From the NCBI RefSeq assembly GCF_000934755.1, contig NZ_JYNP01000051.1:1-39653 (forward strand): a stretch of 39,653 nt of DNA, given 5' to 3'. Below, piece by piece: positions 1 to 39,653 of the stretch. Numbering within the stretch: position 1 is the first letter of the stretch; the number at the start of each line of letters is the position of its first letter. The position numbers and the translations under genes were made by a program. The DNA is from Desulfonatronovibrio magnus. Lineage in GTDB: Bacteria; Desulfobacterota; Desulfovibrionia; Desulfovibrionales; Desulfonatronovibrionaceae. Under the pieces are notes generated by a model that did not search any database, was not told the DNA's origin, and was given only the letters and a program-made list of their open reading frames with translations.

Positions 1-514
1 CCTCAGGGCGTTGGGCATAGCCGGAGCGGACCTGACGCAAAAGAGATATGAGCGTATCCCCTACCAGGGCATCTACTTCGTCCAAAAAAAGAACTACGGG
101 CTTGTCAGACAGGGTGCTCCAGTATTCAAGCGTCTGATGCACAAGGTCGTTGACAGGCTGTCTTTGGCCATGCTCAGTTAACCAGTTAAATACTTCCGGC
201 ATGTGCAGTTTTCGGCGAATGGCTCCAGCAATGACACTACAAATAGCCGGTATACCTTGGGTCACATCCCCTCTCGCTGCCTGGGCTCCTTCGATATTGG
301 CATAGGCGCAGCTGTAGCGGCCCTCTTCATTGATGGCTTCCATCATGGCCAGCAGTGTGGTTGTCTTGCCGGTCTGGCGCGGGGCATGCAGGACAAAATA
401 GCGCTTGCTGTCAATGAGGTGTTTAATTTCTGCCCAGTCCAAGCGGTGCAAGGGATCAATATGATAGTGATCCCTGGGAACAGTGGGCCCGGCATTGTTG
501 AAAAAGCGCTCCAT
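1..514 (-). CDS. AAA family ATPase, 3' end beyond the window
   Basis: An open frame runs from an ATG at 514 to the left edge of the window without a stop, giving 171 residues of a longer protein. A GAGGAG ribosome-binding site lies 9 nt upstream of the ATG. A Walker A motif (APRQTGKTT, Lys50) and a Walker B-like stretch (VVLFLDEVDAL, about residues 146-156) are readable. The layout, a short lead-in, a P-loop and then an LFLDE strand, matches AAA ATPases of the AAA_14/ATPase_2 type, often found in accessory regions of anaerobe genomes and sometimes fused to a PD-(D/E)XK nuclease-like C-terminus that cannot be seen here. The substrate is unknown. The gene lies beside a broken gene from a related kind of protein (572-790), which suggests a variable locus. 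It is certain as a coding frame and good as an ATPase; the role is unassigned. Confidence 0.8.
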   Translation of the reverse strand, partial: MERFFNNAGPTVPRDHYHIDPLHRLDWAEIKHLIDSKRYFVLHAPRQTGKTTTLLAMMEAINEEGRYSCAYANIEGAQAARGDVTQGIPAICSVIAGAIRRKLHMPEVFNWLTEHGQRQPVNDLVHQTLEYWSTLSDKPVVLFLDEVDALVGDTLISLLRQVRSGYAQRPE

Positions 515-571
515 GATAAAATCTCCTCATAATTGATGGTCAAGGTCTTTGCTATATCTGATTTTTATAGC

Positions 572-790
572 TTAAGTCCAAAACCATGAGTTTGCAAGGC
601 CGGGATGGAGGAGAGCATAAAAGGTACTATGCTTTTTCCGCGACCCTGCACGGAAAAAGTGGGGCCTTGAGAGAAAATAGTATTTCCCTCTTTCAACCAG
701 CTGATGCACAATCCTTGTCTTGTCCACATAGGTGTGTCCCTCTTCAATGATCTCTCGGAGGGTACTCACCCAGATGGGCAGTTTTTTCAT
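572..790 (-). pseudogene. Broken N-terminus of an AAA-ATPase/PD-(D/E)XK-like protein
   Basis: The first 43 or so residues (MKKLPIWVSTLREIIEEG, then YVDKTRIVHQL and YYFLSRP) match the conserved N-terminus of the large AAA-ATPase-like family with a C-terminal PD-(D/E)XK nuclease-like domain (DUF1703 type). In that family YFLSRP is followed at once by RRFGKSL, the P-loop. Here the frame runs into a 28-bp palindromic repeat (632-659), loses all similarity and stops at 572. A good AAGGAGA ribosome-binding site precedes the ATG at 790, so the start is real and the gene was once intact. The rest of the roughly 500-residue protein is missing from the window. A short peptide could still be made, but function is unlikely. 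Confidence 0.7.
632..659. repeat. 28-bp palindromic repeat, copy 1
   Basis: Nine-base arms CTTTTTCCG and CGGAAAAAG flank a 10-nt spacer. A second copy with one base change lies at 30240-30267. This copy falls exactly where the 572-790 gene fragment loses homology to its family, so it probably marks the disrupting insertion or deletion. Confidence 0.7.
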
Positions 791-948
791 CGTTTCTCCT
801 TCTGCGGCGTTGTCAGGGATGTTTTGTAGTACTATTGCTATTCTTCAATAGTTGTGCGCAGTTTCTCGAAAAACATAACTGCCTGTTTTTCATTACCTTT
901 TATTGTTTGGAAAAACCATATGCTCTTGATCACTGCTCTTGCTTACTC

Positions 949-962
949 TTGACCTGAGTCAA
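949..962. promoter_or_regulatory. HcpR-like operator, orphan
   Basis: TTGACCTGAGTCAA has the same half-sites and 4-nt spacing as the hcp-hcpR operator at 8576-8589 (TTGAC-N4-GTCAA). No intact gene starts nearby: the nearest start on the minus strand is the broken gene at 790, and nothing begins on the plus strand before 2760. Confidence 0.5.
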
Positions 963-974
963 GGACTAATCAAC

Positions 975-988
975 ATGATTTACATCAT
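975..988. promoter_or_regulatory. Fnr-like dyad ATGAT-N4-ATCAT
   Basis: ATGATTTACATCAT is a perfect dyad close to the classical Fnr consensus TTGAT-N4-ATCAA. Its centre lies 26 bp from the centre of the HcpR-like site at 949-962, about two and a half helical turns. A function is inferred from form only. Confidence 0.35.
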
Positions 989-1077
989 ATTTGTAACTGT
1001 TCAGCAAGATCAATAAGAAGACCTGGACCCCTGATCAAGTCCGGGGTGACGGTTAGAGCAAATAGTTGGCCTTTTTC

Positions 1078-1107
1078 GTCATTCCGGCGAAAGCCGGAAT
1101 CCAAGGT
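1078..1107. repeat. Intergenic palindrome (TTCCGGC..GCCGGAA)
   Basis: The arms TTCCGGC and GCCGGAA with a GAAA loop form a strong hairpin. Sequences of this form recur between genes in many proteobacteria. A second palindromic block with GGACCCC and GTCCGGGG lies about 30 bp upstream, so the two form a small cluster. Confidence 0.5.
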
Positions 1108-1572
1108 ATTTTAATAATTTTATAGCAAATGTGGTGAATAGATACCCCTTTTTTAATATTTGTAGATCAGCAAATAATTTTTACAGTTAAACCAGCTATA
1201 GTGCTGATAGTCTGTGGAAATTCTGTAAATATTTAGTTTTCATCCGGAAAGAAAGACTTTCCGGATGGAGACTATTTACAAACCCCAGGGCATATATATT
1301 CCGGCTTGATTGTTGAGTTGTTTTATAAAAAATATGAGTAACTGTTCAGCACAGTTCTTTCATAGGATATAAAGCCTCTGTCCTGTTTGGTTTTTCGCAT
1401 TGTTGCTTGTTTGACCGGCCTTGAGCCCGTTAGCCGGAATCATGGCTGAAACACCATCTCCCGGCTACTGGAAAACATAATGATTATGGCTTAAGGGCTC
1501 ACGCCGGGAGTTTGCAACAAAAGAAAACCAAATTGGACAGAGGCTGACAGTATGGTGTACAGTTTCAGTCTT

Positions 1573-2760
1573 TTAACTCAATTCATCGGTATCAATGGGA
1601 AGCTCCAAGTAAAACACTGTCCCATGTTCTTTGTCAGACACAAACCAGGTCTTGCCCTTGAGGTATTCTTCACCCAGGAGCTTGATGCTGTGTGTTCCCA
1701 AACCCCTGTCACTGCCTTTTGTTGAAAACGAACGTTTAAATATCTGTAACTGCACATCTTCTGTGATTATCTGACTGTTTTTCACCCAGAAAACTACTTT
1801 ACCATTTTTTCGATTCAGACCTATCTCAATCCTGTCCCCGGCATTAGACGCTTCAAGTGCATTTTTAACCATATTTCCCAGCACTCTGGACAACTGAACA
1901 GGATCTGAGTAAAAAAATACCTTGTCAGCTTCGGGGGCAATTAAAATTTTCTTGTCCTGACCCACAGGATGCCCTGAGTATGCTGAAGATACGTTTCTTA
2001 AGATATCTTCAGAGTTAATCCGTTCAAATTTTGCCTTGAGCTCATGCGCTTCTGCTGCGCTTAATGATTTTTGAGCCTTGATTTCCTCCACCACTGATAC
2101 AGCCTGCTGTAAAGCCAGTTCCAGCAGTTCTTTATCTTCTCCTTCAGCTGTTTCTGAGGTTATTTCCAGGACTCCTTTTACGCCTCCGACTGCGTTTAAT
2201 ATGTCGTGGAAAAAAATTCTTTCCAGAGCCTTCTTGCGCTTTTCTAAACTTATGTCGGTTATGTGAAAAAAGAAATATTTATGTCCATGATGCTCAAATA
2301 CAGCTGAGCTGACCCTCAGATCAACAGCCTCGTTTTCTCCTCGTGCGTCCCTGATAAACCGGCATTCTTCACTCCTGGCACCCCCGGCCATGCTGCCCAG
2401 GAGAACCTTATAAGATCCGCAATGGTTGCAGAACTGCGTACTGCCGCAGCCTTCCTTACTTCTAATAGCATGAACACAACCCAGTATATCTCCTGTGCGC
2501 ATTCCCATAACAGCATTTAGATCAGAAAAGCCTGTTGCTACAGTCAGGGCTTTGTTGCCAAATACCATCTGCCTTCTATCATTGAGAATCAGAATAATCT
2601 GAGGAATATTATCCATAAAAAACTTGAGCAATGGGATGGCCTCAATGCTCTGTCTCTGGGCCAGCACCTCTTCCTGAGAGTATTTTTCAAGAGTGAAAAT
2701 CTGTTCTTCTGGTTCTCTTACATCAAAGGGATCTTTGTAATTAAAATCCTGTGTACTCAT
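1573..2760 (-). CDS. PAS-domain sensor histidine kinase with a cysteine cluster
   Basis: This is a predicted soluble kinase of 395 residues. I choose the ATG at 2760 because AGG lies just upstream; a TTG four codons earlier has only a weak site. A PAS domain (about residues 45-170) contains four cysteines, Cys95, Cys105, Cys111 and Cys114, in the pattern C-X9-C-X5-C-X2-C, suggesting a bound metal or redox centre as the sensing element. The dimerisation helix carries the H-box HDILNAVGG. The ATPase domain has an N-box (NMVKNALEAS) and a glycine-rich FSTKGSDRGLGTHSIKLL stretch, of the type seen in kinases that keep H-box HDxxN rather than HExRTP. No membrane segment is present. No response regulator is adjacent, so the partner is unknown. 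A cysteine PAS of this form is, from memory, common in deltaproteobacterial kinases. Confidence 0.85.
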   Translation of the reverse strand: MSTQDFNYKDPFDVREPEEQIFTLEKYSQEEVLAQRQSIEAIPLLKFFMDNIPQIILILNDRRQMVFGNKALTVATGFSDLNAVMGMRTGDILGCVHAIRSKEGCGSTQFCNHCGSYKVLLGSMAGGARSEECRFIRDARGENEAVDLRVSSAVFEHHGHKYFFFHITDISLEKRKKALERIFFHDILNAVGGVKGVLEITSETAEGEDKELLELALQQAVSVVEEIKAQKSLSAAEAHELKAKFERINSEDILRNVSSAYSGHPVGQDKKILIAPEADKVFFYSDPVQLSRVLGNMVKNALEASNAGDRIEIGLNRKNGKVVFWVKNSQIITEDVQLQIFKRSFSTKGSDRGLGTHSIKLLGEEYLKGKTWFVSDKEHGTVFYLELPIDTDELS

Positions 2761-2889
2761 ATCAACCTGCAACTTTAATATTATTGTAACAGTTTAGCCA
2801 CTTGCACGTGGCACGGAGACTGGATTTCCCAGTCCTTGTTTTGTTAAGTCAGCTTTATACATCAAAAAAGGGGCGTGGTTCCAGCCCCC

Positions 2890-3304
2890 AGTTTAACTTA
2901 GAAGCTCCTCCCCCGGGCGGCCCGGGACCGAACCTGCGAGTAACTGTCTTTAAAGTGGAGCCTGCATCCTGCAGGCTATTTAATTCCAGGCGGCTGGAAG
3001 CCGCCTCCACCTTGAAGAACAGTCCCATATTTGGAAATTGGGACAGTCCCCGCGAGGTACTTTAAAAAAGATTGATGCTGCATTGGTTCCTGGAAGAAAT
3101 TTGCTTAAATGATAAAATTTACACAGCGAGGGACAGTCCCCCTCCGGGCTGTAAGCCTCCGGGCAGGAAGCTGTGCCAGGCGCAAAGCTCTCATCTTTGA
3201 CGGAACTTTTCTGGCAAATGTGCATCAATCAAAGCAAAAATCGTAAAAATTTGATAGCTGTAACTTTCTGAATTTATTATCAAAATAATTATAGTTACTT
3301 GTAA
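2890..3304 (+). repeat. Repeat family A, copy 1 (about 415 bp)
   Basis: It starts with the module ACTTAGAAGCTCCTC followed by a CCCGGGCGGCCCGGG palindrome and ends with AGTTACTTGTAAG. In between are two perfect hairpins (AGCCTGCA-TCC-TGCAGGCT at 2959-2977 and GGCGGCT-GGA-AGCCGCC at 2989-3005) and two copies of the 11-bp palindrome GGGACAGTCCC (3040-3050, 3130-3140). A near-full inverted copy is at 36290-36706 and a right-truncated copy at 39260-39548. Frames crossing it are repeat artefacts. Confidence 0.85.
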
Positions 3305-3472
3305 GGGCTAAACTGAAACAATTATTGAATTGTTACCAATCGACTGTGACAAATAAGATGAGTTTTTCATAGCCAACAACAAGCACAGTAGTAATTGACT
3401 TATATCCAAAAACATATTTTTGGACACTACTTGGGTCCATACCGGCAACAGGATCCTTTTACCTGCTGAACA

Positions 3473-3624
3473 GGGAGCATTACGCGTTTCTGACAACCAG
3501 ACAGGGGACAGTCCCGAAGCCAGGGACAGTCCCGGTGCCAATGCATGATAAACAGCTTTTAACCCCAAAAAAGCTGTGACAAACACATCAATTTTTTCAG
3601 TTTTCAGAAACGCGTCATGCTCCC
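3473..3624 (+). mobile_element. MITE-like element, copy 1 (152 bp)
   Basis: The left end begins GGGAGCATTACGCGTTTCTG and the right end (3601-3624) is its inverse with one mismatch. The 8 bp on each side, GCTGAACA (3465-3472) and GCTGAAAA (3625-3632), match at 7 of 8 positions, as expected for a target-site duplication. Inside are two GGGACAGTCCC palindromes (3505-3515, 3523-3533). There is no coding capacity. Related copies are at 27395-27560 and 38395-38484. Confidence 0.8.
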
Positions 3625-3642
3625 GCTGAAAAAACATGTAAT

Positions 3643-3679
3643 AAAAAATCCCGGCCAGCCTGATGGCCAGCCGGGATTT
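3643..3679 (-). terminator. Rho-independent terminator after nrfA
   Basis: The arms AAATCCCGGC (3646-3655) and GCCGGGATTT (3670-3679) form a 10-bp stem, extended inside by GCC/GGC. Read on the minus strand the stem is followed by a run of T residues. It lies just beyond the nrfA stop at 3701. Confidence 0.85.
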
Positions 3680-3700
3680 ATGTTAATGTCTGTAAAAAAA

Positions 3701-5239
3701 TCAGTTACTTACTCTTTTATTCAGGTCCCAGACCAGATCTGCTTCTTCAAACTTAGGCAGATATTGGAACCATTGGTGAGTATCCAGATGCTCCTGACTC
3801 ATCTGCAGTTTGCGGCTGTGTTCTTCTATGGGAGGAACAACTTCATAGATATCGCCCTCCAGATCAGGGGCAATGCCGTAGTTGGTTGCCTTCATGGCCA
3901 GATTGACTGCCTGCTGGCTGTACTGCTGAGAACTGGCCAGAGTATCTATGGCCTTGGATGGATTGTGGAAACCAGCACTGTTTTCAGCAGAAACCCAGTC
4001 CCAATACCACTGACCCTTCCTGATTCTTTCCCTGGCCTGAATCATCAGCTCATCAAAGTCAGCTCTTTTGAAACCCCGGTATTCAGAAGCCAGACGAACA
4101 GCCTCATGAGCCTTGACTGACAGTTCCTGGGCAATCATAAGCTGTTCCCAGGTCCGTTCCTGGCTATATATTACTCTTTCCTTGAGATAGTCAGGCTGCT
4201 TGTCAGAATGGCATTGCAGGCAGGACTGCTCAATGTGTTTCAGGGGAGAAGTCCATCGGTGAGAAGAGATCTTTTTCTTACCATCCAGACGGACATAGGG
4301 CATATGACAGTCAGCACAGGATACTCCGGCAGCACCGTGAGTACCGTCCTGCCACATTTCAAACTCAGGGTGCTGGGCCTTGATCATGGGCGTGTCAGAA
4401 ACAGGATGAGTCCAGTCTATAAACCAGCCTTCAAAGCCTTCTCTCGTGGTAGAGCCAAAGCTCTTATAATACTCATATGTTTCTGGTGGGTTATAGCCTT
4501 GTGTCCATGGGAATACAGGCTTGGCTGCTGCCCCAAATTTGGGATCCTGAAAATAGTATTCAACATGGCACTGAGCACAGACATAGGAGCGCATTTCATT
4601 TCGGGTGGCATTATCCAAGTCAATTCCAATCTTTTCAAATGCATCTCTTAAAGGCACGCTGGTTATCCGCAAATCCATTGTTTCCGGCTCATGGCAGATA
4701 TTACAGCCAATGGTATGGTCATCCATGTCATGTTCTTCGCGAAACTGATGAAACTCCATGGCCCAGAAGTCATCGCCATATTTTTCAACATAGCCAGGGA
4801 CCTTGTTGCTTTTGCAGTTCCAGCATGTAGAAGGCAGGCCTGCCTGCTCACTGTATCTGTTGATTCTGTCAATATCCAGGACATCATGTACAGCATAAGT
4901 ATGGCCTCTTGCCCGGTTGTATTCAAAGCTGAAAGGGTAACCGAGCCACAGGTTTTTCAAGTAGGGCTGGCAATATTTATAAGCCCTTGGCAAATCACCG
5001 CACAAATGCTTTTCATGAGGAACAGAACCACCATATTCAGTCATCTGACTGTCATCTTCATTTTGAAGATATGTCTGGTAATGAATGGGAAAAAATGGCT
5101 CAAAAGCACTGTTTCGGTCTTCGCTTGCGTCCAGAGTTGTTTCATATGATGGGGTTACAGGATCCGGTATCTCTGTACAGCCCGCCACAAGATAAAAAGC
5201 AAAAAACATGAAAACTATTGCAAAGTATGTCTTACTCAT
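3701..5239 (-). CDS. nrfA: Cytochrome c nitrite reductase, catalytic subunit NrfA
   Basis: NrfA reduces nitrite to ammonium with six electrons in the periplasm (EC 1.7.2.2). The 512-residue product has the catalytic lysine-ligated heme site CWNCK (139-143) and four CXXCH sites: CNICH (179), CAQCH (221), CADCH (308) and CLQCH (340). Active-site landmarks are present: the CAQCHVEYYF block holding the conserved Tyr228, and KAQHPE with His290. The N-terminus has a hydrophobic signal ending in VAGC (Cys21), a plausible lipobox, so the protein may be lipid-anchored as well as bound by NrfH. I start at the ATG at 5239, which has GGAGG 7 nt upstream; the TTG two codons earlier has no room for a ribosome-binding site. 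The start overlaps the nrfH stop by 8 nt, so the two are translationally coupled. Identification is secure. Confidence 0.97.
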   Translation of the reverse strand: MSKTYFAIVFMFFAFYLVAGCTEIPDPVTPSYETTLDASEDRNSAFEPFFPIHYQTYLQNEDDSQMTEYGGSVPHEKHLCGDLPRAYKYCQPYLKNLWLGYPFSFEYNRARGHTYAVHDVLDIDRINRYSEQAGLPSTCWNCKSNKVPGYVEKYGDDFWAMEFHQFREEHDMDDHTIGCNICHEPETMDLRITSVPLRDAFEKIGIDLDNATRNEMRSYVCAQCHVEYYFQDPKFGAAAKPVFPWTQGYNPPETYEYYKSFGSTTREGFEGWFIDWTHPVSDTPMIKAQHPEFEMWQDGTHGAAGVSCADCHMPYVRLDGKKKISSHRWTSPLKHIEQSCLQCHSDKQPDYLKERVIYSQERTWEQLMIAQELSVKAHEAVRLASEYRGFKRADFDELMIQARERIRKGQWYWDWVSAENSAGFHNPSKAIDTLASSQQYSQQAVNLAMKATNYGIAPDLEGDIYEVVPPIEEHSRKLQMSQEHLDTHQWFQYLPKFEEADLVWDLNKRVSN

Positions 5240-5693
5240 CAGCAACCCTCCTTTGAGATATGGGCAGACTTCTTAAGTGAGGAACCTGTCGGTGGCAATC
5301 AGTACAATTAGGCTTGACGGTTTCAACATTAAGCGTGGTCATGGTATGACACCTGGTACAATTGTCATTGACCACTTCCTTTGTCCTTTCTGAAGCATGA
5401 ATGACATCATATACAGTACCAAAAGTATTTTTATACATGTCTTTCATACCTGCGTAAGTCTTAAAGGTCATTTTGGGCATGAACGGGTCCGGCGTATGAC
5501 ATTCATTGCAGTCCAGCTGGGAGTGCACTGACTGCTGATGGGTACGCACTGCCTCGTACATGAGATGACAACTGCCGCAAAATTCGGCCTGATCCGTCGC
5601 CTTCATGGTGAATCCGGCTCCGGCTGTAAGGGCTATACCCACAAGCAGTATGGCCAGTACCGCCACAAGGGATATCCCTTCCTGTTTCTTCAT
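5232..5693 (-). CDS. nrfH: Cytochrome c nitrite reductase, membrane quinol dehydrogenase NrfH
   Basis: NrfH is a small NapC/NirT-family tetraheme cytochrome that takes electrons from menaquinol and passes them to NrfA. The 153-residue product has one N-terminal membrane helix (residues 7-29) and four heme sites: CGSCH (39-43), CNECH (62-66), CTRCH (112-116) and CTDCH (130-134). The first site continues as CGSCHLM, placing Met45 two residues after the heme histidine; a CXXCHXM first heme is the known arrangement for Desulfovibrio NrfH. An AAGGAGGTG ribosome-binding site precedes the ATG. With nrfA downstream and no nrfBCD, this is the NrfHA type typical of delta- and epsilonproteobacteria. Confidence 0.96.
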   Translation of the reverse strand: MKKQEGISLVAVLAILLVGIALTAGAGFTMKATDQAEFCGSCHLMYEAVRTHQQSVHSQLDCNECHTPDPFMPKMTFKTYAGMKDMYKNTFGTVYDVIHASERTKEVVNDNCTRCHTMTTLNVETVKPNCTDCHRQVPHLRSLPISQRRVADE

Positions 5694-5718
5694 ACATCCA
5701 CCTCCTTTTATCTTTGCT

Positions 5719-5736
5719 CCGAAGACTATTCTTCGG
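5719..5736 (-). promoter_or_regulatory. Hairpin in the nrfH leader
   Basis: CCGAAGA-CTAT-TCTTCGG is a perfect 7-bp stem 26 nt upstream of the nrfH start. Immediately farther upstream is a dyad TGAGC-GT-GCTCA (5740-5751). Either could bind a regulator or shape the mRNA 5' end. No T-run follows, so it is not a simple terminator. Confidence 0.4.
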
Positions 5737-5771
5737 CTATGAGCGTGCTCAAGAGTTCAAAGTTATGTAAA

Positions 5772-5777
5772 ATTATA
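5772..5777 (-). promoter_or_regulatory. Candidate -10 element for nrfHA
   Basis: Read on the minus strand this is TATAAT, with TGG just upstream. No good -35 hexamer lies 16-18 bp away, which would suit an activator-dependent promoter. It would give a leader of about 70 nt containing the hairpin at 5719-5736. No TTGAC-N4-GTCAA site is seen in this gap. Confidence 0.3.
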
Positions 5778-5861
5778 GCCATTTGTATGTGGCATTATGG
5801 CATGACCCTTTTATTTTATAAATATATATCACTTCAGAGCTATGGACAGTCAAACATAATT

Positions 5862-6677
5862 TTAATGCTTTAAATCTGGCACAAAGGAACAGATAGATTT
5901 AGATATTAAGGCTTTTAATGAAGACAAACCATGTTCATAGCGGGCTTCAAATTCTTTAAGATATAATGGAAAACTTTCAGGTGAGAATTTGTGGTACCTG
6001 TCCAGCATTTCAAAACACATGGTCCAAAAAGATGATTCAGCCTCAAGGCTACGTCTGTGATCCAGAAAGTTATCACACCGTGTCTTTTTTCTAAGATATG
6101 CGCAACAGGAAAAAAGAAGATACCCATTTTCACCAGGATAGTCGCAGACAAACATGGATCTGCAAAATCTTTTTCTGGTCTGCATGAATAGCACTTCTTT
6201 AACATTCAGGCTGGGTACATACCCTACCTTAACTCCAGTGCCTGCGTACCTGACAGAAAATACAGGGGCATTCTCTCCCAGGCAGTGCTTGAACCTGGCA
6301 TCACCCTCGGCCATGCTGCAATACGTTCTGATCTTTAGTGGATTTTCCAGGAGGGGAATAAAAGTTTCGTCTCTGATCAAAAGGCTTGAACGAATAACTT
6401 TGAGGGATTTATGGGCAAGATTATAACTGAGGTTTAAACTGCGGGCAATACTGGCTGCTGACCAGCCACTTATATAATATTTGATAATTTCTTCCCATGA
6501 GTTATGATCAAGAGAACAATAATTCAACCAGCGACCGGAAAAGTCATGAAATGTGTACTTGCAAAGAGAACACCTGTATCTATCACCCTTGAGCATATAT
6601 ATATTTTTGTTGCTGCACCTGGGGCAAAAGATATATCCGTCTTCCCAGCAAAATTCATGTAATGATGTATTATCCAT
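5862..6677 (-). CDS. Transposase-derived zinc-ribbon protein (IS1595/ISXO2-like), probably domesticated
   Basis: The 271-residue product begins with a zinc ribbon, CPRC (18-21) and CSLC, of the kind found at the N-terminus of IS1595-family transposases. A helix-turn-helix-like segment (WSAASIARSLNLSYNLAHKSL) follows. The C-terminus (EAESSFWTMCFEMLDRYHKFSPESFPLYLKEFEARYEHG) resembles the end of ISXO2-like DDE domains, where ESFW precedes a YHxxSxxxxxxYxxEFxxRYxH stretch. The usual first catalytic motif (VDETYIGG) is not recognisable; AEGDARFK stands about where it should be. I see no terminal inverted repeats or target duplication around the gene, and it sits between hcp and nrfHA on the same strand. 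I infer a retired transposase, perhaps used as a DNA-binding regulator; a degraded insertion sequence is the alternative. Confidence 0.65.
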   Translation of the reverse strand: MDNTSLHEFCWEDGYIFCPRCSNKNIYMLKGDRYRCSLCKYTFHDFSGRWLNYCSLDHNSWEEIIKYYISGWSAASIARSLNLSYNLAHKSLKVIRSSLLIRDETFIPLLENPLKIRTYCSMAEGDARFKHCLGENAPVFSVRYAGTGVKVGYVPSLNVKEVLFMQTRKRFCRSMFVCDYPGENGYLLFSCCAYLRKKTRCDNFLDHRRSLEAESSFWTMCFEMLDRYHKFSPESFPLYLKEFEARYEHGLSSLKALISKSICSFVPDLKH

Positions 6678-6700
6678 CTTTGTCCAATTGTCAGAATAGT

Positions 6701-6731
6701 ATGGATTCCCCAGTCAGGCTGGGGAATCCAT
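6701..6731 (-). promoter_or_regulatory. Perfect 13-bp hairpin upstream of the transposase-like gene
   Basis: The arms ATGGATTCCCCAG (6701-6713) and CTGGGGAATCCAT (6719-6731) are perfect inverses with a 5-nt loop. The hairpin lies between the hcp stop (6789) and the downstream start (6677), 24 nt before that ATG. Neither strand has a T-run after it, so it is more likely a protein-binding or RNA-processing site than an intrinsic terminator. Confidence 0.6.
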
Positions 6732-6788
6732 AGCTGGTAGCATAATTAATGGGGTGAATCGTTACCAATACTCAAACTTAATCACTCC

Positions 6789-8486
6789 TTAGCCAAGTAT
6801 GGCCTTAAGATCTTCATCAGGGGTGGAAATGGGTTTAATGTCATAATTTTCAACAAGATAATTCAGCACATTACCGCTCAGGAAGGCAGGCAATGATGGT
6901 CCAAGCCGGATATCTTTGATTCCAAGAGCCAGCAGTGAAAGAAGAATCGCCACTGCTTTCTGTTCATACCAGGACAGAATCATAGACAAAGGCAGGTCAT
7001 TGACACCGCACTCAAAAGCATCAGCGAGAGCCATGGCAATCTTAACTGCGGAATATGCGTCATTGCACTGACCAACATCAAGAAGCCTGGGAATCCCCCC
7101 AATATCACCCAGATCCTTATCAAAAAACCTGAACTTGCCGCAAGCCAGAGTCAAAACCACGCAATCCTGTGGAACCTTCTCCACAAACTCAGTGTAGTAG
7201 TTGCGCCCCGGTTTGGCTCCGTCACATCCTGCAACCAGAAAGAAATGCTTAAGGTTGCCGCCTTTGACAGCCTCAATGACCGTTCCTGCTATAGACATAA
7301 CTGCATTTCGTCCAAAACCCACCATAACATGTCCTTTGTCTTCATCATCTGCAAAGCCGTCCATGTTCAGGGCCTTATTGATTACCGGGCTGAAGTCTTT
7401 ATCTTTTTCTCCTTTGCCAGCCATTCCTGCGGCGGCCTTGATGCGCTCCAGCAGAGACAAGCTTCCCTTATCACCATTGGCATGTGTAACTCCTGGCCAA
7501 CCCACAAGTCCTGTAGTAAAGATTCTGTCCTTGTAAGAGTCACGGGGCTTCTGAATACAATTGGTAGTCATGAGAATGGGGCCTGGAAAAGCATCAAATT
7601 CCTTATGCTGATTTTGCCAGGCTGTGCCGTAATGCCCATGAAAATGGGAATATTTTTTGAACTCAGGATAACCGTGACAAGGAAGCATCTCTCCATGAGT
7701 GTAAATATTAACACCCTTACCCTCGGTCTGCTTAAGAAGCATTTCCAGATCCTTGAGGTCATGACCTGAAACCAGGATTGCCTTGCCTTTTTTAGCTCCA
7801 AGAGGCACTTTTGTTGGTTCAGGGTGTCCATAGGTTTCAGTATTTCCGGCATCCAGAAGCTCCATAACCCGAATGTTGTTTCTTCCGCATTCCATGGCCA
7901 GTTCAATCCATTGTTCAAGGCTCAGGTCCTGGCGCAAAGTTGAAGCAAGGGCTCTCTCTACATATTCATAAACCGCATCATCTTCCTGACCAAGTATAGC
8001 AGCATGATCGGCATAGGCGCAGATCCCCTTGATACCATAAATTACAGTTTCTTTCAGTGAATGAATATCTTCATTGGGATCCTTTTCCACCATGACCCCA
8101 TGCTTTTCTCCCTGAGCTACCATACCCTCTAAGCTAACCTCGGGTGTAAAGGAGGCAGCTTCAGAATTGGGAACAGATCCCCCTGCATCTGACACCTGGG
8201 ATCTGAGTTCATCACGTAGTTTGACAGTATCTCTAACCAGCCCTGCGATTCTTTCAGAATCAAAATTTACATTGGTCAGAGTTGAAAACATGGCTTCAGA
8301 AATAAACCGACCTACTTTTTGGTCTGCTACATTTTTTTCCCTTCCAGCCATTGCAACCTCTGAAAGCCCCTTAAGAGCAAAAATCAGAAGATCCTGAAGT
8401 TCAGCAGTATCAGACTGTTTTCCACATACGCCAACCTTTGTACATCCCTCGCCCTTAGCTGTCTGTTCGCACTGATAACAAAACAT
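6789..8486 (-). CDS. hcp: Hybrid cluster protein (hydroxylamine reductase / NO reductase)
   Basis: Hcp is a cytoplasmic iron-sulfur-oxygen protein that removes nitric oxide and can reduce hydroxylamine. The 565-residue product starts MFCYQCEQ at the ATG at 8486, with AAGGAGA 8 nt upstream; ten extra upstream codons have no support. The N-terminal cluster cysteines are Cys3, Cys6, Cys15 and Cys21 (C-X2-C-X8-C-X5-C), the spacing of strict-anaerobe enzymes such as those of Desulfovibrio rather than the enterobacterial type. Hybrid-cluster ligand motifs are all present: TTNCIQ, VAGCDG (the persulfide cysteine), TLACGK and VGQCND. The gene is divergent from the hcpR-like regulator, with a shared operator region. 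Together with NrfHA it forms a nitrosative-stress set. Confidence 0.96.
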   Translation of the reverse strand: MFCYQCEQTAKGEGCTKVGVCGKQSDTAELQDLLIFALKGLSEVAMAGREKNVADQKVGRFISEAMFSTLTNVNFDSERIAGLVRDTVKLRDELRSQVSDAGGSVPNSEAASFTPEVSLEGMVAQGEKHGVMVEKDPNEDIHSLKETVIYGIKGICAYADHAAILGQEDDAVYEYVERALASTLRQDLSLEQWIELAMECGRNNIRVMELLDAGNTETYGHPEPTKVPLGAKKGKAILVSGHDLKDLEMLLKQTEGKGVNIYTHGEMLPCHGYPEFKKYSHFHGHYGTAWQNQHKEFDAFPGPILMTTNCIQKPRDSYKDRIFTTGLVGWPGVTHANGDKGSLSLLERIKAAAGMAGKGEKDKDFSPVINKALNMDGFADDEDKGHVMVGFGRNAVMSIAGTVIEAVKGGNLKHFFLVAGCDGAKPGRNYYTEFVEKVPQDCVVLTLACGKFRFFDKDLGDIGGIPRLLDVGQCNDAYSAVKIAMALADAFECGVNDLPLSMILSWYEQKAVAILLSLLALGIKDIRLGPSLPAFLSGNVLNYLVENYDIKPISTPDEDLKAILG

Positions 8487-8543
8487 AATTATTCTCCTTG
8501 TATGGTTTAAGTTCAAATTACTACGTTCCCCTGTTCGTTCTGA

Positions 8544-8572
8544 TTGCTAACCTACATCTTTATTGCTATAAC
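8544..8572 (+). promoter_or_regulatory. Candidate promoter of the hcpR-like gene
   Basis: A -35 TTGCTA (8544-8549) and a -10 TATAAC (8567-8572) are separated by 17 bp; TG two bases before the -10 makes an extended -10. Transcription would start about 8579, inside the operator at 8576-8589, which predicts autorepression. Confidence 0.5.
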
Positions 8573-8575
8573 ACA

Positions 8576-8589
8576 TTGACCTAAGTCAA
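8576..8589. promoter_or_regulatory. HcpR-type operator between hcp and hcpR
   Basis: TTGACCTAAGTCAA is a dyad of TTGAC half-sites with a 4-nt spacer, the form reported for HcpR sites in Desulfovibrio-type bacteria. It lies about 97 bp upstream of the hcp start and about 20 bp upstream of the regulator start, so one site could serve both directions. Confidence 0.75.
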
Positions 8590-8602
8590 AAGGATTCAAA
8601 AA

Positions 8603-9277
8603 ATGAAAAAAAAACTGCAAATATTCCAAATTTTTTCCTCCCTTCCTCAGGAGCATATTAAAAGTCTGGAAAAAATTTCACAGACGAGAAAATATTCATC
8701 AGGAAAGACCATCTTTATGGAAAACGATCCTGGAAATGGCTTTTACGGAATCAGTGAGGGCAAAGTAAAAATATACAAAAGCTCACCTTTTGGAAAAGAG
8801 CATATTTTGCACATTTTCGGACCTGGAGAGATATTTGCAGAAGTTGCGGTCTTTGCCGGCATGAACTTTCCAGCCAATGCCCTGGCTCTTGAGGACAGCA
8901 GCTTAATATTTTTTCCCAGAAACAGATTTCGTGCTTTGCTGGCCGAAAATCCTGATCTGAGCATGAATCTGCTGGGCCTTATGTCCATGCGTCTCAGGCA
9001 AATGGTGGCTAAAGTCGAGGAATTGAGTCTCAAGGAAGTTCCGGCCAGGCTGGCTGCGCACCTGCTTTTGCTGCGTGAAGATACAGGTAAAGACGAATTT
9101 CAGCTCGATGTAAACAAAACTCAATTGGCCGCGCTACTGGGGACTATTCCGGAGACCCTGTCCAGAGTGATTCGCAAGATGAAAGAAGAGAAAATGATTA
9201 CCATTAAGGGAAGCAAGGTAGGCATTCTCGACATTAACAATCTTAATAATCTGGCAGAAGGGTCTGTCAAACTTTGA
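8603..9277 (+). CDS. hcpR: Crp/Fnr-family regulator, HcpR-like
   Basis: The 224-residue product has a cyclic-nucleotide-binding-like sensor fold (about residues 10-120), a long dimerisation helix (about 120-145) and a C-terminal winged helix-turn-helix (TQLAALLGTIPETLSRVIRKM). It lacks the N-terminal cysteines of Fnr, so it should not bind a 4Fe-4S cluster; HcpR proteins are reported to sense nitric oxide, in studied cases through heme. Divergent placement to hcp and the TTGAC-N4-GTCAA site in between support the HcpR assignment. The start is the ATG at 8603, close behind the operator. The family is certain; the exact subgroup rests on context. Confidence 0.85.
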   Translation: MKKKLQIFQIFSSLPQEHIKSLEKISQTRKYSSGKTIFMENDPGNGFYGISEGKVKIYKSSPFGKEHILHIFGPGEIFAEVAVFAGMNFPANALALEDSSLIFFPRNRFRALLAENPDLSMNLLGLMSMRLRQMVAKVEELSLKEVPARLAAHLLLLREDTGKDEFQLDVNKTQLAALLGTIPETLSRVIRKMKEEKMITIKGSKVGILDINNLNNLAEGSVKL

Positions 9278-9386
9278 TTGAGTTATCATCATGTTGAGTG
9301 CCACTGGCTTTCAGTGGGTTGTGTGACATCAGCCTTCTGAAATAATTGACATAAAATTGTAGTTACTTGAAGGATGGGTATTAACC

Positions 9387-10019
9387 ATGAAAGAGTTTGC
9401 AATTTTTTTCTGGGTTTTGTCCCTTTGCGTTTTTTGCCCGGCTGTGGCAATGGATGAGAATCACGAATTTTATGAAATTCCAGCATGGCCTGAACTAATC
9501 GATGAACTGCGCCAGGGAGGTTTTGTGCTTTACATGCGCCATGGCAGAACAGACTCATCTCAGCCGGATCAGGTCCCCATGGATCTTGATGACTGCTCTA
9601 CACAGCGTCCCCTCACTGATGAAGGCAGACAGGAGATCATTCAGGTGGGACAGGCTATAATAGACTCCGGCATACCTGTTAAAGATGTTGTAAGCAGTCC
9701 TTTATGCAGGGCAAAAGAATCTGCACGACTGGCATTCGGGGACAACATTGTGGTGGAAGAAAACCTTATGTATACAGCTCATCTGACCAGTGAAGAAAAA
9801 ATACCAATAGTGGAGAAAACCAGAGAACTGGTATCAAAGCCTGTTGAAGAGCCGGGTATGAACAGAATACTCGTAGCCCATGCCCCAAACCTGGCAGACT
9901 TGATGGATTACTTTCCTGAAGTCGAAGGAACAGTTGTAATCTTTAAACCGTTGGGCCAGGGCGAATTTGAATACATGGCCAGCATATTACCTCATGAATG
10001 GGGTCAGTTTATACCATGA
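9387..10019 (+). CDS. Exported histidine phosphatase family protein (SixA/phosphoglycerate-mutase fold)
   Basis: The 210-residue product begins with a signal-peptide-like segment (hydrophobic residues 4-20, possible cleavage after AVA or AVAM), so it is predicted periplasmic. The catalytic RHG motif is at 51-53 with nucleophile His52. The second motif [11 protein letters not shown] and the distal His165 (LVAHAPN) complete a histidine phosphatase site. The stretch [20 protein letters not shown] and [15 protein letters not shown] is typical of a widespread exported proteobacterial subfamily of unknown substrate. The stop overlaps the start of the next gene, a hybrid kinase with an HPt domain, as ATGA. 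In E. coli SixA dephosphorylates an HPt domain, but the predicted export here argues against the same mechanism. The start has GGATGG upstream. Confidence 0.85.
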
Positions 10020-12325
10020 AACCTGCTGCCAAATCATATCTGACTCAAATTCTGAAGTTTCTGTTTCCGGTTGCGCTCATGGCTTTACTGGGCGTAACCG
10101 TTACTGTAGCTTCACTGTATACTCTTAAACAGCAGTCAGATTCAAGCCTGAAACAAAATATCAGTCAGTTAGACATCATTGTTGAAGCCAATGAAATCAA
10201 TGAAAGCATTGATCAACATCATAACATCATAAGTGATGCGCTGGATGCTGCACTGGCAGGTGAAAAATCCATGCTGCAGCTTTATCGGATACACTCGCGG
10301 GTTGTTGATAAAATGGCTGTACTTAGTGACAGAGTGAGCAGTCTGGCTGACTCCATAGTGTCTCTTGACATGATTTATGCCAGTGAAGTTGAAATGATGC
10401 TTGATGAGTTTGCAAGCTATCGCTCCTTTGTGATCATGGCCACTGACATCATAGCCATAGATCCTGATGTAGCGCAAAGGCACATTATTGATGCGCAGGA
10501 TCATTATATTCAATACTCCTACCATGCCCTCAGGGTATCATCCCTGCTCTCTGAGTCCACGAGAAACTCCATCACCCATGGAGCAGAGCTTATCAACAAT
10601 GTTTATTATCGATCTTTATGGTCCAGCATTCTGGGTCTGATAGTGGTGACCGCTATTGCGGGCTTTATGGCCAGATCCATGACCAGAAGCCTGCTTGATC
10701 TTGTGGAAAAGACCAGGGAAGCCAGTAAAGCCAAAGGAGAATTCCTGGCCAATATGAGCCATGAAATCAGAACCCCACTCAATGGGATTATCGGCATGAC
10801 CGGTCTGCTGTTAGACACTCCTTTGAACAGGGAACAGGGCAAATATGCCCGAACCATACAATCCAGCGGCGAAAGCCTCATGCACATAGTCAATGATATT
10901 TTGGACTTCTCCAAGATTGAAGCCCGGAAAATGAATCTGGAAACAAGACAGTTCCATCTTGGACTCCTTTTAGATGAAGTTGTGGCCATCCTGTGTTTTA
11001 AGGCTGAAGAAAAAAATCTGACTTTCGGATACGAAATAGCTCCTCAGGTACCCAAAGTGATACATGGTGACCCTGACAGATTAAAACAGATATTAATCAA
11101 CCTGGCTGGCAATGCCATCAAGTTCACTGAAAAGGGCAGTGTATCCATCCAGGTATCCCCTGAAAACATGCACGACAAACATCTCACGCTTATGTTCAGA
11201 GTCAGTGACACCGGGATAGGAATACCAGCTCATATGCAGGACAGGCTGTTCTCACCCTTTTCACAGGCAGACGGATCATCATCAAGAAAATTTGGAGGAA
11301 CAGGTCTGGGCCTGGTTATTTCAAAGCAACTTGCTGAGTTAATGGGTGGATCTACGGGTTTTGAAAGCGTTGAACATCAGAGATCTGTTTTCTGGTTTAC
11401 TGCCCGGTTTACAGTTGGCGATCAAAGCTGTGTCCAGGAACTTGAGCAGAGCTCTGAAACGAAAACCAATGCTCAGCAGTATACAGATTATAACAGTCTG
11501 AAAATCAGAATACTCATGGTGGAGGACAATCATACCAATCAGCAGGTAGCCACAGCTGTACTCAAAAAGATGGGTATTAACAATCTTGAATTCGCGGGGA
11601 ATGGTCTTGAGGCTTTGAACATTCTAAGCTTGAGAAATTTTGATCTGATCCTCATGGACTGTCAGATGCCTGAAATGGACGGCTTTGAGGCTTCGCAAAA
11701 AATCCGCCAGGGCCAGGCCGGAAAAGCGGCACAAAACACTCCCATCATTGCCATGACCGCTTATGCCATGGCTGGAGACCGGGAAAAATGCCTGCAGGCC
11801 GGCATGGATGACTACCTGACCAAACCCATCAATCCTGATCTTTTGCGCAAGACAATAGACAAGCATTTAACCTTGACAGCACCACATGAAAAAGAAGCTC
11901 CACAGGCTGAACCTGCAGAGGGACAGAGCCAAAATCTATACCCGGCACAGGGCATTGATACCTCTGCTATTCTGGATGAGTCGGGATTCATGGACAGGGT
12001 GGGTAATGACTGCGAATTGTTTGCTGAAATACTTGGCATCGCCGGCAAAGAGCTGCCTGAACGTGCTGCACAATTGTCTGCAGCCATGTGTGAAAAGAAC
12101 ATCGAATCAGTAGCCCGTATCGCTCATAATATCAAAGGTACTGCTGCCAATATTTCAGCATCAAGACTTCAAAAGGTAGCACTTGACCTGGAAATGGCCT
12201 GTACAGCAGACGATCCGGACCAGGTCTTGACCCTGGAGCAGGAATTGAAGAAGGAACTTCACATTTTGATGAATTTACTGAATGAAAAGCTTGGCAGCAA
12301 TGATTGCAAGCAGGGCAATAATTAG
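10016..12325 (+). CDS. Hybrid sensor histidine kinase with receiver and HPt domains
   Basis: The 769-residue product has an N-terminal membrane helix (about 13-35), a periplasmic helical sensor region, and a second helix (about 197-217). There follow a kinase core with H-box [11 protein letters not shown] (His249), N-box [16 protein letters not shown] and [13 protein letters not shown], a receiver domain with phospho-acceptor Asp548 ([14 protein letters not shown]) and KP signature DDYLTKPI, and a C-terminal HPt with His704 ([13 protein letters not shown]). It is a full ArcB/BarA-like phosphorelay protein. The output response regulator is not in the window. I use the ATG at 10016 because it overlaps the previous stop as ATGA; the ATG at 9998 has no ribosome-binding site. 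The gene ends exactly where the convergent epimerase gene ends, with no terminator between. Confidence 0.92.
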
Positions 12326-13375
12326 CTATTCTCCAAAAAAATCCCTGTACCATTCAACAAATTTACTTATCCCATCTTCAACACTGGTGTCCGGCTTATA
12401 ACCCAGATCCTGAATCAAGTCTTCTACATCAGCATAAGTACTCGGCACATCCCCTGGTTGCAGAGGCATGAAATTGATTTTGGCTTTTTTACCAAGAACC
12501 TTTTCCAGGGTTTTGATAAAGTCCATGAGCTGAACTGGATTGTTATTACCAATGTTATATAGCTTGTAGGGAGCCTTAGAGGTACAAGGGTCGGGTTTTT
12601 TGCCGTCCCAGGCCTGATTGCCCTCAGGTATACGGTCTATTACCCGGATTACTCCTTCAACTATATCGTCTATATATGTAAAATCCCTTTGCATATCACC
12701 GTTATTAAAAACATTCATTGGCTTGTCATGGAGAATGGCCTGGGTGAACAAAAATAGAGCCATGTCCGGACGCCCCCAGGGTCCGTAGACTGTGAAAAAT
12801 CTGAGCCCGGTGCAGGGCAGACCATAAAGATGGGCATAGGTATGAGCCATTAACTCGTTGCTTTTTTTGGTAGCTGCGTACAGGCTGATGGGATGATCCA
12901 CATTATCATGGGTGGAAAAGGGCTGGACTTCATTAAGCCCGTATACACTGGAGCTGCTGGCAAATACAAAATGTTCCAGATTATTGTGTCTGCAGCATTC
13001 CAGAAGGTTCACATAACCAACCACATTGGAATCCACATACGCATGGGGGTTGGTCAGGCTGTATCTTACTCCTGCCTGAGCAGCGAGATTGCATACCCGG
13101 TCAAACTGCTGCTTCTTAAAGAGCTGCTCCAGATTATCGCGGTCCTCAAGATTGAGCTTAACGAATTTAAGGTTGGGATACTTGCCGGAGGTAAGAAGCC
13201 TGTTGTATTCATAGGGTCCGGAAAAGCCTGAATGTTCAAGACGGCCATACTTAACCCCCACATCATAATAGTCATTGATATTGTCAACGCCCACAACTTC
13301 ATCCCCGCGCTTTGCAAGGGCAAGGGCGAGATGGAATCCAATAAATCCGGCTGTGCCGGTGATTAGTATTTTCAT
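12326..13375 (-). CDS. NAD-dependent nucleotide-sugar epimerase (UDP-glucuronate 4-epimerase-like)
   Basis: The 349-residue product is an extended short-chain dehydrogenase: NAD-binding [11 protein letters not shown] at 7-17, catalytic YAATKKS (Tyr-X3-Lys), and a C-terminal substrate domain. The pattern [17 protein letters not shown] and [20 protein letters not shown] is characteristic of UDP-glucuronate 4-epimerases (EC 5.1.3.6; LspL/CapI/GAE type), which make UDP-galacturonate for surface polysaccharide. It lies 53 bp downstream of a nucleotide-sugar dehydrogenase on the same strand, so the pair probably act in sequence. If the dehydrogenase acts on UDP-GlcNAc, the true substrate could be the GlcNAc-derived uronate. 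The family is certain, the substrate probable. Confidence 0.88.
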
Positions 13376-13428
13376 AGTGCCATTTATTAGTTACAGGTTG
13401 TCAGTGACCATGCTCAGGGAGAGCATTG

Positions 13429-14730
13429 CTATGCCCGAAATATCCTGTCAGGTATATCCGAGAAAAATCCCCTGGTATCAAGGACCGGAGCGCTCAGTGC
13501 ATGAGGGTTGATGTCTTTATAAGCCTGGTGTGCCGTGCACAAAATAATCAGATCATAGTCTCCTTCCCATGGGCTTGACTTCCTGCCTGCATAATGAGCG
13601 TATTCCCTTGACGGCCTTATGACAGGAACAAACGGGTCATTATAATAAACCTGCGCTCCTTTGTGCTCCAGAAGTTCCATAATTCGATATGTCGGAGACT
13701 CACGGTCATCATCCACCTCAGCCTTGTAAGCCAGTCCAAGCAAGAGCACCTTGGAGTTTTTCAAAGGCTTTTCAAAATCATTGAGTACTTCTGTAGCACG
13801 CTGTACCACAAAATAGGGCATGGATGTATTGATCTCCCCTGCAAGCTCAATAAATCTGGTGGCTACGTCGTACTCCCTGGCCTTCCAGGTCAGGTAGAAT
13901 GGATCAATGGGAATGCAGTGCCCCCCAAGCCCGGGCCCCGGATAAAAAGGCATAAAACCAAAAGGCTTGGTGGATGCAGCCCTGACCACTTCGAAGATGT
14001 CAATATCCATCTTCATAAATGCAGTTTTAAGCTCATTGACTAAAGCAATGTTTACACTTCTGAATATATTTTCCATGAGTTTTACTGCTTCTGCAGCCTG
14101 AGTAGATGAAACAGGAACGACTTTATCTATAACTTGTCCGTAAAGGGCAAGGCCTGCTTCCATGCAGTCCGGAGTAACTCCGCCGCAAACTTTGGGGATG
14201 GTGCGAGTGTTGAAGTCAGGATTTCCCGGGTCTTCACGTTCAGGAGAATATACGAGGAAAATGTTCTGACCAACTGAATACCCAGCCTTTTCAATGCGTG
14301 GTTTCAATTCTTCATCTGTTGTGCCGGGATAAGTCGTGGACTCTAAGGAAATAATCTGGCCGGGCCGCAGGTGAGGCAATATCTCTTCTAAAGACGAGAT
14401 CACATATGACAGGTCAGGTTCACGGTGCTTATCCAAAGGAGTTGGCACACAGAGGATCAGAGCGTCAGCTTGCTCAGCTTGAGAAAAGTCGGTACTGCAC
14501 TGGAGTTTGCCTGAGTTTACGTAAGTTTTGAGGGGTTCTGAAGGGATATGTTTGATATAACTTTTGCCAAGCATGAGCTGGTCAACTTTGGCCTGGTCAA
14601 CATCCAGACCAAGGACCCGATAACCTACCTCTAAATAACGCAGTACCAAGGGCAGCCCAACATATCCCAGACCCACTACTCCGATAAGGGCCTGACGCGT
14701 GTTGAGTTTGTCAAGTAATGAAGTTTTCAT
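13429..14730 (-). CDS. UDP-sugar 6-dehydrogenase (WbpA/UDP-GlcNAc dehydrogenase-like)
   Basis: The 433-residue enzyme oxidises a UDP-hexose to the uronate with two NAD+. The N-terminal Rossmann domain has GLGYVGLPL. The catalytic region has FLVYSPEREDPGN and the cysteine motif GPGLGGHCIPIDPFYL. The C-terminal domain has LGLAYKAEVDDDRESP. The SPERxxPGN form fits UDP-GlcNAc/UDP-ManNAc dehydrogenases (WbpA, EC 1.1.1.136) better than UDP-glucose dehydrogenase. I place the start at the ATG at 14730 (AAAGG 6 nt upstream); a GTG 13 codons earlier lacks a usable site. The 433-residue length is normal. It forms a probable two-gene operon with the epimerase downstream for acidic surface sugars; no glycosyltransferases are nearby. 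Confidence 0.87.
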   Translation of the reverse strand: MKTSLLDKLNTRQALIGVVGLGYVGLPLVLRYLEVGYRVLGLDVDQAKVDQLMLGKSYIKHIPSEPLKTYVNSGKLQCSTDFSQAEQADALILCVPTPLDKHREPDLSYVISSLEEILPHLRPGQIISLESTTYPGTTDEELKPRIEKAGYSVGQNIFLVYSPEREDPGNPDFNTRTIPKVCGGVTPDCMEAGLALYGQVIDKVVPVSSTQAAEAVKLMENIFRSVNIALVNELKTAFMKMDIDIFEVVRAASTKPFGFMPFYPGPGLGGHCIPIDPFYLTWKAREYDVATRFIELAGEINTSMPYFVVQRATEVLNDFEKPLKNSKVLLLGLAYKAEVDDDRESPTYRIMELLEHKGAQVYYNDPFVPVIRPSREYAHYAGRKSSPWEGDYDLIILCTAHQAYKDINPHALSAPVLDTRGFFSDIPDRIFRA

Positions 14731-14890
14731 TTGAAACCTTTCAATTGCTGAAGGAAAATGCAGGTTCACCCCGCAACATGGTGAACAGTTACACCAATTT
14801 TAAAAAAACGACGAAGAAAGACTATCTTTTATCACGAAAAAAAGCTATTCAAAAAATGAACTTGGCTACAAGCTCTCGAGTCTCATATCC

Positions 14891-14928
14891 CCAAAAAAAA
14901 GAGTTACTGAATTTATTCAGTAACTCCT
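14891..14928 (-). terminator. Rho-independent terminator after tRNA-Lys
   Basis: GAGTTACTGAAT (14901-14912) and ATTCAGTAACTC (14915-14926) are perfect inverses. On the minus strand the stem is followed by eight T residues (complement of 14893-14900). It lies 10 bp beyond the tRNA 3' end. Confidence 0.85.
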
Positions 14929-14937
14929 TGAAATATT

Positions 14938-15013
14938 TGGTGGGCCACCAAGGAATCGAACCTTGAACCTCCGGATTAAGAGTCCGCTGCTCTGCCAATT
15001 GAGCTAGTGGCCC
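14938..15013 (-). tRNA. tRNA-Lys (anticodon CUU)
   Basis: The minus strand folds as a 76-nt cloverleaf with encoded 3' CCA. The acceptor stem pairs GGGCCAC with GTGGCCC, and the T-arm contains GGTTCGATTCC. The anticodon loop CTCTTAA places CTT at positions 34-36, reading AAG lysine codons. An intrinsic terminator follows at 14891-14928. Confidence 0.96.
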
Positions 15014-15091
15014 ACTTTGTGTATCTGCAGTCAATGAAACGAAATTTCTAATTCCACTTCATACCAACTGTCAAGTGAAACTTTTACTTAA

Positions 15092-16936
15092 ATGAACACC
15101 AAACTGAGAATTTTACTTACACTTGTTGCAGGGATTGTAGTTTTTTTAATTGCAGGAAGTGGAAACGCCCGGACCGGACCTCCTGCAGATACTTCCCTGC
15201 AGGCCTATTATCTGCCTGAGGATAAGTACCCGGAGTATCAGGGGCTGCTGGTTTTCAAAATCCATCCTGAACCAGGAATTTATACCTACTCCTTTGATCC
15301 AGGTCCCACTGGTTACCCTACCCGTTTATCCATAGACGGCCACCTCGCTGATGAGCTTAACATTTACTACCCGCCCGGAGTTATTCAACCCGATCCTTTT
15401 GAACCAGACCAGATGGCCTCTGTATATGTTGGAGATGTTCCTGTTTTTATTGCCATTCCCAATGATATTGATTTGAGCCAGACAGTGTCGGGCAGGGCAT
15501 CTTTTTTACTATGCTCGGATAGAAATTGCTGGCCAGTCAACCAGCAGTTTGAATATGATTTGCGCAAACTGACCCGGCAAGACCTGAACAATATTAACAA
15601 CACCGAGTGGTGGCCCAGCTGGACAAGTGCAGTACCCCAGGGTACCGATGTTTACTGGACTGCCATTATGAACCAGGATTCTACAGATCAGGAGGTCAGG
15701 GAATACAACTTCCAGGTAAGATCTTTTACTCCAGGACTTGAAGTACGCAGTATCTTTAAGGCCGCTCTTCTGGCAATCCTGGCGGGTCTGATTCTCAACT
15801 TCATGCCATGTGTTTTGCCGGTCATCAGCCTTAAGCTGAGAGGAATGATCCCGGATAATCATGGAAGCAACATTTTGCAGCACAAAAATGCCTTTCGCAA
15901 ACACAACCTTTTTTTCGCTCTGGGCATGCTTCTGTTTTTCAGCATTCTGGCCATTGTCATTTCCATAACCGGAATGGCATGGGGTCAGATATTTCAAAGC
16001 CCCATAGCCATTGTCATATTGAGCGCCGCAGTATTTGGTCTGAGTCTGAGCCTTTTTGATCTGTATGATCTGCCCATGATTGACCTTAAGTCCAAAACCC
16101 AGACCAGAAACAAAAACCCCAATCTTGAAGCACTGTCCACCGGCATGCTGGCTACCCTGCTGGCAACACCATGCAGCGGTCCATTCCTTGGAGGTGTTCT
16201 GGCGTGGGCTCTTACCCAGTCGCCAGCAACTATTGCCATTGTACTTTTGTGCGTTGGGCTGGGCATGGCTGCCCCGTATATTGTGCTGTCCTTTTTTCCC
16301 TTTATGGTGCGCTTCCTGCCCCGGCCTGGCAACTGGACACTGTATCTTGAAAAAGGTCTGGGTTTTTTACTGCTGGCAACCTGTATTTATCTGATTACAC
16401 TTCTGCCTGAAAGCCTCATCATGGAGACCCTTATTCTGTTCTGGATTATCGGAGTGGGAGCATGGATCTGGGGCAAATGGACCAATTACAGTCAAAGCAC
16501 TCTGAAAAGAATTGGTATTCGAGGTGTTGCAGTTACACTGGTTCTCTTGGGGGCTTTTGTACTTTTTAAACCAAGAGCCTACTACCCTGCAGTATGGATT
16601 TCTTTCAGTCAGGACCGGTTTGAACAGGTTCTCGGACAAAAGAACTTTCTTGTGGAATTCACTGCGGACTGGTGCCCTAACTGCAAATTCCTGGAAAAAA
16701 CAGTTTTGACTCCTGCCCATCTTGAACGAATAGGTGAAGAGTTTGACATGCTTTTTTTAAGGGTTGATCTGACTTACCAGAATCCTGCCGGAGAAAATCT
16801 TCTAAAGTCGTTGGACAGCATGAGTATTCCACTCGTTGCATTATTCAGTAAAGACAATCCCGAAAGTCCTCTGATTCTGCGCGATCTTTTTACTCGCAAT
16901 CAACTGGCCAAAGCCCTGGACCAGGAATTTAAATGA
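15092..16936 (+). CDS. dsbD: Thiol:disulfide interchange protein DsbD
   Basis: DsbD moves reducing power from cytoplasmic thioredoxin across the inner membrane to periplasmic substrates, including the cytochrome c maturation thioredoxins. The 614-residue product has all three domains. After a signal peptide comes an N-terminal immunoglobulin-like domain with Cys141 and Cys146 (CSDRNC). Then there are about eight membrane helices with the redox pair Cys240 (NFMPCVLPV) and Cys361 (TPCSGP). The C-terminal thioredoxin domain has Cys528-X2-Cys531 (DWCPNCK). The two transmembrane cysteines in proline-flanked motifs are diagnostic. It is a single gene after tRNA-Lys on the opposite strand; the ribosome-binding site is weak. 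Its role fits the multiheme periplasmic cytochromes encoded nearby. Confidence 0.94.
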   Translation: MNTKLRILLTLVAGIVVFLIAGSGNARTGPPADTSLQAYYLPEDKYPEYQGLLVFKIHPEPGIYTYSFDPGPTGYPTRLSIDGHLADELNIYYPPGVIQPDPFEPDQMASVYVGDVPVFIAIPNDIDLSQTVSGRASFLLCSDRNCWPVNQQFEYDLRKLTRQDLNNINNTEWWPSWTSAVPQGTDVYWTAIMNQDSTDQEVREYNFQVRSFTPGLEVRSIFKAALLAILAGLILNFMPCVLPVISLKLRGMIPDNHGSNILQHKNAFRKHNLFFALGMLLFFSILAIVISITGMAWGQIFQSPIAIVILSAAVFGLSLSLFDLYDLPMIDLKSKTQTRNKNPNLEALSTGMLATLLATPCSGPFLGGVLAWALTQSPATIAIVLLCVGLGMAAPYIVLSFFPFMVRFLPRPGNWTLYLEKGLGFLLLATCIYLITLLPESLIMETLILFWIIGVGAWIWGKWTNYSQSTLKRIGIRGVAVTLVLLGAFVLFKPRAYYPAVWISFSQDRFEQVLGQKNFLVEFTADWCPNCKFLEKTVLTPAHLERIGEEFDMLFLRVDLTYQNPAGENLLKSLDSMSIPLVALFSKDNPESPLILRDLFTRNQLAKALDQEFK

Positions 16937-17081
16937 AAAATAGTTAAATGCGGAAAGGAAAGACTTAGGGTTCCCTGTGTCAGCAGCGTTGTGCACACAA
17001 CCCGCAGTGATGTATTCCTGAAATTCTGCCAGCGTGAAATTATACAAGAGGTTACATAATTTCAGTAAGTAAGCCGCTAAT

Positions 17082-18356
17082 CTAAGGTTCAATAATTGAC
17101 TGCCCACCCATATACGGCCTCAACACATCAGGAATTATAATACTTCCGTCTTCCTGCTGAAAATTTTCCAGGATAGCCACCATTGTCCGGCCTACTGCCA
17201 GCCCTGACCCATTCAAAGTATGTACAAAGCGCGCCTTTTTCTCCTGGGCCGGCTTGAATTTGATATCTGCCCTGCGTGCCTGAAAGTCTTCAAAATTTGA
17301 ACAAGATGATATTTCCCTGTATTTTCCCTGGCCTGGCAGCCAGACCTCAATATCATAGGTTTTAGCTGAACCGAAACCCAGATCTCCGGTGCACAGCGTA
17401 ACCACCCTGTAATGCAGTCCGAGAAGCTGCAAGATTTTTTCTGCATGACCGAGCAGGATTTCCAGTTGATCATAAGATTTATCAGGATGCGCGAACCAGA
17501 CCAGCTCAACCTTGTTAAACTGATGCTGCCTGATAATGCCTTTGGTGTCCCGGCCATGAGAGCCTGCTTCAGATCTGAAGCATCCAGTGTACGCCACAAA
17601 GCCCTTAGGTAGATCACCTTCCTGAATAACTGCATTTTGGTAGATGTTGGTCAGCGGAACTTCTGCAGTGGGAATCAGATAGTAATCCCAGTTTTCCAGT
17701 TTGAAAAGATCAGACTTGAACTTGGGTAACTGACTGGTACCTGTGAGGCTCTGGCTGTTAACAATCATGGGAGGTATTGTTTCCAAATAGCCATGCTCTG
17801 AAGTCTGCACATCAAGCATAAGATTGATAAGAGCCCTTTCCATCCTGGCTGCCCAGCCGAAGTAAAATACAAACCTGGACCCAGTCACCTTGGCAGCAGT
17901 CTCAAAGTCCAGGCCTTTAAGCTCGGTTCCTATCTGCCAGTGCTCTTTCGGCGTAAAGGAAAAACTCGGGGCCTGTCCCCACTGGTGTACCTCAATATTA
18001 TCTTCATCATCAACACCTTCAGGCACATCATCGTGTACGAGGTTGGGAACAGACATTACCCAGTCCTGAACTTTACTGTCTATATCTTTGAGCTGAGCAT
18101 CCAGGTCCTTAATTCTAAAAGAAAGATCTCCGAGTCCCGACATCAGCTCTTTCGCATCCTCACCGTTTTTTCGGGCCTGAGCCACTGCTGCGGAGGCCTT
18201 GTTGCGCTGCATTTTAAGCTCTTCTGTCTGTTGAATTATTTTTCTTCGCTCAACATCCAGATTCAGGAAATATTCTATATCTAAGTCTGATTTGCGTTTT
18301 TTGAGACTTTGGGCAACAATTTCAGGATTTTTACGAATAAATTTTATATCCAGCAT
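17082..18356 (-). CDS. serS: Seryl-tRNA synthetase
   Basis: SerS charges tRNA-Ser (and tRNA-Sec) with serine in the cytoplasm (EC 6.1.1.11). The 424-residue length is normal. The product begins [12 protein letters not shown], has the long N-terminal antiparallel coiled coil (about residues 25-105) that grips the tRNA variable arm, and a class II catalytic domain with [11 protein letters not shown], the motif 2 loop [19 protein letters not shown] and motif 3 [18 protein letters not shown]. The start is the ATG at 18356 with GGAG 6 nt upstream; 23 codons further upstream in the same frame are not part of the gene. It is transcribed divergently from groES and appears to be a single gene. Confidence 0.97.
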
Positions 18357-18710
18357 TTTTTCTCCGGCTATGACGCTAAGTGAAATATTAAAACAGCTAT
18401 GTGAGGCGCTTTGAACATCAGCCATGGGACCTGATTTTCCTGCCCAAAAATATTCATTTTGTCAAAGAAAAGGATGCCATCGCCTTGCGGTGAGGCAGAG
18501 ATTTGCATTGCAGGTACAGACAGCTTTTCACTGGAAGGATGTCCGCGAAAACATATCCTGTGTCTGCCTTTTAAGTCTGGCTTACTGTCTATGGCCAATA
18601 ATTCTTTATTAAGTAAGGCTGAGGTTAACCCAAAACTATGGTGGTAAGTTACTAAAAATCAGCATTTTTTACTGACAGCACATACTCTTACAATTTTTTT
18701 TTAAAAAATG
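18357..18710. other. Divergent spacer between serS and groESL
   Basis: This 354-bp gap holds no coding frame I would support. It must contain the serS promoter; I see no striking repeat or operator before the CIRCE element at 18711. Confidence 0.5.
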
Positions 18711-18737
18711 TTAGCACTCACCCTTGACGAGTGCTAA
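18711..18737. promoter_or_regulatory. CIRCE element (HrcA operator)
   Basis: TTAGCACTC-N9-GAGTGCTAA is a perfect match to the CIRCE consensus bound by the heat-shock repressor HrcA. It overlaps the -35 hexamer of the groESL promoter. hrcA is not in the window. Confidence 0.97.
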
Positions 18738-18752
18738 CAGTATGTTTATAAG
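18724..18752 (+). promoter_or_regulatory. groESL sigma-70-type promoter
   Basis: A -35 TTGACG (18724-18729) and a -10 TATAAG (18747-18752) are separated by 17 bp. The -35 lies inside CIRCE, so bound HrcA would block polymerase directly. Confidence 0.75.
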
Positions 18753-18814
18753 TCTCACTGCTTTTGATTGATCTCAAAAAAATCAAATAAAAATCTTTTA
18801 CGGAGGTATTAATT

Positions 18815-19102
18815 ATGAATTTGAAGCCGTTGCACGACCGGGTTCTGGTCAAACGACTCGAGGAAGAGGAAGTCACCAAAGGTGGAATCATCATCCCTGA
18901 CACAGCCAAGGAAAAACCCATTAAGGGTGAAGTAGTGGCAGCAGGACCTGGCAAAACATCTGATGATGGCAAAGCAGTTCCCATGTCGGTAAAAGCAGGA
19001 GACAACGTGCTTTTCAACAAGTACGCTGGTACAGAAGTCAAGATAGATGGTGTTGAGCACCTGGTAATGCGTGAAGACGACATTCTGGCCATCATTGAGT
19101 AA
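18815..19102 (+). CDS. groES: Co-chaperonin GroES
   Basis: The 95-residue GroES forms the heptameric lid of the GroEL folding chamber. The product begins [14 protein letters not shown], has the mobile-loop region [17 protein letters not shown] and ends [10 protein letters not shown], all typical. A GGAGG ribosome-binding site lies 9 nt upstream of the ATG. It is the first gene of the groESL operon, with CIRCE and the promoter upstream and groL 33 bp downstream. Confidence 0.98.
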
Positions 19103-19135
19103 TTTTTTTTGTAATCATTTTAAGGAGGATATAAC

Positions 19136-20782
19136 ATGGCTGCCAAGCAGATATTGTTTGATGTAAAAGCACGCGAGAAATTGCAGAAAGGTTTAGATAA
19201 ACTTGCAGAAGCTGTTAAGGTCACACTCGGACCCAAAGGCAGAAACGTAGTTATAGAAAAATCTTTTGGTTCCCCCACCATCACCAAGGATGGTGTTACA
19301 GTTGCCAAGGAAATCGAGCTTGATGACAAGTTTGAAAACATGGGCGCACAAATGGTTAAGGAAGTTGCATCCAAGACTAGTGACGTAGCTGGTGATGGAA
19401 CAACCACAGCAACAGTTCTTGCACAGGCCATATTTAATGAAGGTGTAAAACTCGTGGCTGCAGGAAGAAACCCCATGGCCATTAAACGCGGCGTGGAAAA
19501 GGCTGTTGAGGCAGTTGTAGAGGAACTGGACAAAATCGCCAAGCCTACCAGAGATCAGAAGGAAATTGCTCAGGTTGGTACTATTTCAGCCAATAATGAT
19601 GCAACAATCGGCAACATTATTGCCGAGGCCATGAACAAGGTAGGCAAGGAAGGCGTAATCACCGTAGAAGAAGCCAAGGGTCTGGAAACTACACTTGATG
19701 TAGTTGAAGGTATGCAGTTTGACCGTGGTTATCTCTCACCCTACTTTGTGACTGATGCCGAAAAGATGGTTTGCGAAATGGATGAGCCACTGATTCTTCT
19801 TTGTGAAAAGAAAATATCCGCTATGAAGGATCTGCTCCCTGTCCTTGAGCAGGTTGCTAAAATGAGTAAGCCACTGGTCATAATTGCTGAAGACATTGAA
19901 GGCGAGGCACTGGCAACTCTGGTCGTGAATAAACTTCGCGGCACTCTGCAGGTAACAGCAGTCAAGGCTCCTGGATTTGGTGAAAGACGCAAAGCCATGC
20001 TCCAGGACATAGCCATTCTCACTGGCGGCCAGGTAGTTTCCGAAGATCTTGGTATCAAACTGGAAAATATCACTGCTAATGATCTTGGAAGCGCCAAGCG
20101 AGTTGTGATTGACAAGGAAAACACAACTATAGTTGACGGCGCAGGTAAAGGTGACGACATTAAGGCCAGAGTTAAGCAGATCAGGGCTGAAATTGATGAA
20201 ACCTCTTCAGACTACGATCGTGAAAAATTACAGGAAAGACTGGCCAAAATTGTTGGCGGAGTCGCAGTAATTAATGTCGGCGCTGCAACTGAAACAGAAA
20301 TGAAAGAGAAAAAGGCTCGTGTAGAAGATGCGCTCAATGCAACCCGCGCTGCTGTTGAAGAAGGCATTGTCCCTGGTGGAGGTGTTGCATTTATCAGAAC
20401 TCTACCTGTGTTAGACAAGGTAAAGCCGGCTGATGACGATGAAAATGCAGGCGTTGAGATTGTACGCAAGGCCATTGTTGCTCCATTGCGTCAAATCTGC
20501 ATGAACGCTGGTTTTGAAGGTGCTTTGATTATTGAAAAAGTTAAGACCAGCAAGGACGGTGAAGGCTTTAACGCTGCAACTGGTGAATATGAAGACCTCA
20601 TCGCTGCAGGTGTGATCGATCCTAAGAAGGTCAGCCGCATTGCCCTTCAAAACGCATCTTCAGTGGCTGCCCTCCTTATGACCACAGAGGCTGCCATCGC
20701 TGAAAAGCCAGATGACAAGAAGGATGCACCTCCAATGCCTGGTGGAATGGGCGGAATGGGAGGAATGGGCGGTATGTACTAA
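19136..20782 (+). CDS. groL: Chaperonin GroEL (60 kDa)
   Basis: The 548-residue chaperonin subunit assembles as a double heptameric ring and folds proteins using ATP together with GroES. Canonical features are the N-terminal [16 protein letters not shown], the nucleotide-binding TLGPKGRNV and [12 protein letters not shown], the apical [10 protein letters not shown] and [10 protein letters not shown], and the C-terminal GGM repeats ([13 protein letters not shown]). The length is standard. AAGGAGG precedes the ATG. Control is by HrcA/CIRCE. Extra frames on the opposite strand are shadows of this well-conserved gene. Confidence 0.99.
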
Positions 20783-20809
20783 CATCCCCCGTTTTTTATA
20801 TATATTGTC

Positions 20810-20842
20810 AAAAGGCCGGACCAAGTCCGGCCTTTTTTCTTT
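20810..20842 (+). terminator. Rho-independent terminator of groESL
   Basis: AAAGGCCGGAC-CAA-GTCCGGCCTTT forms an 11-bp stem followed by a T-rich tail, 28 bp after the groL stop. Confidence 0.92.
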
Positions 20843-20867
20843 TCAACTTCACTTATATTTTGTAAAA

Positions 20868-21126
20868 GCTTCTAAGTAACTAAAACCAAATTAGTAATAA
20901 ATTCAGATCATTACGGTTTTACCAAACAGATTGCTTCGGTCTCTCAAGCTCCCTCGTGGGTGACAGGTTTTCAGCAAGTACATCCCTGACAGCTCAGGTG
21001 TCATTGCGAGCGAGTCTTCGAGCGGGGCAATCCTTGTTGCGAGCGAAGCGAAGTAATCTCGTGCTAAGGCTATTTCAAATTACTAACAGGTTAGGTCCCG
21101 GACCCCCGGGGTAAGGAGCTTGTAAA
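20868..21126 (+). repeat. Repeat family B, copy 1 (about 260 bp)
   Basis: The element begins GCTTCTAAGTAACT, contains TAATAAATTCAGA, GGTTTTACCA, ACAGATTGCTTCGGTC, GTGGGTGACAGGTTTT and TGTCATTGCGAGCGA, and ends with a CCCGGACCCCCGGGG block and AGGAGCTTGTAA. Both ends are shared with family A read in the opposite direction. Other copies are at 24280-24490 (inverted), 36695-37039 and 38140-38294. The ATTGCGAGCGAAGCGAAGC core is of a type widespread in bacterial intergenic regions. Confidence 0.8.
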
Positions 21127-21189
21127 TCCCGGGAGCAATATATATAATGTGCGCATCATTGGTAAGCCTTCATTCAGGATGGGTTCATA

Positions 21190-23805
21190 ATGTCACTTTG
21201 CACTAAAAAGTTAATCAGGTCACATGGTGGAGAGATTTACAGTGCTGCAAAGATCCTGGGCTGTGATCCAAAAGAAATCACTGATTTTTCTTCCAGCATA
21301 AACCCTTTTGGCCCACCGGACAGCGTATATCCTGCCATAGCTTCCAGCCTATGGAACATTTCAAGCTACCCTGATCCTTTCAGCACTGAATTGATCAATT
21401 CAGCGGCCAGAAGATTTAAAATACCTCCGCAAAATGTCTGTGCCTCCAATGGTGCAACAGAGATTATTGATTTACTGCCTTCGCTGCTTGATGTGCAACA
21501 GGTAGTAATTCCCTGCCCTGCCTACAATGGATACAGAGAAGCCGCGCAACGGTTTGAAGTACATCACAAACTGGTTTTTGCATCTAATACACCCGAGAGC
21601 ATCTTTCCCGGCCTTGATGAAATCAAATCATCTTTGAGCGTGCCGTCACTAATATTTATTGGAAGACCAAATAATCCCACCAGCCATATGCCTGACGTCA
21701 ATATGCTCATGCGTCTTGCAAGCGAGCATCCAGACTCATACCTGATAATTGACGAATCCTTTCTGAACTTTGTTCCTGACACAGACAGTTTGATTCATCT
21801 TAATCTGCCTAACGTGGTAATTATTTACTCATTAACCAAATTCTTCTCCATCCCGGGCTTACGGCTGGGACTCGCCATGGGGCCTCCTGACATAATATCC
21901 GGACTTGCCGCTCTTATTTCCGGATGGTCTGTTAATGTCTTTGCCCAGGCTGCAGGCAAGGCATGTCTTGAAGATGATGCATTTATAAACAAAAATATAT
22001 TGCGCGTGAATTCTGCCAGAAAATCACTTTTACGCAAACTGCAATCCTTCCCACAACTTGCTACCTTCCATCCTCAGGCCAACTTTATTTTGTGTCGACT
22101 TACTGATTCTCAGCTATGTGCCAGTGAACTCAAATCAAAACTGCTGAAAAATAAAATTTTGATCAGGTCTTGTGAGGACTTTGATGGACTTGATGCATCA
22201 TTTTTTCGTCTGGCAGTCAAATCTGAAGAAGATCAAAACAAGCTCGTCCAGTCACTAAGCCTGATATTTCGCAATGATAGTTACTTCATAAGAAGAGACA
22301 GATCCAAAACACCGTCTATTATGATTCAAGGCACCTCATCCGGAGCAGGAAAAAGCCTGATCTGTGCCGCGCTTTGCCGAATACTTTATCAGGATGGGGT
22401 AAAGGTTGCCCCTTTCAAGTCGCAGAATATGTCTTTAAACTCATTCGTTACCCGTGCAGGGCATGAGATGGGGAGGGCCCAGGTTGTTCAGGCACGTGCA
22501 TGCGGCCTTGATCCTGATGCCCGCATGAATCCTGTTTTGCTCAAACCCAACTCCGACACAGGTTCACAGGTTATTGTCATGGGCAAACCGGCTGGAAACA
22601 TGAATGTAGACCAGTACATCACGTACAAGAAAGAACTTTTTGAAAAAATCAAGTCCATCTATGACGAATTTGCGGCAGAATTTGAGGTCATCATCCTTGA
22701 AGGGGCAGGCAGTCCTGCAGAAATAAACCTGAAAAGCCATGATCTGGTTAACATGAACATGGCTGGCTTTGCCGAATCTAAAGTGCTTCTTACAGGCGAT
22801 ATTGACCGTGGTGGCGTTTTTGCATCTTTTGCAGGAACCATTCAAATGCTTGAACCATGGGAAAAAGAGATGGTTTCAGGTTTGATAATAAACAAGTTTA
22901 GAGGTCAGAAAAATCTTCTGCAAAGTGCCATTGATTACACAACCATAGCTACTGCGAAACCATGCCTTGGCGTGATTCCCTATGTTTACAATCTGACACT
23001 TCCTGAAGAGGATTCCGTGACCTTTAAAAACCACCAGTCTAATAAAACTGCACTGCGCCCTGACTCTGTTCATATTGGCATATTAGATCTGCCCCATATT
23101 TCCAACTTCACTGATTTTGATCCTCTGTATTGTGAACCAGATGTTAATATTACCATTATCAGAACCTTAAGTGATATCCCTGAAGATTTGGATGTATTGC
23201 TTCTTCCTGGCAGCAAGAATGTTCCCAGCGATTTTAATCAACTCAAAATCTCCGGCCTGGCCAATTTCATAAAAGCCTTCTCAAAACAGCCTGACAAGGA
23301 GGTTTTTGGAATATGCGCCGGCCTGCAGATGCTAGGACTTTCCATAACAGACTACCATGGTCTTGAGTCAAGTAATATTGAAACCCCTGGACTTGGCCTG
23401 CTGCCCATTAAGACCGGGATGATGTTAGAAAAAACTTTGCGACAGGTTCACGCCAAATGGATATGGAGTTCAGGTGAACAAGCAGACCTGACCGGATACG
23501 AAATTCATCATGGCCGAACCAGAGTTACCGGTTCAGTCCTTCAGCCAATAACAGCTGAGGATGACTATTTGCTTGGGGTTGCGCACCCAGTGCTGCACAT
23601 TTCAGGTACATACCTGCATGGAATATTTGATGCTGATCAGTTCAGAAGGCAATGGATTGATAAAATCAGAACAAGAAAAGGGCTAACGACTCTGGTTCAG
23701 GTTCAAAGTGTGTATGATATTGATCTCAGCCTGAATCGGCTGGCAGAAGTTGTTAGAGAAAATATAGATATGAGAGAGATTTACAGACTATTGAAGATTA
23801 GATGA
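21190..23805 (+). CDS. Fused CobD-like aminotransferase and cobyric acid synthase CobQ
   Basis: This is a two-enzyme protein of 871 residues for late cobamide synthesis. Residues 1 to about 360 are a PLP-dependent fold-type I enzyme resembling L-threonine-O-3-phosphate decarboxylase (CobD): SSSINPFGPP near the start and the PLP lysine Lys217 in SLTKFFSIPGLRLG. Residues from about 375 are CobQ: P-loop GTSSGAGKS (381-389), PFKSQNMSLNS, ILEGAGSPAEINL, GDIDRGGVFAS, and a C-terminal glutamine amidotransferase domain with nucleophile Cys709 (FGICAGLQMLG) and a late HGIFD histidine. CobQ amidates adenosylcobyric acid; CobD makes the aminopropanol-phosphate precursor of the nucleotide-loop linker, used in the very next step. 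The frame is continuous with no stop or frameshift at the junction, so the fusion is genuine in this sequence. AGGATGGG precedes the ATG. Confidence 0.9.
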   Translation: MSLCTKKLIRSHGGEIYSAAKILGCDPKEITDFSSSINPFGPPDSVYPAIASSLWNISSYPDPFSTELINSAARRFKIPPQNVCASNGATEIIDLLPSLLDVQQVVIPCPAYNGYREAAQRFEVHHKLVFASNTPESIFPGLDEIKSSLSVPSLIFIGRPNNPTSHMPDVNMLMRLASEHPDSYLIIDESFLNFVPDTDSLIHLNLPNVVIIYSLTKFFSIPGLRLGLAMGPPDIISGLAALISGWSVNVFAQAAGKACLEDDAFINKNILRVNSARKSLLRKLQSFPQLATFHPQANFILCRLTDSQLCASELKSKLLKNKILIRSCEDFDGLDASFFRLAVKSEEDQNKLVQSLSLIFRNDSYFIRRDRSKTPSIMIQGTSSGAGKSLICAALCRILYQDGVKVAPFKSQNMSLNSFVTRAGHEMGRAQVVQARACGLDPDARMNPVLLKPNSDTGSQVIVMGKPAGNMNVDQYITYKKELFEKIKSIYDEFAAEFEVIILEGAGSPAEINLKSHDLVNMNMAGFAESKVLLTGDIDRGGVFASFAGTIQMLEPWEKEMVSGLIINKFRGQKNLLQSAIDYTTIATAKPCLGVIPYVYNLTLPEEDSVTFKNHQSNKTALRPDSVHIGILDLPHISNFTDFDPLYCEPDVNITIIRTLSDIPEDLDVLLLPGSKNVPSDFNQLKISGLANFIKAFSKQPDKEVFGICAGLQMLGLSITDYHGLESSNIETPGLGLLPIKTGMMLEKTLRQVHAKWIWSSGEQADLTGYEIHHGRTRVTGSVLQPITAEDDYLLGVAHPVLHISGTYLHGIFDADQFRRQWIDKIRTRKGLTTLVQVQSVYDIDLSLNRLAEVVRENIDMREIYRLLKIR

Positions 23806-23817
23806 AGCTTTTCATAG

Positions 23818-24213
23818 TCACTCATTCTTGTACTCACTCATCCCCCCCATGAGCACATAAAGATTGGTATATCCGTTATCCTTAAGATAATGATATGCAG
23901 CCTGGCTGCGATTTTGAGTCCTGCAGAGGATGACTATATGACGATTTTTATCAAGGCCGGGATTCTGAACAAGAAGATTAAGCTGTGAAAGTGGTATATT
24001 TAATGATCCCTCAATCTTTCCGAGAGGACCGGATCTTTCGTGAGGCTCTCTGACATCAAGAATTATCAGATCATCATGCTTTTTCTGGATTTTATTTAAC
24101 TCATGCTGATTAATAAAAAAACCAGACTCATCAGCGCAGGCTGCAACTGAAAGCAATGTTAAGCATAAGATTAATAGTGAAATAGGCTGAAAAAAGTAAT
24201 TATGAAATGGCAT
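23818..24213 (-). CDS. Rhodanese-domain lipoprotein
   Basis: A single rhodanese domain carries the active-site cysteine in VILCRTQNRSQAAYHYL and the family entry motif LILDVREPHE. The N-terminus is hydrophobic and ends VAAC (Cys26 from the ATG at 24213), a good lipobox, so the protein is probably lipid-anchored on the periplasmic side; the residue after the cysteine is Ala, so the outer membrane is possible. It may carry persulfide or polysulfide sulfur. The start is uncertain: the ATG at 24213 lacks a ribosome-binding site and the signal has no basic residue, while the ATG at 24270 is longer and has AGGAG only about 15 nt upstream. The gene is convergent with the CobD-CobQ gene, 12 bp apart. 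Confidence 0.75.
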   Translation of the reverse strand: MPFHNYFFQPISLLILCLTLLSVAACADESGFFINQHELNKIQKKHDDLIILDVREPHERSGPLGKIEGSLNIPLSQLNLLVQNPGLDKNRHIVILCRTQNRSQAAYHYLKDNGYTNLYVLMGGMSEYKNE

Positions 24214-24279
24214 TGAAAAAGTAATTGGAGGTGTTTGCTGGGCTGTGTTACCTAAGCTTGCACGCAGCATAATGAGAGT

Positions 24280-24490
24280 TATAAGCTCCTCACCCGCCCC
24301 GCCCGGGACTCAAAAAAACCTGTAATTAACTTGAAATAGCCCTTAAGCGTCAGGTATTGCCGCGCCCGCCCCAGATATAATGGCTGCGCCTGCACTGCGT
24401 TTAATCAACGGTATAAAATGACTCGCTCGCAATGACAATGACACCTGACCCGTCAGGGATGCAGATGCTCGAAACCTGTCATTATTTCAT
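24280..24490 (-). repeat. Repeat family B, copy 2 (partial, diverged)
   Basis: The left edge has ATAAGCTCCTCACC then CCCGGG. The right part has GACTCGCTCGCAATGACA, ACACCTGACCCGTCAGGGATG and GAAACCTGTCA, inverted relative to copy 1. A middle stretch (about 24350-24415) does not match the other copies. It fills most of the 310-bp gap between the rhodanese gene and rex. Confidence 0.65.
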
Positions 24491-24522
24491 GTTTTTTGTT
24501 ACAGGCTTGCAGCGGTAAATCA

Positions 24523-25176
24523 TCAGATAAGCCCTTTGATCTGGTTCTGTGAAATATTGAAAGCTACAGAAAAAAGATGGTGTATGAAGTCAACATATTC
24601 CACGGCTATGGTGGGTGGGGCAGTGATGCGCGCTGGCGCAAAGTTGACAATACCCTTAATGCCGGCCTCAACAAGGTAATTGGCAGCTCGCTGCGCTCTT
24701 TCAGGTGGTGTGGTTATAATGCCGATTTCTACATATAGCTGCCTGGTTTGCTCTGGCAGCTTGCTGGAACAGATAACTTCCAGCCCGGCAATTTCTTCTC
24801 CGATCTTAAAAGGGTCACAGTCAAACGCACCAACTATGATAAACCCGCGTTTACGAAGAACTCCGTGGCGCAGCAAGGCTCGACCAAGATTACCAACCCC
24901 AACCAGAACCACATTCCATGTCCGATCCAGTCCCAGGCTCTGTTTTATAGCCTCTTTCAATTCATAGACATAATAGCCTACGCCTCGAACTCCGAATTCA
25001 CCGAAATAGGCCAGATCCTTCCTGATTTGTGATGGGTTCACACCACATGAAGCTGCAAGCTTTTCTGAAGACACTACCTTGATCCCCTGATGCTCCATAC
25101 CTTCTAATTCTTGAACGTATATGGCTAACCTGGAGATGGTCGCTCTGGGAATTCGGTCGTACTTCTGGTGACTCAT
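24523..25176 (-). CDS. rex: Redox-sensing transcriptional repressor Rex
   Basis: Rex represses energy-metabolism genes and lets go of DNA when NADH is high relative to NAD+. The 217-residue product has an N-terminal winged helix (about 5-80; CGVNPSQIRKDLAYFGEFGVRGVGY is highly typical), a Rossmann domain with GVGNLGRALL, and a C-terminal swapped helix (FSVAFNISQNQIKGLI). It lies after atpE, behind an intrinsic terminator, so it probably has its own promoter. From memory, rex also neighbours atpE/atpB in Desulfovibrio vulgaris and regulates ATP synthase and sulfate-reduction genes there. I found no convincing TTGTGAA-N4-TTCACAA site in the region. Confidence 0.95.
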   Translation of the reverse strand: MSHQKYDRIPRATISRLAIYVQELEGMEHQGIKVVSSEKLAASCGVNPSQIRKDLAYFGEFGVRGVGYYVYELKEAIKQSLGLDRTWNVVLVGVGNLGRALLRHGVLRKRGFIIVGAFDCDPFKIGEEIAGLEVICSSKLPEQTRQLYVEIGIITTPPERAQRAANYLVEAGIKGIVNFAPARITAPPTIAVEYVDFIHHLFSVAFNISQNQIKGLI

Positions 25177-25202
25177 AGTGAAAATAATAACAAGTATGTG
25201 TT

Positions 25203-25234
25203 TAAAAAAAGGGGAAGAGAAATCTCTTCCCCTT
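25203..25234 (-). terminator. Rho-independent terminator after atpE
   Basis: AAGGGGAAGAGA and TCTCTTCCCCTT (25209-25220 and 25223-25234) form a 12-bp stem that on the minus strand runs into seven T residues. It separates the F0 operon from rex. Confidence 0.92.
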
Positions 25235-25246
25235 GTTCATTTCAAC

Positions 25247-25567
25247 TTAAATGAAAGGATTAGCGAACAGGAGAATCAAGTTGATAACCAGAGCGTAAAT
25301 GGCCAGAGATTCGATCATGGCCAGACCGATGAGCATGGTAACTGTGATTTTACCACTGGCTTCAGGGTTACGGGCTGTACCTTCACAAGCGCCCTTAAGA
25401 CCAAGACCCTGTCCGATGCCTGTTCCAAATGCAGCAATACCCATACCAATGGCAGTTGCGAGAGCAATGTTGGAAATTACCTGTGGAGCAACTTCAGCAG
25501 CAAAAGCAACACTGGCCAGACCAACCAAGAAAACAGTGTTAAGAATAATCAGAAAAGTCTTACGCAT
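25247..25567 (-). CDS. atpE: ATP synthase F0 subunit c, with signal-like N-terminus
   Basis: The 106-residue subunit forms the rotating ion-binding ring. A leader of about 24 residues ([24 protein letters not shown]) precedes the two-helix hairpin and may be cleaved. Helix 1 ends [23 protein letters not shown], with Gln53 and the RNP loop. Helix 2 has [13 protein letters not shown], with the ion-binding Glu86 followed by Ser87 and Tyr91. In sodium-binding c-rings such as Ilyobacter tartaricus the matching residues are Gln32, Glu65, Ser66 and Tyr70, all kept here; Val63 and Thr67 are replaced by Met and Leu. Proton or sodium use is therefore open. It is the last gene of the F0 operon, with AGGAGG 8 nt before the ATG. 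Confidence 0.96.
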
Positions 25568-25667
25568 TACAAAACCTCCTAAAAGTGTTATTATATACGG
25601 TCAAATGACCATTTCCCCCGAATCAGTTTCCATTCCTAATCTTTCATAAAATGCTGAAACCTGCTGA

Positions 25668-26348
25668 TTAATGAGCTTCTTCAAAAGCACCCTTGAGATA
25701 CATCATGGACAGCATGAAGAATACAAAAGCCTGCATAGTCTTCATAAGCAAAAAGAGCAGGAATATTGGTAATGAGCCAAGCAATGGAGCCAGAAGGAAC
25801 ATCAGAGCGATAACAATTTCTTCACCGCGAATGTTTCCGAAGAGCCTGAGAGTAAGTGAAAGCGGCCTGGCAAGATGGCTGACTATTTCAATGGGAAACA
25901 TAATAGGTGCCAGCCACCAGTATGGACCCATGAAGTGTTTGATATATTTAAGCCCGTGAAGCTTGAATCCCCAGTAATTATAGTAGATAAAAACAAAGAG
26001 AGCCATACAGGCGGTTGTATTAATGTTGGCTGTAGGTGCATCAATACTTGGTATCAAACCGGCGACATTAAGTATCCAGATGTATATGAGCAGGGTGAAC
26101 AGAACCGGGAACACCTTTCTTCCTGGCTCTCCCATATTAGCAACTACAAAGTCCTCAACTGCCTTGATCAAAAATTCAAAAAAATTCTGTACACCTCTTG
26201 GCACGAGAGTCATCTTGCGCGTAGCCATCCACCCCAGCAGCACCAGGATGGCGATAAAAAACCAGGAGTAAAGTACATGATGAGGTATATTCAGCCCTAG
26301 AAAACTGAAGAATTCCTTCAAAAACATCCATTGGTAAAGATCTTCCAT
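25668..26348 (-). CDS. atpB: ATP synthase F0 subunit a
   Basis: Subunit a carries the half-channels and the essential arginine facing the c-ring. The 226-residue product has about six membrane helices. The conserved RPLSLTLRLFGNIRGEE segment contains the stator arginine, and FPIEIVSHLARP precedes it. The C-terminal helix QAFVFFMLSMMYLKGAFEEAH is typical. AAGGAGG lies 8 nt before the ATG. It follows atpI by 3 bp and precedes atpE by 100 bp. F1 and subunit b genes are absent here, so the ATP synthase genes are split between loci. Confidence 0.96.
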   Translation of the reverse strand: MEDLYQWMFLKEFFSFLGLNIPHHVLYSWFFIAILVLLGWMATRKMTLVPRGVQNFFEFLIKAVEDFVVANMGEPGRKVFPVLFTLLIYIWILNVAGLIPSIDAPTANINTTACMALFVFIYYNYWGFKLHGLKYIKHFMGPYWWLAPIMFPIEIVSHLARPLSLTLRLFGNIRGEEIVIALMFLLAPLLGSLPIFLLFLLMKTMQAFVFFMLSMMYLKGAFEEAH

Positions 26349-26351
26349 TTA

Positions 26352-26795
26352 TTAAGCCTCCTTGAATTTTTGACCAACCAGAGTGGCGCCAAATATTAAA
26401 ACATTCAACAGAACAATACTTAACCCGATCAGCAAAGCGTATATGCTGGCTCCCCAATAAACAATGGCCAGGAACAAAACCAGTCCGGTCAGCCCCAGCC
26501 TTATATAAAAACTGAAAAGAAGCGGCGTAACCGCGCCTTTTCTCATATGCACCAACTCTTGAATAAGCTTGGCAAGAAAATAAAAATTAAAAGTTCCAAG
26601 TGCAGCGCCGGTTAAAAAACCTGTCAGCATAGGTACTGAAAAAAATATGGCAAAAAAAATCGTGCCCAGAACACATAAGTAAATCTGATTACGAACCAGC
26701 ACCCTGACCTGATGCAAGACCAGGCCCCTGCCATGCAAAAATCGCTCAACCTGCCTGTTGATCCTGCCCGGAATCACGTTTTTTTTCTTCCTCAT
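26352..26795 (-). CDS. atpI: ATP synthase subunit I (AtpI)
   Basis: AtpI is a small membrane protein encoded at the head of F0 operons that helps assemble the c-ring. From the ATG at 26795 the product is 147 residues with four hydrophobic helices (about 37-58, 60-75, 89-112 and 113-135) and a basic N-terminus. The ATG has a weak ribosome-binding site and lies 50 nt inside atpZ; a GTG eight codons later has AGGAAG at 9 nt and is an alternative start. The gene is translationally tied to atpZ upstream and atpB downstream. The assignment rests on size, hydropathy and position, since AtpI sequences are poorly conserved. Confidence 0.82.
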   Translation of the reverse strand: MRKKKNVIPGRINRQVERFLHGRGLVLHQVRVLVRNQIYLCVLGTIFFAIFFSVPMLTGFLTGAALGTFNFYFLAKLIQELVHMRKGAVTPLLFSFYIRLGLTGLVLFLAIVYWGASIYALLIGLSIVLLNVLIFGATLVGQKFKEA

Positions 26796-27012
26796 GAATC
26801 TTTTTCGCTTCAATATACATATTTTTGAATCCGGCTGCAATCCCAAAAAACAGGAACCCGATCAAAAACCAGGGCTGAGTACCCAGCCATTTGTCCAGAA
26901 AATAACCAATGGCAAACCCCACAAATGTGCAGGATACTAAATGAATACCTAACAGACTCGCCTTGCCGAGATCTCCTAAAAGAGCCTGCTTATTTTTGGA
27001 CTTAAAAAACAT
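26746..27012 (-). CDS. atpZ: AtpZ, small membrane protein of the ATP synthase operon
   Basis: The 88-residue product matches the AtpZ (ATPase_gene1) pattern: two membrane helices, GIHLVSCTFVGFAIGYFLDKWLG then PWFLIGFLFFGIAAGFKNMY, and a charged tail. The central GYFLDKWLGTQPW is the family signature. AtpZ with AtpI has been proposed to form a cation (Mg or Ca) channel that assists F0. It is the first gene of the minus-strand operon atpZ-atpI-atpB-atpE and overlaps atpI by 50 nt. The promoter must lie in 27013-27180, where I see no sure hexamers. Confidence 0.9.
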   Translation of the reverse strand: MFFKSKNKQALLGDLGKASLLGIHLVSCTFVGFAIGYFLDKWLGTQPWFLIGFLFFGIAAGFKNMYIEAKKIHEEEKKRDSGQDQQAG

Positions 27013-27394
27013 ATTTGAAGATAATTCCGTTTTGATTATTTACACTCAGCCTGCATGTCATTATGCCGATCATATGGCTGCAGAGCAACGTATAAAAGTG
27101 CTTTCGTTCACAAGTTCTGCCGTTTATCACACCACCTTGCACTAAGTCAATGCTTAACTCTTATCAAATTTAAAATCAGTGCGATTTTTTTCTCGCCCCA
27201 TGATTGCCTCTCATAAGGCTCAGCCCAACAAGTCAGCAAGGCTGTTCTCATGTGAAAAAAGGCATGCAAAAATAACAATCTTGCTTTTTGAAGCCAGGAG
27301 AGCTAAATTAAAAAGTTATTTGCTGAATCATTCTGGTGTGTATGCCCAACTTCTACCCTCCGGTGGAACGGCTTATAAATTCAGGTATCTGCTC
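27013..27394. other. Intergenic region upstream of the F0 operon
   Basis: This is a 382-bp gap. A half-site TTGTGAA (minus strand, complement of 27109-27116) is the only hint of a Rex site and lacks a good second half. I see no credible gene; frames here lack ribosome-binding sites and familiar motifs. Confidence 0.4.
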
Positions 27395-27560
27395 GGGAGC
27401 ATTACGCGTTTCTGAAAAGTCAATTGGGGACAGCCCCCCTCCGGGCTGTTAGCCTCCGGGCAGGAAGCCGGGTCAAGCTGTCACAATCAAGTTTATACCC
27501 CAAAAAACAGTTATGACATGCAATTCGGATTTAAAGTTTTCAGAAACGCGTAATGCTCCC
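27395..27560 (+). mobile_element. MITE-like element, copy 2 (166 bp, perfect 24-bp ends)
   Basis: The two ends (27395-27418 and 27537-27560) are perfect 24-bp inverted repeats, beginning GGGAGCATTACGCGTTTCTG. The flanking octamers ATCTGCTC (27387-27394) and ATATGTTC (27561-27568) match at 6 of 8 positions, in the same register as copy 1. The interior has GGGGACAGCCCC and the GGGCTGT..GCCTCCGGGCAGGAAGC block also found in family A. There is no coding capacity. It lies 63 bp upstream of the Lon-like gene and may affect its transcription. Confidence 0.85.
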
Positions 27561-27623
27561 ATATGTTCCCATCACGCCTGACAAACACCAAACCTCTCTC
27601 AATTCAAAAACAGGAATCAGAGC

Positions 27624-30050
27624 ATGAAAAAAACCAAGCCTTTGCAGTCTTCCAAGCTAAGCGTATCCCTTTCGCCTTCAAGACTAAAATTTTCAGAAAC
27701 CAGGGCAGCCCGCTATGGTTCATTTGATTCTAAAAAGTGTCAACACAGGGCTTTCGAGGCTTCTGTTCTCGCTCTTGCCATTAATCGACCTGGTTACAAT
27801 ATCTATCTTTCCGGAGAAAAAGGACTTGGCAGAACCCACTTTATTCGAGACTTTTTAAACCCCAGAGCATCTGATATGCTCTCTCCCCCTGATCAAATAT
27901 ATGTCTGCAATTTTCAGAACCAGGATAATCCCAGGCTAATTACCATTTCATCAGGTTCAGGTCATACTTTCAAGCGTGACATGTCAGCTGCCCTTAAAAC
28001 CATCAGGGAATCTATTCCAGCCGGATTTGAGCAGGATTTCTATGTTCGCAAGCACGGAGACATTATTAAGGAATATAATGATACTCGTGACAGCCTGCTT
28101 AATCGTATGGAAAATCAGGCTAATCAAAACGGATTCAGCCTCAACGTTGATGAAAATGGATCTCTGACTCTTTTCCCCCTTGTGGAGGGCAAGGTTTTGA
28201 CTCCCGAGGAATTTGAAAAGCTGGACCAGGATTTGAAAAAAAATCTCAAGGATGAAAGTGCAAGGATCATGGAAGCTCTTCTTGGGCTATCTCGCCAGAT
28301 CACCAAAAAAGAGCAGGATTTGCGTGAAAATGAGAAGAGGCTGGACCAGGAAGTGGCTGGTGAAAGAATTGATCAGTGCTTAAAGGATGTTCGTGAAAAA
28401 TATGGCAATATCCAGGAGATCAAGTCCTTTTTGTCTGATTTGCGCTTCGATATTCTGGAAAATTTAGAACAGTTTCGTCCTCGGGAACAGCAGGCTGAAA
28501 CCCAGACAGACCTCTTCGGCGCAAGCAACGAAGGTTTTTTTTCCCGGTATGAAGTCAACCTGTTTGTTGACAATTCCCAGGTCAAGGGTGCGCCGGTAAT
28601 AGTAGCTGACAATCCTAACTATTTCAACTTATTGGGATGTATTGAGCGTGAATCTGAAATGGGCACTTACTATACAGACTTCACCCTGCTCAAAGCCGGA
28701 AGCATACATCAGGCTAATGGAGGATTTCTGATTATGCGGGCCGAGGATATTCTTGCCCAGCCTCAATCATGGGAAGGCCTGCTGCGTTGTTTGCGCTCAG
28801 GAAAAGCTGAAATAGACGACCCTTCGGATCATTACGATATGGTTCGCACCAGAACCATTCGACCTGACCCTGTTCCCTTAAACCTCAAAATTATTATTAT
28901 CGGCTCGGATGAGCTTTATGAAATCCTTCTCGATGCTGATGAGAGGTTTGGCAAGCTTTTCAAGATTAAGGCTCATATGCGGGAAACCATGCCCCGCAAC
29001 CAGGAATCCATACATGAACAGAGCCTGATTCTTGCCCGCATTGCAGCTGAAAATGATCTAAGGACCTTCACAAGAGAAGCTGTTGCCTCACTCATTGACC
29101 ACTCATCCCGGCTTGCAGGAGATCAGCAAAAACTTTCCCTGAAATTTTCATTGATATCAGAACTTATGATTGAAGCTGATGCCTTTGCCTCCATGGACAG
29201 GAAGACCAAAGTTGATACTGACTCTGTCCAGAGAGCGCTTGAAGCAAGAAAGTACCGCATGAACCTTTACGAAGATGAGTTTTTATCGGAATATGAACGT
29301 GAAGCCATCAAGGTGCAAACCAGCGGCTATGCAGTAGGACGAGCCAATGGACTGGCCGTGTCTGTCTATGGAGACTATGTTCTGGCACTGCCTCATCAGA
29401 TTTCATGCACCATTGGAGTCGGCCACGGCGGCATCATGGATCTTGAGCGGGAAGCCGAACTGGGTGGCCCCATCCACACCAAGGGCATGATGATAATCAA
29501 GGGCTTTCTGCAGAATCTTTTTGCCCAGGACAAGCCACTTGTGCTTTCCGGAAGTCTTTGCTTTGAGCAGAGCTATGTGCACATTGATGGAGACTCAGCT
29601 TCAGGAGCAGAGCTGGCAGCACTTCTGTCTGCTCTTTCAGGCTGTCCTATTAACCTTTCCTATGCTTTTACAGGAGCCGTAAGCCAGTCAGGAGCTGTTA
29701 TGGCCGTGGGTGAGGTCACCAGAAAAATTGAAGGCTACTATGAAGTCTGTAAACGAAAGGGCCTTACCGGTCAACAGGGAGTCATCATTCCCAGAGATAA
29801 TGTCACCAACCTTATGCTCAGTCAGGAAGTGGTGGATGCTGCCAGCCAGGGCAGGTTCAGCATTTATCCAGTGGAAAATATAGAACAGGCCATGGAGATC
29901 ATGACCGGGATCAAGGCAGGGCAAAGGCTGAGCAGCGGCAACTTCTCTCCCAGTTCACTATATATGAAGGTAAATGACTGTCTGAGACAGCTTGCTCATC
30001 TTGCAGATCAAAAAGTCAAAAAAAGCAATCCCAGGAAAAAAAACATGTAA
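27624..30050 (+). CDS. Lon-like AAA+ protease (AAA_32/Lon_C family)
   Basis: The 808-residue product combines an AAA+ ATPase and a Lon-type serine-lysine protease, as in COG1067 proteins. The P-loop is GEKGLGRTH, with Arg in place of the usual Lys; a GxGRT form is, as I recall, normal for this family. A coiled-coil insertion (about 150-260) follows, then VNLFVDNS, GGFLIMRAEDILAQP and LKIIIIGSDELYE (Walker B and sensor region). The C-terminal protease has Ser658 in GDSASGAELAAL and Lys701 in VTRKIEGY, the catalytic dyad. It is cytoplasmic, probably in protein quality control. It ends in a short basic tail (KKSNPRKKN). AGGA precedes the ATG. It is not the housekeeping Lon, since the N-terminal LAN domain is absent. 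Confidence 0.9.
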   Translation: MKKTKPLQSSKLSVSLSPSRLKFSETRAARYGSFDSKKCQHRAFEASVLALAINRPGYNIYLSGEKGLGRTHFIRDFLNPRASDMLSPPDQIYVCNFQNQDNPRLITISSGSGHTFKRDMSAALKTIRESIPAGFEQDFYVRKHGDIIKEYNDTRDSLLNRMENQANQNGFSLNVDENGSLTLFPLVEGKVLTPEEFEKLDQDLKKNLKDESARIMEALLGLSRQITKKEQDLRENEKRLDQEVAGERIDQCLKDVREKYGNIQEIKSFLSDLRFDILENLEQFRPREQQAETQTDLFGASNEGFFSRYEVNLFVDNSQVKGAPVIVADNPNYFNLLGCIERESEMGTYYTDFTLLKAGSIHQANGGFLIMRAEDILAQPQSWEGLLRCLRSGKAEIDDPSDHYDMVRTRTIRPDPVPLNLKIIIIGSDELYEILLDADERFGKLFKIKAHMRETMPRNQESIHEQSLILARIAAENDLRTFTREAVASLIDHSSRLAGDQQKLSLKFSLISELMIEADAFASMDRKTKVDTDSVQRALEARKYRMNLYEDEFLSEYEREAIKVQTSGYAVGRANGLAVSVYGDYVLALPHQISCTIGVGHGGIMDLEREAELGGPIHTKGMMIIKGFLQNLFAQDKPLVLSGSLCFEQSYVHIDGDSASGAELAALLSALSGCPINLSYAFTGAVSQSGAVMAVGEVTRKIEGYYEVCKRKGLTGQQGVIIPRDNVTNLMLSQEVVDAASQGRFSIYPVENIEQAMEIMTGIKAGQRLSSGNFSPSSLYMKVNDCLRQLAHLADQKVKKSNPRKKNM

Positions 30051-30118
30051 TGCGGGCTGTGCTCTCAACCCAATTTAAACAAGGATCGTTAAGCTGGGGC
30101 GATAACCATAATTTTCAG

Positions 30119-30153
30119 ACTGAAGGCTGAAGGCTGAAGACTGAAGGCTGAAG
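30119..30153. repeat. Heptamer tandem repeat, 5 x RCTGAAG
   Basis: Five adjacent 7-bp units read ACTGAAG, GCTGAAG, GCTGAAG, ACTGAAG, GCTGAAG. Being in noncoding DNA it could vary in copy number between strains. Confidence 0.85.
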
Positions 30154-30239
30154 AGTAAGGATCCTGGGTATTATTGCTCTTGTCAGGGTTAAAAATTATC
30201 TTGTTTTTCTATACAGGATTGAGGCAGTAAGTTACTAAG

Positions 30240-30267
30240 CTTTTTCCGCGACCTTGCACGGAAAAAG
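30240..30267. repeat. 28-bp palindromic repeat, copy 2
   Basis: It is identical to 632-659 except for one spacer base. It is preceded here by GTAAGTTACTAAG, which recalls the AGTTACTT end module of repeat families A and B. Confidence 0.7.
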
Positions 30268-30480
30268 TGACCCCTTCGGGGCAAAAGAGACTGCCCACCC
30301 CGGTTGAATGGAAGAGATTCAACTGGGCAGGCGGAATACTCGGACAAACACTGAATAAAGAAAAGAGACATTTTCCGTGTCCTTCCGTGTGTTCCGTGGG
30401 CAAAACCTCTTGGCTTTCTTTGAAAATGAAACAACATGTTGGTTTTAAATTTCCCCTAAGCGCCTAATGGATAACCGACA

Positions 30481-33400
30481 TCATGCCTCTGACTCTTCAG
30501 GACTGATTCGAAACAGGATGACATACAGAATCGGGGCCACAATCAGGGTAAGTATTGTGGCAAAAGTCAGCCCGAACACAATGGCGATGGCCATGGATAT
30601 CCAGAAGTGGTCAAACAGCAGCGGAGTCATGCCCATAACCGTTGACAGAGTGGCCATCATCACCGGCCGCAGCCTGCTCACTGAAGCATCTAATACAGCA
30701 TCATATCGCTTTCGTCCCTCTTCTATATACATATCGATCTGATCAATCAGGACAACCACATTTTTTATTAGCATTCCCGAAAGACTGAGGACACCCAGCA
30801 AAGCAAGAAAGCCAAACGGCTGACTTGTCAGGAGCAGACCTGCAGTAACTCCCACCATGGTTAGAGGCAAAACAAAAAGTATGATCAATGGCTGTTTGAA
30901 ACTGCTGAACAGCCCCACAACCACTATGGCCATAAGCATGAAGCTTATGGGAACTCCTGCCAAAACCTCCTGCTGGGAATCACTGGATTTCTCATACTCT
31001 CCACCCCAGTGCATACTGTAGCCTGGCGGCAGTTGAATGGATTCTATATCATGCTGAATTCTGTTCATCATTTCCTGGGCATTACCGGAAATGGTCTCTG
31101 CCTGAGCCGTAATGGTCCGCTGATTATTACGTCTGATTATCAGGGCATCTTCCCATGTCAGATCTGCACTGCTGACCGTCTGCCCCAGCGGAACTCCCTG
31201 CTGTGCTTCGGGTGTTCGCACATCGAGAGCATAAATATCTTCCAGGCGCTGTCTGTATTCCAGTGGCGGACGCAAGACTATGGGCATCAGCTTGTCATCC
31301 TCGCGAAACAGTCCGATACTGATGCCGTCAAAATTAAGTTTCAGGGCTCTGGCAATATCTTCACGCTGGACCCCGGACCTGATACCTCTTGCCTGCGAAT
31401 ATTCCAGCTGGTAAAGCTTAACCTGATGTCTCCAGTTCTGGCGCACCTCTTTGGCATCATGATCAAGGCGCATGATATCCTTGGCCTGGCTGGCCAGTCC
31501 GCGCAGCACATCTCTGTCTGGTCCACTGAACCTTACCTCCACTGAATATTCAACTGGCGGTCCCATGGGGAACTTGCGCACCCTGGGCTCAGCATACGGA
31601 TAATTATTCAACAGATAATTCTCAGCATCGTCTTTTACTCTGTCCAAATGTTCTGGATCATTAATATTCAGGATAATCTGAGCGTAGCTGCTGTTGGGAA
31701 ATCTCGGTTCCATGGGAAGATAAAATCTTGGAGCTCCTTCACCTATAAATGAGGCTACCGCTTCAATGTCAGGATGTTCCAGTAAAGTCTTTTCAATGGT
31801 TTTCAGGTCTTCAGAAACTGACTGCAGCCTGGATCCCTCCGGCAGCCAGTAATCTACTTTGAGCTGAGGTCTTGTGGATGGAGGGAAGAATGACTGCTCC
31901 ACTTGCGTGAATCCAGTTAGAGACACTGCAAACATTATTACCATCAAAAGAAGCACCAATGACTTTTTATTCATGCTCCAGGCAAGCAAAGCCCTGTATA
32001 TCCTGTAAAGTCTCCCTCCATGCGGGTTGGAACGGGCATTTCTGGAATCAACATCCTTGCCGAGAAACATGTGACACCAGAGAGGAGTCACGCTCATGGC
32101 TAGAAACCAGCTAACTATGAGTGATACTGCAATGACAGTGAACAATCCTCTTGTGTATTCTCCAGTGTCATCTCCGGCCAGCACTATGGGCATGAATGCA
32201 AAAATTGCTACCAGTGTAGCCCCGAGAAGGGGCCAGGCTGTTTCTCGGACAGTTGCAGCAGCCGCTTCCAGCTTTTTCATGCCGGTCTGCATTTTTACCA
32301 TAACGCCTTCTGTAATGACTATTGAGTTGTCCACCAGCATACCCAGTGCAATAATCAGTGCTCCCAGGCTGACCCGGTCCAGGTCCATACCCATATAGCG
32401 CATAAAGGCAAAGGTGATCAAAATGGTCAGAAGCAGGCCGTTGCCAATAATCAGCCCGCTTCTAAGCCCCATGAAAAGCAAAAGAAGAATGACGACAATG
32501 GCCACTGCCTGCATTAAATTGAGCATGAAAGTGTTGATTGCCTCATTGACCTGATCAGCCTCAAAGGCAATATAGTGGGTTTCGAGCCCTGGAGGAAGAC
32601 GGTCCTGCATCTGTTCCAGCCGATCAGTAACTCCCTGCCCCATCTCAATTACATTTCCGCCTGCAACCGTTGAAACAGCTATGCCTATGGCATCCTGACC
32701 ATTATAGCGAAGCATGCTGGTTTTCGGTTCCAGCACACCCTTATAAACATTGGCCACATCCCGTAAAAGTACAACATGCTCGGATCCGGTTTCCTGCTCA
32801 GCTAAACCAAGCATTAGATCGCCTATTGAATCCGCACTTTTAAACTCACCGCTTAGTGATAACCTAAGCCTTTCCCTTCCCAGATCTGCGTAACCCGAAT
32901 CCATAACCTTGCTCAACTGTTCAAGCTGTGAAACCACTCTGCCAAAGGGTATTCCAAGCTGAGCAAGTCTTGCGCGGGATATTTCCACATAAACACATTC
33001 AGTCTGTTCACCCCAGAGCTCCACTCTCGCTACCTGGTCCACCAGAAACAGCTCGGTTTTAATCAGGTCGGCATATTTTTTCAGCTCCGCGTACTCATAA
33101 TCTTTACCGGTGAGGGCAATGAGAACTCCGAAAACGTCGCCAAAATCGTCGATAACTATGGATGGGCCTGCACCGGGGGGGAGTTGAGCCTGAACATCAT
33201 GAATCTTGCGCCTTAAATGGTCCCATTGCTGAGGAACTTCACCTGATGAAAGGCCTTCGTCCAGAAAGACATGGGCTACAGAAAGACCGGCTCTTGACTC
33301 GGTTTCAATATAAAACAGGCGATCAAGTTTCTGAACAGCCTGCTCGATCTTTTCCGAGACCTCCTTTTCCACCTGAAGAGGTGAAGCACCGGGATAAGAT

Positions 33401-33546
33401 GTGACGACCAGGGCAACCTTGACAGTAAACTGTGGATCTTCCAGCTTGCCCATTTTAAAGTAGGAAACCAGTCCTGAAACAGCCAGTACTACAGAAAGAA
33501 ACAAAAAAAAGGTCTTGCGCTTAACTGCTGCTTCCGCAATACTCAT
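30481..33546 (-). CDS. RND efflux transporter, inner-membrane permease
   Basis: The 1021-residue permease is of the AcrB/HAE-type RND superfamily and drives export through a tripartite pump. It has the usual plan: helix 1 (about 11-31), a large periplasmic loop, helices 2-6 (about 330-480), a second loop and helices 8-12. The proton-relay helix reads LGMLVDNSIVITEG, with one Asp where AcrB has a DD pair; this DN form is found in a subset of RND permeases. Other landmarks are YPGASPLQVEKEVSEKIEQAVQKL near the start and GGEYEKSSDSQQEVLAGVP in the second half. The ATG follows the adaptor stop by 3 bp, so they are coupled. The substrate is not predictable; a heavy-metal CusA type is unlikely. Confidence 0.93.
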   Translation of the reverse strand: MSIAEAAVKRKTFFLFLSVVLAVSGLVSYFKMGKLEDPQFTVKVALVVTSYPGASPLQVEKEVSEKIEQAVQKLDRLFYIETESRAGLSVAHVFLDEGLSSGEVPQQWDHLRRKIHDVQAQLPPGAGPSIVIDDFGDVFGVLIALTGKDYEYAELKKYADLIKTELFLVDQVARVELWGEQTECVYVEISRARLAQLGIPFGRVVSQLEQLSKVMDSGYADLGRERLRLSLSGEFKSADSIGDLMLGLAEQETGSEHVVLLRDVANVYKGVLEPKTSMLRYNGQDAIGIAVSTVAGGNVIEMGQGVTDRLEQMQDRLPPGLETHYIAFEADQVNEAINTFMLNLMQAVAIVVILLLLFMGLRSGLIIGNGLLLTILITFAFMRYMGMDLDRVSLGALIIALGMLVDNSIVITEGVMVKMQTGMKKLEAAAATVRETAWPLLGATLVAIFAFMPIVLAGDDTGEYTRGLFTVIAVSLIVSWFLAMSVTPLWCHMFLGKDVDSRNARSNPHGGRLYRIYRALLAWSMNKKSLVLLLMVIMFAVSLTGFTQVEQSFFPPSTRPQLKVDYWLPEGSRLQSVSEDLKTIEKTLLEHPDIEAVASFIGEGAPRFYLPMEPRFPNSSYAQIILNINDPEHLDRVKDDAENYLLNNYPYAEPRVRKFPMGPPVEYSVEVRFSGPDRDVLRGLASQAKDIMRLDHDAKEVRQNWRHQVKLYQLEYSQARGIRSGVQREDIARALKLNFDGISIGLFREDDKLMPIVLRPPLEYRQRLEDIYALDVRTPEAQQGVPLGQTVSSADLTWEDALIIRRNNQRTITAQAETISGNAQEMMNRIQHDIESIQLPPGYSMHWGGEYEKSSDSQQEVLAGVPISFMLMAIVVVGLFSSFKQPLIILFVLPLTMVGVTAGLLLTSQPFGFLALLGVLSLSGMLIKNVVVLIDQIDMYIEEGRKRYDAVLDASVSRLRPVMMATLSTVMGMTPLLFDHFWISMAIAIVFGLTFATILTLIVAPILYVILFRISPEESEA

Positions 33547-33549
33547 GGT

Positions 33550-34791
33550 TTAATCTTGCCCCAGGTTTCTAACTGGCTGCCCTTCCCACAAATAACCAGC
33601 ACCTGCAATTACAATAATTTCGCCAGGTTCTAATCCATCAACTATTTCTACTTTATTGCCACTGATTCGGCCTGTCCCGACCTTTCTGGAAAAAACCCTG
33701 TCCTCAACTGGGTCCAGCACCCATACAAGAGGAGTTGCATCATCTGCGGCCACCAGGGCAGTTTCTGGAATTTTGATCCTGGTTAAAGAATCTGCAGGCT
33801 GATTTATATGGAGAAAAACATCAGCAGCCATTGAGGGGTATACAGAAAGATTGCCCGGGCGTTGAAACTCAGCATTAAGGATGTAAGTGCGAGACACGGG
33901 AGATGCATCAGTGGAAATTTCCGTGATAACAGCAGGCAGTTCAAGAGCAGGATAAGCTTCGAGCACAACCCTGACTTTCTTGATATGATCTTTATGCAGC
34001 ATTATCTGCTCTGGAATGTTGACTGATACTTCAAATGAAGATTGATCCTGCAGGTTGAAAATGGACTGCCCGGCCTGAACTAAATCAAAATTATCAACAT
34101 ATTTTTGAGAAATATATCCGCTGAAAGGAGCCATTAGCACAGAATCCTTCTTAGCAGAAACAGCCTCGTCAAGATTAGCCTCCAACGACCTGATCAAGGA
34201 ACGTGCAGCGTCAATCTCCTCCTGTCGGGCTCCTGTCCTGGCTTTTTCAAGCTCCATTTGAAGCGATCTGACCTGACTTGTTGCTTCCACCCTTTTGCTG
34301 CGTGCGCTATCAAGATCAGCTGCTGCTACAGCCCCCATATGGTAAAGTCGCTCAATTCTGGAATATTGCAGATGAGCTTCGTCGGAAGCGGCCATGGCTG
34401 CATCAAGCTCGGCTTCAAGAGATCTGATATCTTCTTGCCTGGCCCCGGCAAGCATGGCCTGCAGGTTTGATCTGGCTTCATCCAGCCTGCCGCTGATATT
34501 TCTGACAGCAATGGAAAAATCTCGTTCATCCAGTCTGGCGAGTACCTGTCCCTGCTCAACAAAATCTCCTTTTTGGACATAAAGCTTATTAATCTGATTG
34601 GAAACCCTGAAAGCCAGGTTTACTTCCTGAACAGGCTTGACCAGACCGGGCAGCATTATGGAAGTGATTGTCGAACTCTCAGGCACAAGCATGGTCTTAA
34701 CCGGGCGTAACACCTGCTCGCGAGGCTCCTGTGCATCACACCCCATACAAAACAACAGGAGAAAAAATACTGAAAATTTTTTAATAGACAT
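33550..34791 (-). CDS. RND periplasmic adaptor (membrane fusion lipoprotein)
   Basis: The 413-residue adaptor joins the permease to the outer-membrane channel. It has a lipoprotein signal with CMGC, Cys18, followed by Asp, a residue that in E. coli retains lipoproteins in the inner membrane. The order is a barrel-sandwich half (NKLYVQKGDFVEQGQVLARLDERDF), a long coiled-coil hairpin of about 115 residues rich in Glu, Arg and Ala, with two similar arms both holding GARQEEI/GARQEDI, the second half with VLMAPFSGYISQKYVD, and a beta-barrel domain. It is the middle gene of the tolC-like/adaptor/permease operon, 16 bp after the tolC-like gene. Confidence 0.93.
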   Translation of the reverse strand: MSIKKFSVFFLLLFCMGCDAQEPREQVLRPVKTMLVPESSTITSIMLPGLVKPVQEVNLAFRVSNQINKLYVQKGDFVEQGQVLARLDERDFSIAVRNISGRLDEARSNLQAMLAGARQEDIRSLEAELDAAMAASDEAHLQYSRIERLYHMGAVAAADLDSARSKRVEATSQVRSLQMELEKARTGARQEEIDAARSLIRSLEANLDEAVSAKKDSVLMAPFSGYISQKYVDNFDLVQAGQSIFNLQDQSSFEVSVNIPEQIMLHKDHIKKVRVVLEAYPALELPAVITEISTDASPVSRTYILNAEFQRPGNLSVYPSMAADVFLHINQPADSLTRIKIPETALVAADDATPLVWVLDPVEDRVFSRKVGTGRISGNKVEIVDGLEPGEIIVIAGAGYLWEGQPVRNLGQD

Positions 34792-34807
34792 ATTTATGAT
34801 CCATCAT

Positions 34808-36142
34808 TCAAAAACTTCCCAAGGCAATATTTTTCTGCCCCATGGCATTGTATATGGAAGCCAGGGCCTTGAGATAGTCAGCATTGGCACTGATAAGATT
34901 TGCTTCCGCCCCGGAAAGCTTGGCCTGGGCATCCAGAACATCGGTATTGGTCCCAACCTGAGCCTCATACCTTGCTTGAGCCATTCGGTAACTTTCTCTT
35001 GCTTCTTCCAGAGCCTGGCGGGCTACCATAATTCTTTTACGGCTTTCTGAAATTTGCAGATATCCTACCTTGACTTCAAAGGCCACATTTCTGATAAGAC
35101 TTTCATATTCCGCCATAAGCTCCCTTATCTTCTGTCCATCCTGCTTATACGCGTAATATGTTCTCCCCCACTCAAACAGAGTCCATTCCATCCTGAGACT
35201 TGCTCTCCATTCATCCCTGTCCTGAAGTTTGCTGCCACTCACTGCAGGACTGTCCCCTCTGCGGTAATAGTCAAAATTAGCCCCCAGACTGGGATAAAAA
35301 GAACTGGCTGTAATTCTTTCATCCTTCAACGCCATTTGAACACTTTTGTCTGCCATAAAAATGTCCGGCCTGTTGGCCAGTGCCAGCTCTCTGCATTCTT
35401 CAAGCTCCAGCTCAAAAGGTATGTAGATGAGTTCTCCCTGATATTTGGTATTTTGGCCCAGCGGAATAAACAAAAGCATGTCCAGTTTTGCTTCAAGGTT
35501 ATCCACAGCGTTTTCAGCTGAAATAAGATCCTGCTCCGCCTGCGCAACATCCACCTGAGCCTGAAGCACATCCAGTTTTGGTGCCAGTCCCACATCATAA
35601 AATGACTGACTGACGTTAAGATGAGACTTCAGCCTTGTCAGTGAATCATTTGCTACCCGGACCGATTCCCTTGCTGCCAGCAGATCCATAAAAGTTCTCT
35701 GAATTTCCAGAATCAAATCCAGTTCCGCTTTGGTTAGTTGAGAATTGACCATTTCATTACCAAGCCTGGCTTTTTCGTAGCTGCTTAAAATACGATACCC
35801 AGTAAAAATCGGCTGCTGTACATTCAAATTAAAAGACCACATATCACGAGAGTCTTTTATCCTTCTGCCAGTGGCCGGATCCATGCCACTGGGCCTTTCA
35901 TCGAGACGAGTATATGTGTATGTGGATTTAAGGGTCGGCCCAAAAGCCCCTCTTGCCGACTTTACACCATACTCTGATCCCAGCAGGGCTTCACGAACCG
36001 CTTGCAGTGACTGGTTACGTTCAAGCCCCAAACGAACTGCTTTTTCAAGATCCAAGGCGCTCTCAGCCTGAGCTTTGGCACCAGGCATGAACAAAAATAA
36101 ACAGAGCACAGCAAATACAGCTATTAAATTCAATAAACGCAT
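34808..36142 (-). CDS. TolC-family outer-membrane efflux protein
   Basis: The 444-residue protein is the outer-membrane channel of the pump. A signal peptide (residues 1-24 or so, MRLLNLIAVFAVLCLFLF then AKAQA) is followed by two similar OEP repeats: ALDLEKAVRLGLERNQSLQA in the first half and LELEECRELALANRPDIFMA in the second, each leading into long alpha-helical coiled coils. I choose the ATG at 36142, which has AGGAG 8 nt upstream and starts the signal peptide; 33 codons further upstream are open but unsupported. It is the first gene of the operon. The region upstream up to 36289 must hold the promoter; no regulator gene is adjacent. Confidence 0.92.
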   Translation of the reverse strand: MRLLNLIAVFAVLCLFLFMPGAKAQAESALDLEKAVRLGLERNQSLQAVREALLGSEYGVKSARGAFGPTLKSTYTYTRLDERPSGMDPATGRRIKDSRDMWSFNLNVQQPIFTGYRILSSYEKARLGNEMVNSQLTKAELDLILEIQRTFMDLLAARESVRVANDSLTRLKSHLNVSQSFYDVGLAPKLDVLQAQVDVAQAEQDLISAENAVDNLEAKLDMLLFIPLGQNTKYQGELIYIPFELELEECRELALANRPDIFMADKSVQMALKDERITASSFYPSLGANFDYYRRGDSPAVSGSKLQDRDEWRASLRMEWTLFEWGRTYYAYKQDGQKIRELMAEYESLIRNVAFEVKVGYLQISESRKRIMVARQALEEARESYRMAQARYEAQVGTNTDVLDAQAKLSGAEANLISANADYLKALASIYNAMGQKNIALGSF

Positions 36143-36289
36143 AATAAACTCCTGACAGAAATTAAGTATCAGTTCAGCATCTTGTAGTGCAAAGGTCAAC
36201 CCACAAGTATTTTGATATAATGCAATTGCTCGCCACCCCATAGCCTGCTCTCAAGCCTTTAGAATTACAACCTTTTTGTGTCAACATAG

Positions 36290-36706
36290 CGCTTCTAAGT
36301 AACTGGAATAGTTTTGCTAATAAAATCAGATATTTACAGCTTTCACATTTTGACGATTTTTGCTTTGATTGATGCACATTTGCCAGCAAAATTCCGTCAA
36401 AGATGGGAACTTTGCACCTGGCACAGCTTCCTGCCCGGAGGCTTACAGCCCGGAGGGGGACTGTCCCTCGCTGTGTAAATTTTTCCATTGAAGCAAATTT
36501 CTTCCAGGAATCAATGGAGCATCAATCTGTTTTATAGTACCTCGCGTGGACTGTCCCAGTTTCCAAATATGGGACAGCTCTTCAAGGTGGAGGCGGCTTC
36601 CAGCCGCCTGGAATTTAATAGCCTGCAGGATGCAGGCTCCACTTTAAAGACAGTTACTCGCAGGTTCGGTCCTGGTTCGCCCAGGTGAGGAGCTTACAAG
36701 TAACTA
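36290..36706 (-). repeat. Repeat family A, copy 2 (inverted, near full length)
   Basis: It is the reverse complement of 2890-3304 over almost its whole length, including the tail with GACGGAATTTTGCTGGCAAA and TGCATCAATCAAAGC. It carries one GGGACTGTCCC (36457-36467). The element is bounded by AAGTAACT at both edges (36297-36304 and 36698-36705). It abuts family B copy 3, so the two share an end module. Confidence 0.85.
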
Positions 36707-37039
36707 GAATCGAATATGTAATAAATTCAGAATATTATGGTTTTACCATACAGATTGCTTCGGTCGCTTAGGCTCACTTGTGGGTGACAGGTTTTGAGCA
36801 ACCACATCCCTGACAGCTCAGGTGTCATTGCGAGCGAAGCGAAGCAATCTCGCGCTAAGGCTGTTTTTCTTGTTCCCAGGCTCCAGCCTGGGAATACCAC
36901 TTTTTTGGTGGCTCCAGCCACATTTTGAAGAAGCGGCTGGTGCCGCAAGAACTAAACGTCCCCAGGCTGGAGCCTGGGAACGAGGGGTGTAAGTTACTCA
37001 CACGTTCAGTCCCGGTCCCCCCGGTGAGGAGCTTTCAAG
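36695..37039 (+). repeat. Repeat family B, copy 3, with an internal palindrome cluster
   Basis: The left half (36698-36868) matches copy 1 closely, ending TTGCGAGCGAAGCGAAGCAA plus TCTCG. It is then interrupted by the palindrome cluster at 36872-36982 and resumes with GTTCAGTCCCGGTCCCCCCGG and GAGGAGCTTTCAAG. The interruption suggests one repeat inserted in another. Confidence 0.75.
36872..36982. repeat. Palindrome cluster (CCCAGGCTCCAGCCTGGG pair)
   Basis: Two inverted copies of an 18-bp palindrome lie at 36875-36892 and 36961-36978 (centre TCCA or TGGA). Two more palindromes lie between them: GTGGCTCCAGCCAC (36908-36921) and GCGGCTGGTGCCGC (36933-36946). The arrangement is like a BIME, with palindromes in alternating orientation. 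Confidence 0.8.
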
Positions 37040-37121
37040 CAAAACAGGAGGCAGGCAGCGTCAAGCATCGAGCAGATAACCATTTTCAACCAATGATCTC
37101 AGCATGGTAATGTCATAACAA

Positions 37122-38114
37122 CTAATCCCGCAAAGCTGCAACCTCTTCAATAGTAAGACCGGTTTTCAAAGCAATGGTTTCATCGTCCAGAACCTCCAGA
37201 AGGTTTCGAGCCATTTTTAAAGTAGTCTCTTCGCGCCCTTTTACCAACCCTTGTTTCAAACCCTCTTCACGCCCTTTTGCCAATCCTTGCTCAATGCCTT
37301 CTTCCCGCCCTTTTACCAAGCCTTGTTCAAGGCCTTCCTTCCGCCCTTTTACCAAGCCTTGCTCATGGCCTTCTTCGAGTCCTTCATCACGTGCCGTATC
37401 CAGAACATTTTTCAAGTCCCGATAATATTTCAAACTGTCCTCGTATTTCAAAACCTCATCCCGGCTAAAGTTGGCGATTTCTGCCACCTGGAAAAATTTT
37501 TCGAAAATCTGTTCCCTTAATGCGTCAGGAACCCTGTCCAACCGGTCAAGGTGCTTGATGGCATAAAGCCACTTGTCAAACCTGGTTTCCAGCTGATCAA
37601 GACTTTTGCGGAATTTGGGCAACTCCAGATAGATAAAGGTCAGCTTGTCGTAGAACACCTTGTTGGTGACTATGTCCTGGAGTTTGATGTCGTACCGATA
37701 CTTGTCAGGATCATTTTTATCCTCGTCAAAAATAAAATCAAGAATGCCGATGGTGTACACGGCCTTGAGTTCAAAATTCCAATCCCCGCGCTGGGCTTGA
37801 TGCTGGATGGGAAAAGTAGCATAAAATACGCTGCGATCCTTGAAAAAATTCTGCTTGGCCTTTTGCAGCTCTACAATAAACTTCTCGCCGCGCTGGTTTT
37901 CACAGTACAGGTCAAAAATTGCCTTGCGGTCAAGACCTGTGGCACCAAGATGTTCGTCTTTAAGATATGTCAAATCTACGATTTCCCCCTGTTCATCCTT
38001 GAGCAGCTCGTTTAAAAAGTCACGCAGCAAATCCTTGTTGGGTTCTTCACCAAAAAGGCGCTTAAACCCATAGTCAGTAAAAAAATTGACATAGCGATCT
38101 TTTAAATACGTCAT
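37122..38114 (-). CDS. PD-(D/E)XK nuclease family transposase-like protein (Rpn/PDDEXK_2)
   Basis: The 330-residue product starts MTYLKDRYVNFFTDYGFKRLFGEEPNKDLLRDFLNELL, the signature of the PDDEXK_2 / Rpn-type group. The predicted nuclease core has Asp in IFDLYCENQRGEKFIVELQK, giving D-Xn-E-X-Q-K. The family includes recombination-promoting nucleases and is often spread in accessory DNA; it is not a classical transposase. The C-terminal part (about 243-295) is a run of 12-residue repeats based on EGLEQGLVKGRE, encoded by 36-bp DNA repeats, followed by a short helical end. A GAGGAG ribosome-binding site lies 8 nt before the ATG. It sits as a single gene in a repeat-rich interval. Confidence 0.85.
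   Translation of the reverse strand: MTYLKDRYVNFFTDYGFKRLFGEEPNKDLLRDFLNELLKDEQGEIVDLTYLKDEHLGATGLDRKAIFDLYCENQRGEKFIVELQKAKQNFFKDRSVFYATFPIQHQAQRGDWNFELKAVYTIGILDFIFDEDKNDPDKYRYDIKLQDIVTNKVFYDKLTFIYLELPKFRKSLDQLETRFDKWLYAIKHLDRLDRVPDALREQIFEKFFQVAEIANFSRDEVLKYEDSLKYYRDLKNVLDTARDEGLEEGHEQGLVKGRKEGLEQGLVKGREEGIEQGLAKGREEGLKQGLVKGREETTLKMARNLLEVLDDETIALKTGLTIEEVAALRD
37220..37386 (-). repeat. 36-bp coding tandem repeats in the Rpn-like gene
   Basis: Four to five imperfect 36-bp units encode EGLEQGLVKGRE-like dodecapeptides. Units differ by small changes (LVKGRK, LAKGRE, LKQG). The array could change length by slippage or recombination without shifting frame. Confidence 0.8.
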
Positions 38115-38139
38115 ATAAAACTCCTCACAAAGTGATCTT

Positions 38140-38294
38140 CCAGGTAACCCAACCGTATAAGCAATAAATTCACAGCATTATGGCTCTACCATACAGATTG
38201 CTTCAGTCTATTAGGCTCCCTCGCAATGACATGCCTTGAGCAACTACTTCCCTTACAGATATAACAGCTCAGGTGTCATTGCGAGCGAGTCTTT
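38140..38294 (+). repeat. Repeat family B, copy 4 (left part only)
   Basis: It matches copy 1 from the GTAAC start through AATAAATTCACAGCATTA, ACCATACAGATTGCTTC and CAGCTCAGGTGTCATTGCG to GCGAGCGAGTCTT, then diverges. About 6 bp extra (ATATAA) is present before AACAGCTCAGG. Confidence 0.7.
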
Positions 38295-38394
38295 TTCCGT
38301 TAAATACACGCAGGTCGGGCGCAGCCATTCAACAATAGCGAACGGACGGTTAAAATATCTTATTTTGGTTGAGTGCGAAGTCAGGAACATCCCC

Positions 38395-38484
38395 AGAGCC
38401 AGGCCGTCACAATCAGATTTCAAACCAAAATAACTATGACATACAACTCAAATTTTAAATTTTTTAGAAACGCGTAATATTCCC
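38395..38484 (+). mobile_element. MITE-like element, copy 3 (right-end remnant)
   Basis: The stretch GTCACAATCAGATTTCAAACC and the following ACTATGACATACAACTC match the inner right half of the 27395-27560 element. The right terminus (38461-38484) keeps AGAAACGCGTAAT with three mismatches in 24. No left terminus is found, so this copy is truncated. Confidence 0.7.
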
Positions 38485-38853
38485 TCCAGGATTCTTCAGT
38501 TAATTTTTAGCCAAGTTGTATTATTAGTCAACCCGTTTAACGAGACACAAAGCAACCCCGCCAGGATCACGAGTCATCGCATCTAAGACTGTCAAAATCT
38601 ATCTCCTGAATATTGGCAAACGCTATCAAAAATAAATCCTTGCATTGCTTAAAAAAAAAAATTAATCAAATAATTACTGTTTCGGCGAAACCAAAAATCA
38701 AGCCACATTACCATGGTTAGATGCTAAGATATGAGTAAGGCAGACATGATGTAAACAAGTAAAGGCCGGGACATAAGACAGGAGTAAATGGAGCTGCATT
38801 TAAATGCTCCCACATTCATAAACCTTACAACTAATTTTTAAATGGAGACTGTT
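38485..38853. other. Intergenic region upstream of the 33-residue peptide gene
   Basis: This 369-bp stretch has no gene I can support. A perfect palindrome GCATTTAAATGC (38796-38807), with GGAG and CTCC just outside it, lies about 47 bp before the small gene and could be an operator. Confidence 0.4.
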
Positions 38854-38955
38854 ATGTTGGAAGGCATTATTCTATTGACCGCTTTGCTCGTATTAGGCGT
38901 GATCCTTAAGGCCCTGCACAGTGAACATGGTCCTCATAAAAATGGAAATCATTAA
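38854..38955 (+). CDS. Small membrane peptide, 33 residues
   Basis: A short frame starts MLEGIILLTALLVLGVILKAL and ends SEHGPHKNGNH. It has GGAG 7 nt before the ATG. Residues 4-21 form a single strongly hydrophobic helix; the tail is hydrophilic with four histidines. It is too short for routine gene calling and has no relative I can name. Single-helix peptides of this size often modulate membrane complexes. It lies 59 bp upstream of tRNA-Arg with no terminator between, so the two could be co-transcribed. Coding status is plausible because of the ribosome-binding site and the clear helix, not proven. Confidence 0.5.
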   Translation: MLEGIILLTALLVLGVILKALHSEHGPHKNGNH

Positions 38956-39014
38956 TTTTCGTTGCGGATAAACCCTGGGGTTTACACCGTAAAACAAACT
39001 GACATCAGTACTGT

Positions 39015-39091
39015 GCGCCCGTAGCTCAGCCGGATAGAGCGTCGGACTTCGAATCCGCAGGCCGGGGGTTCGAATCCCTCCGGGCGCACCA
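39015..39091 (+). tRNA. tRNA-Arg (anticodon UCG)
   Basis: A 77-nt cloverleaf with encoded CCA. GCGCCCG pairs with CGGGCGC in the acceptor stem and the T-arm has GGTTCGAATCC. The anticodon loop CTTCGAA gives TCG at 34-36, reading CGA (and, by wobble, CGG) arginine codons. Confidence 0.96.
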
Positions 39092-39170
39092 ATAAATCTC
39101 AATTATTTCAATATGTTATACTGTAGCGGAACTTCCGCCTGCTGGGGTGACTCACCCCTATGACTCACCA

Positions 39171-39210
39171 CCCCTTCAGTCTTGGCAGAAGATTGAGGGG
39201 GTTCTTTTTT
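39171..39210 (+). terminator. Rho-independent terminator after tRNA-Arg
   Basis: CCCCTTCAGTCTT (39171-39183) pairs with AAGATTGAGGGGG (39189-39201) over 13 positions including two G-U pairs, loop GGCAG, followed by TTCTTTTTT. It lies 79 bp beyond the tRNA. Confidence 0.8.
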
Positions 39211-39259
39211 GATAAATACATTCACCAGGTCTGCCTTTACTTCGCGAAGTGAGTGCAGG

Positions 39260-39548
39260 TACTTAGTAGCTCCTCACCTGGGCGGCCCGGGATAAAACTT
39301 GTGAGAAACTGTCTTTAAAGTGGAGCCTGCATCCTGCAGGCTATTTAATTCCAGGCGGCTGGAAGCCGCCTCCACCTTGAAGAACAGTCCCATATTTGGA
39401 AATTGGGACAGTCCCCGCGAGGTACTATAAAAAAGATTGATGCTGCATTGGTTCCTGGAAGTAATTTGCTTCAATGGAAAAATTTACACAGCGAGGGACA
39501 GTCCCCCTCCGGGCTGTAAGCCTCCGGGCAGGAAGCTGTGCCAGGCGC
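39260..39548 (+). repeat. Repeat family A, copy 3 (right-truncated)
   Basis: It matches 2890-3180 almost base for base, from ACTTAGTAGCTCCTCACC through both hairpins and two GGGACAGTCCC palindromes (39405-39415, 39495-39505), to GCTGTGCCAGGCGC. The tail present in copies 1 and 2 is missing. Confidence 0.85.
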
Positions 39549-39574
39549 GGTAGATGTCAAGAAAGATGTCGCAT

Positions 39575-39653
39575 CTAAGCCGCTTTTTTTTCTGTGTTAG
39601 ATGTTCTTTTTTTATTCAAGGTAACTTCAGTCGGTGCGCTCCAATTTCTGGTA
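39575..39653 (-). CDS. Possible C-terminus of a transposase/integrase, partial
   Basis: A frame entering from the right edge reads TRNWSAPTEVTLNKKRTSNT, then EKKAA and a TAG stop at 39575-39577. The NWSAPTEV stretch recalls the TPAEV motif near the C-terminus of IS3/IS481-type transposases. Only 26 codons are visible, so this is a weak call. If right, family A copy 3 lies directly behind an insertion sequence. Confidence 0.25.
   Translation of the reverse strand, partial: TRNWSAPTEVTLNKKRTSNTEKKAA

Follow-up and report, generated by a model that had tools for sequence, protein, structure and literature searches.

The question raised by positions 27395-27560 of the window, by which we mean the whole 39,653-nucleotide stretch of DNA analyzed here, is whether a short sequence with inverted ends reached this site by transposition and which enzyme would have moved it. 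The window lies within contig C19 of the home genome, a 4,809,662-base (4.81-Mb) draft in 134 contigs. The feature is very probably one copy of a MITE family that would be moved by a DDE-type transposase supplied in trans. This family is real and abundant, new in sequence as far as our searches show and ordinary in kind; its ends, target duplications, copy number, mostly intergenic placement, occurrence in several genera and an empty paralogous site can all be read directly from the DNA.

At the locus itself (Table 1), the first-pass annotation had described termini identical over 24 bp in inverted orientation, no coding capacity and flanking octamers agreeing at six of eight positions. All three observations were borne out, as the left arm is the exact reverse complement of the right arm, no open reading frame (ORF) of at least 80 aa in the ORF list of the window overlaps the element, and the octamers read ATCTGCTC and ATATGTTC. 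Like the rest of the family, the element is short and has no transposase gene. Shuffled versions of the window yielded 0.00 matches to the 24-mer end at up to 3 mismatches. The annotation also pointed to a relative at 3473-3624; its 7/8 flanking duplication stood, as did the difference of one base from the 24-mer at each end, but its own two arms differ at two positions rather than one. Two listed ORFs overlap this second copy, wholly or at its end (109 aa, 3308-3637, minus strand; 167 aa, 3617-4120, plus strand), and we take them for chance frames. A further relic had been missed, and its right end (38461-38484) has 3 mismatches to the 24-mer.

Table 1. Copies of the MITE family in the window and their parts
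Feature	Position	Strand	Remarks
MITE, 166 bp, one-palindrome type with 31-bp module	27395..27560	+	
Left terminal inverted repeat, 24 bp	27395..27418	+	perfect match to right arm
Right terminal inverted repeat, 24 bp	27537..27560	-	perfect match to left arm
Left target duplication copy ATCTGCTC	27387..27394	n/a	6/8 with 27561-27568
Right target duplication copy ATATGTTC	27561..27568	n/a	6/8 with 27387-27394
Internal palindrome GGGGACAGCCCC, variant of GGGGACAGTCCC	27426..27437	+	
Optional 31-bp module CCTCCGGGCTGTTAGCCTCCGGGCAGGAAGC	27438..27468	+	present or absent at the same point among other copies
Second MITE copy, 152 bp, two-palindrome type, 'GACAACCAGA' subfamily, without 31-bp module	3473..3624	+	
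Left target duplication of second copy GCTGAACA	3465..3472	n/a	7/8 with 3625-3632
Right target duplication of second copy GCTGAAAA	3625..3632	n/a	7/8 with 3465-3472
5'-truncated relic, right end only	38372..38484	+	left limit approximate; repeat families D6, D11

A search of the genome for the 24-bp end, as the annotation had recommended, yielded 161 matches at up to 3 mismatches (78 forward, 83 reverse) and none for the reversed control, which suggests roughly 80 elements. From the loci and additional fetched stretches, 63 pairs of convergent ends were assembled among the end matches listed, so that not all 161 are paired. Each end received one best partner at a distance of 100-310 bp; no more than 11 mismatches were allowed over both ends together and no more than 4 at the better of the two, and the set includes one 289-bp pair that spans two neighboring copies in L062. 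Element lengths in these pairs range from 113 to 301 bp, with clusters at 151-153, 161-168 and 180-184 bp.

Target duplications of 8 or 9 bp (at least 7/8 or 8/9 positions) flank 34 of the 63 home pairs, where random pairing of flanks would be expected to give 0.05, and perfect duplications flank 21 of the 63, where random pairing gave 0. Twenty-six pairs carry an 8-bp duplication at 7/8 or 8/8 positions; these show no strong consensus, and their G+C fraction of 0.43 equals that of the flanks. The remaining 29 home pairs have no clear duplication and could be old, recombined or wrongly bounded copies. In addition, duplications were detected in 16 of 25 pairs from other genomes (a list of 26 rows, with L207 left out as the window copy itself). 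The duplication length was also scanned in 53 rows of pairs 60-400 bp apart with at most 6 mismatches per end, including overlapping alternatives within L055, L062 and L066. Here the flank match frequency was 0.63 at 8 bp versus 0.29 for random pairing and 0.35 at 9 bp versus 0.28, with three perfect 9-bp cases, and at lengths of 2-7 and 10-13 bp it stayed within 0.04 of the control. The annotation had named a lack of 8-bp duplications in other copies as one observation that would speak against its reading; the 34 duplicated pairs instead uphold the duplication, with its length refined to 8 or 9 bp.

The sites of insertion are mostly intergenic. None of 55 copies lies fully within an ORF of at least 150 aa, and six of the 55 overlap one partially. 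Several copies sit within other repeats, the clearest being L026, whose joined flanks are 89 % identical over 108 bases to a repeat beside L017. That paralogue reads through the L026 site with a single target copy (TGTGCTAC/TGTGCTAA), and six further empty-site alignments span the junction but are noisier there than L026. For the window site, one same-genus relative (G012) has the AtpZ and Lon-like genes adjacent, about 280 bp apart and in the same gene order as the window; this intergenic region contains no family end (best 11/24 mismatches) and is too diverged for comparison at the base level. The region matches G010 only partially, and in G008, G009 and G011 another gene, an RND-type transporter in a by-eye reading of the DNA, lies upstream of the Lon-like gene, so the window site is not comparable there. 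The comparison with empty sites thus gave a single-target paralogous site and one syntenic relative that lacks the end. The other adverse observation named in the annotation, that orthologous sites in relatives were never without the element, was not made either, as judged from the G012 region as a whole. The family accordingly has the features expected of a MITE, namely terminal inverted repeats, a duplication of 8 and sometimes 9 bp, multiple mostly intergenic copies and empty sites. Together, the duplicated pairs at home and elsewhere, the L026 empty site and the G012 region without an end support the earlier claim of true transposition of a non-autonomous element.

We propose that a DDE-type transposase supplied in trans would recognize the inverted ends GGGAGCATTACGCGTTTCTGAAAA of a short non-coding element, cut there and join the ends to target DNA, mostly intergenic, that is cut with a stagger of 8 (sometimes 9) bp. 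The flanking duplication would then result from repair at the target. What we infer here is the enzyme, together with its use of DDE chemistry and its acting in trans.

The annotation had noted that the mobilizing transposase is absent from the window, which was confirmed; moreover, it was found in none of the sequences searched. The autonomous element with the same ends that the annotation had proposed to look for was detected, in these draft genomes, neither in 40 stretches searched by end pairs (20 from the home genome and 20 from other genomes of the end-carrying genera) nor in four transposase-family searches. Most of the 40 stretches were chosen at end matches without a listed partner, and several of these proved to be paired with a diverged end. 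An exact 20-mer of the end had 0 matches in viral contigs, and the window element had no blastn match among plasmids.

For the enzyme, our best guess, and a tentative one, is an IS1595/Merlin-like transposase, ranked first because of the GG start of the ends and the 8-9-bp duplication. A passage of PMC8101967 states that the ends of Merlin elements start with GG and that these elements duplicate 8 or 9 bp of target, 8 bp being usual for IS1595 members. The two features expected of an IS1595-derived MITE, an 8-bp duplication and GG-starting ends, are both present here, and the likeness drawn from that passage lies in these features; past the first bases, the end sequences differ. For comparison, a copy of ISAba36 is bounded by GGGGCTGTAGTAGAT ends and flanked by the 8-bp duplication AAAATGAT. 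No IS1595 transposase bounded by the family ends was found. The PF12762 model matched one of six genomes (G045) and had no match in the home genome, which weighs against a recent IS1595 mobilizer there, though the model also misses a diverged IS1595-like gene in the window. At the G045 locus (L148) there is no family end (best 8/21 mismatches) and no inverted pair like it. PF00872 matched none of six genomes. Other candidates for the mobilizer are an IS1-like, an ISL3-like or an undescribed family.

The IS1595-like gene in the window (5862-6677, minus strand) encodes a 271-aa protein with a Zn_ribbon_IS1595 match (E 1.2e-5). It adjoins nrfA (Cytochrom_C552) and, with frames read by eye, lies between nrfH and hcp. 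In a Desulfonatronum genome, a homologue with 35 % identity (L148, 1036-1908) likewise lies between hcp- and nrfA-like frames read by eye. Compared with ISAba36, both proteins are without the first catalytic aspartate, having LKIRTY or LKTHCR in place of LDESY, and keep D179 and E242. As the mobilizer of the family, the window gene was rejected, with no end nearby (best 9/24 mismatches) and the first catalytic aspartate missing in the alignment. No relative of its protein was found in viral contigs, and plasmids yielded only ISAba36 at 23 % in 4 records. Judged from these sequences, the window protein and its L148 homologue are a candidate for a domesticated transposase in a nitrite/NO locus. 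The window also encodes, at 37122-38114 on the minus strand, a transposase of the PD-(D/E)XK nuclease family (PDDEXK_2, E 7.8e-77), whose coding sequence has 36-bp tandem repeats close to the C-terminal end.

That an ISL3-type element moves the family is very unlikely. ISL3 elements also make 8-bp duplications, and fragments of them occur in G046 (5) and in the home genome (1). However, the sequence following the ISL3 gene in G046 ends in GGTTCATCCGG, read from the outside in, and not in GGGAGCATTACG, and no matching end lies near the home fragment (best 7/21 mismatches). Across nine genomes, PF01610 matched in two, in fragments with other ends.

A second kind of alternative holds that the element is no transposon and that selection maintains it as a structured RNA or as a dispersed regulatory hairpin. 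The folds are very stable (z -8.1 and -8.9), the home copies show matched substitutions in their arms, and placement is mostly intergenic. The fold, however, comes mainly from the terminal inverted repeat, Rfam at the gathering threshold matches nothing in the window but two tRNAs located elsewhere, and the target duplications and empty site require insertion. We therefore consider this reading highly improbable, though single copies may have taken on an RNA role afterwards.

The interior of the element bears on a further alternative. Read by eye, home copies are modular, with one or two GGGGACAGTCCC palindromes, some of them degenerate, and, in part of the copies, a 31-bp module CCTCCGGGCTGTAAGCCTCCGGGCAGGAAGC located at the same point. 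These module states occur in both main end subfamilies (GAAAAGTCAATT and GACAACCAGATA), so modules have been exchanged, or gained and lost repeatedly. With whole modules varying at home and unrelated interiors in Desulfonatronum, the interior seems dispensable for movement. The window also holds another repeat family, whose members of about 290-426 bp are 90-95 % alike (2896-3321; 36276-36701, inverted; 39257-39548). L023 contains a stretch of 825 bp (1501-2325) in which one end is perfect and the other has 3 mismatches; between two apparent element halves it carries an HsdR_N-like ORF of 181 aa, not a transposase, and it may be a composite or passenger-carrying form.

It could be argued from these interiors that the mobile units are the GGGACAGTCCC palindromes, as a REP/REPIN-type repeat spread by a RAYT (Y1 HUH) transposase, and that the outer repeat is incidental. 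Most displayed home copies carry one or two such palindromes, some degenerate, a 52-nt block of palindrome and module of the GGGACAGTCCC type is common to the MITE interior and the unrelated 290-426-bp repeat family, and the home genome has 10 Y1_Tnp matches. Against this, the 8-9-bp duplications are tied to the outer ends, and Desulfonatronum elements, examined by eye, have the ends without this palindrome. With matches on both strands counted, the palindrome occurs 3 times in the 30.1 kb that cover the 10 home RAYT loci, 18 times in the window (39.7 kb) and not once in 17.7 kb surrounding five further transposase loci of the home genome. Given this lack of concentration at RAYT genes, a RAYT origin of the inner palindromes is not supported. 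REPINs are not known to have 24-bp ends flanked by 8-bp duplications. For the outer element, this reading is largely refuted, and we give it almost no weight.

Similarly hard to credit is an IS1634-like mobilizer from Desulfonatronum, proposed from GGGAGCATTAGTAGTTT just upstream of the gene at L156/L183 (14 of 17 bases of the end, near the expected IS end position), since that copy has no matching end on its other side, a close end match was found only at L183 (the same copy as L156) among the 14 examined of 24 related loci from 19 of 348 genomes, visible inverted pairs (L190-L192, L203) are of type ACTCGACTTTCAC or CACTTTCACC, and the home genome has no relative at E 1e-40. The corresponding PF01609 search gave 14 matches in four of six genomes with no end closer than 6/21 mismatches, the closest being an IS1634-like copy.

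Copies of this MITE family are found beyond the home genome. A 21-mer of the end, at up to 2 mismatches, occurs in 12 of 348 genomes of the class, five from the home family (f1), five from f4/g10 (Desulfonatronum) and two others (G118 and G234), each with a single 2-mismatch match. Among GTDB species genomes, in a search from which records near the home genome were possibly left out, the exact 21-mer was found in 16 stretches from four MAGs, assigned to Desulfonatronovibrio, Desulfonatronospira, Desulfonatronum and Desulfovibrionales; the match positions agree with those in G009, G004, G046 and G045, to which we take these MAGs to correspond. The Desulfonatronum elements share the ends and often the 8-9-bp duplication, have at least three kinds of other interior and are 54-68 % identical to the nearest home copy. 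In L088, L140 and L145 of Desulfonatronum, an inner inverted repeat of type GGTTCATCCAGATCGAG lies within the element and resembles the GGTTCATCCGG end of ISL3 in the same genome, perhaps representing a MITE within a MITE.

Three copies in the Desulfonatronospira MAG (G004), L094, L095 and L099, are 97-99.5 % identical to home copies: L095 matches one at 181/182 positions and is without a duplication, L094 has 3 differences and L099 has 4, and other G004 copies are 75-85 % identical. At the sequence level, this similarity suggests recent transfer between genera, with mis-binning of contigs in the MAG as the alternative.

The same substitution was found in both arms at 17 positions in 11 home elements, compared with 3.0 expected by shuffling, a count reached in 0 of 5,000 shuffles and again in 0 of 20,000, though it is inflated by shared ancestry (L241, L242) and the shuffling ignores descent. 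Restricting the comparison to 43 home copies with at most 2 changes per arm left 5 matched positions versus 0.74, reached by 18 of 20,000 shuffles. In the 26 rows from other genomes, none of 61 changed positions was matched, where 1.0 was expected, and 5 positions were changed differently on the two sides. That arms are matched beyond chance is only a hint; template switching in a hairpin and descent from symmetric variants would both explain it. L241 (G000:C42) and L242 (G000:C123) have a third interior type, and both arms carry the same C-to-T change. Both have perfect target duplications, of 9 and 8 bp, respectively, which implies that the symmetric variant itself moved. The L241 duplication GTCCCGAAG is a string typical of the family interior, and this copy probably jumped into another copy.

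A bolder reading, to which we assign a low probability, is an 'ends-only' system, in which the 24-bp ends would be the sole conserved part of unrelated miniature elements in the soda-lake genera Desulfonatronovibrio, Desulfonatronospira and Desulfonatronum. Such elements would pass between genera and repeatedly acquire palindrome modules from other repeats, with no self-mobile parent in the genomes searched and with arms matched by hairpin copying.

Known systems offer partial parallels to this MITE family. In excerpts of PMC6382973 (mSphere 2019), MITEAba12 of Acinetobacter is described as short, non-coding and bounded by inverted ends, with 90 copies spread over many genomes; 40 % of the copies have 9-bp target duplications, and movement in trans is presumed. 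Judged from those excerpts, the family resembles MITEAba12 in being short and non-coding, with inverted ends, many copies and target duplications. MITEAba12, however, is near-uniform at 111-114 bp and shares its ends with a resident ISAba12, whereas the present family spans 113-301 bp, is modular, keeps only its ends across genera and has no parent found. Chunjie of Geobacter uraniireducens, as presented in part of PMC10969869, is a mostly intergenic MITE whose full copies number in the dozens and measure 178-235 bp, alongside numerous partial copies. From that account, it is likened to this family as a variable-size, mostly intergenic MITE by copy number, size and placement, and its size range and host differ. 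REP/REPIN elements with RAYT transposases appear in passages of PMC2817692 and PMC3116915 as short palindromes in intergenic DNA; the palindromes of this type seen here lie inside the MITE and are not concentrated near RAYT genes. In the open-access literature, we found no published MITE family for this group, nothing on transposable elements of Desulfonatronovibrio and no occurrence of the first 14 letters of the end, and a search for sulfate-reducer MITEs returned only a paper on Thiomargarita.

With these findings, this group of bacteria gains a well-documented MITE family, for which the 161 end matches imply about 80 copies. Strains of soda-lake sulfate reducers could be typed with the family as a marker, and it provides a clear test of how MITEs become abundant without a recognizable parent. 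With shared ends around different interiors and near-identical copies in two genera, both trans-mobilization and horizontal spread are directly testable.
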